A model generated the notes under the pieces. That model saw only the letters and a program-made list of their open reading frames with translations. It was not told where the DNA came from and searched no databases. Source: Iamia majanohamensis (lineage in GTDB: Bacteria > Actinomycetota > Acidimicrobiia > Acidimicrobiales > Iamiaceae). Taken from it: a DNA stretch of 64,000 nucleotides. The stretch's first letter is position 1; every line of letters begins with the position of its first letter. Location of the stretch: positions 1,922,001-1,986,000 of the forward strand of contig NZ_CP116942.1 in assembly GCF_028532485.1 (NCBI RefSeq), given 5' to 3'. Shown here piece after piece: positions 1 to 64,000 of the stretch. Made by a program: the position numbers and the translations under genes.

Positions 1-821
1 GCATCGTCTTCCTGGCCGATCGCCTGGGCAAGCCCGTCCTGGTCGAGGGCCCGGCCGGCACCGGCAAGACCCAGCTGGCCAAGTCGGTGGCCGAGATGAT
101 GGGGGCCCGCCTCATCCGCCTCCAGTGCTACGAGGGCCTCGACGAGTCCCGCGCCCTCTACGAGTGGAACTACAAGAAGCAGCTGCTCCGCATCCAGGCC
201 GAGCGGGCCGACGACTCCACCTGGAACGAGGTCGAGGAGGACATCTTCTCCGACGACTTCCTCCTCGAGCGCCCCCTGCTGGAGGCCATCCGCAGCGACG
301 ACCAGGTCGTGCTGCTCATCGACGAGGTCGACCGCGTCGAGGTCGAGACCGAGGCCCTCCTGCTCGAGATCCTCTCCGACTACCAGGTGTCGATCCCCGA
401 GCTGGGCACCGTCACCGCCAAGCAGATCCCGCTCGTGTTCCTCACGTCCAACGCCACCCGCGAGCTCTCCGAGGCGCTGAAGCGCCGCTGCCTCTACCTC
501 CACGTCGACTACCCGGACCTGGAGCGCGAGCGGGAGATCGTGCTCACCAAGGTGCCCGACATCTCCGAGGCCCTGGCCGACCAGGTGGCCCGCATCGTGC
601 GGTCGCTCCGCCAGCTCGAGCTGAAGAAGGCGCCGTCGGTGTCCGAGACCCTCGACTGGGCCCGCACCCTGCTGCTGCTCGGCGTCACCGAGGTCGACTC
701 CGACACCGCCACCAGCACCGCCAACATCCTGCTCAAGTACCAGTCCGACATCGCCAAGGCGGTCCGGGAGCTGGCCAGCGACCAGTCCGCGGTCAAGGCC
801 TTCGCCCCGGGCCCGAAGTAG
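1..821 (+). CDS. MoxR-family AAA+ ATPase (5' end cut by window)
   Basis: The frame is open from base 3 and ends at TAG 819-821, so the start lies outside the window. Walker A GPAGTGKT is at bases 48-71 and Walker B LLIDEVD at about 312-332. A sensor-like segment LTSNATRELSEALKRRC follows. This is the MoxR branch of AAA+ ATPases, cytoplasmic chaperone-like motors that usually work with a VWA-domain partner in metal-centre or protein-complex maturation. The gene directly downstream is such a VWA protein, starting 8 nt after the stop, so the two form an operon-like pair of the CoxD/CoxE type. About 272 residues are visible, close to a whole MoxR protein. The client complex cannot be told from this window. 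Confidence 0.93.
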   Translation, partial: IVFLADRLGKPVLVEGPAGTGKTQLAKSVAEMMGARLIRLQCYEGLDESRALYEWNYKKQLLRIQAERADDSTWNEVEEDIFSDDFLLERPLLEAIRSDDQVVLLIDEVDRVEVETEALLLEILSDYQVSIPELGTVTAKQIPLVFLTSNATRELSEALKRRCLYLHVDYPDLEREREIVLTKVPDISEALADQVARIVRSLRQLELKKAPSVSETLDWARTLLLLGVTEVDSDTATSTANILLKYQSDIAKAVRELASDQSAVKAFAPGPK

Positions 822-829
822 CGGGACCG

Positions 830-2332
830 GTGCCGGCCACCGACGCCACCCAGGCCTCGGGCGAGGCCCTGCTCGAGCTGCTCTCGGGCTTCATCGTCGA
901 GCTGCGCGAGGCCGGCCTGCCCGTCAGCCTGACCGAGAACCTCGACGCCCTCGAGGCGGTCAAGCACATCCCCCTCGAGGACCGGGACGCCTTCAAGTAC
1001 GCCCTCGGGGCCACGCTGGTGAAGTCCAGCGCCCACTGGCGGGCCTTCGAGACGGTCTTCGAGGTCTACTTCTCGCTCCGCGGCGCCCAGCACGCCATCG
1101 ACGACGAGGCCGCGTCGCAGGCGCCCGACGGCGAGGTCGACCCCGACGACATGGGCGGCCAGCTGCCGGGCCAGGGCGACGGTGAGGGCAAGGGCGCCGG
1201 GGGAGGGGCAGAGGCCCTCAGCCCCGAGGAGCTGGCCCAGATGCTCTACCAGTCGCTGCTCCAGGGCAACGACGCCATGCTGCGCGCCCTCGCCCGCCAG
1301 GCCGTCAAGCGCTTCGCCGGCATGGAGCCCGGGCGCCCGGTGGGTGGCACGTACTACCTCTACCGCACCCTCCGGAACCTCGACCTCGACGACGTGCTCG
1401 AGAAGCTGATGGACCAGGCCCGGGCCCGCAGCGCGGACGAGGGCCACGACCTCAGCCCCCTCGAGGAGCGCCTCGAGCGGGACGAGTTCGAGAGCCGCAT
1501 CGAGGGCCTGAAGCGCGAGGTGGAGGCCGAGATCCGCCGCCGCCTGGTGGCCGATCGCGGCGTCGAGGCCATGTCCCGCACGCTGCGCAAGCCGCTGCCC
1601 GAGGACGTCGACTTCATGCACGCCAGCCGGGAGGAGATGGCCAACCTCCGCAAGGCGCTCTACCCGCTCACCCGGCGCCTGGCCGTGCGCCTGGCCCGCA
1701 AGCGCCGTCACGGCCGCAAGGGCGCCCTCGACTTCCGGGCCACGGTGCGCTCGTCGCTCAGCTACGGCGGCGTCCCCGCCGACCCCAAGTTCCGCTACCC
1801 CCGGCCCCACAAGCCGGAGATCTTCGTGGTGGCCGACATCTCGGGCTCGGTGGCCGCCTTCGCCCGCTTCACGCTGATGCTCGTCTACGCCATCAGCCAC
1901 CAGTTCTCGAAGGTCCGGGCCTTCACGTTCATCGACGGCATCGACGAGGTGACCCGCTTCTTCGAGGGCACCGAGGACATCAACCAGGCCATCCACCGGG
2001 TCAACACCGAGGCCGACGTCGTGTGGGTCGACGGCCACTCCGACTACGGCCACGCCTTCGAGGTGTTCTGGCAGCGGTGGGGCCGCGAGATCGGGCCCAA
2101 GACCACCGTGATCCTCCTGGGCGACGCCCGGAACAACTATCATGCCTCCCAGTCCTGGGTGGTCAAGGAGATGCAGCACCGGGCCCGCCACGTCTACTGG
2201 CTGAACCCCGAGCCCCGGAACTACTGGGACACCGGCGACAGCATCGTGGGCGAGTACGCCACCCACTGCGACGGCACCTTCGAGTGCCGCAACCTCCGCC
2301 AGCTCGAGCGCTTCGTCGACCACCTGGCGTAG
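830..2332 (+). CDS. CoxE-like VWA domain protein
   Basis: 500 residues from GTG 830, the first in-frame start after the MoxR stop; the open frame extends further upstream only as antisense-like noise over the ATPase gene. The C-terminal half is a von Willebrand A domain with an intact MIDAS start, D336-I-S338-G-S340, preceded by FVV and followed by a predicted helix. The N-terminal half is helical and charged, with a Gly-rich linker at about residues 115-125. Proteins of this type bind a divalent metal through the MIDAS and act with a MoxR ATPase, as CoxE does with CoxD. The 8-nt spacing from the ATPase supports translation as a unit. The target is unknown. Confidence 0.9.
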   Translation: MPATDATQASGEALLELLSGFIVELREAGLPVSLTENLDALEAVKHIPLEDRDAFKYALGATLVKSSAHWRAFETVFEVYFSLRGAQHAIDDEAASQAPDGEVDPDDMGGQLPGQGDGEGKGAGGGAEALSPEELAQMLYQSLLQGNDAMLRALARQAVKRFAGMEPGRPVGGTYYLYRTLRNLDLDDVLEKLMDQARARSADEGHDLSPLEERLERDEFESRIEGLKREVEAEIRRRLVADRGVEAMSRTLRKPLPEDVDFMHASREEMANLRKALYPLTRRLAVRLARKRRHGRKGALDFRATVRSSLSYGGVPADPKFRYPRPHKPEIFVVADISGSVAAFARFTLMLVYAISHQFSKVRAFTFIDGIDEVTRFFEGTEDINQAIHRVNTEADVVWVDGHSDYGHAFEVFWQRWGREIGPKTTVILLGDARNNYHASQSWVVKEMQHRARHVYWLNPEPRNYWDTGDSIVGEYATHCDGTFECRNLRQLERFVDHLA

Positions 2333-2478
2333 ATCCCCCTGCCCGGACGGCTCGGCCGACGTCGCTGAGCCCCCTGGCCCATTGCCAACCCGTGCGATCC
2401 GTGCTCCACTGCCGCAGCCGGACAGGGTCGCCCCACGGTGGTGGCGGGAGGGCCGGCGCCTGGGGAGGCAGAGCCTTG

Positions 2479-4011
2479 GTGCATCGTCCCGTCGGTAGGC
2501 GGCGGCTGGCAGCCGCCGGTGTCCTCGCGCTGGTCCTGGTGCTCGGCGCGGCGGTGCCGACCGGTGCCGGGGAGAAGGCCACCGACCCCCCGCCCCCACC
2601 CGAGCCCACGTCGGGCGAGATCGGAGCCGACCCCCCGCCCGAGTCGAAGATCGTGGGCGGGGCGATCGCTCCGCAGGGCGCATGGCCGTCCCAGGTCGCC
2701 CTCGTCCTTCGCGGCTACTCGCCCGCCTCCGGCCAGTTCTGCGGCGGGACGGTCGTGGATCGGTCCTGGGTGCTCACCGCCGCCCACTGCGTGGTCGACA
2801 GCCGGACCGGCGCCGTCACGCCGGCCAGCAGCATCGACGTCCTCAGCGGCACCGGCTCCCTCGCGGGCGGCGGGGTGCGGACCCGCTCGGTCGAGGTCCG
2901 GGTCTGGCCCGGCTACAACCGGACGACCAAGCACGGTGACGTGGCCCTGCTGCGGCTGGACCGCCCGGTGGCGGCCCCCCCGCAGGCCCTCATCGGCCAA
3001 GGCGTGGGCGTCGTCACCGGGGCGAGCGTGGTGGCCACGGGCTGGGGGGCCCTCAGCTCCGGCGGCCCGGCACCCTACGACCTGCACCAGGTGTCGGTGC
3101 CGATGCGCTCCGACGCCCAGTGCACCTCCGGCGCCGGCCCCGGCACCGCCGGGTACGGGTCGAGCTACATCGCCAGCTCGATGGTGTGTGCCGGGACGCC
3201 CGGCCGGGACACGTGCCAGGGCGACAGCGGCGGGCCCCTGGTCGTGTGGGACCAGGGCCGGTGGGTCCAGGTCGGCATCACCAGCTGGGGCTACGGCTGC
3301 GGCGGCCCCCACCCCGGCGTCTACAGCCGCGTCGCCGCCTTCAGCAGGTGGATCAGCGACCAGACCCGCTTCGGTCCCCACTCCTCGGCCACCGCGTTCG
3401 TCCGCCAGACCTACGTCGACCTGTTCAACCGCCAACCGACGTCGGCCGAGCTGTTCTGGGGCGTGGCGGGCCTCGACGAGGGCACGTCGACGGGGGCGTT
3501 CGTCACCTCCCTGGTCCAGGGCCGCGCCTACCAGCTCCGCACCGGGGGGGTCACCCGCCTGTACCGGGCGCTCTTCCTGCGCGACCCCGACACGGGGGGC
3601 CTCGGCTACTGGTGGGACCAGGCCAACGGCAAGCGCTCGCTGCAGCGCATCGCCGACATCATGGCCTCGTCGGCCGAGTTCCGGAACCGCTACGGCGCCC
3701 TCGACGACGGTCGCTACGTCGATCGGGTGTACGAGAACGTGCTGGGCCGTCCACCCGACCCCTCGGGTCGTGCCTTCTGGATCGGCGAGCTGTCGAGCGG
3801 GCGACGCTCCCGGGGAGAGGTGATGGTCGGGTTCTCGGAGTCCTCGGAGTACCGAGGCGCGCACAAGGCCCGGGTCGATGTGGTGATCAGCCACTTCGGG
3901 CTGATCCGCAGGGTCGCCACTCCGGGCGAGCTGAGCAGTTGGCTCCCACGTTCGAACCTGTCGCTCAACAGCATGCTCGTGACCTCCGGGGCGTACGCCG
4001 GCCGCTTCTGA
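2479..4011 (+). CDS. Secreted trypsin-like serine protease with C-terminal DUF4214 repeats
   Basis: 510 residues from GTG 2479 (TTG 2476 is an alternative), with GGGGAGG at 2462-2468 as ribosome binding site. An Arg-rich start and a hydrophobic stretch at about residues 12-28 make a signal peptide. A Pro/Glu-rich linker and the activation-like junction SKIVGG precede an S1A domain with the full triad: His103 (TAAHC), Asp154 (DVALL) and Ser250 (GDSGGP). The last ~210 residues are DUF4214-like, with four degenerate ~48-residue units built around RxP, W and SxEY/F motifs. It is a paralogue of the protease at 6009-7649. The catalytic residues look functional; the substrate and the role of the tail are unknown, though surface retention is a reasonable guess. 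Confidence 0.93.
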   Translation: MHRPVGRRRLAAAGVLALVLVLGAAVPTGAGEKATDPPPPPEPTSGEIGADPPPESKIVGGAIAPQGAWPSQVALVLRGYSPASGQFCGGTVVDRSWVLTAAHCVVDSRTGAVTPASSIDVLSGTGSLAGGGVRTRSVEVRVWPGYNRTTKHGDVALLRLDRPVAAPPQALIGQGVGVVTGASVVATGWGALSSGGPAPYDLHQVSVPMRSDAQCTSGAGPGTAGYGSSYIASSMVCAGTPGRDTCQGDSGGPLVVWDQGRWVQVGITSWGYGCGGPHPGVYSRVAAFSRWISDQTRFGPHSSATAFVRQTYVDLFNRQPTSAELFWGVAGLDEGTSTGAFVTSLVQGRAYQLRTGGVTRLYRALFLRDPDTGGLGYWWDQANGKRSLQRIADIMASSAEFRNRYGALDDGRYVDRVYENVLGRPPDPSGRAFWIGELSSGRRSRGEVMVGFSESSEYRGAHKARVDVVISHFGLIRRVATPGELSSWLPRSNLSLNSMLVTSGAYAGRF

Positions 4012-4039
4012 CCGGCACGGGTCGTCGGGGTCGACGTGG

Positions 4040-5836
4040 CTATCGCTCCCGGCTCCCGGCGGCCCGGGCCGTGCCGCCGCGCTTGTCGAGGAGCATGGCG
4101 CACTCGACCAGGCCGATGTGGGAGAAGGCCTGGGGGAAGTTGCCGAGCATGCGGCCCTCGTGGGGGTCCCACTCCTCGGCCAGGAGGCCGACGTCGTTGC
4201 GCAGACGCAGGAGCCGCTCGTAGAGGGCCTCGGCCTCCTCGACCCGGCCGTTGAGGGCCAGGGCCTGCACCAGCCAGAACGAGCACAGCAGGAAGACGCC
4301 CTCCTCGCCGGCGAGGCCGTCGTCGGTGTGCTCCTGGCGGTAGCGCACGACGAGGCCGTCCTCGCTCAGCTCGTCGCGGATGGCGTCGATGGTCGCCGTC
4401 ACCCGGGCGTCCTCGGGGGGCAGGAACCCGACGAGCGGGACCAGCAGGAGGCTGGCGTCGAGGGCGGTGCCGTCGTAGGACTGGACGAAGACGCCGCGCC
4501 GGTCGACGCCGCGCTCCAGGACCTCGGCGTGGACCTCGTCGCGGAGCGCCCGCCACCGGTCGACGGGACCGTCGAGGCCGAAGTCCTCGGCCCAGCGGAT
4601 GGCCCGGTCGAACGCCACCCAGGCCATGACCTTGGAGTGGGTGAAGTGCCGGCGCTCGCCCCGCACCTCCCAGATGCCGTCGTCGGGCTCCCGCCACACC
4701 TCGGTGAGGCGGTCGACGAGGGCCCGGACCAGGGCCCAGGCGTCGCCGTCGGTGTCGCCCACGCCGGCGGCCGCGGCCTGGTGGAGGGCGTCGAGGACCT
4801 CGCCGAACACGTCGATCTGGAGCTGGCCGTGGGCGGCGTTGCCGATGCGGACCGGCGTGGACCCCTCGTAGCCCGAGAGCCAGGGCAGCTCCATCTCCGG
4901 CAGGCGGCGCTCGCCGGCGGGGCCGTACATGATCTGCACCTGGTCGGGTCGGCCGGCCACGGCCCGCAGCAGCCACCGGCGCCAGGCGACGGCCTCGTCG
5001 GTGTAGCCCCCCTCGATGAGGGCCAGGAGGGTGAAGGTGGCGTCGCGCAGCCAGCAGTAGCGGTAGTCCCAGTTGCGCTCGCCGCCCAGCTCCTCGGGCA
5101 GGGAGGTGGTGGCTGCGGCCACGATGCCCCCGGTGGGGGCGTAGGTGAGCCCCTTCAGCACGGTGAGCGACGACCGCACCACCTCGCCCCACCGGCCCGC
5201 GGTGGTGCACCGCTCGCTCCAGCGCTCCCACCACTCGGTGGTGCGCCGGATGCTCTCGCCCACGTCCTCGGAGGAGGGGGTGGGCTCGTTGGACGGGTGC
5301 CACGCCAGCTCGAAGTCCACCGTCTCGCCCTCGGCCACGGTGACCTCGGCCACGTGCCGCCACCCGTCGGGCTCCAGTCGCACCGGGGAGGTGAGGACCA
5401 GGGCGTCGGGTCCGGCCACGAAGCGCTGCTGGTCGCCGTCGCGACGGACCCACGGGACGATGGACCCGTAGTCGGGGCGCACCACCAGCTCGACCTGCAC
5501 CGTCACCCGACCCTCGAGGCCCTCGATGCGCCGGACGACCTGGAGGGTCTGGTCCCGGACCGGCATGCAGTCGACGACCCGCACCACGCCGTCAGGGGTG
5601 TGGGAGGTGGTCTCGAGCACGAGGGTGCCGGGCCGGTAGCGGCGCCGGACCTCGGTCACCTCCCCGCGGGGAGCGATCAGCCAGCGCCCGTTGGCGGCGG
5701 TGCCGAGCAGGGCGGTGAAGCACGAGGGCGAGTCGAACCGGGGGAACGTCAGCCAGTCGATCGAGCCGTCGCGGCCGACCAGCGCCGCCGACTCGGTGTC
5801 CGACAGCAGGGCGTAGTCCTCGATGCGTGATGCCAC
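4040..5836 (-). CDS. Glycoside hydrolase family 15 protein (glucoamylase/trehalase type)
   Basis: 598 residues from GTG 5836; ATG 5843 is out of frame and the open frame upstream has no family similarity. The N-terminus (IEDYALLSDTESAALVGRDG) and the core NWDYRYCWLRDAT are typical of GH15, an (alpha/alpha)6-barrel family hydrolysing alpha-glucosidic bonds. Actinobacterial members of this length include trehalases as well as glucoamylases, and sequence reading does not decide between them. There is no signal peptide, so action on cytoplasmic trehalose or maltodextrin is likely. It converges with the upstream protease (28 nt between stops) and diverges from the second protease. Confidence 0.93.
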   Translation of the reverse strand: MASRIEDYALLSDTESAALVGRDGSIDWLTFPRFDSPSCFTALLGTAANGRWLIAPRGEVTEVRRRYRPGTLVLETTSHTPDGVVRVVDCMPVRDQTLQVVRRIEGLEGRVTVQVELVVRPDYGSIVPWVRRDGDQQRFVAGPDALVLTSPVRLEPDGWRHVAEVTVAEGETVDFELAWHPSNEPTPSSEDVGESIRRTTEWWERWSERCTTAGRWGEVVRSSLTVLKGLTYAPTGGIVAAATTSLPEELGGERNWDYRYCWLRDATFTLLALIEGGYTDEAVAWRRWLLRAVAGRPDQVQIMYGPAGERRLPEMELPWLSGYEGSTPVRIGNAAHGQLQIDVFGEVLDALHQAAAAGVGDTDGDAWALVRALVDRLTEVWREPDDGIWEVRGERRHFTHSKVMAWVAFDRAIRWAEDFGLDGPVDRWRALRDEVHAEVLERGVDRRGVFVQSYDGTALDASLLLVPLVGFLPPEDARVTATIDAIRDELSEDGLVVRYRQEHTDDGLAGEEGVFLLCSFWLVQALALNGRVEEAEALYERLLRLRNDVGLLAEEWDPHEGRMLGNFPQAFSHIGLVECAMLLDKRGGTARAAGSRER

Positions 5837-6008
5837 GGTCCATTGGTAGTCGCTAGGAGCGGGACCCGAGCGGCGCCGCCGGGTGCCCCGTCCCGGGCGG
5901 GGGCCGGTGGTACCTTCTCGCGCCGCACCCTCCGGTCCGAGCGACGGCAGCCGATGGGTCACGGTCCCCCTCACCCCACGCGCCGGTGGCGACGGCGCAG
6001 GAGCGCAC

Positions 6009-7649
6009 ATGTCCCCCAGGACCTCCCACCCGAACGCGCGGCGGAGCGCCCTCGCCCTGGCCCTGCTCGTCGTGCTGGCCCTGGGGGCCCTGTCGCCGGC
6101 CGCCGGTGCCCAGGCGACCTCGGACACCACCGCACCCACCGCCCCCGAGGGGACGGCAACGGTCGAGGGCGACGGGACCACCACCACCCCGGCGCCCGAG
6201 GGGGCCGAGCCCGAGAGGGACGCCGCCGTCGCCGAGGACCCGACCGAGCCGGCCGAGCCCAAGCCCGAGGGCTCGACGAGGATCGTGGGCGGCTCGACCG
6301 CCCCGGACGGGGCCTGGCCCTCGCAGGTCGCCCTGCTCAAGCGCGCCGAGGTCAACACCTTCGCGGCCCAGTTCTGCGGGGGCACCGCCCTCAGCCGCTC
6401 GTGGATCCTCACCGCGGCGCACTGCGTCACCACCGCGCAGGGCACCCCCATCTCGGCGTCCACCATCGACGTGCTCACGGGGACCCAGTCCCTCACCAGC
6501 GGGGGCACCCGCATCCCCGTGGTCGAGGTCCGGGTCTTGCCCGGCTACGAGCCGCCGCCCTCGTTCCACCGCGACGTCGCCCTGCTCCGCCTCGACGGCC
6601 CCACCACCGCCCCACCCCAGGCCCTGGTGGCCCAGGGCAGCACGGTGGCCGGCGGGACCGAGGCGATCACCACCGGGTGGGGGACCACGATGGCCGGTGC
6701 CGGCGCCTACCCCACGGCCCTGCAAGAGGTCCGCGTGCCGATGCGCACCGACGCCGAGTGCGCCCTGGGCATCCCCGGGGGGCAGTCCGGCTACGGGTCC
6801 GACTACCGGGCCTCCTCGATGGTGTGCGCCGGTCGGATGGGCAAGGACAGCTGCCAGGGCGACAGCGGCGGCCCCCTCGTCGTCGACCAGGGCGGCACGT
6901 GGACCCAGGTCGGCATCACCAGCTGGGGCATCGGCTGCGGGGGCCAGTACCCCGGCGTCTACTCCCGGGTCGCCGCCTTCCGCGACTGGATCGACGAGCA
7001 GATCCGCTTCGGGCCCTTCGGCGAGGCCACCCCGTTCGTCCGCCAGACCTACCTCGACCTCTTCGCCCGCCAGCCCACCAACACCGAGCTCTTCTACGCC
7101 GTGGCCGGGCTGAACGAGGGAGGCGACCCCGCCGCCTTCGTCCGCGACCTCGTCCAGGGCAACGCCTACCAGCGCCGCACCGGAGGGGTGACCCGCCTCT
7201 ACAGCGCCTTCTTCCTCCGCAACCCCGAGACCGCGGGCCTCGCCTACTGGTGGGGCCAGGTCAACGGCGGCCGGTCGCTGCAGCGGATCGCCAACATCAT
7301 GGCCGCCTCCAGCGAGTTCCAGGCCCGCTACGGCACCCTCACCGACGGCGAGTACGTCGACCTCGTGTACCAGAACGTCCTCGGCCGCGACCCCGACCCC
7401 GACGGGCGGGCGTTCTGGGTGGGCGAGCTGTCCTCCGGGCGGCGCAGCCGGGGCGAGGTCATGGCCGGGTTCTCCGAGTCCTCGGAGTACCGCAACGAGA
7501 ACAAGCCCCGGGTCGACGTGATCATCTCGTTCTTCGGGCTGGTCCGCCGGGTGCCCAATGCGGGCGAGCTGAGCGCCTGGCAGCCGCAGGAGAACCTGGC
7601 GCTCGACGCGTTCCTGCTCCGCTCGCTCTCCTACGCCTCGCGGTTCTGA
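6009..7649 (+). CDS. Secreted trypsin-like serine protease with DUF4214 repeats (paralogue)
   Basis: 546 residues from ATG 6009, with AGGAG at 5999-6003. A signal peptide covers about residues 1-38 (basic start, Leu/Ala-rich core). A Thr/Pro/Glu linker leads to STRIVGG and an S1A domain with His138, Asp189 and Ser286. The C-terminal ~210 residues align with those of the protease ending at 4011, including FVRQTY(V/L)DLF and SSGRRSRGEVM, so the pair arose by duplication with the GH15 gene now between them. The linker differs most. Likely exported and active extracellularly; specificity is unknown, though the Asp at the base of the pocket in the KDSCQGDSGGP block suggests trypsin-like preference. 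Confidence 0.93.
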   Translation: MSPRTSHPNARRSALALALLVVLALGALSPAAGAQATSDTTAPTAPEGTATVEGDGTTTTPAPEGAEPERDAAVAEDPTEPAEPKPEGSTRIVGGSTAPDGAWPSQVALLKRAEVNTFAAQFCGGTALSRSWILTAAHCVTTAQGTPISASTIDVLTGTQSLTSGGTRIPVVEVRVLPGYEPPPSFHRDVALLRLDGPTTAPPQALVAQGSTVAGGTEAITTGWGTTMAGAGAYPTALQEVRVPMRTDAECALGIPGGQSGYGSDYRASSMVCAGRMGKDSCQGDSGGPLVVDQGGTWTQVGITSWGIGCGGQYPGVYSRVAAFRDWIDEQIRFGPFGEATPFVRQTYLDLFARQPTNTELFYAVAGLNEGGDPAAFVRDLVQGNAYQRRTGGVTRLYSAFFLRNPETAGLAYWWGQVNGGRSLQRIANIMAASSEFQARYGTLTDGEYVDLVYQNVLGRDPDPDGRAFWVGELSSGRRSRGEVMAGFSESSEYRNENKPRVDVIISFFGLVRRVPNAGELSAWQPQENLALDAFLLRSLSYASRF

Positions 7650-7687
7650 CCCAGGCCCTCCCCGCGGCGGGGCGTCCGGCCCGTCCG

Positions 7688-7701
7688 CCGGCCGCGGCCG
7701 G
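7688..7701. terminator. GC-only palindrome between convergent genes
   Basis: CCGGCC-GC-GGCCGG is a perfect dyad in the 70-nt gap between the convergent protease and FNT genes. No T-run follows on either strand. A weak bidirectional terminator is the simplest reading. Confidence 0.35.
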
Positions 7702-7719
7702 GCACCGCCGCCGGGGCGC

Positions 7720-8673
7720 CTAGGTGCGAGAGCGGGCGGCGTCGGGGCTGCGCCCGCCGGGCTTCTCGTCGTCGTGGGCTTCGACGGCGCGCCGGCCGAC
7801 CTGGATGAGCCGCAGCACCGTGACCAGGCCGATGCCGCCGACGGCGTTGCCGAGCCCGGCGAAGGCGGCCGCGCCGGCCATGTCGGCGTAGCCGAAGGGC
7901 GCCCCGAAGAACAGGGCGCCGAACATCTCCAGGGACCCCACGATCACGTGGTTCATCGGGCCCGCGGCCAGCAGGAAGGCGACGGCCACGGCGGCCACCA
8001 GGCGGGCCACCATCGACTCGGTGCTCTGCTGCATCCAGGTCATGAGGGTCATGGTCATGCCGGCCAGGACGGCCGCGGCGAAGGCCTCCTTGCCGATGCC
8101 CATGTCCGGGTAGTGGCGCGCCACCTCGATCGCGGTGGCGCGCAGCTGGGGGAAGGCTGCGACCACCAGGGCCATGGCCACCCACCCGGCGGCCAGGTTG
8201 GTGACCAGGTTCCCGCCCCAGAGGCGGAGGACCGCGGTGCGGCGGTCGCCCCGGTGGGCCACGCGGGCCACGACCGGGAGCAGGAAGTGCTCGGTGAACA
8301 GCTCGCTCTGGCCCAGGGTCAGGGCGATGAAGCCGATGCCGAAGGCGAGGGCCCCCAGCAGGTCGCTGCCGGTGGCCTCCTTCACGAGCAGCAGGGCGAG
8401 CACGCCGGTCACCACGTCGAGGCCGCCGACTGCCCCCGTGGCGAGGAGGGAGGGCCATGAGCGGGTCAGGCGCCGCTCGCCCTCGTCGATGGTGCGCTGC
8501 AGGGTGCGGGCCAGGCCGTCGTCGGTGTCACCGCCGCCGGCGGCGACCTCGTGGGGGTCGGCGCCGTCGTCGGGGTCGGCGCCGTCGTCGGGGTCGGCGC
8601 CGTCGTCGGCTCGGCCGGGGCGGGGCGGGGCGCCGTCGGAGCGGTCGGCGGGGGAGCGGGCGTCCAGGGTCAA
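7720..8673 (-). CDS. Formate/nitrite transporter (FNT) family membrane protein
   Basis: 317 residues; the only early start is TTG 8673. The first ~55 residues are acidic and contain three tandem copies of DDGADP. Six hydrophobic segments follow, with FNT landmarks such as SELFTEHFLLPV, GGNLVTNLAAGW and the C-terminal AGLGNAVGGIGLVTVLRL. FNT proteins are pentameric channels for small monovalent anions; this branch resembles YfdC-like members whose substrate is not settled. It stands alone, convergent with the protease gene. Because of the repetitive N-terminus the true start could be further in, for example near the first conserved helix. Confidence 0.88.
   Translation of the reverse strand: MTLDARSPADRSDGAPPRPGRADDGADPDDGADPDDGADPHEVAAGGGDTDDGLARTLQRTIDEGERRLTRSWPSLLATGAVGGLDVVTGVLALLLVKEATGSDLLGALAFGIGFIALTLGQSELFTEHFLLPVVARVAHRGDRRTAVLRLWGGNLVTNLAAGWVAMALVVAAFPQLRATAIEVARHYPDMGIGKEAFAAAVLAGMTMTLMTWMQQSTESMVARLVAAVAVAFLLAAGPMNHVIVGSLEMFGALFFGAPFGYADMAGAAAFAGLGNAVGGIGLVTVLRLIQVGRRAVEAHDDEKPGGRSPDAARSRT
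8554..8607. repeat. Three perfect 18-bp tandem repeats in the FNT gene
   Basis: Three identical 18-bp units (8554-8571, 8572-8589, 8590-8607) encode the DDGADP repeats of the acidic N-terminus. They keep the frame, so copy-number change would only lengthen or shorten the tail. Confidence 0.95.
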
Positions 8674-8713
8674 GCCGTCACGCTACCCAGGCCGGCGGGC
8701 CGAAACCCGGGGC

Positions 8714-9487
8714 TCAGCTGGTGCTGAGCATGCCGCCGTCGACGGTGAGGTGCTGGCCGGTGACGTAGCTGGCCTCGTCGCTCAGCAGGAAGCGGACCAC
8801 GCGGGCGATCTCGTCGGGGCGGGCCGGGCGGCCCATCGGGATCCGCTCGAGCAGCATGCGCTCGAACTCGGGCACGGCCATGACCGGCTCCAGCATGGGG
8901 GTGTCGACCGCGCCGGGGCAGACCGCGTTGGCCCGCACCCCCTCGAACGACAGGCGGTGGGCGAGGGCCCGGGTGAGGCCGAGCAGGCCCGCCTTCGACG
9001 CGCAGTAGGCGGGGGTGAGCGAGCTCCCGGTCCACGCCTCCACCGACGAGATGGCGACCACGGCCGATCCCGGCCCCGCCGCGGCCAGGTGCGGCATCAG
9101 CGCCTTCACCAGGAAGGCGTGGGCCTCCAGGTTCACGTCGAGGACCCCGGACCAGTCCTCGTCGCTCAGCTTCTCGACCGGGCGGGACCGGGCCACGCCG
9201 GCGGCGTGGACGAGGCCGCCCAGCGCTCCCACCGCGGCCCCGGCGGCGTCGGCCGCGGGGGCGAGGGCGTCGTGGTCGGTGACGTCGATCGCCGCGGCGT
9301 GGGCGGCGGCGCCGGCGCCCTCGACGAGCCGGGCGGTCTCGGCCGCGCCGTCGCCGTCGAGGTCCCAGCAGGCCACCGGTCGGCCCACCTCGGCGAGGGC
9401 CACGGCGCAGGCCCGGCCGATGCCGGAGGCGGCACCGGTGACCACCACCGCGGTGGAGGGGGTGCCGAGGGGGCCGCCCTCGACCAT
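8714..9487 (-). CDS. Short-chain dehydrogenase/reductase
   Basis: 257 residues from ATG 9487. It has the cofactor motif TGAASGIG near residue 17, a conserved N-x-x-A-like step replaced by VHAAGVA, catalytic Ser in ISSVE, the YxxxK pair in YCASK, and the PGAVDTP loop. The C-terminus LTVDGGML is typical of classical SDRs. These are cytoplasmic NAD(P)-dependent oxidoreductases; the D in CWDLDGDG after beta-2 suggests NAD preference. It starts 7 nt after the stop of the cupin-like gene, so the two are co-transcribed. The substrate is unknown. Confidence 0.92.
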   Translation of the reverse strand: MVEGGPLGTPSTAVVVTGAASGIGRACAVALAEVGRPVACWDLDGDGAAETARLVEGAGAAAHAAAIDVTDHDALAPAADAAGAAVGALGGLVHAAGVARSRPVEKLSDEDWSGVLDVNLEAHAFLVKALMPHLAAAGPGSAVVAISSVEAWTGSSLTPAYCASKAGLLGLTRALAHRLSFEGVRANAVCPGAVDTPMLEPVMAVPEFERMLLERIPMGRPARPDEIARVVRFLLSDEASYVTGQHLTVDGGMLSTS

Positions 9488-9494
9488 CAGGCGC

Positions 9495-10049
9495 TCACCG
9501 CTTGCGGCCACCGAAGCGGCGCTTGCGCGGGGCCCCCTCGTCGCCGTCGCCGTCGCCGTCGGCCTCGGTCGGGCCCGCGCCCACCAGGGCGGGCTCGGGC
9601 AGGTCGTCGAGGCCGGTGGGGACGCCCGCGAGCGAGTCGAGGACGAGGTTGAGGCTGATGAAGGGGTCGTGGGCCAGCTCGGCGGCGTCGACGGGGTCGG
9701 GGTCGCCGACGGATCCGGCGTCGTCGAACGGGAGGGCCTCGCCGGCCCGGGCCGTGCGCAGCACCTCTCCGTGGGCGCTGACCTCCACCTCGCCCCGGAG
9801 CACGATGAGCAGCCCGGCACCGCCCTGGGCGTCGAGCAGCACCGTCCCGCCTCGGACGACGACGTTGAGCGAGCCGTGGCCCACGTCGACGCCGGGGCCG
9901 GTGGGCTCGGCCCGCGCCCACAGCGCGCCGTGGGCCAGCCCGACCAGGGGCGGCTCGTCGGCCTCGCCGTGGCGGATGTCGACGGTGGTCTCGGGGCTGC
10001 GCCGCACCACCACGTCGGCGGCGAGGGTGTCCTCGGTCAGATCGAGCAT
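9495..10049 (-). CDS. Hypothetical protein with cupin-like centre
   Basis: 184 residues from ATG 10049, with GGAGG 5 nt upstream on the minus strand. I do not recognise the family. The middle (residues ~60-105) is a run of short beta strands with the pattern LLIVLRGEVEVSAHGEVLRTARAGEAL, which looks like a small beta-barrel of the cupin or jelly-roll type. The tail is acidic (repeated GD) and ends in a basic RKRRFGGRKR cluster. It precedes the SDR gene by 7 nt. No catalytic residues can be named. Confidence 0.75.
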   Translation of the reverse strand: MLDLTEDTLAADVVVRRSPETTVDIRHGEADEPPLVGLAHGALWARAEPTGPGVDVGHGSLNVVVRGGTVLLDAQGGAGLLIVLRGEVEVSAHGEVLRTARAGEALPFDDAGSVGDPDPVDAAELAHDPFISLNLVLDSLAGVPTGLDDLPEPALVGAGPTEADGDGDGDEGAPRKRRFGGRKR

Positions 10050-10153
10050 GACGGCCTCCGGTGCGGGTCCGGGCGGGCTCCCGCCCCGCAGAAACTACCG
10101 GCCCGGGCCCGTCGGCCAGGGACGGTCGACGGGCGGGCTGGGAGGATGGGGCC

Positions 10154-10816
10154 ATGAGCCCCCGATCGTTCCTGCTGACCGACGCCCTGGCCGCCTACGT
10201 CACCGCCCACAGCGAGCCCCTCGACCCCGTCGCCCGGGACCTGGTCGCCCGGACCGAGGCCCTGGGCGGCGTGGCCGGCATGCAGATCAGCCCCGACCAG
10301 AGCGCCCTCATGGGGGTCCTGGCCCGGCTCACCGGCGCCCGGCGGGCGGTGGAGGTGGGGACCTTCACCGGCATGTCGGCCCTCGCCGTGGCCCGGGCCC
10401 TGGCCCCCGGCGGACGCCTGCTCTGCTGCGACGTGAGCGAGGAGTGGACCGCCATCGGGCGGGAGGCCTGGGAGGCGGCCGGGGTGGCCGACCGCATCGA
10501 CCTCCGCATCGGCCCCGGCGCCGAGACCCTCGCCGGCGACCTCTTCGGCGACGACGAGCCCATCGACCTCGCCTTCGTCGACGCCGACAAGCCCGGCTAC
10601 GTCACCTACCACGACCTGCTGGTGCCCCGGCTCCGGCCCGGGGGCCTGCTGGCCGTGGACAACACCCTGTGGGGCGGCGACGTCGTCGAGCCCGACGAGT
10701 CCGACGCCAACCGGACCGCCCTGCGGGCCTACAACGACCACGCGGTGGCCGACGACCGCGTCGACACGGTCATGCTCACCGTGGCCGACGGCCTCACCCT
10801 CAACGTCCGCCGCTGA
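10154..10816 (+). CDS. Class I SAM-dependent O-methyltransferase (CCoAOMT-like)
   Basis: 220 residues from ATG 10154, with GGGAGG about 7 nt upstream. SAM-binding motif I is VEVGTFTGMSALAVA, and the acidic motif LAFVDADKPGYVTYHDLL plus the metal-binding DNTLWGG are diagnostic of the Mg-dependent caffeoyl-CoA O-methyltransferase-like family (O-MT family 3). These cytoplasmic enzymes methylate catechol-type hydroxyls, but bacterial substrates vary widely. The gene diverges from the cupin-like/SDR pair, sharing a 104-nt gap, and converges with cysH. The start is secure. Confidence 0.93.
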   Translation: MSPRSFLLTDALAAYVTAHSEPLDPVARDLVARTEALGGVAGMQISPDQSALMGVLARLTGARRAVEVGTFTGMSALAVARALAPGGRLLCCDVSEEWTAIGREAWEAAGVADRIDLRIGPGAETLAGDLFGDDEPIDLAFVDADKPGYVTYHDLLVPRLRPGGLLAVDNTLWGGDVVEPDESDANRTALRAYNDHAVADDRVDTVMLTVADGLTLNVRR

Positions 10817-10830
10817 CCACACGAGGTGCC

Positions 10831-10864
10831 TGACGACACGAGGTGCCTGGCACCACGTGTCGTC
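10831..10864. repeat. Long palindrome (family D), likely bidirectional terminator/REP
   Basis: TGACGACACG pairs with CGTGTCGTCA, and an inner AGGTGCC pairs with GGCACC around a single T, giving a stem of about 16 bp with one mismatch. A direct copy of ACACGAGGTGCCTG precedes it at 10819-10832 and recurs inside it at 10836-10849. It fills the gap between the convergent methyltransferase and cysH genes. Confidence 0.8.
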
Positions 10865-10904
10865 ACCGACGGGCTGGGCGAGGCACGACCCGTCGGTCGG
10901 GGGG

Positions 10905-11606
10905 TCACATCACGTGGAGGCCGCACTCCGTCTTGTCCTTGCCCCGCCAGCGCCCGGCCCGGACGTCCTCGCCGTCGCCGACGGGCGAGGTGCAGGGCAT
11001 GCAGCCGATCGAGGGGTAGCCCCGCAGCGTCAGCGGGTTCACCGGGACGTCGTGGTCGGCGATGTAGCCCTGCACGTCGAGGTCGGACCAGGTGGCGATG
11101 GGGTTGACCTTCACCAGGCCGCGCAGGTCGCGCACGACGATGGGGGCGGTCTCCCGGGTGGTGGCCTCGGCCCGCCGCAGGCCGCTCATCCACGCCGCCT
11201 TGCCGGCCAGGGCCCGGTCGAGCTGGCCCACCTTCACCGCCGAGCAGCAGTTCTCCGGGTCCTTGGCCCAGAGCTCCTCCTCCTGGCGGGCGACGGTCAT
11301 CATCCGCAGGTTGAGCCCGTAGCGACGGCGGACCTCCTCGACGGTCTCGAGCGTCTCGGGGAAGTGGTAGCCGGTGTCGATGAAGACGACCTCGATGCCG
11401 GGGTCGGCCTTGACCGCCAGGTCGATGAGCACCGCGTCGGTGAACGAGGCGGTGAGGCAGAGGTGGGGGGCGAAGGCGTCGACCGCCCAGCCGATGATCT
11501 CCGAGGCCGAGCGGTGCTCGAAGTCGCGGTTGAGGTCCGCCAGCTCCTCGTCGGCCAGGTCGGGGATCTCGCGTGGCCCGAGCCCGGGTCCGGTGATGGC
11601 GCTCAT
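10905..11606 (-). CDS. cysH: Adenylyl-sulfate (APS) reductase, Fe-S type
   Basis: 233 residues from ATG 11606. It is a thioredoxin-dependent reductase turning activated sulfate into sulfite in assimilatory sulfate reduction. Cys120-Cys121 (ENCCSAVKV) and Cys202-x-x-Cys205 (GCMPC) are the four ligands of the [4Fe-4S] cluster that marks the APS-using branch, as opposed to the cluster-free PAPS enzymes. Cys228 in ECGLH is the catalytic cysteine. DTGYHFPET is the conserved nucleotide-binding region. It lies 55 nt downstream of sulfite reductase on the same strand, so the two consecutive steps are probably one operon. Confidence 0.95.
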   Translation of the reverse strand: MSAITGPGLGPREIPDLADEELADLNRDFEHRSASEIIGWAVDAFAPHLCLTASFTDAVLIDLAVKADPGIEVVFIDTGYHFPETLETVEEVRRRYGLNLRMMTVARQEEELWAKDPENCCSAVKVGQLDRALAGKAAWMSGLRRAEATTRETAPIVVRDLRGLVKVNPIATWSDLDVQGYIADHDVPVNPLTLRGYPSIGCMPCTSPVGDGEDVRAGRWRGKDKTECGLHVM

Positions 11607-11661
11607 GGGTGGGTGGTCCTCGTCGTCGGTGCAGGGATGGCGCGGGTGGCGGGGCCGCAGG

Positions 11662-13455
11662 TCAGGTGGCGGCGCACTCGCCCTCGCCCACCTCGGCCAC
11701 GTAGGGGCCGGTCTCGCCGTAGTCCACGTAGAAGTCCGGCGCCTCGTCGGGGGCGGGGAACTCGCTGTAGCCCTTCAGGCCCTCGGCCACGCCCTTGGCC
11801 CCGCCGGAGCGCTCCAGCCAGCTGCGGAAGCTCTCGCCCGCCTCGCGCTCGTCGTTGAACCGGCGGACCACGGCGGCGGCCGCGTCGGGGGCGGCCTTGG
11901 CCGGCAGGCGCAGGGCCCGGGCCCCGAACTCGGCCTTCTCCTGGCCCACGTAGCCGCCGAGCAGCATCTGGTAGCCGGGGGCGGCCTGGCCGTGGGCCCG
12001 GCGCTCGGCCCCGTAGAAGCCGATGTCGGCGGTGTGGTGCTGGCCGCAGGAGTTGGTGCAGCCGGAGATGTTGATGCGCAGGCCGCCGACGGTGGCCAGC
12101 CCCTCCTCCTCCAGGACCTCGCCGATGGCCGAGGCCAGGCCCCGGCTCTGGGTGACGGCCAGGTTGCAGGTGTCGGCGCCGGGGCAGGCGACCACGTCGC
12201 GCACCAGCTCGGCGCCGGGCTGGGCCATGCCGATGTCGGAGAGGGCCTCGAACAGGCGGGGGAGCTGGTCCTCGGCCAGGGCCCGGAACACCAGGTTCTG
12301 GCGGTTGGTGACCCGCACGTCGGCGCCCAGCTCGCGCTGGATGGCGGCCAGGGCCCGCCACTGGGCGGAGGTGACGTCGCCCAGGCGGCTCCAGGCGTAG
12401 GCCGACACGGTGCCCTTGGCCTCGCCCCGCACCACGTTGGCGCTCTCCCACGCCTCGTAGGCGCCGGAGCGGATGGCGACCTGGGTGCCCTGGCCCATCG
12501 GGGTGGCCTCGACGACCTCGGAGCGGCCGGCGGGGGCGTCGCCCTCGTCGAGGACGTGCTGGGGGATGCCGCCGGGCCAGGACGACGAGGCGGGCAGCAG
12601 GCGGCGCTCCTTCAGGATGCGCTCCTGGAGCTCCTCCCAGCCCATGGTGTCGACCAGCCACTTCATGCGGGCCCGGATCTTGTTGTCGCGGTTGCCGTGG
12701 TTGCTGAACACCCGGAGGATCGCCTCCAGGGTGGCCATGAGCTCGTCGCGGGGCGTGAACTCCTCCAGGGCCAGCGCCGGGTGGGGGTTGGCCCCCAGGC
12801 CGCCGGCGACGTAGACCCGGAAGCCGTCCTCGACGGTGCCGTCGTCGAGGGTGCGGCGCACGGCGATCACGCCGGCGTCGTTGAACATGGCCTGGCCGCA
12901 GTCGGTGTCGCAGCCCGAGAAGTTGATCTTGAACTTGCGGGGCAGGCGCTGGGCGAGGGGGTGGCGGAGGAAGTGCTGGGTGGCGGCCTCGGCCCAGGGG
13001 CTGATGTCGAGGACCTCGAACGGGCAGGCGCCGGCGAGGTGGCAGCCCTGCACGGTGCGGACGGTGTCGCCGCAGGCCTCGCGGGTGGTGAGCCCCACCG
13101 AGCCCAGCTTCCGCATCACCTCGGGCACCTGCTCCAGCTGCACGAAGTGGAACTGCACGTTCTGGCGGGTGGTGATGTGGCCCCAGCCGCGGGAGTGGCT
13201 GTCGGCCAGCTCGCCCATCATCTCCAGCTGGTCGGGCTGCAGGGAGCCGTAGGGGATCTTCACCCGCACCATCTGGTTGTGGCCGCCCTGGCGCTGGCCG
13301 TAGATGCCGTTGTTGAGGCGGAAGACGCGGAAGGCGTCCTCGTCGATGGTGCCCTCCAGGTGGCGGGCGAGCATGTCCTCAAACTTGTCGATGTCGGCCT
13401 GGTGGGCCGGGTCCAGCGTGGTGGACCGCTCGGGGTCGATCGTCACGACGGGCAT
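11662..13455 (-). CDS. sir: Ferredoxin-type sulfite (nitrite/sulfite) reductase
   Basis: 597 residues from ATG 13455, chosen over TTG 13521 because GAGAGG lies just upstream and the extension looks non-coding. Two ferredoxin-like halves and the siroheme/[4Fe-4S] ligands are visible: CPGADTC (C-x5-C) and CTNSC (C-x3-C) in NISGCTNSCGQHHTADIGF. The N-terminal half has NVQFHFVQLE and NFSGCDTDCG. The enzyme carries out six-electron reduction of sulfite to sulfide; the adjacent APS reductase argues for sulfite rather than nitrite. A dyad about 61 nt upstream may be the operator for the pair. Confidence 0.95.
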   Translation of the reverse strand: MPVVTIDPERSTTLDPAHQADIDKFEDMLARHLEGTIDEDAFRVFRLNNGIYGQRQGGHNQMVRVKIPYGSLQPDQLEMMGELADSHSRGWGHITTRQNVQFHFVQLEQVPEVMRKLGSVGLTTREACGDTVRTVQGCHLAGACPFEVLDISPWAEAATQHFLRHPLAQRLPRKFKINFSGCDTDCGQAMFNDAGVIAVRRTLDDGTVEDGFRVYVAGGLGANPHPALALEEFTPRDELMATLEAILRVFSNHGNRDNKIRARMKWLVDTMGWEELQERILKERRLLPASSSWPGGIPQHVLDEGDAPAGRSEVVEATPMGQGTQVAIRSGAYEAWESANVVRGEAKGTVSAYAWSRLGDVTSAQWRALAAIQRELGADVRVTNRQNLVFRALAEDQLPRLFEALSDIGMAQPGAELVRDVVACPGADTCNLAVTQSRGLASAIGEVLEEEGLATVGGLRINISGCTNSCGQHHTADIGFYGAERRAHGQAAPGYQMLLGGYVGQEKAEFGARALRLPAKAAPDAAAAVVRRFNDEREAGESFRSWLERSGGAKGVAEGLKGYSEFPAPDEAPDFYVDYGETGPYVAEVGEGECAAT

Positions 13456-13515
13456 GGGGTGGCCTCTCGGAAGGGGTCCGGGTCGCCGGGGGCGGCGCTC
13501 GGGAGCGTCAAATGG

Positions 13516-13539
13516 TGACAAACCTGATCCGGTTGGTCA
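13516..13539. promoter_or_regulatory. Candidate operator/promoter of the sir-cysH unit
   Basis: TGACAAACC and GGTTGGTCA form a 9-bp inverted repeat with one mismatch around a 6-bp centre. On the minus strand it overlaps TTGACC (13540-13535), a -35-like hexamer 17 nt from CACCAT (13517-13512). Repressor-type control is inferred; the regulator is unknown. Confidence 0.45.
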
Positions 13540-13553
13540 ACATTCCCGAGAGG

Positions 13554-13569
13554 ACCGGATCTCTCCGGT
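13554..13569 (-). other. Short hairpin in the sir leader region
   Basis: ACCGGA-TCTC-TCCGGT is a perfect 6-bp stem with a 4-nt loop, upstream of the sir dyad. On the minus strand it precedes an 11-codon ORF (13543-13508, MLTNRIRFVTI) whose frame crosses the dyad. Whether it is transcribed is not known. Confidence 0.35.
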
Positions 13570-13637
13570 GCAGATGTCCGGGCCCCGGCGCGCCGCAGCG
13601 CCCGCACGACCCCGCTGAGCAGGGCCGATGGCGGTGC

Positions 13638-15005
13638 TCAGCCCGCGGCGCGCTCCCGCAGCTTCTCCGCCACCCGGAAGGCCAGGTCGAGCGACTGCCG
13701 GCCGTTGAGGCGGGGGTCGCACACCGTCTCGTAGCGGGTGGCGAGGTCGCTGTCGAGGATCTCGTGGGAGCCGCCCAGGCACTCGGTGACGTCGTCGCTG
13801 GTGAGCTCCACGTGCACCCCGCCGGCCCAGGTCCCCTCGGCCTCGTGGGCCCGGAAGAACCCGGCGATCTCGTCGAGGATGTCGTCGACGCGGCGGGTCT
13901 TGCGGCCGCTCTCGGAGGTGAAGGTGTTGCCGTGCATGGGGTCACAGGCCCACACCACCGGGTGGCCGGCGTCGCGCACGGCGCGCAGCAGGGGCCGCAG
14001 GCCGTCCTCGATGCGGGCCGCGCCCATGCGGGTGATGAGGGTGAGGCGGCCGGGGACCCGGTCGGGGTTGAGCGCCTGGCACAGCTCGACGACCTCCTCG
14101 GGCGTGGCCGTGGGCCCGACCTTGCAGCCCACCGGGTTGGCCACGCTGGAGAAGTAGGCCACGTGGGCGCCGTCGAGCTGGCGGGTGCGCTCGCCGATCC
14201 AGATCGTGTGGGCCGAGCTGGCGTAGCGGAGGCCGGTGAGCGGGTCGACCCGGGTGAGGGCCTCCTCGAAGGGCAGCAGGAGCGCCTCGTGGCTGGTGAA
14301 GAAGTCGGTCTCGTGCAGGGTCGGCAGCGACGAGGTGTCGACGCCGCAGGCGGTCATGAACCGCAGGGCCCGCCCGATCTCGTCGGCCAGCGCCTTGTAC
14401 TGCTGGCCCTGGGCGGTGCCGGTGACGAAGGTCTGGGTCCAGGAGTGGACCTGGTTGAGGTCGGCGAAGCCGCCCCGGGTGAGCGACCGCAGGAGGTTCA
14501 GGGTGGCCGCCGACTGGTGGTAGGCCTGCAGCAGGCGGTCGGGGTCGGGCACCCGGGAGTCGGTGTCGAAGGCGTCGCCGTTGACGATGTGGCCCCGGAA
14601 CGAGGGCAGGGTGACCTCGCCGATGGTCTCGCTGCCCGAGGAGCGGGGCTTGGCGAACTGGCCGGCGATGCGGCCGATCTTCACCGTGGGCACGCCCGAG
14701 GAGTAGGTGAGCACGACGGCCATCTGGAGGATGACCTGGAGCCGGCGGCGCACCGACTCGGCCGAGAACGACGAGAACGACTCGGCGCAGTCGCCGGCCT
14801 GGAGCAGGAAGGCCTGGCCCTCGGCCACCCGGGCCAGGGCGGAGGTCAGGTCGCGGCTCTCGGCCGCGACCACGAGCGGGGGCAGCTGCGCCAGCTCGTC
14901 GGTGACGCGCCGCAGGTGGGCGTCGTCGGGCCAGTCCGGCTGCTGGGCCGCGGGGAGGGTGCGCCAGTCGGGGGCGGGTGGGGTGTCGCGCTCAGCGGTG
15001 AGCAT
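13638..15005 (-). CDS. aroG: Class II 3-deoxy-7-phosphoheptulonate (DAHP) synthase
   Basis: 455 residues from ATG 15005, with GGAGG about 9 nt upstream. It condenses phosphoenolpyruvate and erythrose 4-phosphate in the first step of the shikimate pathway. Class II (plant-like, AroA-II) signatures include LQAGDCAESF, KIGRIAGQFAKPRS, a Cys/Glu/His metal site in the WACDPMHGNT and HVELTSDDVTECLGG regions, and RYETVCDPRLN near the end. Length matches the ~460-residue family. It stands apart from other aromatic genes. Its leader holds a perfect 15-nt palindrome that may be an operator. Confidence 0.95.
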   Translation of the reverse strand: MLTAERDTPPAPDWRTLPAAQQPDWPDDAHLRRVTDELAQLPPLVVAAESRDLTSALARVAEGQAFLLQAGDCAESFSSFSAESVRRRLQVILQMAVVLTYSSGVPTVKIGRIAGQFAKPRSSGSETIGEVTLPSFRGHIVNGDAFDTDSRVPDPDRLLQAYHQSAATLNLLRSLTRGGFADLNQVHSWTQTFVTGTAQGQQYKALADEIGRALRFMTACGVDTSSLPTLHETDFFTSHEALLLPFEEALTRVDPLTGLRYASSAHTIWIGERTRQLDGAHVAYFSSVANPVGCKVGPTATPEEVVELCQALNPDRVPGRLTLITRMGAARIEDGLRPLLRAVRDAGHPVVWACDPMHGNTFTSESGRKTRRVDDILDEIAGFFRAHEAEGTWAGGVHVELTSDDVTECLGGSHEILDSDLATRYETVCDPRLNGRQSLDLAFRVAEKLRERAAG

Positions 15006-15040
15006 GGGGCAAGCGTGCCTCCTGCGTGCGGCGGACGCAA

Positions 15041-15055
15041 AGCGCGAATCGCGCT
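15041..15055. promoter_or_regulatory. Perfect palindrome upstream of DAHP synthase
   Basis: AGCGCGA-A-TCGCGCT is an exact dyad 36 nt upstream of the aroG start on the minus strand. Its position suits an operator or transcript-leader hairpin; no regulator can be named. Confidence 0.45.
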
Positions 15056-15163
15056 GCGGGCCCGGGGTGGGAGCGGTGGGCGGTGGTCAGATCGCCCAGC
15101 GCCGGGGCGGGATCGGGGCCGGACCGTCGCAGATTGACCAGTGGTGGCCGGCCGGGCACCCGA

Positions 15164-15189
15164 CGGCCCCGCCCGTGGGGGCGGGGCCG
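15164..15189 (-). terminator. Strong GC hairpin after the sigma factor gene
   Basis: CGGCCCCGCCC (15164-15174) pairs perfectly with GGGCGGGGCCG (15179-15189) around a 4-nt loop, 26 nt past the sigma factor stop on the minus strand. There is no T-run, as is common for terminators in very GC-rich actinobacteria. Confidence 0.7.
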
Positions 15190-15214
15190 GGGAGGGTGCG
15201 GGTGGGGGATGGCC

Positions 15215-16045
15215 TCAGGCTGCGGAGGTGCGGGCCTCGGCCTCGGAGCGGACGGTGTGCACGGCCCGCTTCACCAGGCGACGGGCGGCCTCGGCGGTGA
15301 CGCCCAGCTCGTCGCCCACCTCGCGGTAGGACCGCTTGCGGCCGTCGTTGATGCCGAAGCGCTGCTCCACCGCGTAGCGGGCCCGGGGCTCGAGGACCTC
15401 GAGCAGGCCGGTGGCGTAGTCCTCCTCGGCCCGGGCCATGACGATGGTCTCGGGGCCGACGGTGTCGTCGGCGAGGAGGTCGACCAGCTCGTTGCCGTCG
15501 TCGTCGCCGACGGTGCGGTCGAGCGAGGTCGGGGTGGTGAGCCGGTGGAGGGTGGCGTGCTCGTCGTCGAGCTCGTCGCCGTCGCCGGAGACCTGGCGCA
15601 GGGCCGAGCGGAGACTGGCCGAGCGGTCGCCGGGGAGGCGGATCAGGCTCGCCTTCTGGTCGAGGGCCCGGCCGATGGCCTGGCGGATCCAGAAGGTGGC
15701 GTAGGTGGAGAACTTGAAGCCCTTGCGCCAGTCGAACTTGTCGACGGCGTGCTCGAGGCCGATGTTGCCCTCCTGGACGAGGTCCAGCAGCTCCATGCCC
15801 GGGGGCAGGGGGTAGCGGCGGGCCACGCTGACCACGAGGCGGAGGTTGGCCCGGATGAAGCGGTCCTTGGCCCGGGCCGCAGCCCGGTCCGCACGCCGCA
15901 GCTCCGCGCTGCTCTCGCCGGCGGCGAGGCGCTCACGGGCCTCGACGCCCTTCTCGATGACCTGGGCCAGCTCCCGCTCCTCGTCAGCGGTGAGGAGGGG
16001 GACCAGGCCGATCTCGTTGAGGTACTGTCCGACTGAATCGCTCAT
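15215..16045 (-). CDS. RNA polymerase sigma-70 factor, group 2 type
   Basis: 276 residues from ATG 16045, with AGGTGG just upstream; the longer frame adds non-conserved residues. Region 1.2 is DSVGQYLNEIGLVPLLTADEE and region 2 reads RANLRLVVSVARRYP, LLDLVQEGNIGLEHAVDKFD and FSTYATFWIRQAIGRAL, including the core-binding and -10-melting helices. Region 3 follows, and region 4 holds the helix-turn-helix YREVGDELGVTAEAARRLVKRAV. It lacks the long acidic region of the primary factor, so it belongs to the non-essential primary-like group (SigB/HrdB-related). It diverges from nadD. Confidence 0.92.
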   Translation of the reverse strand: MSDSVGQYLNEIGLVPLLTADEERELAQVIEKGVEARERLAAGESSAELRRADRAAARAKDRFIRANLRLVVSVARRYPLPPGMELLDLVQEGNIGLEHAVDKFDWRKGFKFSTYATFWIRQAIGRALDQKASLIRLPGDRSASLRSALRQVSGDGDELDDEHATLHRLTTPTSLDRTVGDDDGNELVDLLADDTVGPETIVMARAEEDYATGLLEVLEPRARYAVEQRFGINDGRKRSYREVGDELGVTAEAARRLVKRAVHTVRSEAEARTSAA

Positions 16046-16122
16046 TGCCACCTGTCCAACTCGGGGCCCCCGCTCAGTATTCCGAGGTCGACCATCCTGC
16101 GGCCGGCTCTGAGGGGGGTGGC

Positions 16123-16128
16123 TACGGT
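16123..16128 (+). promoter_or_regulatory. -10 box for a leaderless mini-ORF before nadD
   Basis: TACGGT lies 6 nt before GTG 16135, which opens an 11-codon ORF running into nadD. The hexamer also sits within ACGGTT-C-AACCGT, a small dyad at 16124-16136. Confidence 0.45.
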
Positions 16129-16134
16129 TCAACC

Positions 16135-16170
16135 GTGACCCTTCCCCACACCTTCCGGTTCACTCGGTGA
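16135..16170 (+). CDS. 11-codon upstream ORF coupled to nadD
   Basis: GTG 16135 starts MTLPHTFRFTR and ends at TGA 16168-16170, which overlaps the nadD start GTG 16167-16169 as GTGA. A TACGGT box 6 nt before the GTG predicts a leaderless transcript beginning on this codon. Translation of the mini-ORF would deliver ribosomes to nadD, which has no clear Shine-Dalgarno sequence of its own. No conserved peptide is recognised. The function is inferred from layout only. Confidence 0.4.
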   Translation: MTLPHTFRFTR

Positions 16171-16811
16171 CCTTGGTCACCGGGGGTGGGAGACGGCGGA
16201 TCGGCCTGCTAGGGGGCACCTTCGACCCGCCCCACATCGGGCACCTGCGGGTGGCGGTGGCGGTGCGCCACGCCCTCGACCTCGACGAGGTCCTCCTCGT
16301 CCCTAACGGCGACCCGTGGCAGAAGCGCGACGCTCGCGACCTCACCCCCGCGGCACTGCGCCTGGAGATGGTCGACGCCGCCACCGAGGCGCTCACGCCC
16401 ACCGCCCGGGTGGCGGTCAGCGACGTCGAGGTGCGCCGCCCCGGGCCCTCCTACACGGCCGACACCGTCAGCCAGCTCCAGGGCGCCGAGCCGGGGCTGG
16501 AGGTGATCGTGGTGCTGGGGCGCGACGCGGCCGAGCTCCTGCCCACCTGGGAGCGCCTCGACGAGGTCCTCGACCGCGCGGTGGTCGCGGTCGTCGACCG
16601 GCCCGGCGCCGCCGCCGGCCCCCTCTCCGGGGTCGACCCCTCGCGGGTGGTCGCGGTGGAGGTCGAGCAGCTCGCGGTGTCGAGCTCGGGGGTGCGGGAC
16701 CTGGTCGCCGAGGGGGCGCCCATCGACGTCCTCGTGCCGCCCGGCGTGGCCGCCGTCATCGCCCGCGAGGGCCTCTACCGGGGGCGGGGCGGACGTCACG
16801 TCGCGGGGTGA
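16167..16811 (+). CDS. nadD: Nicotinate-nucleotide adenylyltransferase
   Basis: 214 residues from GTG 16167. It adenylates nicotinate mononucleotide to deamido-NAD in NAD biosynthesis. The nucleotidyltransferase signature GGTFDPPHIGH is at residues 16-26, followed by VPNGDPWQKR, and the C-terminal ISSTxIR-like motif appears as VSSSGVRDLV. Length is normal. The order nadD, LytR/LCP-like gene, rsfS is common in actinobacteria and holds here. Translation probably depends on the overlapping 11-codon ORF. Confidence 0.95.
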   Translation: MTLVTGGGRRRIGLLGGTFDPPHIGHLRVAVAVRHALDLDEVLLVPNGDPWQKRDARDLTPAALRLEMVDAATEALTPTARVAVSDVEVRRPGPSYTADTVSQLQGAEPGLEVIVVLGRDAAELLPTWERLDEVLDRAVVAVVDRPGAAAGPLSGVDPSRVVAVEVEQLAVSSSGVRDLVAEGAPIDVLVPPGVAAVIAREGLYRGRGGRHVAG

Positions 16812-16850
16812 CCGGCCCGGGGTGTCTCTTCCGCGAGGGGGGCGCCCCTC

Positions 16851-16856
16851 TATCGT
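16851..16856 (+). promoter_or_regulatory. -10 box of leaderless LCP/LytR-like gene
   Basis: TATCGT is 7 nt before ATG 16864, where no ribosome binding site is present. This supports both the start and an internal promoter after nadD. Confidence 0.45.
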
Positions 16857-16863
16857 GGTCCCG

Positions 16864-18906
16864 ATGACCGACCGGCCGTCCGACGATGGCAGGCGGACCC
16901 GCTCCGACGCCGCGTCCCGACTGGCTGCCCTGCTGGCCGACACGACCGAGGAGCGGGCGCCCGACAGCCCCGAGGCGCCCTCGGTCGCGCCCGCACCCCC
17001 GCCCCGGCGCTCCGTGCGACGCCGGCGACCCCAGCGCCCCGACGGGCCCGGGCCCCAGGGCGAGGCCCCCGCCGCGCCGGCACCGGCGTCGCCCGCCCGG
17101 CCCGCGACGACAGCGGCGGACGGCGAGGACCCCGTGCTGGCCGACGCCAAGGGCGCCACGAGCTCCCCGCCCCGACCCGCCGGGGGCGAGCCGGCCACCG
17201 ACCCCGCCCCGACGGACCGTGCCCCGACCGAGCGTGCGCCCGCCGACCGCCCCGCCCCGCCCCCGGCGGGGCGAGCCCCGGCCGACGGCGCCGGGCCGTC
17301 GCCCGAGGACGTCCCCGTGGCCGGGGCCGGGCCCGCGGTGCGGGACGGGTCCCCGCCCGCCGCGCCGGTCGATCGACCCCGGGCCGCGCCCGAGAAGGCT
17401 GCGCCCGCCGCGCCGGTCGATCGACCCCGGGCCGCGCCCGAGAAGGCTGCGCCCGCGGCCCGGACCGCCGCGGAGCCGGGTGCGCCCGCCACCCCTCCGC
17501 CGGGACGGGGCCCGACGACCACCGCGAGGCCCGCATCCGCCCCGCCGGCGGGCACCGGTGCCCGCCGCGGCGCCGCGCCGGGGCCCGTCGCGGCGGCCGG
17601 CGCCGGCGGGCTGGCGACGGCCACCCGCCGCCCGGCGGGCACCCCGCCGTCGGGCCGCCCCGCCCCGTCCTCCGCCGCGCGCGCCGTCCCGCCCCGGCCC
17701 GCCCCCGAGCCCGATGTGGAGGTGCCCCCGCTGCGAAAGGTGACGCTCCGCGCCGTGGCCTTCGGCACCGCCTTCGTCCTCCTCCTGGCCGCAGTGCCGG
17801 CCCTGGCCTGGGTGGGGAAGGACCGCCTCCTCGAGAGCCGGGGCGGCAACGTGGTCGACGGCTCGAGTGAGGCCACCGACCCCGGCTACCGGGCCCTCGT
17901 CGACCCCACCCAGACCGCGCTGGTGATCCAGCGGCCCACCGCCGAGGGCGAGATCGTCGCCGCCACCGTGCTCTCGCTGGGCATGGGCCAGAGCGGGGGC
18001 ACGGTGCTGCAGGTCCCCCTCGACACCGCCCTGCGGGTGCCGCAGTACACGCTCGACCGCCTGGACCAGGTGGCCGAGATCGCGTCCCCGGAGGTGTTCC
18101 GCAAGGCGGTCGAGGACCGCCTGAACGTCGCCATCCCCACCACCATCGAGCTCGACGACGAGCGGCTCGCCTCCCTCGTGGCGCCCGTCGCCCCCCTGCA
18201 GGTCGACAACCCGGACCCGGTCGTGCTGGAGACGGGCGAGCAGCTCGACCCCGGGCCCGTCACCCTCGAGGCCGACCAGCTGGGCCCGTTCCTGCGGGCC
18301 GGCGGCGGCGAGGAGGAGTCCGACCTGGGGCGCCTCGCCCGCGACCAGGTGGTGTGGGAGGCGTGGCTCGACGCCATCGGCTCCTCCGACCAGGCCGACT
18401 CCGTCGGTCCGGCCACCACCGGCATCGGCCCCTTCCTCCGCACGCTGTCGGCCGGTGACCCGGTGATCGAGACCCTCGCCGTCGAGCAGGACCCGGACCC
18501 GGCCATCACCGACCCCGACTACGTCGTCCCCCTGGTCCCCGCCCCGGGCTTCGAGGAGCAGGTGGTCGACGCGGTGCCGTACCCCCGGTCGCCCGGGCTC
18601 GGCCGCCGGTACAACCTGACCCTGCTCAACGGGGCGAGCGGCGACGAGATCCCCCGCACCCTGATGCACGACCTCATCCTCCGCGGCGCCGCCCTCACCA
18701 CCCTGGGCAACGCCGCGGAGTTCGGCCAGGAGGAGACCACCGTCGAGTACACGAGTGACGGCTGGGCCGACCTGGCCGACCTCGCCGCCCAGACCCTGGG
18801 CGGGGCCGAGGTGCGCAAGATGAGCGCGTCCGAGGCCGAGGCGACCGGTGACGACATCGTCATCACCCTCGGCTCCCAGACCCTCGACCAGTACGAGGAC
18901 GAGTAG
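16864..18906 (+). CDS. LCP/LytR-related membrane protein with long disordered N-terminus
   Basis: 680 residues from ATG 16864. Residues 1-290 are Pro/Ala/Arg-rich, of low complexity, and hold a perfect tandem duplication of a 16-residue unit (APVDRPRAAPEKAAPA). One membrane helix follows (VAFGTAFVLLLAAVPALAWV). The extracytoplasmic part begins with VIQRP-like strands that resemble a divergent LCP domain and ends with a LytR_C-like segment (YNLTLLNGASGDEIPRTLMHDLILRG). LCP enzymes attach glycopolymers to peptidoglycan, but I do not see the canonical Arg set, so catalysis is doubtful. The position between nadD and rsfS is typical of such genes. It ends directly against rsfS. Confidence 0.8.
   Translation: MTDRPSDDGRRTRSDAASRLAALLADTTEERAPDSPEAPSVAPAPPPRRSVRRRRPQRPDGPGPQGEAPAAPAPASPARPATTAADGEDPVLADAKGATSSPPRPAGGEPATDPAPTDRAPTERAPADRPAPPPAGRAPADGAGPSPEDVPVAGAGPAVRDGSPPAAPVDRPRAAPEKAAPAAPVDRPRAAPEKAAPAARTAAEPGAPATPPPGRGPTTTARPASAPPAGTGARRGAAPGPVAAAGAGGLATATRRPAGTPPSGRPAPSSAARAVPPRPAPEPDVEVPPLRKVTLRAVAFGTAFVLLLAAVPALAWVGKDRLLESRGGNVVDGSSEATDPGYRALVDPTQTALVIQRPTAEGEIVAATVLSLGMGQSGGTVLQVPLDTALRVPQYTLDRLDQVAEIASPEVFRKAVEDRLNVAIPTTIELDDERLASLVAPVAPLQVDNPDPVVLETGEQLDPGPVTLEADQLGPFLRAGGGEEESDLGRLARDQVVWEAWLDAIGSSDQADSVGPATTGIGPFLRTLSAGDPVIETLAVEQDPDPAITDPDYVVPLVPAPGFEEQVVDAVPYPRSPGLGRRYNLTLLNGASGDEIPRTLMHDLILRGAALTTLGNAAEFGQEETTVEYTSDGWADLADLAAQTLGGAEVRKMSASEAEATGDDIVITLGSQTLDQYEDE
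17354..17449. repeat. 48-bp tandem duplication in the LytR-like gene
   Basis: Two identical 48-bp units (17354-17401 and 17402-17449) encode the doubled APVDRPRAAPEKAAPA segment in the disordered region. The frame is preserved. Confidence 0.95.
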
Positions 18907-19305
18907 GTGACCGACCACCCCCCCTTCATCGACCCCGCAACCGACGAGGTGGCCGTCCGGGCCGCCCGCGCCGCCGACGCCAAGGGCGGCACCCGCACCG
19001 TGGTGCTGCGCGTCGGCGAGGTGCTCGGCATCACCGAGCTGTTCGTGATCACCAGCGCCTCCAACCCCCGCCTGGTCAAGGCCGTGGTCGAGGAGGTCGA
19101 GGCCCGGGTGGGCGCCGACGGCGGCCCCCGACCCCTGCGCATCGAGGGCCTGGAGGACTCCCGCTGGGTCCTGATGGACTACGGGGACTGGGTGGCCCAC
19201 GTGTTCCTCGAGGAGGCCCGGGAGTTCTACGACCTCGAGCGCCTGTGGGCCGACGTCCCCCGCGTCGAGTGGGCCGACGCCGCCTCCTCCACGGTCGAGC
19301 GCTGA
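18907..19305 (+). CDS. rsfS: Ribosome silencing factor RsfS (Iojap family)
   Basis: 132 residues from GTG 18907, which follows the preceding TAG without a gap, so translation is coupled. Family features are ELFVITSASNPRLVKAVVEEVE, IEGLEDSRWVLMDYGDWVAHVF and a C-terminal YDLERLWAD. RsfS binds uL14 on the 50S subunit and blocks subunit joining when nutrients are scarce. The gene order with nadD is widely conserved. Length is normal. Confidence 0.95.
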   Translation: MTDHPPFIDPATDEVAVRAARAADAKGGTRTVVLRVGEVLGITELFVITSASNPRLVKAVVEEVEARVGADGGPRPLRIEGLEDSRWVLMDYGDWVAHVFLEEAREFYDLERLWADVPRVEWADAASSTVER

Positions 19306-19325
19306 CCCGGCCGGTCGGGCGACGG

Positions 19326-19859
19326 GTGGGCGACGAGGTGGGGGGCGAGGAGGCCGAGGAGGTCCGCGTCCGCTCCGCGCTGTGGGCGCTCGTCTGCTGC
19401 GTCGTGATGGCCGCCGGCTTCGCCGTCGCCCCCCTCGAGGGGAACAGCACGTGGGTGGTCATCGTCCTGGTGCTGGTGCTGACCACGGTCATCGGGGCGC
19501 CGTTCTTCCTGATCCGCAAGCGCCTCGACCACACCCGCCGGCCCCTGGCCGACGCCCTGGTGACCGTGGTCCTGATGCTGGTCACCCTGGTCGTCGGCTT
19601 CTCGGCGGTCTACGTCACCATGGCCCACGAGGACCCCGACGGGATCCCCGGCATCGACACCAAGGTCGACGCCGTCTACTTCACCGTCACCACCCTGGCC
19701 ACGGTGGGCTACGGCGACATCCACCCCGTGTCCCAGTCGGCCCGGGTGGTCGCCACCATCCAGATGCTCTTCGACCTCACCGTCGTCGCGGTGGCCGCCC
19801 GCCTCGTCCTCGGCGTGGCCCAGGAGCGCCGCCGCGAGCGCGTCGACCGCCCCCGCTGA
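19326..19859 (+). CDS. Potassium channel family protein (ion_trans_2 pore)
   Basis: 177 residues from GTG 19326, the first start after the rsfS stop; ATG 19245 would overlap rsfS heavily. It has three hydrophobic helices, then a pore loop with the selectivity filter TVGYGD in TLATVGYGDIHPVSQ, and a final helix. There is no attached RCK/TrkA_N domain, so it is a simple tetrameric pore. Inner-membrane potassium flux is the likely role. It may be co-transcribed with rsfS (20-nt gap), though the functions are unrelated. Confidence 0.9.
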   Translation: MGDEVGGEEAEEVRVRSALWALVCCVVMAAGFAVAPLEGNSTWVVIVLVLVLTTVIGAPFFLIRKRLDHTRRPLADALVTVVLMLVTLVVGFSAVYVTMAHEDPDGIPGIDTKVDAVYFTVTTLATVGYGDIHPVSQSARVVATIQMLFDLTVVAVAARLVLGVAQERRRERVDRPR

Positions 19860-19929
19860 GGCACCCGTCCGCCAGCGGTGCCGGCCCCGGCGCGACAGAG
19901 CCCGGACCACCGGCCCGGGCCCCTCGGAG

Positions 19930-20002
19930 TGGAGCTAAGGGGAATCGAACCCCTGACCTCTTCCATGCCATGGAAGCGCTCTACCAACTGAGCTATAGCC
20001 CC
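19930..20002 (-). tRNA. tRNA-Ala (anticodon GGC)
   Basis: On the minus strand the 73-nt sequence folds as a full cloverleaf: acceptor GGGGCTA/TAGCTCC, D-arm GCTC...GAGC, anticodon stem CTTCC/GGAAG with loop ATGGCAT (anticodon GGC), and T-arm AGGGG-TTCGAAT-CCCCT. The discriminator is A and CCA is not encoded, so it must be added by the CCA enzyme. Confidence 0.97.
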
Positions 20003-20147
20003 GTGGGAGCGATCACCGTAGCACCGGATCCGGACCGGGCCGAAGTCCATCTCGCCCCCGGTGGCACCTCGTCCCGCCGCCCGCCGGGGCCGGGCGCGAC
20101 GGGTGCCGTCCCCGGGTCGGGACCGGAGCGACGGAGAGGGCGGAGAC

Positions 20148-22235
20148 GTGGTCGACGGGGCTGACGGGCTGGTCGACGAGGCCTGGTGGCGGGCCCGCCA
20201 GGACGACTGGCTCGCCGTGGCCACGCAGGGGTCGGTGGCGGCGTCGCCGCTGCACCTGATCGACCACCTGGCCCGGGCCGAGCGTGACCCCGGCCACGTC
20301 GTCGACCTCGACGCGGTGGACGAGGCGACGCTGGGGGAGTGGTGCCGGCGCATCGACGGCTGGCTCGACTGCGCCGACTTCGACGTCCTGCGCCTGCTCA
20401 CCCTGTGGCACGGCCACCGCGACCGGCTGCCGGAGCGGATCCTCGCCGTGCTGCGCGACCGCTTCCTCACCTTCACCTACTGGTTCACCGACCCCCACCC
20501 GGAGGGCGTGGTCGACGAGCGCTGGTACTGGTCCGAGAACCACCGGCTGATCTTCCACGCCTGCGAGCGCCTGGCCGGCCAGGCCCTGCCCGACGCGGTC
20601 TTCGCCGTCACCGGGATGACCGGCGCCGACCACGCCCGCCGGGCCGACGCCGCCCTGACGGCCTGGTTCGACGAGAAGGCCGGGGACGGCTTCAGCGAGT
20701 GGCACTCCGACGCCTACTACGCCAAGGACCTGGCGCCCCTCGTCGCCCTGGCCGAGCACGCCGACGACCCCGCCCTGGCCGAGCGGGCCGCCGCCTTCGC
20801 CGACCTGGTGCTGGTCGACCTCGCCCTCCACTCGCAGCGGGACACCGCCGGCTCGACCCACGGCCGCTCCTACATGCGGTTCAAGGCCACCGGCCCCACC
20901 CAGACGGTGTTCTCGGCGCTCAAGCTGTGCTTCGACCGAACCGACGCGCCGTGGCCGGACGACGACGGCGACCCGGGTGGGCTGCTCCCGGCCCGGGAGG
21001 GGGCCACCTTCCTGGCCCGGGCCCGCACCTACCGGCCCCCGGACGTCGTCCGCCGCATCGCCCGCCACCCCGGCGAGGTGCTCGACCGGGAGGGGATGGG
21101 CACCGCCCTCGACCCCGGGGAGCTGCTGGTCGACGCGCCCACCCGGGCCGACGGGCTCTCCTACACCGACCCGGACATGGTGGCCTTCTGGTGGGACCGG
21201 GGGGCGCTCACCCCGTGGCAGCTGGTGCCGCTCACCGTCGCCACCCTCGACCGCCACGGGCTGTGGGACGCCTGGCTGTTCTCCGCCCTGCGCTCGGTCC
21301 GCGACGCCCTCGGCGGCGACGTCGACGCCATGCGCACCCTGGCCCACGACCTCCACCCCATGGTCAACGCCGGCCTCCTCGAGCGGGTCGACACGCTCAC
21401 CTGGCGGGGCGCCCACGCCATGCTCTCCACCGCCCAGGCCTACCGGCCCGGCTGCGCCGGCTACCAGCACCACGTGTCCCAGGCCACCCTCGACGAGCAC
21501 GCGGTCGTCTTCACCACCCACCCCGGGAACCCACCGTCGGCCGCCGTGGGCGACTACCTCGACGGCGACCGCTACTGGACCGGCAGCGCCACCCTGCCCC
21601 GGGCCGTGCAGCACGGCCGGGCGGTGGTGCAGGCCTACGCCCCGGCCTTCGCCTCGCCCGGCGGGGGGCCGCTGGCCGCCTTCGGCTACGAGGACGAGAC
21701 CCACGCCTGGTTCCCGACCGAGCGCTTCGACGAGGTCGTCCGCGACGGGCCCTGGACCTTCGGCCGCCGGCGGGGTGGGTTCGTGGCCCTGTGGTCGTGG
21801 CGCCCCGCCGACTGGCGGCTCCACGACCCGTCCGAGGTGGCGACCCACGGGCTGACCGAGCCGTTCGACCTCGTCGCGCCGGGCGCCGCGAACGTCTGGA
21901 TCATCGAGGTGGGCGACATCGACCGCTGGGGCGATCTCGACGCCTTCCGGCGGGCGATCACCGCCGCTCCGGTCGAGGTCGTCGACCACGGCTGGGGCGA
22001 CGACGGCGCCCACCGCGGCCTCGACGTCACCTATGCCTCGCCCGCCGAGGGACTGCTGGAGGTGCCCTGGGGGGCGCCCCTCCGGGTCGACGGCCAGGAG
22101 GTGGCGATCTCCGGCTACCCCCGCATGGACAACCGCTTCACCCACGTCGCCACCGGGGAGACCACCTTCGTGCTGGCCGACGACGAGGGCACCTTCGCCC
22201 TCGACCTGGCCGCCGGCACCCGCCGCCCCGCCTGA
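20148..22235 (+). CDS. Large uncharacterised protein, probably alpha/alpha-toroid
   Basis: 695 residues from GTG 20148, with GAGAGGG 7 nt upstream; earlier in-frame codons lie in basic, non-conserved sequence next to the tRNA. I do not recognise a named family. It is rich in Trp, His and Tyr and in helices, with motifs such as RWYWSENHRLIFHACERLAG and SEWHSDAYYAKDLAPLVALAE, resembling the alpha/alpha-barrel N-terminal halves of some polysaccharide lyases. The last ~200 residues look beta-rich. There is no signal peptide. A carbohydrate-active role is only a structural guess. Confidence 0.82.
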   Translation: MVDGADGLVDEAWWRARQDDWLAVATQGSVAASPLHLIDHLARAERDPGHVVDLDAVDEATLGEWCRRIDGWLDCADFDVLRLLTLWHGHRDRLPERILAVLRDRFLTFTYWFTDPHPEGVVDERWYWSENHRLIFHACERLAGQALPDAVFAVTGMTGADHARRADAALTAWFDEKAGDGFSEWHSDAYYAKDLAPLVALAEHADDPALAERAAAFADLVLVDLALHSQRDTAGSTHGRSYMRFKATGPTQTVFSALKLCFDRTDAPWPDDDGDPGGLLPAREGATFLARARTYRPPDVVRRIARHPGEVLDREGMGTALDPGELLVDAPTRADGLSYTDPDMVAFWWDRGALTPWQLVPLTVATLDRHGLWDAWLFSALRSVRDALGGDVDAMRTLAHDLHPMVNAGLLERVDTLTWRGAHAMLSTAQAYRPGCAGYQHHVSQATLDEHAVVFTTHPGNPPSAAVGDYLDGDRYWTGSATLPRAVQHGRAVVQAYAPAFASPGGGPLAAFGYEDETHAWFPTERFDEVVRDGPWTFGRRRGGFVALWSWRPADWRLHDPSEVATHGLTEPFDLVAPGAANVWIIEVGDIDRWGDLDAFRRAITAAPVEVVDHGWGDDGAHRGLDVTYASPAEGLLEVPWGAPLRVDGQEVAISGYPRMDNRFTHVATGETTFVLADDEGTFALDLAAGTRRPA

Positions 22236-22243
22236 CCCCGCGG

Positions 22244-22386
22244 GACCGCAACCCCGGTGGGCGTCTGGGGCCTATGAGGGCGGCAGCTCCGCGGCGGCGG
22301 GTCGCCGTCGCCGAGACCGCAAACCTGGTGGGGGTCCGGGGCCATGAGCAAGGCAGCTCCGCAGGGGCGGGGTCGCCGTCGCCGGG
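22244..22386. repeat. 71-bp imperfect tandem duplication
   Basis: Two copies offset by exactly 71 nt both begin GACCGCAA and end GTCGCCGTCGCCG, with matching interior blocks (GGCAGCTCCGC). They occupy the gap before the LLM oxidoreductase gene. No open frame with a start codon is supported here. Confidence 0.85.
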
Positions 22387-22405
22387 CGGGCGGCGCCGGG
22401 TCGGC

Positions 22406-22411
22406 CAGACT
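22406..22411 (+). promoter_or_regulatory. -10 box of leaderless LLM oxidoreductase gene
   Basis: CAGACT stands 6 nt before GTG 22418, with no ribosome binding site, and fits the TANNNT-like pattern seen elsewhere in the window. Confidence 0.4.
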
Positions 22412-22417
22412 GCGGGC

Positions 22418-23308
22418 GTGCGCTTCAGCCTGGCCCTGCCGATGCTGCCGCCCGAGCGGCTGCTGCCCCTCGCCCGCATCGCCGAGGAGACGGGGTGGGA
22501 CGCGGTCACCATGCCCGAGTCGGTCTTCTACCCGGAGGAGGTGTCGGCGAAGTACCCGTACACCTCCGACGGCGAGCGCTTCTGGGACCCGGCGGCGCCG
22601 TGGGTCGACCCGTGGGTGGCCATCCCCGCCATCGCCGCGGTGACGTCGCGGATCACGCTCGGCACCAACGTCATCAAGCTGCCGCTGCGCCACCCGCTGC
22701 TGGTGGCCAAGACGGTGGGGTCGACGGCGGCCATGTTCCCGGGTCGCATCGAGCTCGGCGTCGGGCTGTCGTGGATCCCCGAGGAGTTCTCGTGGCTGGG
22801 CCAGGACATGTCCACCCGGGGGGCCCGCCTCGACGACGGCATCGACCTCATCCGCACCGTCCTGGGCGGCGGCTGGGTCGAGCACCACGGCCCGCAGTAC
22901 GACTTCGACCGGCTGCGGATGGACCCGGCGCCGGCCTCTCCCGTCCCGATCATCGTCGGTGGCCACTCCGACCCGGCCCTGCGCCGGGCCGCCCGCCGGG
23001 GCGACGGCTGGGTCGGCGCCCAGGTCGACCTGGACGGCGCCCGCGACGTGGTCGACCGCCTGCGCCGGGCCCGGGAGGAGGCCGGTGACGAGGCCCGGGT
23101 GCCCCTCGACGAGGACTACCCGGTGAAGCTCACCCCGCTGGTCGCCCCCACCCCGGAGGCCATGGCCGAGGTGGCCGAGGTCGGCGTCACCGAGGTCATC
23201 ACCGTGCCGTGGTACTTCTTCGGCGGCGACCCCTCGGACCTCGGCGTCCAGGAGGAGTCCGTCGCCCGCTTCGCCGACGAGGTCATCACCCCCCTCGCCG
23301 GCTCCTGA
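22418..23308 (+). CDS. LLM-class F420-dependent oxidoreductase
   Basis: 296 residues from GTG 22418. It is a luciferase-like TIM barrel: VRFSLALPMLP at the first strand, EETGWDAVTMPES, ITLGTNVIKLPLRHPLLVAKTVGSTA, and GRIELGVGLSW(I)PEEF, then PVPIIVGGHSDPALRRAARRGDGW. These are hallmarks of actinobacterial F420-dependent members. The enzyme transfers hydride from reduced F420 to an unknown substrate. A second member is at 35850-36860, and the F420:NADPH oxidoreductase at 44487 could supply the cofactor. The start is set by the CAGACT box. Confidence 0.92.
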   Translation: MRFSLALPMLPPERLLPLARIAEETGWDAVTMPESVFYPEEVSAKYPYTSDGERFWDPAAPWVDPWVAIPAIAAVTSRITLGTNVIKLPLRHPLLVAKTVGSTAAMFPGRIELGVGLSWIPEEFSWLGQDMSTRGARLDDGIDLIRTVLGGGWVEHHGPQYDFDRLRMDPAPASPVPIIVGGHSDPALRRAARRGDGWVGAQVDLDGARDVVDRLRRAREEAGDEARVPLDEDYPVKLTPLVAPTPEAMAEVAEVGVTEVITVPWYFFGGDPSDLGVQEESVARFADEVITPLAGS

Positions 23309-23334
23309 CCCGCACCACCCGCCCAGGAGGCCCC

Positions 23335-23754
23335 ATGCCCACCGACGACGACCACCCCGCCCGGGCCGCGTCCCAGCGCTCCATGGCGGCGGTGGAGGCC
23401 GGCGACCGCGACGGCTGGCTCGCCCTGTTCGCCCCCGACGCGGTGGTGGAGGACCCCATCGGCCCCTCGATGTTCGACCCCGAGGGCGGCGGCCACCACG
23501 GCCCCGAGGGCATCGCCGAGTTCTACGACACGGTGATCGGCCCCAACCGGGGCGTGGCCTTCTCGATCGACGCGTCGTACGCCTGCGGCGACGAGGTGGC
23601 CAACGTGGGCACCATCACCACCACCCTCCCGGACGGCACCCGGGCGATCGTCGACGGCGTCTACACCTACCGGGTCGACCCGGAGGGCCGCATCGCCGCC
23701 CTGCGGGCCTTCTGGGAGGCCGACGCCATCCGCTTCGAGCCCCCCGCCGGCTGA
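23335..23754 (+). CDS. NTF2-like (SnoaL-type) protein
   Basis: 139 residues from ATG 23335, with AGGAGG 4 nt upstream. The pattern of an N-terminal helix (AASQRSMAAVEAGDRDGWLALFAPDAVVEDPIG) followed by strands ending in ALRAFWEAD is that of small SnoaL-like cone folds, which act as isomerases, hydrolases or binding proteins. It follows the LLM enzyme by 26 nt, so the two may act on the same substrate. No catalytic residues can be assigned. Confidence 0.88.
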   Translation: MPTDDDHPARAASQRSMAAVEAGDRDGWLALFAPDAVVEDPIGPSMFDPEGGGHHGPEGIAEFYDTVIGPNRGVAFSIDASYACGDEVANVGTITTTLPDGTRAIVDGVYTYRVDPEGRIAALRAFWEADAIRFEPPAG

Positions 23755-23770
23755 CACCTCACCCCCGCAA

Positions 23771-23813
23771 CCTGCGACGCTCGTCAGCGGTCCTGACAGC
23801 CGAGCGTCGCAGG
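23771..23813. repeat. Palindromic repeat family A, copy 1
   Basis: This 43-nt element has ends CCTGCGACG and CGTCGCAGG; here the dyad extends to 14-bp arms (23770-23783 and 23801-23814). The centre contains CAGCGGTC. It directly follows the NTF2-like gene. Confidence 0.9.
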
Positions 23814-23852
23814 TCTACGTCGCGTCCGGCCCCGATCGGCGAGGTCGATGAC

Positions 23853-23895
23853 CCTGCGACGCTGCGCTGCGGGCGTGCCTGTCGGACGTCGCAGG
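23853..23895. repeat. Palindromic repeat family A, copy 2
   Basis: 43 nt with the same CCTGCGACG/CGTCGCAGG ends; the interior is the most divergent of the four copies. It lies 121 nt beyond the 3' end of the DUF559 gene. Confidence 0.9.
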
Positions 23896-24015
23896 TTCGT
23901 CCGGCGACGGCTACCTGCGAGCGGTGCTCGGCGACGGTGATGTCACACGTCGGGGAGATCGTCGACGCATCGCGGCGCTCTCCCGTCGAGGGCGTAGCCG
24001 ACCGACCCGCCCGCG

Positions 24016-24954
24016 TCAGGAGGCGGCGCGTCGAGCGGCGGCCGCCACGCGCCGCGCCTCGCGCACCTCGGCCACGACCGTCTCCGGTCGACGCAACACC
24101 CGGGCCTTCGAGAAGCGGAGGACGGCCCAGCCGCGCAGGATGAGGTCGTTCTGGCGGGGCAGGTCGCGCTCCCGCACCTCGTCGAAGAGGTGGACGTCGC
24201 CGTCGCACTCGATGGCGACCATCAGCTCCGGGTAGGCCATGTCGACCTCGGCCACGAAGCGGTCGCCCTGGAAGACCCGGTGGTGGAGGACGGGCTCCGG
24301 GAGCCCGGCACCGGTCAGCAGGCCGAGGACGAGGAGCTCGACGTCGGTGTCGGTCACCTCTTCGCGGTGGGCGTGGGCCAGGATCACGGCCCGCAGTCGG
24401 CGGATGCCGGGGCGCCCCCGCCGGGCGTGGCGGGCCAGTGTCGAGATCAGCGACGACCAGGTGACATGGCCCTCTCGCCTCGCCGCCTCGACCGTCTTGG
24501 TGAGCCGCTGCGCACCGACGTACCGGGCGATGTCGAGGAGCGTCCGATCGGGATCGGTGACCGGGAGGCCATCGCGCCGGAGGATGCGGCAGCGATCGAG
24601 GTCGGTGCTCTCGTGGCACCGGACGTCCGGACGCCGGTAGCGATGGCCTCGGGGCAGGCTGAGCTCCAGCCCCGCCCGGCCGAACCCCGGCCATCCCCAC
24701 GCCCGGGCCGCGGCGAGGTGGGAGGTCGTGGCCCGCTCGCCGGCAGCCAGCACGGCAGCGAGCTGGCGTGTGGTCCAGTCGAGCGGCGCCCCGGCGAGGA
24801 GGAACACGCCGGGCTCGATCCGCTGCCAGCGGCCACCGGCGACGCGCCGATCGCAGTGGTGTGGGGCGCCCCCCGCCGCGGCCACGTCCGACGCCGTGAC
24901 GAGCTGTCGTTGGCGGCGAGCCACAGAGGCGAGCCGTCGGTCGAGGTCGGACAT
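24016..24954 (-). CDS. AbiEi-type HTH protein with C-terminal DUF559 (Vsr-like) domain
   Basis: 312 residues from ATG 24954, with GGGAAGA upstream; the frame runs on but without similarity. Residues 1-100 match the AbiEi_4 pattern: helix-turn-helix (VTASDVAAAGGAPHHCDRRVAGGRWQRIEPGVFLLAG) then TTSHLAAARAWGWPG. The C-terminal ~110 residues are DUF559, a PD-(D/E)XK relative of the Vsr mismatch endonuclease, with AEVDMAYPELMVAIECDGDVHL and a late RFSKARVLRRPETVV. Stand-alone copies of this fusion are frequent in actinobacteria and have no fixed partner. No toxin gene is next to it. It sits between two pairs of family A palindromes. Confidence 0.88.
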   Translation of the reverse strand: MSDLDRRLASVARRQRQLVTASDVAAAGGAPHHCDRRVAGGRWQRIEPGVFLLAGAPLDWTTRQLAAVLAAGERATTSHLAAARAWGWPGFGRAGLELSLPRGHRYRRPDVRCHESTDLDRCRILRRDGLPVTDPDRTLLDIARYVGAQRLTKTVEAARREGHVTWSSLISTLARHARRGRPGIRRLRAVILAHAHREEVTDTDVELLVLGLLTGAGLPEPVLHHRVFQGDRFVAEVDMAYPELMVAIECDGDVHLFDEVRERDLPRQNDLILRGWAVLRFSKARVLRRPETVVAEVREARRVAAAARRAAS

Positions 24955-25029
24955 GGCAGGTCTTCCCGGGGTGGGCGCGGGTCGCGCGCGGCAGGCGGGG
25001 GAAGCCGCCAGAGGGGGTACCCGGGGACC

Positions 25030-25045
25030 GGCGCTGCGAAGCGCC
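25030..25045. other. Short hairpin with GCGA tetraloop
   Basis: GGCGCT-GCGA-AGCGCC is a perfect 6-bp stem with a GNRA-type loop in the 298-nt gap between leuS and the DUF559 gene. The rest of that gap is filled mainly by family A repeat copies 3 and 4. Confidence 0.4.
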
Positions 25046-25072
25046 GCGCCCCATCTCGTGGGAGAGCCGGTT

Positions 25073-25115
25073 CCTGCGACGGTGGGCAGCGGTCTCGCCC
25101 GTCGAGCGTCGCAGG
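25073..25115. repeat. Palindromic repeat family A, copy 3
   Basis: 43 nt, ends CCTGCGACG/CGTCGCAGG, centre CAGCGGTC. It is followed by another copy exactly 71 nt downstream. Confidence 0.9.
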
Positions 25116-25143
25116 TTGTCGGGGGCAGGCCGCTCGTCGCGTT

Positions 25144-25186
25144 CCTGCGACGGTGAGCAGCGGTCATGTCCGCTGAGCGTCGCAGG
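25144..25186. repeat. Palindromic repeat family A, copy 4
   Basis: 43 nt, differing from copy 3 only in scattered interior bases; both share TT before and TTGT after the element. It lies 67 nt beyond the leuS stop. Confidence 0.9.
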
Positions 25187-25252
25187 TTGTGGCGGTCCGC
25201 GGTCCGAGAGCAGCGAGAGACGCCCGACGCCGGGGCGGGGGAGTGGGCCGCG

Positions 25253-28150
25253 TCAGGCGACGACGAAGTTGACCATGCGGCCGGGGACGACGACGACCTT
25301 GCGGACGGTCGCGCCGTCGAGGAGGGCCGCCACCTTCTCGTCGGCCCGGGCGGCGGCCTCCATGGCCTCCTGGTCGGCGTCGGCGGCGACCGAGATGCGG
25401 CCCCGGACCTTGCCGTTGACCTGCACCGGGACCTCGACGACGTCGTCGACCAGCCAGGCCTCGTCGGCCTCCGGGTATGCGGCATGGGCGAGCGAGCCCT
25501 CGTGGCCCAGCCGCGACCACAGCTCCTCGGCCGCGTGGGGGGCGAGCGGCGCCATCAGCAGCACCAGGGCGACGGCCACCTCCCGGGGGACGCCGCCGTC
25601 GGGGTGGGCCGAGGTGAGGTGGTTGGTCAGCTCGGTGATGCGGGCGATGGAGGTGTTGAACCGCAGCGTGTCCATGCCGTCGCGCACCGAGGCGGTGGTG
25701 CGGTGGAGCACCCGCCGGGTGTCGTCGGACGGCTCGACGTCGGCCACCCGCACCTCGCCGGTGTCCTCGTCGACCACCAGCCGCCAGATGCGCTGGAGCA
25801 GGCGGAACAGGCCGACGACCGCGGTGTCGTCCCACGGCCGGCTCTGGTCGAGCGGCCCGCTGAACATCTCGTAGAGGCGCAGGGTGTCGGCGCCGTAGCG
25901 GGCGCACATCTCGTCGGGGGCGACCGCGTTCTTGCGGGACTTGCCCATGCGGCCCAGCTGGCGCCGGACCTCCTGGCCGTCGTGGAGGTAGCGCCCGTCC
26001 TCCTCGACCACCTCGGAGGCCTCGACGTAGAAGCCCCGGTCGTCGACGTACTCGTAGGCCTGGATGAGGCCCTGGTTGAACAGGCGACGGAACGGCTCCG
26101 ACGACGACACGTGGCCCAGGTCGAACAGGACCTTGTGCCAGAAGCGGGCGTAGAGCAGGTGCAGCACGGCGTGCTCGACGCCGCCGACGTAGAGGTCGAC
26201 GCCGCCGACGTCGTCGTCGGTCTGCGGGCCCATCCAGTAGCGCTCGTTCTCGGGGGCGACGAGGGCCTCGTCGTTCGTCGGGTCCAGGTAGCGCAGCTCG
26301 TACCAGCAGGACCCGGCCCAGTTGGGCATGGTGTTCAGCTCGCGGCGGTAGGTGGCCTCGCCGTCGCCCAGGTCGAGGGTGACGGTGCCCCAGCCCTCGA
26401 CCCGACCCAGCGGCGGCTCGGGCTCGGAGTCCTCCCGGTCGGAGGTGGTCGGGGTGAAGTCGTCCATCGGCGGCAGCTCGAGCGGCAGCTGGTCCTCGGG
26501 CAGGGCCCGGGGCTCGCCGTCGTCGCCGAACACGATGGGGAAGGGCTCGCCCCAGTAGCGCTGACGGCTGAACAGCCAGTCCCGCAGCTTGTACTGGACC
26601 GTGGCCTCGCCCCGGCCGGCGGCCTCCAGCCAGGTGGTGATGGCGGCCTTGGCCGCGTCGACCCCCAGGCCGTCGAGGGTCACGTCGTCGTTGGCCGAGG
26701 CCATGGCCACGCCGGGGCCGACGTAGGCCTCGGGCCAGTCCTCCGCCGGGGCGTCGGCGGCGACGTCGTGCTCGGCCCGCCACGCCTCCGAGGGCTCGAC
26801 CACGCCGGTGACGGGCAGGTCGAAGGCCCGGGCGAACTCCAGGTCGCGGTGGTCGTGGGCGGGCACGGCCATGATCGCCCCGGTGCCGTAGCCCATCAGC
26901 ACGTAGTCGGCCACGAACACGGGGATCTCGGCCCCGTCGACCGGGTTGGTGGCGGTGGTGCCGGTGAAGACACCGGTCTTGGCCCGGTCGCCGGCCTGGC
27001 GGTCCATGTCCGAGCGGCGGCTGGCCTCCTTCACGTAGGAGCCCACCGCGTCGGCGGGGGTGGCCGAACCGCCGGTCCACGCCGGGGGGGTGCCGTCGGG
27101 CCAGGCCTCGGCGGTCAGGGCGTCGACCAGCGGGTGCTCGGGGGCGACGACCACGTAGGTGGCGCCGAACAGCGTGTCGGGGCGGGTGGTGAAGACCTCC
27201 AGGTCGCCGGCCGGGGTGGCGAAGCGGACCCGGGCGCCGGTGGAGCGGCCGATCCAGTTGCGCTGCTGGGTCTTGATGGCGTCGGACCAGTCGAGGCGGT
27301 CGAGGTCGTCGAGCAGCCGGTCGGCGTAGGCGGTGATGCGCAGCATCCACTGCTCCATCGGGCGCCGGAAGACCGGGAAGTTGCCCCGCTCGGAGCGGCC
27401 GTCGGCGGTGACCTCCTCGTTCGACAGCACCGTGCCCAGCCCCGGGCACCAGTTGACGGGGACCTCGGCCAGGTAGGCCAGGCGGTGGGCGTTGACCACC
27501 TTCCGCCGCCCGGTCGCGTCGAGCGCGGACCACGGCGTGCCCGACGGGTTGGTGCCGGGGGCGGGCTGGCGGGTGCCGGCATCGAGCTCGGCCGCCAGCT
27601 CGCGCACCGGACGGGCCCGGTCGGCGTCGGCGTCGTACCAGCTGTCGAACAGCTGGAGGAAGATCCACTGGGTCCACCGGTAGAACTCGGGGTCGGTGGT
27701 GGCCACGGACCGCCGGGGGTCGTGGGCCAGGCCCAGGCGCCGCAGCTGGCGGCGCATGTTGGCGATGTTGGCCTCGGTCGTGACCCGGGGGTGGGTGTTG
27801 GTCTGCAGGGCGTACTGCTCGGCGGGCAGGCCGAAGGCGTCGTAGCCCATGGTGTGGATGACGTTGTGGCCGGTCATCCGCAGGTAGCGGGCGTAGACGT
27901 CGGTGCCGATGAACCCCAGCGGGTGGCCCACGTGGAGGCCCACGCCGGAGGGGTAGGGGAACATGTCGAGGACGTAGCGCTTGGGCAGGCCGGCGACGGC
28001 GTCGAACCCGTCGGCCAGGTCGCCCACCGGGTTGGGGGCGTGGAAGGTGCCCTCGGCCTCCCAGCGGTCCTGCCAGGTGGCCTCGATGGTGTTCGCCAGC
28101 GCGGCCGAGTAGCGGTGCGCGGGCTGGTCGGGCTCGGGGGTCTCGGCCAT
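25253..28150 (-). CDS. leuS: Leucyl-tRNA synthetase
   Basis: 965 residues from ATG 28150. The HIGH motif is HVGH (residues 73-76) in [17 protein letters not shown], and the KMSKS loop is GRMGKSRKN. The CP1 editing domain ([33 protein letters not shown]) and the C-terminal [11 protein letters not shown] complete the bacterial type. TACCGT lies 7 nt before ATG 28150 and overlaps the upstream GTG 28159, so I take the ATG as a leaderless start. The GTG would add three residues and has a nearby GGAG. Full length and intact. Confidence 0.97.
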
Positions 28151-28157
28151 GTCTCGC

Positions 28158-28163
28158 ACGGTA
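28158..28163 (-). promoter_or_regulatory. -10 box of leaderless leuS
   Basis: On the minus strand TACCGT is 7 nt before ATG 28150. This decides between the ATG and the nearby GTG 28159, which lies inside the box. Confidence 0.45.
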
Positions 28164-28263
28164 CTCCGGGGCCCTCTCGGCCCCGTAGGCCGTTGGCGTC
28201 ACCCCCGTCGGCCGTCGGCCGTCGGCTCGGCCCGCCGTCCCGTGCCGGCCCCACCCCTCGTGG

Positions 28264-28305
28264 TGGCACGCGAACACGACGGTTCCTAGTACCGAACGCG
28301 TGCCA
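28264..28305. repeat. Palindromic repeat family B, copy 1
   Basis: 42 nt with ends TGGCACGCG/CGCGTGCCA and interior AACACGACGGTT plus TACCGA; followed by CTTCGC. It lies in the 280-nt gap upstream of leuS. Confidence 0.9.
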
Positions 28306-28357
28306 CTTCGCTCGGGGAGGGGCGAAGGGGGCGGCGGTCGGGGTGCTCCCTGCGTAC

Positions 28358-28399
28358 TGGCACGCGAACACGACGGTTGCCGGTACCGATCGCGTGCCA
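28358..28399. repeat. Palindromic repeat family B, copy 2
   Basis: 42 nt, identical to copy 1 except near the centre and one base before the right arm; also followed by CTTCGC. It is 31 nt beyond the stop of the GT-C gene. Confidence 0.9.
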
Positions 28400-28430
28400 C
28401 TTCGCCTGGGGGAGGGCCCGGCGGGGGCGG

Positions 28431-30854
28431 TCAGGGGGGTGGGGTGGTGACGGGGCCGGCGACGAGGACGGTGCGGCCCTGGCGGGTGGCGCCGGGGCGC
28501 CCGGTGAGGCGGGAGCGCAGCACGAGGTCGTCCTCGGCGCTCACCGACACCTGCGGGGTGGCCCGGAGGGGGGTGAGGACCGACCCGGCCGGTGCGACCA
28601 GCCACAGCGCCCGGCCCTCGGCCGCCCAGGCCGCGGCCAGGTCGGCCACCGTGGCCGGGTCCGGCCCCGCAGGGTCGACCACGCCCCCGACGGGTCGGTC
28701 GCAGGTGCTGGTGAGGGCCGGCACCCAGCCCTCGGCGGGGATGGCCACGGTGAGCAGGGCGGCGTCGGCGGGCACCTGGTCGCAGAGGTCGCGGACCATG
28801 GCCAGCTCGTCGGTGTGGTGCTGCATCCGCACCAGCGGGGCCAGCACCACGAGCGGGTGGACCACCATGGCCCCGGCCACCACCACGGCGGCCACGGCCC
28901 CGGCCGGCGCCCACCGGTCGTTCCGACCTCGGCGGTCCCACAGCCAGCGGGCGCACCAGGCGGCCGCGACCAGGACGCCGGGGAGCACGGCGGGGAGGAA
29001 GCGGCGGCTGGCCCAGGGGTGGTCGGGGTAGATCGACGGCCGGGCCAGGTAGAGCACGAGGGGCGGGACGACCACCGCCGCCAGCAGGGCCTCGACCCGC
29101 ACCCGACGCCCCCGCAGCCAGCGGGCGACGAGCAGCGCCCCGCCGACCGCGGCGGCCGCCACCGCGACCGCCCCCAGGTACCAGACCAGCCAGCGCCCGG
29201 AGAGCTCGGCGTAGGTGCGGCCGGGGTCGATGGGCTCGCCCTCGGCGGCCTGGAGCCCGGCGGTGATGGCCGACGGGGGCAGCTCGGCGCCCGAGGGGAA
29301 CGCCGGGCGCACGACGACGGCCAGGAACGCCAGCACCACCACCGCCGCGCCGCCGGCGACGGCCCAGGCCCGGGGCGCGACCCACGGCTCCCGCACCGGC
29401 CCGAGCTCCCCCGCCGTGGTCCCCTCGTCCGCAGCGGCGGCACCGGTGCGGGGCTGGCCCGGACCGACCTCGGGGTCACCCGTGCCGTCCGCCCTGCCTG
29501 CGACCGGATCGCTCGCCGCCACCGGCGGTGGCTCGTCCCCCCCGATCTGCGGGGGGCGCAGTGGTGGGGTGTCACGGGCGGCGGCGACGCCCGGGACGTC
29601 CGCGTCCCGCCGCCGGACTGCGGGGGTCGCGCTCCGTCGCCGGCCGGCGACGCGGTCGGCGGTGGCCCGGATGCGGTCGGGGCCGAGGACGGCCACGGCG
29701 CCGACGACGGCCAGGCCGGCGGCGGGGAGGGCGGCCTGGCCCAGGGTCTCGGCCAGGTGGGCGTCGAGGTAGGCCTCGGACCGCAGCCGGCCGTCGGCCA
29801 GCCCGGCCAGCCAGCCGAGGGCGGCGGGGACGGCGGCGGCCACCGCCACCCGGGCCCGGCGCCCGCCCTCCCCGTCGGCCCGGCCCCGGGCGACCACGGC
29901 CCACAGGCCCACGACCAGCACCAGTCCGCCCACGGTGACGAGGCCGTCGATGCGGGCCATGGTGGCGGCGCCGAGGGCGGCCCCGGCCACGACCGCCCGG
30001 GTGGGGGAGCGGTCGGCGAGGGCCCCGTCCAGGGCCCACAGGCCCCCCATGACCAGGGCGAACAGGGGCCACTCGGAGTACAGGTCGCGGCTGGCGTGGG
30101 CGAAGGGCAGCGACGCCCCGAGGGCCACGCCCACCACCAGGGCGAGCGGGGCCCCCACCACCCGTCGGGCCAGGGCCATGAGCAGCAGGAGCCCGCACCC
30201 GGCCAGCAGCGGCGCCACGCGCAGCATGAGGGCATCGCCGCCGAGCCACCCCAGGGCCCCGGCCTGCACCGGCAGGAGGTGCAGGCCCTGGAAGCCGCGG
30301 ACGCCGTCGCCGAGGGGCGGTTGGGCCGGGGTGCGCTCGATGACGCCGGGCACGGCGCCGAAGGGCCCGGCAGGGGGCGCCACGACGAGGTCGCCCTGGC
30401 TGCGGACGTGGGTGGCGGTGGTGACGTAGATGCCGGGGTCCCGGTCGACCACGGCGTGGGCGTTGGTGAAGACGAGGCCGGGGGCGGCGGCCAGGGCGGC
30501 GACGAGGAGGGCGGCGGGGAGGAACCAGCGGGGCGCGTCGGCGTCGGGTGCCACCGGCCGGTCGGGGCGCCACAGCCAGAGGAGCACCCCGGCGACCACG
30601 GCGACGAGCGGCAGCCCGAACCAGGGCCGGAACGACCCCACCACGGCCAGCGGGACGAGCGCGGCGGAGGCGGTCAGCCCGCACACGAGCACGGCGGGGA
30701 CGGCGGCGGCGACCCGCCCGGCCGCGGCTCGGCCGTCGGCGGTCGCGGGCCGGGCCTGGGACCGCACCCTGGTGGGGGCGGTGGACCCGGCCGATCGGCC
30801 CGGTGGGGCCTCCACCGGGCCGGGCCCGGCCACCACTGGCCGGTCGCTCGCCAC
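28431..30854 (-). CDS. GT-C-type membrane protein (putative polyprenyl-linked sugar glycosyltransferase)
   Basis: 807 residues from GTG 30854, supported by TAGCGT 7 nt upstream; the frame continues across the divergent gene but is not coding there. There are about 10-12 membrane helices. The first outer loop carries the acidic pair in HAVVDRDPGIYVTTA, as expected for GT-C enzymes that use polyprenyl-phosphate sugars. A hydrophilic insertion of ~90 residues lies in the middle, and an extracytoplasmic region with three Cys follows the last helix. Cell-envelope glycosylation is the likely field; donor and acceptor are unknown. It is divergent from another GT-C-like gene. Confidence 0.85.
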   Translation of the reverse strand: MASDRPVVAGPGPVEAPPGRSAGSTAPTRVRSQARPATADGRAAAGRVAAAVPAVLVCGLTASAALVPLAVVGSFRPWFGLPLVAVVAGVLLWLWRPDRPVAPDADAPRWFLPAALLVAALAAAPGLVFTNAHAVVDRDPGIYVTTATHVRSQGDLVVAPPAGPFGAVPGVIERTPAQPPLGDGVRGFQGLHLLPVQAGALGWLGGDALMLRVAPLLAGCGLLLLMALARRVVGAPLALVVGVALGASLPFAHASRDLYSEWPLFALVMGGLWALDGALADRSPTRAVVAGAALGAATMARIDGLVTVGGLVLVVGLWAVVARGRADGEGGRRARVAVAAAVPAALGWLAGLADGRLRSEAYLDAHLAETLGQAALPAAGLAVVGAVAVLGPDRIRATADRVAGRRRSATPAVRRRDADVPGVAAARDTPPLRPPQIGGDEPPPVAASDPVAGRADGTGDPEVGPGQPRTGAAAADEGTTAGELGPVREPWVAPRAWAVAGGAAVVVLAFLAVVVRPAFPSGAELPPSAITAGLQAAEGEPIDPGRTYAELSGRWLVWYLGAVAVAAAAVGGALLVARWLRGRRVRVEALLAAVVVPPLVLYLARPSIYPDHPWASRRFLPAVLPGVLVAAAWCARWLWDRRGRNDRWAPAGAVAAVVVAGAMVVHPLVVLAPLVRMQHHTDELAMVRDLCDQVPADAALLTVAIPAEGWVPALTSTCDRPVGGVVDPAGPDPATVADLAAAWAAEGRALWLVAPAGSVLTPLRATPQVSVSAEDDLVLRSRLTGRPGATRQGRTVLVAGPVTTPPP

Positions 30855-30861
30855 GGCGCGG

Positions 30862-30867
30862 ACGCTA
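30862..30867 (-). promoter_or_regulatory. -10 box of the minus-strand GT-C gene
   Basis: TAGCGT on the minus strand stands 7 nt before GTG 30854. The opposing promoter box (30971-30976) lies about 104 nt away, so both genes are served by this gap. Confidence 0.45.
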
Positions 30868-30970
30868 CTCGTCCCGCCCCGAGGGCCCGGGTGGGTCCCG
30901 CGCCGCCGAGGCGGGGTCGGCCCGGGCCGGCGACGACGTGGGGCCCAGGTCGCGGGCCGGGGGCGAGCGG

Positions 30971-30976
30971 TAGGGT
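30971..30976 (+). promoter_or_regulatory. -10 box upstream of the plus-strand GT-C gene
   Basis: TAGGGT is followed after 8 nt by ATC 30985, in frame with the gene. The spacing is that of leaderless starts here, but the codon is ATC. Confidence 0.4.
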
Positions 30977-31044
30977 CCGCGGCCATCGACTCGACGGCGC
31001 GGGCGGGACCCTGGGGCTGGCGGGGGTGGGCCACCCTCACCCTG

Positions 31045-32757
31045 GTGACGGCCGTCGTGGTCGCCCTCCACCTGGTGCTGGACCGGTCGGCGGGACCGTC
31101 GATCACGGCCGACGAGGCCGGCTACCTGGGCAACGCCCGGTGGCTCGCGGGCCAGGATCCCGTGCTCTCCATCGCTCGCAGCCCCTTCTACGGCTGGGGG
31201 TACGCCGCCGTCCTGGCCCCCGTCCACTGGGTCGTGGACGACCCTGGCCTCCGCTGGGACGCGATCCTGGCCGTCAACGCCCTGCTGCTCGGCGCGCTGG
31301 TCCCGCTCCTGCACGCCGTCGGACGGCGGATCCTCGACCTCCGGCCGATGCCGGCCCTGGTGGCCTCGGTGGTCGCCGCCCTGGGCCCGGGCGTGGTCGG
31401 CACCGGTGCCGCCGCCGTGGCCGAGAACCTCTCGCTGCCCCTCGCGGTCGTGGCCGTCCTGGCCCTCCACGCCAGCGTGGCGTCGTCGCGATGGTGGGCG
31501 CGCGTGGCGTTCGGCCCGGTGGTCGCCGCCCTGTACGCCACCCACCCCCGGTTCGCGCCGGTCGTCGTGGTGGTCGCCGTCGCCTTGGTCGTGGCCCTGG
31601 TGGTCGGGCCGCTGGCGCGGGGGGTGGCGCTGGCGAACCTGGTCGGCCTCGGCCTCGGGGTGGCCGGCGTGCGGCTGGTGGACCGGCTCCTGGTCGAGGC
31701 CCGCTGGCTGCAGGTCGACCGCATCGAGGGCGGCCGCGAGGCCGTGGTCTCGCAGCTGACCACGGCCGACGGGCTCCAGGAGGTGGTCCGGTCGACGTTG
31801 GGCCAGGGCTGGTACCTCGCCGTCGGCACCCTCGGCCTCACCCTCGTCGGTGTGGTCGCGGTGGCCGCCCTGGCGGCGGGGCGACCGCTGACGACGGCAG
31901 GTGGGGGGTCGCCGACGGTGGCGGCCCGGGTCGCAGCGGGCGGGACACTGGTCATGGCCCCGGCCCTGGCGGCCGTCTCGGTCTACTTCTTCGCCCGCAC
32001 CCAGGTCCGCGACGACCACCTCGTGTACGGGCGCCACAACGAGACCTTCGTGCCCCTCTGGCTCCTGGCCGGGGTGGCCACGGTGCTCGACCCCCGCTCC
32101 CGGGCCATCCTGGCCCGCACCCTGGCCGGCGCCGCGGCCGTCCTCGTCGCGGTGGCGGTGGCGACGGTGGTGCGCCTCGACCCCGTCGTCCACGGGGGCG
32201 ACTTCGCGGTGCGGGCCGTCCCCGCCCTGGCCCGGGTGCTGGAGGGACCGGCGGACGAGGTGTTCCTCCGCGGCTCGCTCGTCGCGGTCGTCGGCCTCGT
32301 CGTCGTGGGCCTGCTCGCGGTGGTCCTCCGCCGACCGGCCCTCGCGGTGGCGGTGGTCGCGGCCTGGCTGCTGTGGGTCGGGGTGGGGCGCGCCGACGAG
32401 GTCCGGGCCGAGACGGCGGACCGGTACCGGGGCTGGGAGGTGCCCGAGGCCCTCGACCGCCTCGGGGTGGAGGAGGCGGCCATCGATGCCCGGGCCGCCC
32501 CGAAGGCGGTGCTCACCTACCCGTTCGCCCTGCCCGAGGTCCGCTTCGTCCCCTACGTGCCCGACCGGGGAGCCCGTCCCGACACCGCCTTCGTGGTCGC
32601 CTCGGCGGCCGATGCCGACCTGGCCGACGCCGGCGGTCGGCTGGTGCTCGTCGACGAGCAGATGGCCGTGGGTGACGTCGACGCCCTCGGGGTGTGGGTG
32701 ATGCCCGGACCGGAGCAGGAGGCCCTCGCCGCCGCCGGTCGCCTCCGCCCGCCCTGA
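31045..32757 (+). CDS. GT-C-like polytopic membrane protein
   Basis: 570 residues counted from GTG 31045, the first ATG/GTG/TTG in frame after 30841. The open frame upstream encodes the first half of the first membrane helix (GWRGWATLTLVTAVVV), so the true start is probably at or near 30985, where an in-frame ATC follows a TAGGGT box. About ten helices follow. The first outer loop ITADEAGYLGNARWLAG has the acidic pair of GT-C glycosyltransferases, and ARWLQVDRIEGG follows a central helix. The C-terminal 120 residues are soluble. Likely an envelope glycosyltransferase; substrate unknown. Confidence 0.83.
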   Translation: MTAVVVALHLVLDRSAGPSITADEAGYLGNARWLAGQDPVLSIARSPFYGWGYAAVLAPVHWVVDDPGLRWDAILAVNALLLGALVPLLHAVGRRILDLRPMPALVASVVAALGPGVVGTGAAAVAENLSLPLAVVAVLALHASVASSRWWARVAFGPVVAALYATHPRFAPVVVVVAVALVVALVVGPLARGVALANLVGLGLGVAGVRLVDRLLVEARWLQVDRIEGGREAVVSQLTTADGLQEVVRSTLGQGWYLAVGTLGLTLVGVVAVAALAAGRPLTTAGGGSPTVAARVAAGGTLVMAPALAAVSVYFFARTQVRDDHLVYGRHNETFVPLWLLAGVATVLDPRSRAILARTLAGAAAVLVAVAVATVVRLDPVVHGGDFAVRAVPALARVLEGPADEVFLRGSLVAVVGLVVVGLLAVVLRRPALAVAVVAAWLLWVGVGRADEVRAETADRYRGWEVPEALDRLGVEEAAIDARAAPKAVLTYPFALPEVRFVPYVPDRGARPDTAFVVASAADADLADAGGRLVLVDEQMAVGDVDALGVWVMPGPEQEALAAAGRLRPP

Positions 32758-32840
32758 CGGCGACCGGCCGGGGCAGGGCGGCGCGGCGGGGCGGGATGAC
32801 GGGCACCTGACGGCCGGGAGTAACGCTCCCGGGGGGTGGG

Positions 32841-32846
32841 CAGTCT
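32841..32846 (+). promoter_or_regulatory. -10-like box of the acyl-AMP ligase gene
   Basis: CAGTCT lies 8 nt before GTG 32855, and no ribosome binding site is present. The hexamer deviates from TANNNT at the first base. Confidence 0.3.
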
Positions 32847-32854
32847 CACCTCGC

Positions 32855-34504
32855 GTGCTGACCCTCCCCTCCCGGATCGAGGCCGCCGCCCAGCGTGGGC
32901 GCGGCACCATCACCTTCCTCCAGGGCGACGACGCCGAGGCCGTGACCTGGGCCGACCTCCATGCCGACGCCCGGGGCATGGCCGCCGCCCTGCAGGCCCG
33001 GGGCATCGGCCCCGGCGACCACGTCGCCCTGCTCGGGCCCACGTCGCGCCCGCTGGTCACCGCCATCCAGGCCACCTGGCTGGCCGGCGCCACGGTGATG
33101 CTGCTGCCCCTGCCCATGCGGATGGGCTCGATCGAGGAGTTCGTCGACCAGACCCGCGCCCGCCTGCACCACAGCGACGCCGCCCTCGTCCTGCTCGACG
33201 AGCAGCTGGCCCCGTTCATCGAGGCCCGCCCCGACGACCCGCCGCTGGTCCCGCTGACCGAGCTGCGGGCCGACGGCGGCGCCTTCGTCGCCCCCCACAT
33301 CGACCCCGAGCGCCTGGCCGTCCTCCAGTTCACCAGCGGGTCGACGTCGGACCCGAAGGGCGTGATGCTCCCGCACCGGGCCCTCTGCGCCAACCTCGAC
33401 GCCATCATCGGGGCGACCGACTTCGACCCCGACGACGACGTCCTGCTGTCGTGGCTGCCGCTGTACCACGACATGGGCCTGGTCGGGATGCTGACCCTGC
33501 CCATGAGCACCGGTGGCGACCTGGCCCTGGCCGGCCCGCAGGACTTCATGGCCTCGCCCGCCCGCTGGGTGCGGTGGATGTCGGAGTTCGGGGCCACGGC
33601 CACGGCCGGGCCCAACTTCGCGTGGGTCCTGGCCACCCGGGCCATGCGCCGCCTCGACGGCCTCGACCTCTCCCGCATGCGCGTCGCCCTCAACGGGGCC
33701 GAGCCGGTCGACGCCGAGGCCATGGACGCCCTGGTCGAGGCGGGCGCCCCCCACGGCCTCGACGCCGGCGCCCTGTTCCCGGCCTTCGGCATGGCCGAGG
33801 TGTGCATCGCCGGCGCCTTCCCCCGCCCCGGCCAGGGGCTCCGCACCGACGTGGTCGATGCCCGGGTGCTCGAGACCGAGCGCTACGCCGCCCCGGTGGC
33901 CGACGAGGACGAGGGCGGCCGCCGCCTGGCCCTGCTGGGCCGGCCCGTCCCCGGCCTGGAGATGCGGGTGGTCGACCCCGAGACCGGCGCCCCCCGCCAC
34001 GACCGCGAGGTGGGCGAGCTCGAGATCCGGGGCTCGTCGGTGACGACCGGCTACTACCAGCGCCCCGACCTCTCCGACGCCACCTTCCGCGACGGCTGGC
34101 TGCGCACCGGCGACCTGGCCTACCTGGTCGACGGCGAGCTCGTCCTCTGCGGGCGCATCAAGGACATGATCATCGTCGGCGGCCGCAACGTCTTCCCCCA
34201 GGACGTGGAGAAGGCGGTGGGCGAGGTCGCCGGCGTGCGGCCCGGCAACGTGGTGGCCATCGGCGTCACCGGCCGCCGAGGGGCCGAGGAGGTGGTGGTG
34301 GTCGCCGAGGTGCGCGACGAGATCCCCGCCGCCCTGCGCGACCACGTCGCCGAGCGGGTCCGCACCAGCGTCGGCCTGGCCCCCCGCGACGTGGTCCTCG
34401 TCGCCGCCGGGACCCTGCCCAAGACCAGCTCGGGCAAGCTCCAGCGCTCGCTGTGCCGGGACAAGTACCTGGCCGCCGACCTGGTGGGCGTCGCCCCCGC
34501 CTGA
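32855..34504 (+). CDS. Fatty-acyl-AMP ligase / acyl-CoA synthetase-like enzyme
   Basis: 549 residues from GTG 32855. It is an ANL-superfamily adenylating enzyme: phosphate loop LQFTSGSTSDPKGVM, SWLPLYHDMGLVG, the adenine-binding ALNGAEP and FGMAEVCIAG, the DGWLRTGDLAYL motif, the hinge CGRIKDMIIVGGRNVFPQDVE, and C-terminal Lys in LPKTSSGKLQRS. LPLYHDMGLVG and NGAEP are typical of fatty-acyl-AMP ligases (FadD32-like), which hand acyl groups to carrier proteins. No carrier or polyketide synthase is nearby, so use as a CoA ligase remains possible. Confidence 0.92.
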   Translation: MLTLPSRIEAAAQRGRGTITFLQGDDAEAVTWADLHADARGMAAALQARGIGPGDHVALLGPTSRPLVTAIQATWLAGATVMLLPLPMRMGSIEEFVDQTRARLHHSDAALVLLDEQLAPFIEARPDDPPLVPLTELRADGGAFVAPHIDPERLAVLQFTSGSTSDPKGVMLPHRALCANLDAIIGATDFDPDDDVLLSWLPLYHDMGLVGMLTLPMSTGGDLALAGPQDFMASPARWVRWMSEFGATATAGPNFAWVLATRAMRRLDGLDLSRMRVALNGAEPVDAEAMDALVEAGAPHGLDAGALFPAFGMAEVCIAGAFPRPGQGLRTDVVDARVLETERYAAPVADEDEGGRRLALLGRPVPGLEMRVVDPETGAPRHDREVGELEIRGSSVTTGYYQRPDLSDATFRDGWLRTGDLAYLVDGELVLCGRIKDMIIVGGRNVFPQDVEKAVGEVAGVRPGNVVAIGVTGRRGAEEVVVVAEVRDEIPAALRDHVAERVRTSVGLAPRDVVLVAAGTLPKTSSGKLQRSLCRDKYLAADLVGVAPA

Positions 34505-34524
34505 CCCTCACCCTTCTCCTTCAC

Positions 34525-34578
34525 ATCGGCCCGACCCGGCCGATGGAGCGGGAGCAGCAGATCCGGCCTCGTGCCGGA
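34525..34578 (+). other. Two consecutive hairpins after the acyl-AMP ligase gene
   Basis: ATCGGCC-(6)-GGCCGAT (34525-34544) and TCCGGC-(5)-GCCGGA (34562-34578) are both perfect. With the larger hairpin at 34610-34639 they form a structured 115-nt stretch that could be a 3'-UTR or a small RNA. Confidence 0.4.
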
Positions 34579-34609
34579 GACACCGCGGAAGCAGACGTGC
34601 GATCCGCAC

Positions 34610-34639
34610 CCGGAGCCCCACAACGACGTGGGGCTCCGG
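34610..34639 (+). terminator. 12-bp hairpin terminator
   Basis: CCGGAGCCCCAC pairs perfectly with GTGGGGCTCCGG around AACGAC, 105 nt after the acyl-AMP ligase stop and before the promoter of the hydrolase. No T-run follows. Confidence 0.65.
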
Positions 34640-34681
34640 CGCGTCCGGCCCCGGTCGCGGCGGGGGGTGGGGCGGGCGGCC

Positions 34682-34687
34682 TACGGT
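34682..34687 (+). promoter_or_regulatory. -10 box of leaderless alpha/beta hydrolase gene
   Basis: TACGGT is 7 nt before GTG 34695, without a ribosome binding site. Confidence 0.45.
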
Positions 34688-34694
34688 CCCCGCC

Positions 34695-35426
34695 GTGATC
34701 GTCTTCGTCCACGGGGTGCCCGAGACCGCCGCCACCTGGCGCAAGGTGCGCGAGGCGGTCGCCGGCGAGTCGGTGGCCCTGGCCCTGCCCGGGTTCGGCT
34801 GCCCGGTGCCCGACGGCTTCGTCCCCTCCAAGGAGGCGTACCTGCAGTGGCTCCTGGGCGAGCTCGACGCCCTCGACGGGCCCATCGACCTGGTGGGCCA
34901 CGACTGGGGTGCCGGCCTCACCTACCCGGTGGCGTCGCACCACGGCGACCGGCTGCGGTCGTGGGTGGCCGACGTGGGCAACATCGCCCACCCCGACTAC
35001 GTCTGGCACGACTTCGCCCGCCTGTGGCAGACCCCGGGCGACGGCGAGGCCTTCTTCGCGGCCCAGGAGGCCCAGTCGGTCGACGAGCGGGCGGCCGGCT
35101 ACGCCACCCTCGGCCTCGACGCCGACGACGCCCACGAGATGGCCGCCGCCGGCGACGCCACCATGGGCCGCTGCATCCTCGGCCTCTACCGCTCGGCGGT
35201 GCCCAACCCCCACGCCGACTGGGGCCCGTGGGCGCCGTCGGCTGCGCCCGGGATGGTGCTGCACCCCACCGACGACCCGTTCAGCGACGCCACCCTGGCG
35301 GCGGAGACGGCCGAGGCCCTGGGCGCCCGGTTCGCCACCCTCGACGGCGCCGGCCACTTCTGGCCCTACCAGGCGCCGGAGCAAGGGGCGGCCGCCCTCG
35401 AGGCCTTCTGGGCCTCGCTCGACTGA
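34695..35426 (+). CDS. Alpha/beta hydrolase, Asp-nucleophile type
   Basis: 243 residues from GTG 34695, fixed by the TACGGT box. The oxyanion region is FVHGVPET and the nucleophile elbow is LVGHDWGAG with Asp70. This is the elbow of haloalkane dehalogenases and epoxide hydrolases rather than the Ser of esterases. The catalytic His is in GAGHFWPYQ near the C-terminus. The protein is shorter than typical dehalogenases (~290), so the cap domain is reduced. Cytoplasmic. Substrate unknown; it starts a unit with the lipoprotein gene 6 nt downstream. Confidence 0.9.
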   Translation: MIVFVHGVPETAATWRKVREAVAGESVALALPGFGCPVPDGFVPSKEAYLQWLLGELDALDGPIDLVGHDWGAGLTYPVASHHGDRLRSWVADVGNIAHPDYVWHDFARLWQTPGDGEAFFAAQEAQSVDERAAGYATLGLDADDAHEMAAAGDATMGRCILGLYRSAVPNPHADWGPWAPSAAPGMVLHPTDDPFSDATLAAETAEALGARFATLDGAGHFWPYQAPEQGAAALEAFWASLD

Positions 35427-35432
35427 CCGCCG

Positions 35433-35834
35433 GTGGCCCCTCTGCTCCGCCTCCTCCTCGTCGCCTCCGTGTTGGCCGCCCTCCTGGCGGCCTGCGGCGA
35501 CGACCCCGTGGCCGACGAGCCCGAGCTCGAGGGCGTGGCCACGGTGCGGGTCCTCGCCGAGGCGCCCGCAGCGTCGACCGAGGACCCGGAGGTCTCGGGC
35601 GAGCGCACCGTGCGCTTCCGGTACTCCTCCCAGCGCTGCGGCGTGCGCGACGTCGAGGCCCGCCCGCAGTCGGTGGCCGCGACCTACACCGTCGACACCG
35701 TCGCCCTCATCGTCGTGCCCAGCCCGGCCGACTGCCCGGCCGAGGACCAGGAGATGGTCACCCGCGGCCTGGAGGTCTTCCTCGACGAGCCCGTCGACGA
35801 CCGCACGGTGAGCGTCAGCGTCGACGCCCCCTGA
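35433..35834 (+). CDS. Small putative lipoprotein
   Basis: 133 residues from GTG 35433. A short signal peptide (one Arg, Leu-rich) ends in the lipobox LLAAC with Cys21 as the lipidation site. The mature part is acidic and beta-rich with two further Cys residues. I do not recognise the family. It begins 6 nt after the hydrolase stop, so it is co-transcribed. Confidence 0.8.
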   Translation: MAPLLRLLLVASVLAALLAACGDDPVADEPELEGVATVRVLAEAPAASTEDPEVSGERTVRFRYSSQRCGVRDVEARPQSVAATYTVDTVALIVVPSPADCPAEDQEMVTRGLEVFLDEPVDDRTVSVSVDAP

Positions 35835-35848
35835 CGCCGCCGGGGGCG
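35825..35848. terminator. Hairpin across the junction of convergent genes
   Basis: CGCCCCC (35825-35831) pairs with GGGGGCG (35842-35848). The stem begins in the last codons of the lipoprotein gene and ends just before the opposing LLM gene, so it can stop transcription from both sides. Confidence 0.5.
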
Positions 35849-35849
35849 C

Positions 35850-36860
35850 TCAGGCGTCGCGGAGCTCGGCCGCGACCTGGCCCCAGAGGCCGTCGGGGAC
35901 CTTGTAGGGGGCGTAGAAGCTGAGGCGGTCGACGGTGCCGCCGAAGCGGTCGCGCAGGCCGGCGGCCACGGCGTCGGGGGCGGCGACCACGGCGAAGGCC
36001 TCGAGCACGTCGTCGTCGACGAGCTCGCCCATGGCCTTCCACTCCTTCTTCTTGGAGAGGGTGTTGAGCTCGTCGTGGAGGTCGCCCCAGCCGTGGTGCT
36101 CGAGGACGCCCTTGTAGGCCGGGGTCGAGCCGTAGAAGGCGATCTGGCCCTTCACCGCGGTGGCGGCCTTGGCCGTGTCCTCGTCGGTCTCGCCGGTGAC
36201 GACGAAGGCGGGCAGCGAGATGCTGACGTCGGAGCGGCTGCGGCCCCCGGCGGTGGCCCCCATGTCGAGGGCGGGCAGGGTGACGTCGCGGAGGTACTCG
36301 GGGGTGGTGAAGCCGTGGGCGAGCAGGCCGTCGGCCACCTCGCCGGCGACGGCGGTCATCTTGGGGCCCACCGCGGCCAGGTAGACGAGCGGCGGTCCCT
36401 GCTCCGAGGGCGGCGGGGTGAAGAACGGCGTCATCAGGGTGTGGGTGTAGAACTCGCCCTTGAAGGCCAGCTCGGCGCCGTCGTTCCAGGTGGCCCAGAT
36501 GGCCCGGAGGGCGAGGATCATCTCCCGCATGCGGGCCGCGGGCCGGCTCCACTCCATGGAGAAGCGGCGGGTGATGTGGGGCCGGATCTGGCTGCCGAGG
36601 CCGAGGAGCAGGCGGCCCCCGGAGTAGCGCTGGAGGTCGTGGGCGCTCTGGGCCAGGGTCATGGGGTTCCGGGCGAAGGCCACGGCGATGCCGGTGCCGA
36701 TCTCGATGCGCTCGGTGTGCTCGGCGGTGAGCAGCAGGGTGAGGAACGGGTCTTGGTTGGTCTCCGCGCACCAGACGCCGTCGTAGCCGTCGGCCTCGGC
36801 CTGGCGGGCCACGTCGGGCACGAGGGACAGGTCGCCGCCCACACCTCCGTCGACCTTCAT
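35850..36860 (-). CDS. LLM-class F420-dependent oxidoreductase (second copy)
   Basis: 336 residues from ATG 36860, which overlaps the TGA of the upstream glycosyltransferase as ATGA. Features are ARQAEADGYDGVWCAETNQDPFLTLLLTAEHT, IEIGTGIAVAFARNPMTLAQSAHDLQ, GGRLLLGLGSQIRPHITRRFSM, and LAAVGPKMTAVAGEVADGLLAHGFTTP. This matches the longer F420-dependent group often named TIGR03617. It is only distantly similar to the enzyme at 22418. Substrate unknown; the overlap implies translation coupled to the glycosyltransferase. Confidence 0.92.
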   Translation of the reverse strand: MKVDGGVGGDLSLVPDVARQAEADGYDGVWCAETNQDPFLTLLLTAEHTERIEIGTGIAVAFARNPMTLAQSAHDLQRYSGGRLLLGLGSQIRPHITRRFSMEWSRPAARMREMILALRAIWATWNDGAELAFKGEFYTHTLMTPFFTPPPSEQGPPLVYLAAVGPKMTAVAGEVADGLLAHGFTTPEYLRDVTLPALDMGATAGGRSRSDVSISLPAFVVTGETDEDTAKAATAVKGQIAFYGSTPAYKGVLEHHGWGDLHDELNTLSKKKEWKAMGELVDDDVLEAFAVVAAPDAVAAGLRDRFGGTVDRLSFYAPYKVPDGLWGQVAAELRDA

Positions 36861-38728
36861 CGGGCGTCGTCCTCGGTGCTGGTCACGGTGGTGTCCTCGT
36901 GGGGGTGGGGGGTGGTGTCGGGGGACGGGGCGGTGGCGCCGGGGTCGTCGTCGGCCAGCTCGACGGCGAGCTTGGCCACCCGCAGGCGGAGGTCGTCGAG
37001 GTCGTCGGCCAGGCGGGACTCGGCGTCGGCCACGATGCCGGCGGTGATGCGGTCCTGGTCGAGGGCGCCGTCGAGGTCGGCCCGGGCCTTGGTCAGGCTG
37101 CCCTCGACGTCGACCAGGCGCTGGCCCAGGTCGGCGTCGACGGCTTCGGCGGTGGTCCGGGCGGCGGCGACGGCCTCGGCCAGGTCGTCGGTGCGGCGGG
37201 ACTCGGTGAAGGCCTCGTCGTTGGTGCGGTCGACGCGGGCCGAGAGGTCGGCCACCCGGCGGGCCAGCTCCTCGACGGCCTCGGCCAGGGCGGTGGCGGT
37301 CTCCTCGGTGCGTCGGTCGCGCCCGGCGAGGAGGCGGCCGACCACCTTGCCGGCGGCGCCGGGCGGGCCCTGGGGGCCGCCCTCGAGGGCGGCCCGGGCG
37401 GCGGCCAGGGCCTCGACCGGCTGCTGGGCGGCGGCGTCGGGCCGGGGCGGGCGGCGCAGGGGCCGGGCGGGCTCGGTGGGGGGCACGTCGGCCTCCTCGG
37501 GCTGGGGGCGGAAGGCGTCGGGGATGGCGGCGTCGTCGGCGTCGGGGCTGGCGGCCCAGGCCAGGAAGGCGGCCCGGTCTCGGCCGTGGACCTGGGGGAA
37601 GGCACCGGCCCGCTGCGGGTCCTCGCCCCAGACGCGGAGCAGGTAGCGGCTCACGGTGCCCTCCGGCGGGGGCGAGGCCAGCCACCGGCGCCAGGCCGCG
37701 CCGTGGTCGTCGGCGAAGGGGGAGGGGGGGAGCGGGGTGCGCCCGGAGGGGTCGCGCTCGGCCTCCAGCAGGGCGTCGCGGAACGCCATGCGGGAGCGGG
37801 GGTCGAGGGGGGTGCCCTCGGCGGTGACGCCCCAGTGGTAGCCGAGGGCCCGGTCGGCCTGGGCGTCGACGGCCCGGCGGCGGTCGAGCCAGCCCCGGCA
37901 CAGGCGGGCGACGGCGGGCATGTCGGTGAGGCGGACCCGGGGGTTGCCGGCCGCGAAGGTGCTGAGGACCCAGGGGGTGTCGTCGCTGAGCCCGGAGTAG
38001 TGGAAGCAGCGGACGGGCCGGTCGAAGACCTGGAGGTGCCCGTCGGCCCACGACGTGGGTCGCTCGTGGAGGTTCCAGTAGGCGACGTCGTAGGTGGGGT
38101 CGCGCAGCACGTGGTGGTCGAACAGCGAGGGCACCACGTCGAGCCAGCGCTGGTCGGCCAGCATCATCCGCCACGGCTGGGCCAGGCAGTCGCGCCGCAG
38201 GCGCTCCTCCCACCAGTCGAGGAAGTCGCCGCTGCTGGTGCGCACCGCGAGCAGGCCGCCGTTGAAGGTGCCGGCGGCGAGGATGCCCTCCTCGTCGGGC
38301 AGGCGGCCGTCGCGGGGCATGGGGGCGAGCAGGTGGGGGACGAGCACGACGTCGTGGTCGGCAGCCGCGTCGACCAGCTCGGTCATGGGGTGGAGGACCT
38401 CGACGTCGCCGTCGACGTAGACGGCCACGTCGGCCCAGTCGAGCACCCGGCGCAGGGCGAGGGGCTTGAGGGCGCAGGCGATCTCGAAGGGGCTGTAGAT
38501 GGCCGCCATGGCCAGCAGGTCGGCCTCGGGGAGGCCCAGCTGGCCCGGGGTGACGAGCTCGACGTCGCGGTGGGTCCAGGTCGCGGGCGGGGTGTGGTCG
38601 CCGTCGACGACGAGGATGGTGAAGCGGGTGCCGGGGTGGGCCTCGACGAAGGAGCGGGCGGCCAGGCGGGCGTCGGCCAGGTAGTTGCGGGTGGCGACGG
38701 TGCAGCCCCCGACGACGGGCTCGGTCAC
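36857..38728 (-). CDS. Glycosyltransferase-like protein with coiled-coil C-terminus
   Basis: 623 residues from GTG 38728. The first ~250 residues have a GT-A-like nucleotide-sugar fold: GGCTVATRNYLADARLAARSF, FTILVVDGDH, a DxD motif in VAVYVDGDVEV, and DQRWLDVVPSLFD followed by NVAYWNLH-like VAYWNLHER. The pattern resembles GT8-type enzymes. After a Pro-rich linker, residues ~450-600 are Ala/Glu/Asp/Arg-rich and predicted coiled coil, ending in an acidic tail. Such a tail suggests an oligomer or scaffold. It begins 35 nt after the PAC2 gene. Confidence 0.83.
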   Translation of the reverse strand: MTEPVVGGCTVATRNYLADARLAARSFVEAHPGTRFTILVVDGDHTPPATWTHRDVELVTPGQLGLPEADLLAMAAIYSPFEIACALKPLALRRVLDWADVAVYVDGDVEVLHPMTELVDAAADHDVVLVPHLLAPMPRDGRLPDEEGILAAGTFNGGLLAVRTSSGDFLDWWEERLRRDCLAQPWRMMLADQRWLDVVPSLFDHHVLRDPTYDVAYWNLHERPTSWADGHLQVFDRPVRCFHYSGLSDDTPWVLSTFAAGNPRVRLTDMPAVARLCRGWLDRRRAVDAQADRALGYHWGVTAEGTPLDPRSRMAFRDALLEAERDPSGRTPLPPSPFADDHGAAWRRWLASPPPEGTVSRYLLRVWGEDPQRAGAFPQVHGRDRAAFLAWAASPDADDAAIPDAFRPQPEEADVPPTEPARPLRRPPRPDAAAQQPVEALAAARAALEGGPQGPPGAAGKVVGRLLAGRDRRTEETATALAEAVEELARRVADLSARVDRTNDEAFTESRRTDDLAEAVAAARTTAEAVDADLGQRLVDVEGSLTKARADLDGALDQDRITAGIVADAESRLADDLDDLRLRVAKLAVELADDDPGATAPSPDTTPHPHEDTTVTSTEDDAR

Positions 38729-38763
38729 CGGGCGCGGCTCCTCGGGGGGCGGGCGGCCACCGG

Positions 38764-39621
38764 TCAGGTCCCGCCCTGGTCGCGGAGGAAGCGCTCCAGC
38801 TCGGCGGCCAGCTCGTCGCCGGAGGGGATCTCGCCCTCGCTCGGGGCCTCGTCGGCGTCGGCCTCGAGGGCGTGGAGCATGGCTGTGTGCTCGTCGTTGC
38901 GGGCGATGGTGGAGTCGAGGCGCTCGCCGGTCTCGATGGCGTCCTGCTCCAGGTCGCCCCGGGGGAGGCGCAGGCCGGTGACGGCCTCGATGTTGTCGAG
39001 CAGGGCGGTGCTGCCCGCCGGGTAGGGCCAGGCCGAGGCGTAGTGGGGGATCTGGGCCCAGAGGGTGAGGGCCTCGAGGCCGGCGTCGGTGGCGAAGCGC
39101 TCGACCACGGCCTGGGCCCCGGCGGGCACGTCGAGGGTGCCGCGGAGGTAGGGCCAGCGGGCGGCCAGCTCCTCGGTGCCGGCGGTGATGGACAGCTTCA
39201 CCGGCCGGGTGTGGGGCACGGTGGCCGGGTAGGCGCCGAGGCCGACGACCTGGGTGACGCCCAGCTCGGTGGCCAGCTCGACCACGGCCCGCCCGAAGGC
39301 CCGCCACGAGTGGTCGGGCTCGGGGCCGGCCAGGATCAGCACGTCGCGCCCGGCCAGGTCCTGGGCCGCGAGCAGCTCGATGGAGGGCCAGCTCAGGCTC
39401 TCGGCCACGCCGGCGACGAGGTGGAGCACCGGGCGGCGGGCCCGGTGGTCGAGCAGCTCGTCGGCGTCGAAGGTGGCCACCCCCTCGGTGTCGAGGTCGG
39501 CGAGGAGGGTGGCGATCGACGTGCTGGCGGCCATGCCCGCGTCGATCCAGCCCTCCAGGGCCATGAGCAGCACGGGGTCCCGGAGGGGCCGGTGCTCGGC
39601 GCGCTCGTACGGTGCGCTCAC
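38764..39621 (-). CDS. PAC2 family protein
   Basis: 285 residues from GTG 39621. The N-terminal VLLMALEGWIDAGMAASTSIATLLADL, the central RDVLILAGPEPDHSWRAF and GAYPATVPHTRPVKLS, and PHYASAWPYPAGSTALLDNIEAVTG match actinobacterial PAC2-family (proteasome assembly chaperone 2-like) proteins. Their bacterial role is not established; a phosphorylase-like alpha/beta fold is known. Acidic C-terminal tail. It is 22 nt downstream of the kinase-like gene in the same minus-strand run. Confidence 0.9.
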   Translation of the reverse strand: MSAPYERAEHRPLRDPVLLMALEGWIDAGMAASTSIATLLADLDTEGVATFDADELLDHRARRPVLHLVAGVAESLSWPSIELLAAQDLAGRDVLILAGPEPDHSWRAFGRAVVELATELGVTQVVGLGAYPATVPHTRPVKLSITAGTEELAARWPYLRGTLDVPAGAQAVVERFATDAGLEALTLWAQIPHYASAWPYPAGSTALLDNIEAVTGLRLPRGDLEQDAIETGERLDSTIARNDEHTAMLHALEADADEAPSEGEIPSGDELAAELERFLRDQGGT

Positions 39622-39643
39622 GAGGTGGGGGTCCGGGCGGCCG

Positions 39644-40678
39644 TCACGAGCCGCTCCCCTCGAGGGTGTCCTGGGCGGCGTGGGCCAGCATCTCGACCTG
39701 CTTGGCGAAGGGCTCCCAGCCCTCGCGGGCGTCGCCCATGGCGCCACCCATGTAGCGGGAGAGCACGCCCTCGAGGATGCAGGCCAGCTTCCAGTACCCG
39801 AAGGCGATGTAGAAGTCGATCTCGCCCACGTCGCGCCCGGAGACCTCGGCGTAGCGCTGGAGCAGGGCGGAGGACGGGGCGAAGCCCTCGACCGCGGTCG
39901 CGGAGTCGGGCAGGGCCTGGAGGTCGCGGCCGTCCTGGCCCCAGTAGACGACGAGCAGGCCGACATCGGCGAGGGGGTCGCCGAGGGTGCAGATCTCCCA
40001 GTCGAGCACGGCCTCGACCGAGCCGTCGTCGGCCAGCAGGCAGTTGTCGAGGCGGTAGTCGCCGTGGACGATGGCGGCCGGGCCCTGCTCGGGCACCTGC
40101 GCAGCCAAGGCGTCGTGGACGGCGTCGACCACGGGAAGGTCGCGGGTCTTGGACTTCTCCCACTGGCCGTACCAGCGCTTGAGCTGGCGGGGGATGTAGC
40201 CCTCCTTGCGGCCCAGGTCGCCGAGTCCGACCTCGTCGGGGTCGACGGCGTGGATGCGGGCCAGGACGTCGACGAGGTCGTGGCCGGCGTGGTCGCGGGC
40301 CTCCTTCGTGAGGGCCTGGGCCGAGGCTGCGTTGCGGAGGATGTGGCCCTCCACGAAGTCCATGACGTAGAAGGGCGCGCCGTTGACCGAGTCGTCGGGG
40401 CTGAGGCCCACGACCGGGGGGACGGGCACGTCGGTGGGGGCGAGGGCGGAGATGATCCGGTGCTCGCGGCCCATGTCGTGGGCGGTGGCGAGGACCTGCT
40501 TGAGCGGCGGTCGGCGCAGCACCCACTCGCCGCCGGCGGTGTCGGTGACCTTGAAGGTCAGGTTCGAGTGGCCGCCGGTGATGAGGGAGAACGACAGGGG
40601 AGGGGACAGGTCGACCCGCTCGGCCATCCAGGCCGTGACGGCCTCGGCGTCGATCCCCGGGACGGTGTCCTCGCTCAT
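39644..40678 (-). CDS. APH-like phosphotransferase family protein
   Basis: 344 residues from ATG 40678, supported by TACCTT 8 nt upstream. It has a kinase-like fold: ITGGHSNLTFKV, WVLRRPP with the ATP-binding lysine position replaced by Arg-rich sequence, the catalytic loop IVHGDYRLDNCLL, and the metal-binding LDWEICTLGDPLADVG. The closest known architecture is the ACAD10/11-type or actinobacterial 'phosphotransferase family' enzyme associated with acyl-CoA metabolism, not antibiotic resistance. The substrate is unknown. It heads the minus-strand run towards the LLM enzyme. Confidence 0.9.
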   Translation of the reverse strand: MSEDTVPGIDAEAVTAWMAERVDLSPPLSFSLITGGHSNLTFKVTDTAGGEWVLRRPPLKQVLATAHDMGREHRIISALAPTDVPVPPVVGLSPDDSVNGAPFYVMDFVEGHILRNAASAQALTKEARDHAGHDLVDVLARIHAVDPDEVGLGDLGRKEGYIPRQLKRWYGQWEKSKTRDLPVVDAVHDALAAQVPEQGPAAIVHGDYRLDNCLLADDGSVEAVLDWEICTLGDPLADVGLLVVYWGQDGRDLQALPDSATAVEGFAPSSALLQRYAEVSGRDVGEIDFYIAFGYWKLACILEGVLSRYMGGAMGDAREGWEPFAKQVEMLAHAAQDTLEGSGS

Positions 40679-40686
40679 CCCCAGGA

Positions 40687-40692
40687 AAGGTA
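40687..40692 (-). promoter_or_regulatory. -10 box of the phosphotransferase gene
   Basis: On the minus strand TACCTT stands 8 nt before ATG 40678; there is no ribosome binding site. Confidence 0.4.
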
Positions 40693-40775
40693 CCGGCTCA
40701 TCCGCCCGCCCCGCGACCCGCCCGTCACCCACTCGTCGTCCGCCGGCCACCGGGCCGTGCCGTGGCCGTCCGGCG

Positions 40776-40789
40776 CACGGCGCGCCGTG
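40776..40789. promoter_or_regulatory. Palindrome in a divergent promoter region
   Basis: CACGGCGCGCCGTG is a perfect 14-bp dyad between the divergent phosphotransferase and Pro-rich membrane protein genes. It may be an operator. Confidence 0.35.
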
Positions 40790-40858
40790 TGCGAGCGTCG
40801 CGGAGCGAAGGGGCCGGGTCCCCCGCCCCGTTCGTCACTGCGTGCCGGACCGCCTGGG

Positions 40859-40864
40859 TAGCCT
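40859..40864 (+). promoter_or_regulatory. -10 box of the Pro-rich membrane protein gene
   Basis: TAGCCT is 8 nt before ATG 40873, with no ribosome binding site. Confidence 0.4.
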
Positions 40865-40872
40865 CGCCCCCG

Positions 40873-41772
40873 ATGTCGTCGGTGCCCCCGCCCCCACCCG
40901 GAGCGCCCGGTCAGTACCCGGGCTCCTACCCTCCCGGTCCGCCGGGGGCCCCCGGGGCCTACCCGCCGGGCGCCTACCCCCCCGGCTCGCCCGGCGGCTA
41001 CCCGCCCGGCGGCGGCTACCAGCCGCCCGGCGCGCCGCCGCCCCCCGGGGCCCCGCCGCCAGGTGGCGGCTACCCCACCGGGGGGTACCCGCCCCAGGGC
41101 GGGGGCGGCTCCCGCACCGGCCTCGTCGTGGGCCTGGTCGTCGGCGGGCTGGTGCTGATCATCGTCGTGCTCGGCGGGGTGCTGCTGCTCACCGGCGGGT
41201 CGTCGTCGATCGACGAGGAGGAGGCGGCCACCTCCCTCGACGACATCCTCGACGAGGCCGACTTCGACACCGACGCCATGCTGCGGGACTGCCCGCTCGG
41301 CGACCCCGACGAGATCATCGCCGGCGTGGGCGAGGCCCTCGACATGGAGGACCTCGACCTGTCCGACGACACGGCCGCCGCCTTCGACGAGTTCGACGGG
41401 GCCGAGGCCGGGGTCGTGTGCACCCTGGTCGACGACGAGGACGACCCGGGCGAGGGCATCTTCGCCTTCTCCACGCCTCGACCCTCCGGCGACTACCCCG
41501 ATGCGGTCGAGGACCTGTTCCCCGACGACGACGTCACCGTCGAGGAGCCCGACGGCTTCCGGGGCGGCGAGGTCTACGCCTACTGCGTGGAGCCCGGCGA
41601 GGACTCCGACAACGAGGGCTGCGGGGCCGACTGGGTCGGCGAGGACATCGTCATCGGCCTCTTCCTCCAGGAGCTCGACGCCGACGTCGAGATGGCCGAC
41701 GACGCCCTCCGGGACCAGGTGGGCGACATGGTCGACGCCCTCGCCGAGGCCGAGCCCGACTTCGAGGAGTAG
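40873..41772 (+). CDS. Pro/Gly-rich single-pass membrane protein
   Basis: 299 residues from ATG 40873. Residues 1-80 are a Pro-Gly-Tyr repeat region (YPPGxPGAYPPGAY type). One membrane helix follows (GLVVGLVVGGLVLIIVVLGGVLLL), then an acidic extracellular domain of ~170 residues with five Cys that could form disulfides. This layout is common among uncharacterised actinobacterial membrane proteins. Function unknown. Composition is strongly acidic after the helix (many Asp/Glu). Confidence 0.83.
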   Translation: MSSVPPPPPGAPGQYPGSYPPGPPGAPGAYPPGAYPPGSPGGYPPGGGYQPPGAPPPPGAPPPGGGYPTGGYPPQGGGGSRTGLVVGLVVGGLVLIIVVLGGVLLLTGGSSSIDEEEAATSLDDILDEADFDTDAMLRDCPLGDPDEIIAGVGEALDMEDLDLSDDTAAAFDEFDGAEAGVVCTLVDDEDDPGEGIFAFSTPRPSGDYPDAVEDLFPDDDVTVEEPDGFRGGEVYAYCVEPGEDSDNEGCGADWVGEDIVIGLFLQELDADVEMADDALRDQVGDMVDALAEAEPDFEE

Positions 41773-41792
41773 CCGCCGCTCTGGTCGGGCCG

Positions 41793-41838
41793 TTCTGATC
41801 GCTGCACGCGCCCTCCGGGGCGCCCTGAGCGATCAGAA
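41793..41838. repeat. Palindromic repeat family C, copy 1
   Basis: 46 nt with perfect 11-bp ends TTCTGATCGCT/AGCGATCAGAA and an inner CCCTCCGGGGCGC. Confidence 0.9.
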
Positions 41839-41862
41839 GCCAAGCGTGGCGACGTTGGGTGG

Positions 41863-41908
41863 TTCTGAGTGCTGAGCAGGCCCTTCGGGGCGCGGTGGGC
41901 GTTCAGAA
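41863..41908. repeat. Palindromic repeat family C, copy 2
   Basis: 46 nt, starting 70 nt after copy 1, ends TTCTGA/TCAGAA and inner CCCTTCGGGGCGC. Downstream bases (AAGCC, GCGT, GACG) are also shared, so the duplicated unit is about 70 bp. Confidence 0.85.
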
Positions 41909-42113
41909 GCCGGGCGTCGGGACGCACCGACGGGCCTGGTCGCGATGCGTGCCGTCGAGGGCATCGTGGGCGCGAAGGGCCTGCCGGCGTGACCCTCGTC
42001 GATCGCGGAGCGCGCCCCTGGAGGCGTGGGGGGCGATCGGTCCGGCATCGCGGGCGTCGACGCCTGAGGTGGCGCCGTGATGCTGAGAGCTCGGTCGGCG
42101 CCGGGCCGATCGG

Positions 42114-42926
42114 TCAGGCGCGGGAGCGGCGGCGGGCGGTGGTGCGGCCGTCGGTGCGGGTGACCTCGAGGTCGAGGCCGAAGGCGGCCGACATGGGCCC
42201 GTCGGCCAGGACCTCGTCGGCGGGGCCGGCGGCCACGACCCGCCCCTCCCGGAGCAGCAGGGCGTGGGTGATGCCCGGGGGGATCTCCTCGGCGTGGTGG
42301 GTCACCAGCACCATCGGTGCGGTGGTCGGGTCGCCGGCGAGGGCGCCGAGGCGGTCGACCAGATCCTCGCGGGCGCCGAGGTCGAGGCCGGCCGCGGGCT
42401 CGTCGAGCAGCAGCAGGACGGGGTCGCCGGCCAGGGCCCGGGCGAGCAGGACCCGCTGGCGCTCGCCGCTGGAGAGGGTGCCGAAGTGGCGGCCGGCCAG
42501 GTGCTCGGCCCCGACCCGGGCCATCTCGGCCCGGGCCGCGTCGCGGTCCGCGTCGGTCCAGCGGTGCCACCAGGCCTCCAGGGCGGCGCGGCGACCGGTC
42601 ATGACCACGTCGAGGGCGTCGACGTCGGATCGCAGCGAGTCGGCCAGGGCCGAGCTGGTCAGCCCGATCCGGCCCCGCAGGGTGCGGATGTCGGTGCGGC
42701 CCGACACCTCGCCGGCCACGGCCACGGACCCGGTCGTCGGCCGCAGCCACAGCCCCGCGACCCGCACCAGGGTCGTCTTCCCGCTGCCGTTGGGGCCGAG
42801 GAGCACCCAGCGCTCGCCGGACCCGACGGTCCAGTCGACATCGGCCAGCAGCCCCTTGCCGGAGCGGGTGACCCCGACCCCGCGCAGCGCCAGCGCCGGG
42901 GCGGGGTCGTCGGCGGCAGGCGGCAC
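42114..42926 (-). CDS. ABC transporter-type ATP-binding protein
   Basis: 270 residues from GTG 42926 (CAGGAT 6 nt upstream); GTG 42956 would add ten residues. Walker A is LLGPNGSGKTTL, the signature is LSSGERQRVLLARAL, Walker B is VLLLLDEPAAGLD, and the H-loop is LVTHHAEEIPPG. The closest layout is the ModF/YlmA-like stand-alone ATPase, with no permease gene nearby. An Arg-rich C-terminus ends the protein. It may work with a distant permease or act in another ABC-ATPase role. Confidence 0.88.
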   Translation of the reverse strand: MPPAADDPAPALALRGVGVTRSGKGLLADVDWTVGSGERWVLLGPNGSGKTTLVRVAGLWLRPTTGSVAVAGEVSGRTDIRTLRGRIGLTSSALADSLRSDVDALDVVMTGRRAALEAWWHRWTDADRDAARAEMARVGAEHLAGRHFGTLSSGERQRVLLARALAGDPVLLLLDEPAAGLDLGAREDLVDRLGALAGDPTTAPMVLVTHHAEEIPPGITHALLLREGRVVAAGPADEVLADGPMSAAFGLDLEVTRTDGRTTARRRSRA

Positions 42927-42932
42927 CGACGC

Positions 42933-42938
42933 ATCCTG
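42933..42938 (-). promoter_or_regulatory. -10-like box of the ABC ATPase gene
   Basis: On the minus strand CAGGAT is 6 nt before GTG 42926, similar to other leaderless starts in the window. Confidence 0.3.
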
Positions 42939-42956
42939 TCCTCCGCCCCAGGTCAC

Positions 42957-43242
42957 GACCAACGCCACCCGCCTCGGAGCCCTGTGACGGTCGCCCGGTC
43001 CCCACCCAGAGGCTGGCCAGTCCTGCGATGGTCCTTCGGTGCCGGGCTCATCGCGACCCTGCCCGCCCGGTCGAGCACGGCCGAGGACGGTCGGGATGTG
43101 CCTGGCTCCGGGTGACTCCACGTCGTCCGCCCGCCGACGCATCGGTGGCGCCCACAGGTGAGGGACACGCCCCCAGGTGGGGGCGCGCCGTCGCCGGAGC
43201 CAGGGGGCGCCCCTACGCTGCGAGCGACCGAGGAGGCCCGGC
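42957..43242. other. Divergent intergenic region with hairpin and promoter
   Basis: It contains a perfect hairpin CGCCCCC-AGGT-GGGGGCG (43168-43185), then TACGCT (43214-43219) and the ribosome binding site GAGGAGG (43230-43236) 6 nt before GTG 43243. No longer coding frame is supported. Confidence 0.55.
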
Positions 43243-43338
43243 GTGCGCCCATCCGACCGACGCACGCCGACATCCCCGCCCCGGTCGCGCCGGGCACAGC
43301 CTGTGCGCCCCGCCCCCAGGCGGCCGACGCCGTGGTGA
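43243..43338 (+). CDS. 31-codon upstream ORF coupled to the IMPase fusion gene
   Basis: GTG 43243 follows GAGGAGG with a 6-nt spacer, the best ribosome binding site in this region. The peptide (starts MRPSDRRTPTSPP, Arg/Pro-rich) ends at TGA 43336-43338, overlapping GTG 43335 of the next gene as GTGA. The next gene has no ribosome binding site of its own. The ORF may serve coupling or attenuation; composition gives no sign of a stable protein. A plain untranslated leader is the alternative. Confidence 0.4.
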   Translation: MRPSDRRTPTSPPRSRRAQPVRPAPRRPTPW

Positions 43339-44402
43339 GCGTGCGGCTGGCCGGGCCGGACGACCTCGCTGCGGCCCAGGAGGTTCTGGGCGCGTCCGGC
43401 ACCGCCCTGGCCCGGATGGCGAGCCGTCCCGACCTGCGGGTGGTGGTGGCGGTCGAGGGCGGCGAGGTGGTCGGCGTGGCCGTCGTCGGCCCGCCCCGGC
43501 TCGACGACGACGAGGCCGAGGTCGTCGCCCTGCGGGGGCGGGGCCAGGACGGGCTGGTGGCCGAGGCCGCCCGCCAGGCGGCCGACCTGGGGGCCCTGCG
43601 GGTGCGGATGCCGGTCGGGCCGTGGGTGCCGGTGCCGCCGGCAGGCGACGACCTGGTCGACCGGTTCCTGCGCCTGGCCGCCCGGGCCGGCCTCCTGGCC
43701 TCGGGGACCATCGGCGCGGCCGCCGGCGGCCCCGTGTCCCGCAAGCCCGACGGCAGCGTGTCCATCGACGCCGACGCCGCGGCCGACCGGGTCGCCACCG
43801 AGGTGTTCGCCGAGCTCGACGTGGCCCTCCTCAGCGAGGAGCACGCCGACCCGGCCCTGGCCCGCTCCGACGCGCCGTGGATCGTGGTCGACCCCCTCGA
43901 CGGAACCGGGAACTTCCTCGCCGGCCTGCCCCCGTGGGCGTTCTCCGCCGGGCTGGTGGCCGGCGGTCGGGTGGTCGCCGGGTTCGTCATGGACATGGCG
44001 TCGGGCCGGCGTTGGAGCGGGGCCGCCGGGCGGGGGGCGTGGCGCGACGGCCGACCCATCCGGCCCCGGCCCGGCAGCACCACCGTGGTGCCGACCCCGC
44101 CGCCGGGCGCGGCCGCCCCGGTGCCGGAAGGGTCCCGGCGGCTCCGGATCACCGGGTGCACGGCGGTCGACCTCTGCCTGGTGGCCGACGGCTCCGCCGC
44201 GGTCTGGCACGACCTCGACCGTGCCGGGACCCACGTCCACGACGTCGCCGGCGCGCTCGGCGTCCTGGCCGGGGCCGGGGGAGTGGTGCTCGGCCCCGAC
44301 GGCGAGGACCTCCCGCTGCGACCCGACACCGGGGCGCTCATCCGCTTCGTGGCCGCGGCCGACGACGACACCGCCCGCCGCCTCCTCGCCGCCCACCCCT
44401 GA
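43335..44402 (+). CDS. GNAT-like domain fused to inositol monophosphatase-family phosphatase
   Basis: 355 residues from GTG 43335; GTG 43332 and 43341 are in frame too. Residues ~1-95 read VRLAGPDDLAAAQEVLG, RVVVAVEGGEVVGVAVV and GLVAEAARQAADLGALRVRM, the strand-helix order of a GNAT N-acetyltransferase, but no clear acetyl-CoA loop is seen. From ~104 on it is an IMPase fold with E168/E169 in LLSEEHAD, WIVVDPLDGTGNF (D186, D189) and a late acidic LDRAGTHVHDVAGALGVL. The phosphatase could act on inositol phosphate, PAP or a similar substrate. The fusion is unusual. Translation seems coupled to the upstream 31-codon ORF. Confidence 0.83.
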   Translation: MSVRLAGPDDLAAAQEVLGASGTALARMASRPDLRVVVAVEGGEVVGVAVVGPPRLDDDEAEVVALRGRGQDGLVAEAARQAADLGALRVRMPVGPWVPVPPAGDDLVDRFLRLAARAGLLASGTIGAAAGGPVSRKPDGSVSIDADAAADRVATEVFAELDVALLSEEHADPALARSDAPWIVVDPLDGTGNFLAGLPPWAFSAGLVAGGRVVAGFVMDMASGRRWSGAAGRGAWRDGRPIRPRPGSTTVVPTPPPGAAAPVPEGSRRLRITGCTAVDLCLVADGSAAVWHDLDRAGTHVHDVAGALGVLAGAGGVVLGPDGEDLPLRPDTGALIRFVAAADDDTARRLLAAHP

Positions 44403-44474
44403 CGATCGCCTGCGGCCGGACCCGCCTGGGTGCCGGGAACCCTCCGAGCCTGTCCCGTCGTGGCGCTCGGCCAA

Positions 44475-44480
44475 TAGGGT
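44475..44480 (+). promoter_or_regulatory. -10 box of leaderless npdG
   Basis: TAGGGT is 6 nt before ATG 44487, with no ribosome binding site; it would drive the npdG-mshC unit. Confidence 0.5.
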
Positions 44481-44486
44481 GCCGCC

Positions 44487-45242
44487 ATGCGCATCGGAGT
44501 CCTGGGAGCGACCGGTCCGGCCGGCAGCGGGCTGGCCGTCCGCCTCGCCGCCGTCGGCTACGAGGTGGTCATCGGGTCGCGGTCGAAGTACCGGGCCATG
44601 GAGACCGCCGACAAGCTCCTGGAGAGGTGGCCGGACCGCGACCTCCACATCGAGGCGGCCGACAACGAGGGCGCGGCCGAGGCCGACGTGGTGGTCATCG
44701 CCACGCCCTGGGACGCCGCCGCGACCACGGCCGAGGCGGTGGGCGACCAGCTGGCCGGCAAGGTCGTCATCTCCATGGCCAACGCCCTGGCCAAGGTGGG
44801 CCACGAGTTCCAGCCGCTGGTGCCGCCCCGGGGGTCGGTGGCGGCGAGCGTCCAGGCCGCGGTGCCCCGCAGCCACGTGGCCGCCGCCTTCCACCACGTG
44901 CCGGCCAAGGAGCTGGGCGACATCGCCCACCCCATCGAGTCCGACGTGCTGGTGTGCTCGGACCACCCCGAGGCCACCGAGAAGGTGCTCGACATCGTGT
45001 CGTCGATCCCCGACCTGCGGGGCCTCGACTCCGGCGAGCTGTCCAACGCCGCGCCCATCGAGGCGTTCGCCGCGGTGCTGCTGCAGGTGAACGTCCGCTA
45101 CAAGACCCGGGTGGCGGTGCGCTTCACCGGCCTCGACGACAAGGTCGGCGGCGGCGGGAGCGCCAAGGTGGCCACCGGCGACGCCAGCACCGGTGAGACG
45201 GCGACGGCCGACGTGGCTGCGGCGGCGGACGGGGCGTCGTGA
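44487..45242 (+). CDS. npdG: F420:NADPH oxidoreductase (NpdG type)
   Basis: 251 residues from ATG 44487. The N-terminal dinucleotide loop MRIGVLGATGPAGSGLAVRLAAVGYEVVIGSRS, with Ser/Arg after the strand, favours NADPH. VVVIATPWDAAATTAEAVGDQLAGKVVISMAN and AAFHHVPAKELGD are as in archaeal Fno and actinobacterial homologues. It exchanges hydride between F420 and NADP. The C-terminal ~30 residues are a low-complexity Gly/Ala extension. Its stop overlaps the mshC start (GTGA), so the two are translated together, and two F420-dependent LLM enzymes occur in the same window. Confidence 0.93.
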   Translation: MRIGVLGATGPAGSGLAVRLAAVGYEVVIGSRSKYRAMETADKLLERWPDRDLHIEAADNEGAAEADVVVIATPWDAAATTAEAVGDQLAGKVVISMANALAKVGHEFQPLVPPRGSVAASVQAAVPRSHVAAAFHHVPAKELGDIAHPIESDVLVCSDHPEATEKVLDIVSSIPDLRGLDSGELSNAAPIEAFAAVLLQVNVRYKTRVAVRFTGLDDKVGGGGSAKVATGDASTGETATADVAAAADGAS

Positions 45243-46381
45243 GCTCGGACGGGCCGATGCGCCTCTTCGACACGGCGAGGGGCGAGGTCGTCCCGTTCGA
45301 GCCTGGCGAGGTCGTCACCATGTACACGTGCGGCATCACGCCGTACGACGCCACCCACATCGGTCACGCCGCGACCTACATCACCTACGACGTGCTCCAG
45401 CGGCGGCTGCGGGACCTCGGCCACGACACCCGGTGCGTGCGCAACATCACCGACGTCGACGACGACATGCTGCGCAAGGCCCGTGAGGTCGGCGTCCACT
45501 ACCTCGACCTGGCGGCCGCCGAGGTGGCCAAGTTCGACGACGACATGGAGGCCCTCGACCTCCTGCCCGTGGCCAGCGAGCCCCGGGCCACCTCGGCCAT
45601 CGCCGACATCCGGGGCTTCATCGGCATGGTGATGGACCGGGGCCACGCCTATGCGGCCGGCGGCGCCGTCTACTTCGACGTGTCGAGCTCGGAGCGGTTC
45701 GGGAGCCTGTCGGGCTACGACCGCGAGACGATGCTGGCCCTCGCCGCCGAGCGGGGCGGCAACGTCGAGGACCCGAACAAGCGGAACCCGCTCGACTTCG
45801 TGCTGTGGCAGCCGTCGGCCGCCGACGAGCCCGCGTGGGACTCGCTGTGGGGCCCGGGGCGGCCGGGGTGGCACATCGAGTGCTCGGCGCTGGCCATGCG
45901 GGAGCTGGGGACGACGATCGACCTGCACGGCGGGGGGGCGGACCTGATCTTCCCCCACCACGAGTGCGAGGCGGCCCAGTCCGAGGCGGCCACCGGCGAG
46001 CCGTTCGTGCGCCACTGGATGCACCAGGCGATGGTGCGGATGGACGGCGAGAAGATGTCGAAGTCGCTGGGGAACCTGGCCTTCGTGAGCGAGCTGCGCA
46101 AGGAGCACGACGCCCGGGCCATCCGCCTGGCGGTGGTGGCCAACCACTACCGCAGCGAGTGGGAGTGGACCGACGACGTCATGCCCGCGGCCGAGGCCCG
46201 CCTCGAGCGCTGGCTGGCGGCCGGCGCTGGTGACGGTGCGCTGGCCGAGGTCCGCGCCGCCCTCGACGACGACCTCGACACGCCAGCCGCCGTGGCCGCC
46301 ATCGACGCCGCGGCCGAGGCGGGTCGGGGCGTGTCGGACGCCGCCATGCTCCTCGGCATCGACGTCCTGCGCGAGGCGTAG
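45239..46381 (+). CDS. mshC: Cysteine:glucosaminyl-inositol ligase, mycothiol biosynthesis
   Basis: 380 residues from GTG 45239. It is a class I cysteinyl-tRNA synthetase relative that joins cysteine to GlcN-Ins. TCGITPYDATHIGHAATY (zinc Cys31, HIGH-like 40-43) and the KMSKS loop EKMSKSLGN (272-276) with HYRSEWEWTD are diagnostic of MshC; CysS would have GPTVYD and a C-terminal anticodon-binding domain, which is missing. Zinc ligands also include C215 (WHIECSAL) and H240/H241. The length fits MshC. The overlap with npdG links low-molecular-weight thiol and F420 redox metabolism. Confidence 0.9.
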   Translation: MSSDGPMRLFDTARGEVVPFEPGEVVTMYTCGITPYDATHIGHAATYITYDVLQRRLRDLGHDTRCVRNITDVDDDMLRKAREVGVHYLDLAAAEVAKFDDDMEALDLLPVASEPRATSAIADIRGFIGMVMDRGHAYAAGGAVYFDVSSSERFGSLSGYDRETMLALAAERGGNVEDPNKRNPLDFVLWQPSAADEPAWDSLWGPGRPGWHIECSALAMRELGTTIDLHGGGADLIFPHHECEAAQSEAATGEPFVRHWMHQAMVRMDGEKMSKSLGNLAFVSELRKEHDARAIRLAVVANHYRSEWEWTDDVMPAAEARLERWLAAGAGDGALAEVRAALDDDLDTPAAVAAIDAAAEAGRGVSDAAMLLGIDVLREA

Positions 46382-46393
46382 CTCTCGCCGCTC

Positions 46394-46427
46394 TGACCGC
46401 GGAGGTGGCGCACCTCCCGCTCGGTCA
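46394..46427. terminator. Bipartite hairpin between convergent genes
   Basis: Outer TGACC/GGTCA and inner GGAGGTG-GCG-CACCTCC form an interrupted stem 12 nt after the mshC stop and 26 nt from the opposing gene. Confidence 0.6.
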
Positions 46428-46452
46428 CCTCGTCATCGGCCGTGAGCGGCCG

Positions 46453-46734
46453 TCACACCGTCCGAGCGATGGCGAACACCAGGCCGACCATGGTGACGTT
46501 GAAGCCGAGCGCCCAGATGACCATTCGGTTGGCCGACCGGGCGATCTCCGTGCGCAGCTCGGCGATCTCGGCCCGGACCTCGCCTACCTCGGCGCGCACG
46601 AAGTCCTTCGTGGCCACCTGATCGATGTCGTAGGCAGGGAGGTTGGAGAGCATCTCGCCGACCGCCTCCTCGTCGTGGATGAGGTCGCTGAGCCACCTGT
46701 AGAGCGTGGCGCGACTGCGTTCGGTGAGGGCCAT
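46453..46734 (-). CDS. Small coiled-coil protein with C-terminal membrane helix
   Basis: 93 residues from ATG 46734, with GGAGGAG 5 nt upstream. Residues 1-35 are helical, 38-70 form a heptad-like coiled coil (FVRAEVGEVRAEIAELRTEIARSANR), and the last ~20 are a membrane anchor (MVIWALGFNVTMVGLVFAIA). The pattern resembles DUF1640/CCDC90-like small proteins found in many bacteria with no known role. TAGGGT at 46785-46780 on the minus strand could be the promoter. Confidence 0.82.
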   Translation of the reverse strand: MALTERSRATLYRWLSDLIHDEEAVGEMLSNLPAYDIDQVATKDFVRAEVGEVRAEIAELRTEIARSANRMVIWALGFNVTMVGLVFAIARTV

Positions 46735-46779
46735 GAGACTCCTCCGGTGAGCGGGATGTCAACGGGGGAAGGTGGTCTC

Positions 46780-46785
46780 ACCCTA
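46780..46785 (-). promoter_or_regulatory. -10 box upstream of the coiled-coil gene
   Basis: TAGGGT on the minus strand, about 45 nt before ATG 46734, leaves room for a leader that contains the GGAGGAG ribosome binding site. Confidence 0.35.
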
Positions 46786-46831
46786 CGGATGGGGTGTGAC
46801 AGCGGGCCCGCTCAGCCCAGGGGGGCCGGCG

Positions 46832-47482
46832 TCACTCGCACTCGTCGCACTGGCCGGTGTGGGGGAGGACCATGAAGCAGGTCGGGCAGGTGGTCCGGGC
46901 GAACTCGGGCTCGCCTCGGGCGCTGCGGGCCCGGTGGCGGCGGGCGGCGACCTCGGGGGTGAGCGTCGGGCGTCCGCCGCCGTTGGGCATGGCTGCGCCC
47001 ATGCGCTGGTAGCAGGCCAGGCGCTCGGCGGCGGCGTGGACCTCGGCGTCCTCGGGCGCCTCGCCCCGGGCCTTGGTGACGGCGTCGGCGTAGCCCCCGC
47101 CGGTGGACCCGTCGGTGCGGATGCAGAGGGCGCTGAGCATGGGCTCGTCCCGGCCGGCGCAGTCGGCGGCGACCAGGCCCATGACCTTGGCGATCCAGTA
47201 GCGGCTGAGCTGGCGGGAGACGACCCCGGAGTCGACCTGGACCTGCTCGGCCAGGGTGGCGTCGAGGATGGTGGCGTTGTAGGTGCCGGCCACGCCCTCG
47301 AGGATCGGCCGGGCGGCGTCGGCCCAGGCCCGGCGGGAGTCGGGCCCCGAGACCTCGGACCCATCGCTCACGCGGTGGATCGGGGGCAGCTCCGCCGCCG
47401 GTGGGGCACCCGTCCCGTCGTCGTCATGGACCAGCGTCCCGAGGGATCTGGCCTCACCCTCGTGGCCGTCAGCAGAGTCCAT
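46832..47482 (-). CDS. Hypothetical protein with C-terminal zinc-ribbon-like motif
   Basis: 216 residues from ATG 47482; TAGGGT 7 nt upstream supports the start. I do not recognise the family. The body is Ala-rich and helical with scattered conserved-looking patches (YNATILDATLAEQVQVDSGVV; VTKARGEAPEDAEVHAAAERLACYQRMG). The end has CPTC and CDEC spaced 11 residues apart, which can bind one zinc. No enzymatic motif is visible. It diverges from the membrane serine protease. Confidence 0.78.
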   Translation of the reverse strand: MDSADGHEGEARSLGTLVHDDDGTGAPPAAELPPIHRVSDGSEVSGPDSRRAWADAARPILEGVAGTYNATILDATLAEQVQVDSGVVSRQLSRYWIAKVMGLVAADCAGRDEPMLSALCIRTDGSTGGGYADAVTKARGEAPEDAEVHAAAERLACYQRMGAAMPNGGGRPTLTPEVAARRHRARSARGEPEFARTTCPTCFMVLPHTGQCDECE

Positions 47483-47489
47483 GCGAGTG

Positions 47490-47495
47490 ACCCTA
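47490..47495 (-). promoter_or_regulatory. -10 box of the zinc-ribbon hypothetical gene
   Basis: On the minus strand TAGGGT is 7 nt before ATG 47482 and no ribosome binding site is seen. Confidence 0.45.
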
Positions 47496-47618
47496 CGGAG
47501 CCGAGCGCGCGATCGGTTGATTGGCGTCGGCGTCGTGGCGGCCGGCGCGGGGCGGCGACGTCCAGAACCCCTGCAGGTGGGGCCGTCCACTGCGATGGCG
47601 CTCGGGCTGGCGGGTCCC

Positions 47619-47624
47619 TAGCAT
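47619..47624 (+). promoter_or_regulatory. -10 box of the membrane serine protease gene
   Basis: TAGCAT about 33 nt before GTG 47658, followed by the ribosome binding site GGGAGGGAGGGG. Confidence 0.35.
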
Positions 47625-47657
47625 CACGGCCGGCGGACGACCGGGGAGGGAGGGGCC

Positions 47658-49109
47658 GTGGGACCCCAGCACGTGTGTGGACGGTGCGCAGCACCGATCG
47701 AACCAGGCTGGCGGGCATGTCCCGCGTGCGGGACCTGGGTCGGGTGGGGCGACGCCCCGACCCCGCCTCCGACCCAGCCGACAGCGGGGCCGCCGCAGTC
47801 ATGGCCCACACCCGCCGCCCCGGGCGCGACGGCTGCCGCGGCCGGTGCCGAGGTCGGGTCGGAGGGCGGCGGTCGGGGCCGTGGGCCCTCACGACGGGCG
47901 GTGGTCCTGGCCGCTGCGGTGGTGCTGGCGCTGCTCCTCGGAGGAGGCGTCGTCGGCGCCGCCCTCCTCGCCGGGGGAGGTGACGGCGAGGCTGCGCCGC
48001 CTCCCACCTCCGCACCTGAAGGCGGCATGGAGGCTGCGGCACCCACGACCGAGCCGAGCGACACGGACCTGGTCGAGCTTCACGGCGACGCCGTGTGGAA
48101 GGTCGAGGTCGCGGGGTGCGGGGAGGAGGGGAGCGGCTCGGCCTGGGCCATCGATGCCCACCACCTCGTCACCAACGCCCATGTCGCGTCGATCGACTCC
48201 TCACCGGTGGTGCGGTCTCGCGGCGGGCGGGCCCAGGACGGGACCGTCGTCGGTCTCTCGGAGGAGCTTGACCTCGCCGTCATCGAGGTCGACACCGCCA
48301 TGCCTGCGACCCTCGCCTGGGCCGACACCGGTGACCTGGCCGAGGGCGAGCGGGTCCTGGGCCTCGGCTACCCGATTCCCGGCGCCTTCGCCGCCACCCC
48401 GGGGTCGCTGCTCAGCTTCGAGGTCGAGGGCTCCGAGCGAGTCGCCGTTCGCACAGACGCCGCCCTCGACGCCGGCAACAGCGGGGGACCATTGCTCACC
48501 GCTTCTGGGGAGGTCGCGGGCTTGGTGACCTACCTCGACACCGAGGGCTACCAGCAGGTCGCGGTGGCCCGGACGGCTGACCACCTCGGCGCTGCGGTCG
48601 ACGAGATGGTCGCGGCGACCGGTGAGGTGCCGGTGAACTGCTCCCGGCTCGAAGCGGCACCGCCTCCCGTGACCGAGCCCCCGCCGATCGTGGAGCCGGA
48701 ACCGGAACCGGAGCCGCTCCCCGAGCCGACGCTGCCGCCGATCCCCACCCTCCCGCCCACGACGACAGTGCCGTGCCCGACCGGTGCGCCGACGGTGACG
48801 GTGGACGCCGCCGACGCAGTGCAGGAGTCCCCCGAGTACAGCCCGGAGTGGTGGTCGATCTCGGTGCGAGGCACCGTCCGCAACGACACCTCCGCCTCCA
48901 TCACGGTCGGCATGGTCGACATCACGGTCGACGGTGTGCCGGGGACCCATCTGGGCTTCGTCGACGCGTTCGAACTGCGACCCGGCGAAGCGTCGCCGTT
49001 CTCGGCTGATCTCTACGTCGACTCGGCCTCACCCCCAGGCGGCGCAAGCGCCACGATGAACGGCTGGGGCTGGGCCGACTGGGACTTCTCCGACTGCGGC
49101 ACGGCCTGA
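47658..49109 (+). CDS. Membrane-anchored S1-type serine protease with N-terminal zinc ribbon
   Basis: 483 residues from GTG 47658, with GGGAGGGAGGGG upstream. Residues 7-24 are a zinc ribbon (CGRC ... CPAC). A Pro/Ala linker and one membrane helix (VVLAAAVVLALLLGGGVVGAALL) place the rest outside. The protease part is DegP/trypsin-like with His in VTNAHV, Asp in DLAVIEVD and Ser in DAGNSGGPLL. No PDZ domain follows; instead there is a Pro/Glu-rich spacer and a ~120-residue beta domain. It may act as a cell-surface stress protease; the cytoplasmic zinc ribbon hints at regulation from inside. Confidence 0.88.
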   Translation: MGPQHVCGRCAAPIEPGWRACPACGTWVGWGDAPTPPPTQPTAGPPQSWPTPAAPGATAAAAGAEVGSEGGGRGRGPSRRAVVLAAAVVLALLLGGGVVGAALLAGGGDGEAAPPPTSAPEGGMEAAAPTTEPSDTDLVELHGDAVWKVEVAGCGEEGSGSAWAIDAHHLVTNAHVASIDSSPVVRSRGGRAQDGTVVGLSEELDLAVIEVDTAMPATLAWADTGDLAEGERVLGLGYPIPGAFAATPGSLLSFEVEGSERVAVRTDAALDAGNSGGPLLTASGEVAGLVTYLDTEGYQQVAVARTADHLGAAVDEMVAATGEVPVNCSRLEAAPPPVTEPPPIVEPEPEPEPLPEPTLPPIPTLPPTTTVPCPTGAPTVTVDAADAVQESPEYSPEWWSISVRGTVRNDTSASITVGMVDITVDGVPGTHLGFVDAFELRPGEASPFSADLYVDSASPPGGASATMNGWGWADWDFSDCGTA

Positions 49110-49146
49110 CCTGAGCTCGGGCCGAGCGTCGTCGCCCGCTGGCGGC

Positions 49147-49881
49147 TCAGCTCGGAGCGGCCTCGACCGTCCCTGCTTCGTCGACGAGCCAGACCTCGAT
49201 GCCGATGCGATGGAGCGTTGCGGACAGCCGACGGGCGAGGTTCTCGTAGGTGGCCACCGCCGGGAAGGCCAGCACTACCCGAGACGACGGGTTCTCGGCG
49301 CGCATGAGCGTGCCCGAGAGCAGGGCGTGGGAGAAGTAGGCGCGGGCCTGGGTCTGGGGTGCGTAGGTCTTCTGCTGGCCGGCCTTGTCACCCCGCACGT
49401 ACCGGGTGGACGGATAGCCCTTGACCTCCACGAGCACATCGACGCCGTCCTGGCGGGCCACGATGTCATGACCCTGCTCACGAGACTTCGTGTCGGCCAC
49501 CCGGGCGATGTCCCATCCGTCGGCGGCGAGGGCGCGGACCACCGCTGCCTGGACGTTGCCCTCCCACATCCACTCCTCGGTCGGGTCTCCGGCGGTCGTC
49601 GCAGGACCTTGCCCCACGGGCGGATCGTCTCCCTCGGGAACCCCGCCGACCGAGAGCCGGTATTGCCCGCGACCGGACCGCACGAAGGGGACGTCTGGTG
49701 TCGGGCTGGGTTCGCCCTCGTCGCGACTGAGATAGCCAACGAGGACGGACCGAAGGGTGGTGTCGGGGTGGTCCGAGCCTGCTCGACGGACTTCGGCGAT
49801 CAGTTGGGCAGGGGAGAACGTCGACCGCCCCGAGGCCACCAGGCGCTCGGCCGCCGCAACCAGGTCGTCTCTTGCGCTCAC
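49147..49881 (-). CDS. Winged-helix plus PD-(D/E)XK restriction-like nuclease
   Basis: 244 residues from GTG 49881, overlapping the stop of the upstream gene as GTGA. Residues ~1-75 look like a winged helix (LVAAAERLVASGRSTFSPAQLIAEVRR, then YLSRD, RSGRGQYRL). Residues ~105-215 have a nuclease core with D139 (HDIVARQDG), E152 and K154 (VLVEVKGYPS), as in Mrr-like and Holliday-type endonucleases. The residues needed for cleavage are present. The pair of nuclease-like genes faces away from McrBC across a 258-nt gap, suggesting a defence function. Confidence 0.83.
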   Translation of the reverse strand: MSARDDLVAAAERLVASGRSTFSPAQLIAEVRRAGSDHPDTTLRSVLVGYLSRDEGEPSPTPDVPFVRSGRGQYRLSVGGVPEGDDPPVGQGPATTAGDPTEEWMWEGNVQAAVVRALAADGWDIARVADTKSREQGHDIVARQDGVDVLVEVKGYPSTRYVRGDKAGQQKTYAPQTQARAYFSHALLSGTLMRAENPSSRVVLAFPAVATYENLARRLSATLHRIGIEVWLVDEAGTVEAAPS

Positions 49882-50849
49882 GATCCTTCGCCCTCGTCAG
49901 TCAGGTAGCGGTCCCGGAAGGCCCTGGCCGTCGCCAGCGGGAGCGCGCCGTCGACCGCCAGGAGGGACTCGATCGTCGCCGAGGCGAACGTGTTCTGTTC
50001 ACCGACGAGGAGTTCGCCGTAGCGGCGACAGGCATCGGCGAAGTCGAGGTTCTCGGCCGGGTGCACGAGCACGAACCGACCCCAGGCCCAGCGTTCGCTC
50101 GGGTGCTGGATCATCGACAGGACCAGGAGGTGGTCGAGCCAGATCTGCTGCAGGTCGGTCCCGATGAGGTCCTCAAGGGCATCCGGTCGGAACGCACCTG
50201 AGCGCTCGCTCACCTCCCGGTAGCGGGCGAGGCGGGCGTCGCTCGGGGTCTTCTCGCTGCCCGTGCGCTCGTGGTACTTGGTCTCGATGCCGAGGACCCC
50301 CCGGCTCGACCCCAGATCCAGGAGGAATGCGACGTCGAAGGCGCTGCGGTTGCCGAGGTAGTCGGCGTCGAGGCGGCCGGGAGAGTGCTCGAAGGCCACG
50401 CAATCCACGCCGCCAGGCACGTCGGGCCACCAGGCGTGGATCGCAGCTGTGGCTGCAGCCGGCTCCTGGGCGAGGTCGCCGAAGAGGTTGAAGCACATGG
50501 GCATCGACGACAGGAGGTCGGCCCACAGGCGCTGGGTGGAGAGGGTCTGGTGCGGTTCGGGCTGGGCCAGACGGTCGTCGACCGCAGCCCGAGCTGTGGG
50601 GATGAGGAAGTTGGCACCCGATCGCCCTGCAAGGTCGAGCGGAAGGCGGCTCCCCAACGGTCGTGGGTCCTCGCCCGGCTTCGGGGCGATCGGCTGGGTC
50701 CCCATCGGCAGGCCGTTCCGTTCTCGCCAACGGGCCTGTCGGTGGCGCACGCGACGCCGGAAGGCCGTCATCTCTGGCCGACCGGGCACCCGGTCCACGT
50801 CCTCCCAGCAATGTGCGGCCAGCAGCACCGCCTTCGATAGTCCCTCCAC
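49878..50849 (-). CDS. PD-(D/E)XK nuclease-like protein (PGN_0703-like)
   Basis: 323 residues from GTG 50849, with TATCGT 7 nt upstream, so probably leaderless. LLSSMPMCFNLFGDLA followed by FDVAFLLDLGSSRGVLGIETKYHERTG gives D172, E189 and K191 of a PD-(D/E)XK site and resembles the 'PGN_0703 family putative restriction endonuclease' group (from memory, not searched). The C-terminal part is helical (DLQQIWLDHLLVLSMIQHP; WGRFVLVHPAENLDF). It is coupled to the next nuclease gene by GTGA. It could be a restriction nuclease of unknown specificity. Confidence 0.78.
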   Translation of the reverse strand: MEGLSKAVLLAAHCWEDVDRVPGRPEMTAFRRRVRHRQARWRERNGLPMGTQPIAPKPGEDPRPLGSRLPLDLAGRSGANFLIPTARAAVDDRLAQPEPHQTLSTQRLWADLLSSMPMCFNLFGDLAQEPAAATAAIHAWWPDVPGGVDCVAFEHSPGRLDADYLGNRSAFDVAFLLDLGSSRGVLGIETKYHERTGSEKTPSDARLARYREVSERSGAFRPDALEDLIGTDLQQIWLDHLLVLSMIQHPSERWAWGRFVLVHPAENLDFADACRRYGELLVGEQNTFASATIESLLAVDGALPLATARAFRDRYLTDEGEGS

Positions 50850-50856
50850 GACCGGG

Positions 50857-50862
50857 ACGATA
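50857..50862 (-). promoter_or_regulatory. -10 box of the nuclease pair
   Basis: On the minus strand TATCGT is 7 nt before GTG 50849; no ribosome binding site is present. Confidence 0.45.
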
Positions 50863-51003
50863 GGAGATCGCGCCGAGCTTGAGACCGGTGCTCACCAGGG
50901 CGCAGGTTGGCCGTACTTGCACTATCCCCTCGACCACCACGCCAGCCGCTGCAGCCGTCCTCGCGCCGAGCGGTCACACGCGGCGTGGCCCGATCACGGG
51001 CCG

Positions 51004-51009
51004 TAGGAT
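51004..51009 (+). promoter_or_regulatory. Possible -10 box of the mcrB operon
   Basis: TAGGAT lies about 98 nt before the mcrB start, in the divergent gap. No -35 hexamer is clear. Confidence 0.25.
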
Positions 51010-51107
51010 GCGCGCTCGGTGGGAGGACCTGGACGAGTCCTGTTTGGATCGTGCCGATGCGGTGACCCACGCGACGGACCGAAGGACGAGCCAGGAGCAC
51101 CGACAGA

Positions 51108-54100
51108 GTGGCCATAGCAACCGAGCCCGGGACGGATGCGATCTACTCGCTGGCCCACCGGTGGATCGCCGAGACGATGGAGACGCAGGCCTCGCTGGTC
51201 AGCGACGAGCATGTGTGGACTCCGGGGAATCTCGACGCGCTCTACCGACACTTCATCGAGCAGCCCGACCTGACGAAGAACAAGCCGTACATGGAGAAGC
51301 TGCGGGGCCAGCTCGAGGGGGCTCCGCCTGAGGTCGTCCAGCTGATGGCCGAGGTGCACGTGGTGCACTTCCTCATCATCTGGCCGGGCGCGATGTCGGG
51401 GGCGAAGAAGGTCGCCGACGTCGAGACGATCCTCTCGTGGATGCCGGTGCCACCGGCTCTTCCCGCTGATGTGCGCGAGGCGATGGGCTCAGGTCTCGTC
51501 AACCCAGGGCAGTGGGTCCTCACTCGTCGTGACCTGCACATCGCCTGGTTGATTCGGTTCTCGCAGCACTGGTTGTCCCTGCCGCCCACGGACCGCCAGG
51601 AGGCGATTCGCGATCCATGGGTCCTCAGAGCGATGGCATCTGAGGTCCCATCGGAGAGCGACTCGGCAGCGAGCCACGCCCTCCTGCACCTGGTTCACCC
51701 CGATACCTTCGAGAGGGTCACCTCCGACAACCACCGAGCGAAGATCCTCGCTCGGTTCGGGGATCCTGACTCCGACGACGATCTCGATCGCCAGCTGCTG
51801 GCCGCCCGGTCGGCGCTCGTGGCCACGTGGGGCGAGGACTTCGAATGGTACGACCCAGGCCTCCGCCCGCTCTGGGACAAGGACCTTCGCAAGTGGTCCA
51901 AGTTCCTCCGTTGGGCGGAGAGGCTTCACGCTCTGCCGACCTTCGACGAGGACGAGCGCGACTACAAGCTCGCTGTCGCCGCCGATGTGCAGCGTGCCAG
52001 GTCCGCGTTCGACGCCAGGGGCGACGACTGGTTCGCCCTCCTCACGTCCGCACTGAGCAGCAGCAACCTGCTGCTGTGGCGATCCCGTAGCGAGTTCCTC
52101 ACCTGGGGGGAGGGCGACCGAGAAGGGCTGATCCAGGCCCTGACGGCGATCTGGGGTGGCGAGTCCGACCCGGCCGACCGGCTGGCGACGTTCGTTGACG
52201 CACTGCCGGATGACGTCCTGACGACGCCGGGAGAGCAGCTCAACATCGGTTCCGTCCTGCTGATGGCCGATGGCGCCGAGCAGAACCCACCGGCGAAGGT
52301 CTCGGCCTTTCGACAGGCGTGGGCGCTGTCGGGCTGGAGCGGCCCCGGTCGCCAGGACGGGTCCGAGTCGGAGACCGTCTACGCCGCTGCCCTCACCTTC
52401 TGCGACGAGCTGGTTCGGAGCTCGGCGGACTGGCCCTATCCCCTGCGCGACCGACTCGATGCCCAGTCGGTGGTCTGGTACCTCGTGAAGGTGAGCAAGC
52501 GCCCGGAGGGGTGGTCCGAGGAGGACTGGGCGAGCTTCGAGAAGTTCGTGAGCGGTGTGGCGAGCGAGGATGAGGAGGGAGACGAGCCACCTGTGGACCC
52601 GGTCGGGCCGGGGCCCCACCTCCCGCCCGTCTCCTTCACTCCAGAGACCGATCGACGGCGGCAGCGGTACGCCCCGATCCAGGCCGCGTGGGCGGCCGAC
52701 GACGCCGCCCAGCGGGTGCACGGCGAGGAGGCCGCCCTCAGCGACGAGGTCAGGCCCATGGTCGCTGATCTCCTCGAAGGGCTGGCCGAGGACCCTGATG
52801 TGCAGCGCCTCATCACGGCCATGGGACAAGGTCCGTTCCCCAGGTTCATGCGCCGGGGCAGCCATCGCACGTTCCTCGCCCACGCCCGCAACCGGGCCGG
52901 TGAGTCCGGGGCTCAGCTCTCTGCGGTGGTGAGGGAGGCCTACACCGCGCCGACCGATCTCAAGGATGCTCGACGCCGCATCGCGCTGATCCACGGCGAG
53001 GTCCACTCCATCGATGGCGTCGGCGCCTCCCAGCGCGGCATGGTCCCGCTCGCAGTGTCGGCGTACTGGGCTCTTCAGGACCCGTCGAAGTGGCCTGCGC
53101 TGTGGGCGAGCACCGAGCAGCCGCTGCACCGGGTCGGGTGGCTCGAGCAGCAGGACGACCCCGCAGACCGCTACGAGGCCTACTACCGGTTGCTCACATC
53201 GCTCGACGACGACCTGCGGGCCCTTGTGCCTTGCATCTCGTGGTGGGGTGACGGGGGAGTGGTGGGGGTCGATCCACTCGCGGCGGAGCGGTGCCAGCAG
53301 AACGTCGCTCTCGCTCGGCAGTTCTATGACAACGACCGCCAGTACCCGGATCAGTCCGCTCAGACGACGGCGACCACCAACGCTCGGGCACTCGTGGGCG
53401 ACTTCGCCCTCGTCGCCCGGTCGCTTGCCGAGGTGGTCGCCGACGGCATCGGCCGCAAGGTGGCAGACGCTCCGCCACGACCGCGCTACGGATCCGACCG
53501 GCCGTTCCGCCACGACGGCTTTGCCGCCTGGCGGCTGGTCGAGGAGGAGACGCAGCCCTCTGTTCGCCTGTGGGCCGTGGGCGACCGGACGGTGGTCGGT
53601 CTTCACCCCGGCTACGGAGACGGTGACTGGATGGCGGAGTCCGCCAGCCGCATCCGAGGCCGTCTGCCTGAGGGGTTCGGCTTCTTCGACATCGTCACGG
53701 GACGCGGCCGCTACGACCTGGTTCCGCGCAACGGCCCCGATCCCCACGGCGAGTACCTGGTGGGTCGTGAGGTGCCGCCGGACGAGGTGATCGGATCCGC
53801 GGTCGCTGACACGATGCGTACGGCGACGGAGGCCCTTGCGCCGTTGGTCGACCTCCTCAAGCCTCCCTCTGAGACTCAAGACCGCGAGGACGTCGAGCAC
53901 CAAGACACCGACATCGATCACATCGAAGCTGCGGCCACCGAGCTCCTCATCGATCGCGAGGATCTCGACAAGATCGTCGACCTCATGGCCGACGAGTCAG
54001 GGCTACGTCAGGTCGTCTTCTACGGGCCGCCAGGCACGGGCAAGACCTTCGTCGCCCAGCGTCTCGCCCGCGCTCTCGCCGGGGAGAACGCCGATCGCTG

Positions 54101-54854
54101 GGGGGTCGTGCAGTTCCACCCGGCCACGTCCTACGAGGACTTCATCGAAGGTCTGCGGCCCAAGGTGGTCGAAGGCCAGGTCACCTACGAGCTGGTGGCG
54201 GGACCTCTCGTCCGCATGGCGGAGCGGGCGGCCGAGGACCCGGCGCACGACCACGTGCTCGTCATCGACGAGATCAACCGGGCCAACCTCCCCAAGGTCC
54301 TCGGCGAGATGCTCTTCCTGCTCGAGTATCGGTCCACCCCCGTGCAACCGCTCTACCGGGGCGGTGAGGTGTTCACCCTCCCGCCGAACCTGAAGATCAT
54401 CGGCACCATGAACACGGCGGACCGCTCCATCGCGCTGATCGACGCTGCCATGCGACGGCGTTTCCACTTCGTCGGGTTCTTCCCTCACCAGGAGCCGACC
54501 CGCTCGCTGTTGCGCCGGTGGCTCGAGGCCAACGGCCGTCCCGTCGAAGTGGCGGACTTTGTCGAGGCCGTCAACGAGGAGCTGGCGCCCTTGCTCGGCG
54601 AGCACCTCCTGCTCGGCCCCAGCTTCTTCATGAAGGAGGACCTGAGCGAGGGCGGCCTGCGACGGATCTGGGACCACAACGTCTTCCCCTTCCTTGAGGA
54701 CCAGCTGTGGGGTCGGGAGGCCGAGCTCGCCGAGTGGCGGTGGGAGGCCGTGAGGAGCCGTGTCAGGGCGACCATCGGGGCCGAGGGTGCGGCCGCCGAC
54801 CTCGACGGAGCGCCTGACGGGGCGGCGACAGAGGCGGCCGGTCAGAAGCCGTGA
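51108..54854 (+). CDS. mcrB: McrB-like AAA+ ATPase with long N-terminal region
   Basis: 1248 residues from GTG 51108 (AGGAG 12 nt upstream). The AAA+ module is at ~970-1215: Walker A GPPGTGKT (973-980, K979), Walker B VLVIDEINRAN (D1054, E1055) and the McrB-specific MNTADRS (1101-1107) that marks GTP-using motors, then DAAMRRRFHFV. The N-terminal ~960 residues are far longer than in E. coli McrB and include LLHLVHPDTFERVTSDNHRAKIL, a motif recurring in McrB-like family N-termini. DNA recognition probably lies there. The stop overlaps the mcrC start (GTGA). Confidence 0.9.
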   Translation: MAIATEPGTDAIYSLAHRWIAETMETQASLVSDEHVWTPGNLDALYRHFIEQPDLTKNKPYMEKLRGQLEGAPPEVVQLMAEVHVVHFLIIWPGAMSGAKKVADVETILSWMPVPPALPADVREAMGSGLVNPGQWVLTRRDLHIAWLIRFSQHWLSLPPTDRQEAIRDPWVLRAMASEVPSESDSAASHALLHLVHPDTFERVTSDNHRAKILARFGDPDSDDDLDRQLLAARSALVATWGEDFEWYDPGLRPLWDKDLRKWSKFLRWAERLHALPTFDEDERDYKLAVAADVQRARSAFDARGDDWFALLTSALSSSNLLLWRSRSEFLTWGEGDREGLIQALTAIWGGESDPADRLATFVDALPDDVLTTPGEQLNIGSVLLMADGAEQNPPAKVSAFRQAWALSGWSGPGRQDGSESETVYAAALTFCDELVRSSADWPYPLRDRLDAQSVVWYLVKVSKRPEGWSEEDWASFEKFVSGVASEDEEGDEPPVDPVGPGPHLPPVSFTPETDRRRQRYAPIQAAWAADDAAQRVHGEEAALSDEVRPMVADLLEGLAEDPDVQRLITAMGQGPFPRFMRRGSHRTFLAHARNRAGESGAQLSAVVREAYTAPTDLKDARRRIALIHGEVHSIDGVGASQRGMVPLAVSAYWALQDPSKWPALWASTEQPLHRVGWLEQQDDPADRYEAYYRLLTSLDDDLRALVPCISWWGDGGVVGVDPLAAERCQQNVALARQFYDNDRQYPDQSAQTTATTNARALVGDFALVARSLAEVVADGIGRKVADAPPRPRYGSDRPFRHDGFAAWRLVEEETQPSVRLWAVGDRTVVGLHPGYGDGDWMAESASRIRGRLPEGFGFFDIVTGRGRYDLVPRNGPDPHGEYLVGREVPPDEVIGSAVADTMRTATEALAPLVDLLKPPSETQDREDVEHQDTDIDHIEAAATELLIDREDLDKIVDLMADESGLRQVVFYGPPGTGKTFVAQRLARALAGENADRWGVVQFHPATSYEDFIEGLRPKVVEGQVTYELVAGPLVRMAERAAEDPAHDHVLVIDEINRANLPKVLGEMLFLLEYRSTPVQPLYRGGEVFTLPPNLKIIGTMNTADRSIALIDAAMRRRFHFVGFFPHQEPTRSLLRRWLEANGRPVEVADFVEAVNEELAPLLGEHLLLGPSFFMKEDLSEGGLRRIWDHNVFPFLEDQLWGREAELAEWRWEAVRSRVRATIGAEGAAADLDGAPDGAATEAAGQKP

Positions 54855-56140
54855 GTCCCGTCGTAGACCTGGTCAAGGTCGCTCCCGGTGCCCGAAAGGC
54901 AGACGGGCGCAACGTCGATGACGACCCACCAACGGTCGTCGTCGACGAGTACAAGGCGGTCGAGGTCCCCCTCGAGCGAGACACGGCCGAGCGCATCCGT
55001 CGCATCGTTGGTCGTCGTCTGACGGTCCGCCCTACGGACTGCCCGGGCCACTGGCGCATCGAGGCCGGCTCGCACGTCGGCACCGTCGTGGCGCCTGGGT
55101 TGAGGCTTCTCGTCCGCCCAAAGGTGCGGGCCGCCAACCTCTTCCACCTCCTTGGCGTGGAAGGCGCAGGCGTCCGCTTCGAAAGAGCTGCCTTCGACTA
55201 TGCGCGTAGCCCCGACCTGCTCCCCGCCGTCGGAGGCTTCTACCAGCGGGCCCTGGAGGCGACGCTCGCCCGTGGGCTGACTCGCCGCTACCTCGAGCAG
55301 GAGGAGCGACTGAGCGCCGTCCGTGGGCGGATCGACGTCGCCGCGCAGATGCGGCGACCGGGACTGCCGATCCCGATCGCGTGTCGATTCGATGAGCACA
55401 GCGCCGACACGCCTCTCAACCGCATCGTCCGCGAGGCGGCGCTCCGCCTGATGCGGCTACCGGGCGTCCCCTCCGACACCCGACGAGGGTTGGCGTCGAT
55501 GGTTGTCCAACTCGACGAGGTGGGTGCCTTCCGGGAGAGCGACCGCGCTCGACCGATCACCCTGACCCGCCTCGACGAGCACTACCGGCACTCGCTGCGA
55601 CTGGCGGAGGTGGTGCTCGACGCGACATCGATCCGCAACGACCCGGCCGACAGCAGCGGCGCTGCTGCCTCGGCGTTCCTGGTGAACATGAACACCCTCT
55701 ACGAGCGGTTCGTCGAGCAGGGGCTGCGACGCGCCCTACGGGGGCACCTCGATGTCGACGGCCAGCGAACCATCAACCTCGATGTCGATCAGAAGGTCCG
55801 CATCAGACCGGATCTGGTCTTCCGGCGTGGGACGAGGGACGTGTTCGTCGGCGACGCCAAGTACAAGCTGGCCGACTCCGGGGTGGGCCGAGACGCCGAC
55901 TACTACCAGCTCCTCGCCTACACGACGGCGCTCGATGTTGCCGAGGGCGTCCTCGTCTACTGCCATGCCGGCGACGCGCCGCTGGCGGGCGAGGTCGTTG
56001 TCCGCTACGCCGGCAAGCGCCTCTGGACGAGGTGCATCAGCCTTGCTGGAGCCCCCGAGGAGGTCGACGCCGAGCTCGATGATGTTGGCGCCTGGATCTT
56101 GGAAAAAGCAACTGGACGTTCGCGGATGGCCGGGGTGTGA
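54851..56140 (+). CDS. mcrC: McrC-like nuclease subunit
   Basis: 429 residues from GTG 54851, coupled to mcrB by GTGA. The N-terminal half has LVRPKVRAANLFHLLG and LEATLARGLTRRYLEQEERLSAVRGRI, as in McrC. The nuclease core is RIRPDLVF (D321) then FVGDAKYKL (D335, K337), a PD-(D/E)XK site with Asp in place of Glu, as in McrC itself. McrC binds the McrB hexamer, stimulates its GTPase and cleaves DNA, classically at methylated sites. All key residues are intact. Base composition is lower in GC than in the left part of the window. Confidence 0.93.
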   Translation: MSPVVDLVKVAPGARKADGRNVDDDPPTVVVDEYKAVEVPLERDTAERIRRIVGRRLTVRPTDCPGHWRIEAGSHVGTVVAPGLRLLVRPKVRAANLFHLLGVEGAGVRFERAAFDYARSPDLLPAVGGFYQRALEATLARGLTRRYLEQEERLSAVRGRIDVAAQMRRPGLPIPIACRFDEHSADTPLNRIVREAALRLMRLPGVPSDTRRGLASMVVQLDEVGAFRESDRARPITLTRLDEHYRHSLRLAEVVLDATSIRNDPADSSGAAASAFLVNMNTLYERFVEQGLRRALRGHLDVDGQRTINLDVDQKVRIRPDLVFRRGTRDVFVGDAKYKLADSGVGRDADYYQLLAYTTALDVAEGVLVYCHAGDAPLAGEVVVRYAGKRLWTRCISLAGAPEEVDAELDDVGAWILEKATGRSRMAGV

Positions 56141-56333
56141 GGGTCCTGGCGCGTTGCGGGCGCCGCACGAACTTGGCGATGTATGACGCCGTCGAGTCCG
56201 AGGTGCAGCTGCTGTGTTGGGACCGCCGCGCAGCTCGAGACCACAGACGGTACGGCGACCCCGGCCTACGGCCTACGCTCGCGCTGGCGACAGGGACGGG
56301 GTTGGCGATCGTGGATCAGGGCTGGCTTGCGAA

Positions 56334-59237
56334 GTGACGGGGCTGACCGACCACCAGGCAGCACTGTTCGCCCGGGAACTGCAACGGCGTTGCCCCAGTG
56401 GCGAAACCGGTCGCATCGGCACCGCCCTCCTTGATGCACAGGTCGACCTGAACCCCCACCAGGTCGATGCGGCCCTGTTCGCCTTCCAGTCCCCACTCTC
56501 GAAGGGCGTCATCCTGGCCGATGAGGTCGGCCTCGGGAAGACGATCGAAGCCGGGCTGGTCCTCACCCAGCGCTGGGCGGAGGGCCGCCGCCGGGTCCTC
56601 GTCGTCGCTCCGGCCAGCCTGCGCAAGCAGTGGGCCCAGGAGCTGGCTGACAAGTTCTACCTGCCGTCGACGATCCTCGAGGCCAAGTCGTTCTCAGCCG
56701 CGGTCAAGGCCGGTGCTCGCAACGCCTTCGTTCGGCCGACCGACAACCCGGCTGTCGTCATCTGCTCGTACCAGTTCGCAGCCCGGCATTCCGACGATCT
56801 GGCCGCCGCTCGCTGGGACCTGGCCATCCTCGACGAGGCCCACCGGCTCCGGAACGTGTGGAAGTCGGGCGCCAAGATCGCCACCGCCATCCGCGCCGCC
56901 CTGGCGACGACGCCAAAGCTGCTGCTCACGGCGACGCCTCTCCAGAACTCGCTGATGGAGCTCTACGGCCTGGTCAGCATCATCGACGAGAACCACTTCG
57001 GCGACGCCAAGAGCTTCAAGGCCCAGTACGCCCGGCTGGTCGACCTGGGGCGTTTCGACGAGCTGAAGGCCCGGCTGGAACCGGTCTGCCACCGCACCCT
57101 GAGGCGTCAGGTCGTCGAGTATGTGAGCTACACCAACCGGGTTCCGCTCACCCAGGAGTTCCAGCCCTCGGACGGTGAGCAGGCCCTGTACGACATGGTG
57201 TCGGACTACCTGCGGCGCCCCGAGCTATACGCCCTGCCGTCCGGCCAACGCTCGCTGATGGTCCTGGTGATGCGCAAGCTGCTGGCGTCGTCCACCTTCG
57301 CCATCGCCGGTGCCCTCGGGACCCTTGCCGGGAAGCTCCGGTCCGCCCTCCGAGCTGACGACGACGCCCGGTCCCGCCTGGCCGCCACCGTCGACGAGGA
57401 GCTGGCCGACGACTACGAGGACCTGCCCGCCCAGGCCGAGGAGTGGTCCGATCCGCCACCCGATGAAGACCAAGAAGAGCTGGATCGTCCCCTCACCGAG
57501 GAGGAGAGGGCGGCGTTGGTCGCCGAGATTGACGAGCTGACCGGATTCCGTGATCTGGCCACATCGATCACCGAGAACGCCAGGGGCCTCGCCCTGCTCT
57601 CAGCCCTTCAGACCGGCTTCACCAAGGCAAGGGTGCTGGGCGCAGCCGACAAGGCCGTGATCTTCACCGAGTCCCGGCGCACCCAGGACTACCTGGTCGG
57701 TCTCCTATCCCGGTCGGGCTACGAGGGACGCATCGTCCTCTTCAACGGCTCCAACAGCGACCCCGAGTCGAGGGCGATCTACCGGGAATGGAAGGAGCGC
57801 CACCAGGGGACGAGCCGCATCACGGGCTCACCCACCGCCGACATGCGGGCCGCCCTGGTCGAGCGCTTCCGCGACCATGGGACTGTCATGATCGCCACAG
57901 AGGCGGCGGCCGAGGGGATCAACCTCCAGTTCTGCTCCATGGTCGTCAACTACGACCTGCCGTGGAACCCGCAGCGCATCGAGCAGCGCATCGGCCGGTG
58001 CCACCGCTACGGCCAGAAGCACGACGTGGTGGTCGTCAACTTCCTCAACCGCCGCAACGCGGCCGACGTCCGCGTGTTCGAGCTCCTCCATGAGAAGTTG
58101 CGCCTGTTCTCCGGCGTGTTCGGCGCCAGCGACGACGTGCTCGGCGCCATCGAGTCCGGTGTCGACATCGAACGCCGGATCGTCGACATCTATCAGGACT
58201 GTCGGACCAGTGACGAGATCGACGCCCAGTTCACCCAGCTCCAGCTTGACCTCGATCAGCAGATCAGCGCGACCATGGAGGACACACGGTCCAAGCTGCT
58301 GGAGCACTTCGATGCCGAGGTCCACGACCGGCTGAGGGTGAGCCTGAGCGAGAGCACCGAGGTCATCGACCGGTCCTCCGACGTGCTGTGGCGCATCACT
58401 GAGCACGTGCTGGCCGGACACGCGACCATCGACCCGGCGACGCGGTCGTTCGCCCTGGCCGAGGCGCCACCGTTTGCGCCCGCCACCGCCCCTGGCCGGT
58501 ACCGGCTCACCCGGGAGGACGGCGCTGGTGCCATGCGCTATCGGTCCCAGCACCCCCTTGCCCTCGCCGTGGTCGACCGGGCGGCAGTCCTTCCTTGCCC
58601 CTCCGCCGAGCTCTGCTTCGACTACTCGGGCTGGCCGGTCCGCTCGCAGGCCCTTGCTCCCCTAGTCGGCACGTCGGGCATCGTCATCGCCGACCACCTT
58701 CGGCTGGCGGGCGAGGAACCGGAGGACCACCTGGTGATCTTGGCCGTCACCGACGACGGCACGACCTTGGACCCCGAGGCGGGCCGCCGGCTTCTCGACG
58801 TACCCGCCAGGGTCGAGCGCGAGGCCGCGATCGACATTCCGGACACCGTGATCGAGTTGGCCGCGCATCGTCTCGATGCCCTGCTCGATGCCATCAGCGG
58901 CCGCCAGGGCGCCTGGTTCGAGGAAGAGATGGACAAGCTCGACCGCTGGGCTGACGACAAGCGGACCGGACTCAAGGCCGACCTCAAGGCCCACGACGAT
59001 GTCCTCAAGGAGTTCAAGCGCGAGGCCCGCCAGGCGCCGAGCCTGCCCGACAAGCTGGCCATCCAGCGCAAGATCCGCAAGGTCGAGGTCACCCGCAACG
59101 AGGCGTGGCGGGCCTACGACGACGAGGCCCGCACCGTCGAGGAGGCCAAGGAGGCGCTCATCGACGACGTCGAGCGCCGCCTTGCGGTGGACCCGACGGT
59201 CGAGCGCCTCTGGACCATCCGCTTCACCATTAGCTGA
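56334..59237 (+). CDS. SNF2-family helicase
   Basis: 967 residues from GTG 56334, chosen as the last start before the conserved TDHQAALFARELQRR; no ribosome binding site is evident. Motif I DEVGLGKT (K69), motif Ia VLVVAPASLRKQW, motif II DEAH (167-170), motif III LLTATPLQN, and C-terminal motifs AVIFTESRRTQDYL, EAAAEGINLQF and QRIGRCHRYGQ (551-561) identify an SNF2/RapA-like translocase. The end is a coiled coil rich in Asp/Lys (~850-950). It sits between mcrC (193-nt gap) and mod (18-nt gap), so it goes with the type III genes more than with McrBC. Its role there is unknown; DNA translocation is inferred. Confidence 0.92.
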   Translation: MTGLTDHQAALFARELQRRCPSGETGRIGTALLDAQVDLNPHQVDAALFAFQSPLSKGVILADEVGLGKTIEAGLVLTQRWAEGRRRVLVVAPASLRKQWAQELADKFYLPSTILEAKSFSAAVKAGARNAFVRPTDNPAVVICSYQFAARHSDDLAAARWDLAILDEAHRLRNVWKSGAKIATAIRAALATTPKLLLTATPLQNSLMELYGLVSIIDENHFGDAKSFKAQYARLVDLGRFDELKARLEPVCHRTLRRQVVEYVSYTNRVPLTQEFQPSDGEQALYDMVSDYLRRPELYALPSGQRSLMVLVMRKLLASSTFAIAGALGTLAGKLRSALRADDDARSRLAATVDEELADDYEDLPAQAEEWSDPPPDEDQEELDRPLTEEERAALVAEIDELTGFRDLATSITENARGLALLSALQTGFTKARVLGAADKAVIFTESRRTQDYLVGLLSRSGYEGRIVLFNGSNSDPESRAIYREWKERHQGTSRITGSPTADMRAALVERFRDHGTVMIATEAAAEGINLQFCSMVVNYDLPWNPQRIEQRIGRCHRYGQKHDVVVVNFLNRRNAADVRVFELLHEKLRLFSGVFGASDDVLGAIESGVDIERRIVDIYQDCRTSDEIDAQFTQLQLDLDQQISATMEDTRSKLLEHFDAEVHDRLRVSLSESTEVIDRSSDVLWRITEHVLAGHATIDPATRSFALAEAPPFAPATAPGRYRLTREDGAGAMRYRSQHPLALAVVDRAAVLPCPSAELCFDYSGWPVRSQALAPLVGTSGIVIADHLRLAGEEPEDHLVILAVTDDGTTLDPEAGRRLLDVPARVEREAAIDIPDTVIELAAHRLDALLDAISGRQGAWFEEEMDKLDRWADDKRTGLKADLKAHDDVLKEFKREARQAPSLPDKLAIQRKIRKVEVTRNEAWRAYDDEARTVEEAKEALIDDVERRLAVDPTVERLWTIRFTIS

Positions 59238-59255
59238 TCGCCGAAGGAGAGAGTC

Positions 59256-61121
59256 ATGACCGACACCGAGGACCCGACCATCGACCGACTGGACCTGGCT
59301 ACGGATCGCCCGGCCGACGAGCGGCTGGCTGCGCTTCGGGGGCTGTTCCCCGAGGCGGTGACCGAGTCGGGCGTCGACGTCGACGCCCTGCGCCGCTCGC
59401 TGGGCGAGGAGGTCGACCCCGGGCTCGAGCGGTTCGGCCTGACCTGGCCAGGCAAGGCCGAGTGCATGAGGGTCATCCAGACGCCATCGCTCGGGACCCT
59501 GGTGCCGATGCCAGAGGCGTCGGTCGACGGTGACACGACCGGAAACGTGATCATCGAGGGCGAGAACCTCGAAGTGCTGAAGTTGCTCCAGCGCGCCTAC
59601 CACGGGCGGGTCAAGCTGATCTACATCGACCCGCCGTACAACACAGGCAAGGAGTTCATCTACCCCGACAACTTCAAGGAGGGCTTGGCTGACTACCTCC
59701 GTTACTCTGGTCAGGTCGACGACGAGGGCCTCAAGCTCCAGGCGAACACCGAGACCGACGGGCGCTACCACTCCAAGTGGCTCTCGATGATGTACCCCAG
59801 ACTCTTCCTAGCGCGAAATCTCCTGCATGAGTTTGGCTTCATCGCTGTTTCGATTGGAAATCAGGAGTTGAGCAACGCCCAACTGCTAATGAACGAGGTC
59901 TTCGGAGAGGAGAACTTCGTAGCGCTTCTTGTTCGCCGGGCAATGCACACGGTCCGAAACTCGAGCAAAGACTTTAATCACCATGCGGACTATGTATTGG
60001 TCTATGCACGCTCAAAGGCCTACTATGAGTCAGATCCCTCGCGCTACCTTCGTGAGGTCGTCGACAAGGGCGATAGTTATCCGAGAGATGACGGTGATGG
60101 GCGTGGTCCGTACAAACTGGATCCCCTTGTAGCCAGGAACTACAATCGACCCTATACATTTGAGTTCTCTAATGGCGTAACCTGGTCTGCGCCCCAGGGG
60201 TCATTTCCTCGCTATAGCCAAGATTCCTTGGCCCGGATGGAGGCTGACGGCAGGATCGTATTCGGTGGAAAGAACCCAATGGCCAAGCGCTATCTCCGGG
60301 AAGTTCAGGAAGGCCGGCCACCCGATACAATTCTCAACCCACAGCGGGTTGGATTCAACAGCGATGGAACGCGTCAGTTGCATGAATGCCTCAGTGAGGA
60401 TAAGGCGTTTCCACAGCCCAAACCAGTTGAGCTCATTCAGTATCTGATTGAGTTGATGGGAGATCCAGGCGCTCTCGTCGTTGACTTCTTCGCCGGTTCG
60501 GGGTCGACCGGTCATGCCGTGATGGCGGCGAACGCCGAGGACGGTGGAAGCCGTCGGTTCATCCTCGTGCAGCTGCCAGAGTCGGTCGAGAGCGATCGCT
60601 TCGACACCATTGCTGATATCACCCGGGCCCGGGTCAAGGCGGCGGGGGAGCGGCTGGAGGCGGACGAGCAATCGCTCCTCCCAGGGCCGCTCGACGTGGG
60701 TTTTCGTGCGCTGCGTCTCGAGCGGTCGAACTTCAAGGTTTGGGACTCGTCGACCTCGGATGCGGACGGTGTGTCCGAGCGGCTGGACATGGCGATCGAC
60801 CACATCGCTCCAGACGCCACCGACAAAGCGCTCCTGACGGAGATCACGCTGAAGTCTGGGTTCCCCCTCGCCACACGGGTCGAGGACGTCGACCTGGCCG
60901 GGCTAACCGGGTACTCAGTGGCCGATGGTGCCCTGCTCGTCTGCCTAGCCCGCCAGCTCACCATCGAGGCTGTGGAGGCCATGGTCGAGCGGGGACCGGA
61001 CCGCATCGTTCTGCTCGACGCCGGCTTCGGCGGCAGCGACGAGCTCAAGGTCAACGCCCTACAGACCGTCCGGGCCAGGCCAGGTGCTGGCGGGGAAACC
61101 ATCGCCCTCCAGGTGGTGTGA
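59256..61121 (+). CDS. mod: Type III DNA N6-adenine methyltransferase (Mod)
   Basis: 621 residues from ATG 59256, with GGAGAG upstream. Motif order is that of beta-class enzymes: DPPYNTG at 125-131 first, then the target recognition region, then FAGSGST (D410; 412-418). The N-terminal ~70 residues are an extra helical region, and the C-terminal ~150 residues follow the type III pattern. Mod methylates adenine and supplies sequence specificity to Res. Bases ~59,800-60,480, between the two catalytic motifs, drop to about 53% GC by hand count, against ~63-75% outside, and use A/T-ending codons unlike the rest. Confidence 0.94.
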   Translation: MTDTEDPTIDRLDLATDRPADERLAALRGLFPEAVTESGVDVDALRRSLGEEVDPGLERFGLTWPGKAECMRVIQTPSLGTLVPMPEASVDGDTTGNVIIEGENLEVLKLLQRAYHGRVKLIYIDPPYNTGKEFIYPDNFKEGLADYLRYSGQVDDEGLKLQANTETDGRYHSKWLSMMYPRLFLARNLLHEFGFIAVSIGNQELSNAQLLMNEVFGEENFVALLVRRAMHTVRNSSKDFNHHADYVLVYARSKAYYESDPSRYLREVVDKGDSYPRDDGDGRGPYKLDPLVARNYNRPYTFEFSNGVTWSAPQGSFPRYSQDSLARMEADGRIVFGGKNPMAKRYLREVQEGRPPDTILNPQRVGFNSDGTRQLHECLSEDKAFPQPKPVELIQYLIELMGDPGALVVDFFAGSGSTGHAVMAANAEDGGSRRFILVQLPESVESDRFDTIADITRARVKAAGERLEADEQSLLPGPLDVGFRALRLERSNFKVWDSSTSDADGVSERLDMAIDHIAPDATDKALLTEITLKSGFPLATRVEDVDLAGLTGYSVADGALLVCLARQLTIEAVEAMVERGPDRIVLLDAGFGGSDELKVNALQTVRARPGAGGETIALQVV

Positions 61122-61122
61122 C

Positions 61123-64000
61123 ATGACCATCCGTCTCAAGTTCGACGCCGGCCTCGGCTACCAGCGCGGCGCCATCGCCAGCGTGGTCGACCTGTTCAGA
61201 GGGTTGCCTTTGGCCGACGCGCCCTTCGCCCTGCCGTCGACCGCCGGATCCCAGCTGCACTTGGCTGAGCTTGGGGTCTCGAACCCCGTTCCCGACGACC
61301 AGGAGGCCTTCGAAGCATCAGTGCTCAGCAACCTGCGCGCGGTCCAGGCCAGCAATGGGTTGGATGAGAGTGCCGCCCTCGACGGCATGCACTTCTCGGT
61401 GGAGATGGAGACCGGCACGGGCAAGACCTACGTCTACCTCCGCACGATCATGGAGCTGCACCGCACCCACGGGTTCACCAAGTTCGTGATCGTGGTGCCC
61501 AGCATCGCCATCCGGGAAGGCGTCATGGCCAGCATCGGAGGACTTCGTGACCACCTGACCGACCTGTACCTGGAGCCCTTCGACGTCGCCCTCTACGACT
61601 CGAAGCACCTGGGACGGGTCCGCCAGTTCGCGACGTCGACATCGATCCAGATCCTGGTCATGAACATCCAGGCCTTCCAGCGCGATGTGGAGGAGGAGGG
61701 TAGCGAAGCCAAGGCCAACGTCATCAATCGGGCCCAGGACCGGCTGTCAGGACGGCGGCCGGTCGAGTTCGTCCAGGCGACGCACCCGGTGGTGATCATC
61801 GACGAACCTCAGAAGATGGAGTCCGAGAAGTCGGCCGCCGCCATCGACCGGCTCCAGCCGCTCTGCACCCTCCGCTACTCGGCCACCCACAAGAAGCCCT
61901 ACAACCGGGCGTATCGGTTGGGGCCCATCGAGGCCTACGACCTGAACCTGGTCAAGCGCATCGAGGTGGCCAGCGTCGTCGCCGACGACAACCCCAACGC
62001 CGCGTTCGCCCGCTTGCTCGGCGTCGACGCGGCCAATCAGCGGGCTCGTCTTGCCCTCAACGTGGGCATCGGTGGCAAGGTCACCCAGAGGAAGAAGTGG
62101 GTCAAGGTGGGCGCCGACCTCAGCCACCTGTCCGGCGGCCGCCAGGAGTATGCCGAGGGGTGGCGGGTTGCCGACATCTCCTTCCGCCCGGGCGCCGAGG
62201 CCGTCGACTTCGCGAACGGACAGGAGGTGACGCTGGATGTCGCTGTCGGCGCCTTCGACACCGACGTCCGCCGGGCCCAGGTGGTCGAGACGGTGCGCCA
62301 GCACCTCGACAAGGAGAAGGCACTGGCCGCTCAGGGTGTCAAGGTGCTGTCGCTGTTCTTCGTCGACAAGGTGGCCGACTACCGGGCCATCGACGAGAAC
62401 GGGTCCCGCACCCTTGGCCCCGTGGGGGAGTGGTTCGAAGAGGCCTACGCCGAGCACGCCGCTCGGCCCCGGTACGCCTCGCTTGGGCTGCCGCCGGTCG
62501 AGAACGTCCACGACGGGTACTTCAGCGTCGACAAGAAGGGCGCTACCAAGGACACTCGCGGAGAGAGCGCTCTCGATGTCGACACCTACGACCTCATCAT
62601 GCGGGACAAGGAGCGGCTGCTGTCACCGGACGAGCCGTTGCGGTTCATCTTCAGTCACTCGGCCCTCCGGGAAGGCTGGGACAACCCCAACGTCTTCCAG
62701 ATCTGCACCTTGAGTGGTGCCAGGTCGACCGACCGCAAGCGGCAGGAGATCGGCCGGGGCCTGCGCCTGCCCGTCGGGCCCGACGGTGGGCGCATCCACG
62801 ATCCCAGGACCAACCGGCTCACCGTGGTGGCCAACGAAGCCTACGAGGAGTTCGCCCGCACCCTGCAGACCGAGTACGAGGAGGACACCGGCATCCGGTT
62901 CGGTGTCGTCGAGCGAAGCGCCTTCCGGAGGCTGGCCCTGCCATCCGGCGATCCCCTTGTCCCGCACGCGGAGATCGGCTCCGAGACGTCCGCGGAACTG
63001 TGGGAACACCTCCGTACCGCCGGCTACCTCGCCGACGACGGGACGGTCACCCCCGCCTTCCGGCCGCAGGATGACGACTTCCGCCTCGACGTGCCAGACC
63101 ACCTCGCAGCCATCCGGTCCGACATCACCGATGCCATCTCCCGCCACGTCTTCACCAACCGGGTCAAGGACGCTCGCGCGCGCAAGCGGATCGGGTTCCG
63201 CAAGCAGGTCACCCTCGACCCGGACTTCAAGGAGCTCTGGGACAAGATCAGCCAACGCACCCGGTACCGAGTGTCCCTGTCGAGCGCAGACCTGGTCGAG
63301 GCAGCCGCCCAGGACATCGCCGACGCCATCGAGAGGACACCGATCGGCCCGCCCAAGGTGCGGGTGAAGACCGTCGAGGTGGGCCATAGCCACGCCGGGC
63401 TCTCGACCGACACGATCATCGATCAGCGCTCCTACGAGACCGCTGCACCCTTGGTGCTGCCAGACCTGCTGGCCGACCTCCAGAACGCCACCGACCTCAC
63501 CCGTCCGACCCTGGTGGCCATCCTGCGCCGGTCGGGTCGTTTGGGCGACTTCCCCGTGAACCCCCAGGACTTCACCACATTGGTGACGTCACGGATCAAC
63601 GCCGCACTGCACAGCCAGATGGTGGACGGCCTCACGTATGAGCCCGTGGCCGGGCACCGCTGGGACATGCTGCGCCTCGAGCAGGAGGCGGGCGAGGAGC
63701 TGGAGCGCTACGCCTCGAACCTGTACGAGGTCCAGAACCAGGCCAAGACCCCGTTCGACCACGTGGAGCTCGACTCTGACGGTGAGCGGCGCTTCGCCAA
63801 GGCGCTCGACGACAACAGCCGGGTGAAGCTCTTCGTCAAGCTACCGCGGTGGTTCACCGTCGACACGCCGATCGGTGCATACAACCCGGACTGGGCGATT
63901 GTCCTCGACGACTCTGGCGGTCACGCCACCGTCCACCTCGTGCGTGAGACCAAGAGCACGGCCGACCCCTCGAAGCGGCGCCCTGACGAGAACACCAAGG
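61123..64000 (+). CDS. res: Type III restriction enzyme Res subunit (3' end cut by window)
   Basis: 959 residues are visible from ATG 61123, one base after the mod stop; no stop occurs before the window ends. Motif I EMETGTGKTYVYLRTI (K101), motif II IIDEPQKME (D227) and motif VI RQEIGRGLRLPV mark the DEAD/H helicase of Res. A C-terminal endonuclease core is reached just before the edge: NPDWAIV (D923) and VRETK (E942, K944), the PD-(D/E)XK site of type III enzymes. Res translocates or diffuses after ATP hydrolysis and cleaves near unmethylated sites with Mod. It appears intact so far. Confidence 0.94.
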   Translation, partial: MTIRLKFDAGLGYQRGAIASVVDLFRGLPLADAPFALPSTAGSQLHLAELGVSNPVPDDQEAFEASVLSNLRAVQASNGLDESAALDGMHFSVEMETGTGKTYVYLRTIMELHRTHGFTKFVIVVPSIAIREGVMASIGGLRDHLTDLYLEPFDVALYDSKHLGRVRQFATSTSIQILVMNIQAFQRDVEEEGSEAKANVINRAQDRLSGRRPVEFVQATHPVVIIDEPQKMESEKSAAAIDRLQPLCTLRYSATHKKPYNRAYRLGPIEAYDLNLVKRIEVASVVADDNPNAAFARLLGVDAANQRARLALNVGIGGKVTQRKKWVKVGADLSHLSGGRQEYAEGWRVADISFRPGAEAVDFANGQEVTLDVAVGAFDTDVRRAQVVETVRQHLDKEKALAAQGVKVLSLFFVDKVADYRAIDENGSRTLGPVGEWFEEAYAEHAARPRYASLGLPPVENVHDGYFSVDKKGATKDTRGESALDVDTYDLIMRDKERLLSPDEPLRFIFSHSALREGWDNPNVFQICTLSGARSTDRKRQEIGRGLRLPVGPDGGRIHDPRTNRLTVVANEAYEEFARTLQTEYEEDTGIRFGVVERSAFRRLALPSGDPLVPHAEIGSETSAELWEHLRTAGYLADDGTVTPAFRPQDDDFRLDVPDHLAAIRSDITDAISRHVFTNRVKDARARKRIGFRKQVTLDPDFKELWDKISQRTRYRVSLSSADLVEAAAQDIADAIERTPIGPPKVRVKTVEVGHSHAGLSTDTIIDQRSYETAAPLVLPDLLADLQNATDLTRPTLVAILRRSGRLGDFPVNPQDFTTLVTSRINAALHSQMVDGLTYEPVAGHRWDMLRLEQEAGEELERYASNLYEVQNQAKTPFDHVELDSDGERRFAKALDDNSRVKLFVKLPRWFTVDTPIGAYNPDWAIVLDDSGGHATVHLVRETKSTADPSKRRPDENTK

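Follow-up and report, generated by a model that had tools for sequence, protein, structure and literature searches.

The window analysed here is a stretch of 64,000 nt of Iamia majanohamensis. Towards its end lies mod (59256..61121, + strand), which encodes a 621-residue protein that, judged on its sequence, is a type III Mod, a beta-class N6-adenine DNA methyltransferase. The protein matches PF01555 (3.4e-30, 106.1 bits for a cut-off of 26.7) and the PADLOC model MTase_III (6.2e-168, residues 17-605). The 5' conserved part of the gene (59256..59798, GC3 about 0.91) encodes the N-terminal region and motif IV, DPPYNTG (residues 125-131, 59628..59648), while motif I, FAGSGST (residues 412-418, 60489..60509), precedes the 3' conserved part (60516..61121, GC3 about 0.82), all on the + strand. 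On the same strand, res (61084..63999) encodes the type III restriction subunit (PADLOC REase_III, 4e-267); it extends beyond the window end and its C-terminal part carries on in L110:91-1101. This adjacent Res has the helicase and nuclease domains (PF04851 and PF19778) expected of a type III pair.

The order of the motifs, with DPPY before and FxGxG after the recognition domain, is that of EcoP15I. The structure predicted with AlphaFold (mean pLDDT of 80.3), from an alignment of 44 sequences (the Iamia Mod and 43 of its 97 homologues), has EcoP15I Mod (4zcf) as its closest fold, with a TM score of 0.66-0.71 and 23-25% identity in the fold alignment. In EcoP15I Mod, the methyltransferase domain comprises residues 62-262 and 390-516, and the target recognition domain (TRD) residues 263-384 (PMC4490356). 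Transferring these limits by hand through a phmmer alignment, the counterpart of the TRD would be residues 266-350 or so of the Iamia protein (60051..60305, + strand), give or take a few residues.

Directly 5' of mod, the same cassette carries a DrmD-like helicase of the SNF2 type (56214..59237, + strand). Of the 97 related loci, 60 have at least 2.5 kb of sequence upstream of mod; a homologue of this helicase precedes mod in 12 of the 97. A DISARM system was considered and rejected: the helicase scores 674.5 bits against DrmD_b, under the cut-off of 950, the DrmA model matches only this same helicase in the eight frames scanned, and neither DrmB nor DrmC is among the matches listed for these frames. 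A phase-variable mod (phasevarion) was also rejected; unlike in phase-variable systems, there is no tandem repeat with a score of at least 30 at 58800-61500.

The first-pass annotation of this DNA had counted by hand 349 G+C in the 660 bases from 59821 to 60480 (52.9%), and the count is exact. Sliding windows of 200 bases, the check which it had proposed, give 50-56% from about 59700 to 60499, 60% at 59500-59799 and 60400-60599, and 62-75% farther out within 56000-64000. When two change points are fitted to the GC3 of the mod frame, the best segment goes from codon 182 to codon 420 (59799-60515), and a right end at codon 409 (60482) fits almost equally well; we use the block of codons 182-409 (59799..60482, + strand, GC3 0.57). 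The step is carried by third codon positions (0.57-0.58 within the block, 0.86 outside). The gain in log-likelihood is 32.1, compared to a maximum of 12.5 among 200 permutations, which were run on a coarser grid. The support intervals are narrow on the left (codons 178-187, 59787-59814) and wide on the right (codons 404-456, 60467-60623). The low-GC segment had been said to start after DPPYNTG and to end just before FAGSGST: its left end actually lies about 50 codons past the first motif, and its right end is indeed near the second one, but at or inside it rather than before it.

The restriction island (about 50000-63999) has 63-69% G+C, compared to 71-80% for positions 1-50000 of the window; the entire island being lower, the flanks of mod are also under the host level. 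No central dip is seen in two further PF01555 genes of the Iamia genome; in one of them the first 120 codons of the open frame are lower. Among 175 other open reading frames, 5 pass the threshold for an internal segment and one of these segments is low; it lies in a 471-codon frame (40383-41795) which is probably not a gene, since its third-position GC is below its first-position GC.

The low central GC3 is not peculiar to this gene. From 106 loci, of which three have no Mod match, and after exclusion of the window itself (L003 and L004), a duplicate (L061) and three loci with too short an open reading frame (L020, L053 and L062), 97 homologues were compared with the Iamia Mod, making a set of 98. 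With stratification by amino acid, the segment corresponding to residues 182-410 is below its own flanks in 91 of the 98 (mean difference 0.172, Wilcoxon 4e-17), and the mean dip is positive in each class of flank GC3. The mean profile of the family is box-shaped: its best two change points delimit codons 220-404 (59913..60467 in the Iamia gene, + strand), where GC3 is about 0.21 under that of the flanks. These codons appear to span the recognition domain and motif X. Since the structural counterpart of the TRD covers only about residues 266-350, the low-GC block is wider than the TRD proper, taking in late methyltransferase motifs and motif X.

The shift goes in one direction. By Fisher tests at the 0.01 level, the centre is significantly lower in 76 of the 98 Mods and higher in none, and this holds at every host GC. 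The centre is also lower in 22 of 25 plasmid Mods (significantly in 11, and significantly higher in none), so that both groups together give 87 of 123 significantly lower and none higher. The TRD lies above both flanks in four of the 98 Mods, never significantly, and in two thinned sets, of 24 and 34 sequences, it lies under both flanks in 18 and 28, respectively. In GC-rich loci, the neighbouring frames include non-genes, which contaminate the comparison, and the partner Res was used instead: its GC3 exceeds that of the TRD in 65 of 67 loci, whereas flanks and Res do not differ significantly. Internal GC3 segments as strong as that of the Iamia gene are found in 67 of the 98 Mods (60 of them low), compared to 2 of the 67 Res (one low). 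A similar tendency is seen in the specificity subunit of type I systems: in 20 of 22 hsdS loci of the window's phylum, the GC3 of the recognition domain is under that of the adjacent frame on the same strand (8 of the 30 loci had no qualifying neighbour). The adjacent frames of the two exceptions, L126 and L138, have a first-position GC of 0.91 and look like wrong frames.

The centre and the flanks of these proteins do not share their history. Over the 4753 pairs of the 98 Mods, the identities of the N- and C-flanks are correlated (rho 0.71), whereas the identity of either flank is hardly correlated with that of the TRD core (residues 221-395; rho 0.08 in both cases) and weakly correlated with that of the wider segment 182-410 (rho 0.24 and 0.20). 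Trees were built from 33 hand-picked sequences (the Iamia Mod and 32 of the 97 homologues), among them pairs previously found to be chimeric. In AU tests, each alignment rejects the tree of the other part: delta lnL is 2218 (p 9e-39) for the TRD tree on the flank alignment and 982 (p 1.6e-6) for the flank tree on the TRD alignment; the two flanks also reject one another's tree, but by far less (105-179). In the flank tree, the Iamia Mod forms a group with L016 and L009 (support 100); in the TRD tree, it is apart from them, on a long branch (1.55), and its placement is unsupported. A uniform phylogeny of the whole gene, which according to the first-pass annotation would argue against an exchange, is therefore not what is found.

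L016 is the nearest relative of the cassette: it shares 65% identity with the Iamia cassette in the helicase and 63% in Res. The identity of the two Mods is 0.73 in the N-flank, 0.21 in the TRD core and 0.39 in the C-flank; along the sequence, it is 0.75-0.95 over residues 101-200, 0.45 over residues 201-220 and 0.05-0.37 over residues 221-380. Aligning related Mods, another check which had been proposed, reveals that the similarity to the nearest relatives breaks close to the borders of the low-GC block. The GC3 of the L016 Mod (L016:3772-5781) stays low from residue 176 onwards, through the whole remainder of the protein, and its C-terminal part looks to have been exchanged too, so that part of the difference between the two proteins is a change in L016. 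Full replacement is less clear relative to L006, where the identity is patchy in the centre and reaches 0.61 at residues 301-320. These nearest flank relatives are just 65-73% identical to the Iamia Mod in the N-flank, and they differ in composition: L006 shares the dip, L009 is nearly flat and L016 is low from residue 176.

Exchange is also seen elsewhere in the family. In 81 pairs, which are not independent, the TRDs are at least 0.60 identical although both flanks are below 0.55. The reverse case, like flanks around unlike TRDs, occurs in many pairs; in L021 and L023, for example, the identity is 0.98 in the N-flank and 0.81 in the C-flank, compared to 0.17 in the TRD. At the DNA level, two E. 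coli plasmid alleles are 95.6% identical over codons 1-120 and 46% over codons 220-404, and two E. faecium plasmid alleles 97.1% and 43%, respectively; in both pairs, the identity already drops at residues 121-180. Identity can also fall through rapid divergence in place, but this cannot yield common TRDs within unlike flanks. The central segment has a separate history, sharp borders and an offset in composition which is one-sided across the family.

We consider it fairly probable that the block in the Iamia gene is the exchangeable specificity module of a type III Mod, one of a set of modules which evolve separately and are shifted towards AT. The module would comprise the end of the N-terminal catalytic region, the TRD and motif X, and would have been replaced as a unit relative to the nearest relatives of the cassette. 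On the left, the break would fall around KWLSMMYPRL and on the right around DFFAGSGST, two conserved coding blocks which seem to be similar enough to recombine, unlike the middle; homologous recombination would thus be the mechanism of exchange. By analogy with EcoP15I, a swap would change the sequence that is methylated and restricted, while leaving catalysis and the partnership with Res in place. The low G+C would then be the usual state of the module in this family, namely the composition of the host plus a roughly constant offset towards AT.

The original proposal, a TRD swap from a donor of lower GC, therefore stands in part. The identity breaks, the conflict between trees and the swaps elsewhere in the family support an exchange of the centre; a low-GC source is unsupported, the centre being low in most homologues and significantly higher in none, and no donor having been found. 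That the recognition domain arrived recently from a lower-GC species, too recently for adaptation to the host, appears unlikely, even though several observations on the Iamia gene suit it: the GC3 of its TRD is 0.54, compared to 0.83 for the flanks and 0.89 for Res, its borders are sharp, and its codons 181-219 are low as well (0.63), a feature that is less marked in the family mean. Similarly, the centres of the swapped E. coli alleles have a GC3 of 0.23-0.25, compared to 0.34-0.36 for their flanks; they are already AT-rich, which suggests that the module brings the shift along. (In E. faecium, one of the two swapped alleles lacks the dip, with 0.34 in both parts, and the other has a small one, 0.22 versus 0.29, p 0.05.) But random donors should at times be richer in GC than the recipient, which is not seen in any of the 98 Mods or the 25 plasmid Mods at a significant level.

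The relation to the host also speaks against import. A mixture of the host and one fixed pool of donors fits the data as well by AIC as a constant logit offset (-0.98), but it takes one parameter more and needs the pool to have a GC3 of -0.48, which is impossible; a logit line (slope 0.82, offset -0.85) is slightly better than either. The AIC values are -406.6, -406.5 and -409.9, reported in what seems to be the order pool, offset, line. In 101 pairs with like TRDs, the GC3 of the TRD differs between hosts as much as that of the flanks (slope 1.07). Since a constant offset fits and like TRDs differ between hosts as the flanks do, the GC of the module follows the host at a distance. The residuals of the dip are weakly correlated with TRD type and flank type (0.08 and 0.03), which does not show inheritance with either.

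The searches did not yield a donor of the Iamia module either. The best full-length match among those listed for plasmids is 36% identical (one further record was counted at 60-80% identity), the best in phages is 36%, two loci in viral contigs reach 31%, and the best other match in 396 genomes of the same phylum, its own included, is 36%; the three other genomes of the genus give a single weak match (34% over residues 307-472). No close relative of either the flanks or the TRD was found in the genomes, plasmids, phages and viral contigs searched, the best central identity being about 39%. As no donor is at hand (the best central matches are 36-39% identical), the swap in the Iamia gene itself rests on incongruence with relatives of 65-73% N-flank identity.

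It is still less probable that the segment became AT-rich in place, by relaxed or positive selection and with no need for exchange. The GC3 of the TRD tracks that of the host (r 0.80) at a roughly constant offset, and completely so for like TRDs in different hosts, as would be expected in that case. But at the borders the mean offset appears and disappears over one to three bins of 12 codons, and column conservation has no influence on the dip: TRD columns are lower by about 0.2 at every level of conservation, compared to 0.05 to 0 for flank columns that are equally poorly conserved. The conflict between centre and flank trees, and the unrelated centres between nearly identical flanks in the plasmid alleles, are also difficult to reconcile with change in place.

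That the dip is a by-product of amino-acid content, codon selection or read misassembly is very improbable: the slight rise of flank-column GC3 with conservation (rho 0.14), the almost unshifted A/G-ending codons of low-GC hosts (lower in 12 of 22) and a deeper dip in metagenome-assembled genomes (MAGs) would fit it, but the dip persists within amino-acid strata, the shares of FYMINK and GARP residues shift by at most 0.045, the dip is mostly synonymous, with both A and T increased at four-fold sites, the complete plasmids show it too, and the Iamia genome is a single contig. The dip averages 0.224 in 63 MAGs, compared to 0.104 in 13 genome loci without MAG in their title and 0.117 in the 25 plasmids (p 1e-5); these 13 loci were sorted by eye from their titles, and L043 among them may be a MAG. 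Part of the excess in MAGs may come from assembly or sampling. The 38 sources without MAG in the title are still one-sided, with 32 lower (19 significantly) and none significantly higher. Amino-acid bias, codon use linked to conservation and a fixed AT-rich donor pool were each tested and judged insufficient to account for the dip.

A set of separately evolving, AT-shifted modules, the reading we prefer, would account both for host tracking and for a shift that travels with the module. Because the offset follows the host, low GC would mark membership of this set, and not one low-GC donor species. Going further, and much more tentatively, the recognition domains of restriction-modification systems might make up a separate genetic compartment whose GC equilibrium is, in every host, below that of the surrounding gene. 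TRDs could be too diverged to pair with other alleles and could so escape a process that raises GC and is linked to homologous recombination, such as GC-biased conversion or more efficient selection, which would act on the flanks and on Res. Bacterial mutation reportedly favours AT (PMC2936535), and whether gene conversion in bacteria is biased towards GC is a matter of dispute (PMC8153448). For modA12, signs of recombination were found in the 3' flank, not in the DNA recognition domain (DRD) or the 5' region (PMC3311624); by analogy, this pattern would suit in part an escape from such a process, of which it is not a test.

The exchange itself has published precedents. In the modA genes of Neisseria and Haemophilus, the DNA recognition domain is exchanged (Gawthorne 2012, PMC3311624); like the Iamia gene, modA is a type III mod in which a central module is exchanged en bloc between conserved 5' and 3' parts. 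The GC of modA12 is 40% in the 5' part, 28% in the DRD and 40% in the 3' part, which its authors regard as further evidence of horizontal transfer. That study covers many strains of few species, with GC tabled for one allele group; the Iamia gene differs in that it has no strain pair, has GC-rich flanks and shows a low GC which is the norm of its family. EcoP15I resembles it in the order of motifs and domains, in the adjoining Mod and Res and as the best fold match (4zcf, PMC4490356), but the identity in the fold alignment is low (23-25%) and the Iamia cassette has an SNF2-type helicase upstream. The recognition domains of type I HsdS also move as modules (Domain Movement, PMC3077401) and have a lower GC3 (the 20 of 22 loci above), but they belong to a separate specificity subunit. 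Such exchange and one low-GC case are already published (PMC3311624), and the Iamia gene adds an unremarkable further example of a type III Mod whose specificity module has probably been exchanged.

A base composition differing from that of the host has been used as evidence for the acquisition of restriction-modification genes (PMC12707154, and PMC5198162 for S. suis). There, whole systems are compared with the host genome; here, one domain is compared with its own gene. A low GC of the recognition domain has likewise been taken as a sign of transfer from outside (PMC3311624). If most TRDs are shifted towards AT at any host GC, and none in reverse, this use of GC is weak; since the dip is one-sided and family-wide, the low G+C of a single recognition domain is weak evidence of its source. 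In the literature searched, which left subscription journals mostly outside, no earlier description of a one-sided, family-wide TRD offset was found, and a search on AT-rich accessory genes found nothing. The family-wide shift matters more than the Iamia gene itself and is the part worth pursuing: if true, the comparison of TRD and flanks would provide a test, within one gene and on the same transcript, of why exchanged genes are AT-rich.

The island at 50000-63999 carries, ahead of the SNF2 helicase and the type III pair, a McrB-like AAA protein (51108-54854) and a McrC-like protein (54851-56140); L028 is the only one of the related loci which also has McrB-like and McrC-like homologues at E 1e-30. 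In the plasmid loci L163 and L164, an SNF2-related gene lies ahead of mod, and many other plasmid loci have a DUF4391 gene. On the 3' side of res, L110:1410-2936 encodes a 508-residue protein which matches the candidate defence family PDC-M26A (2.5e-34).
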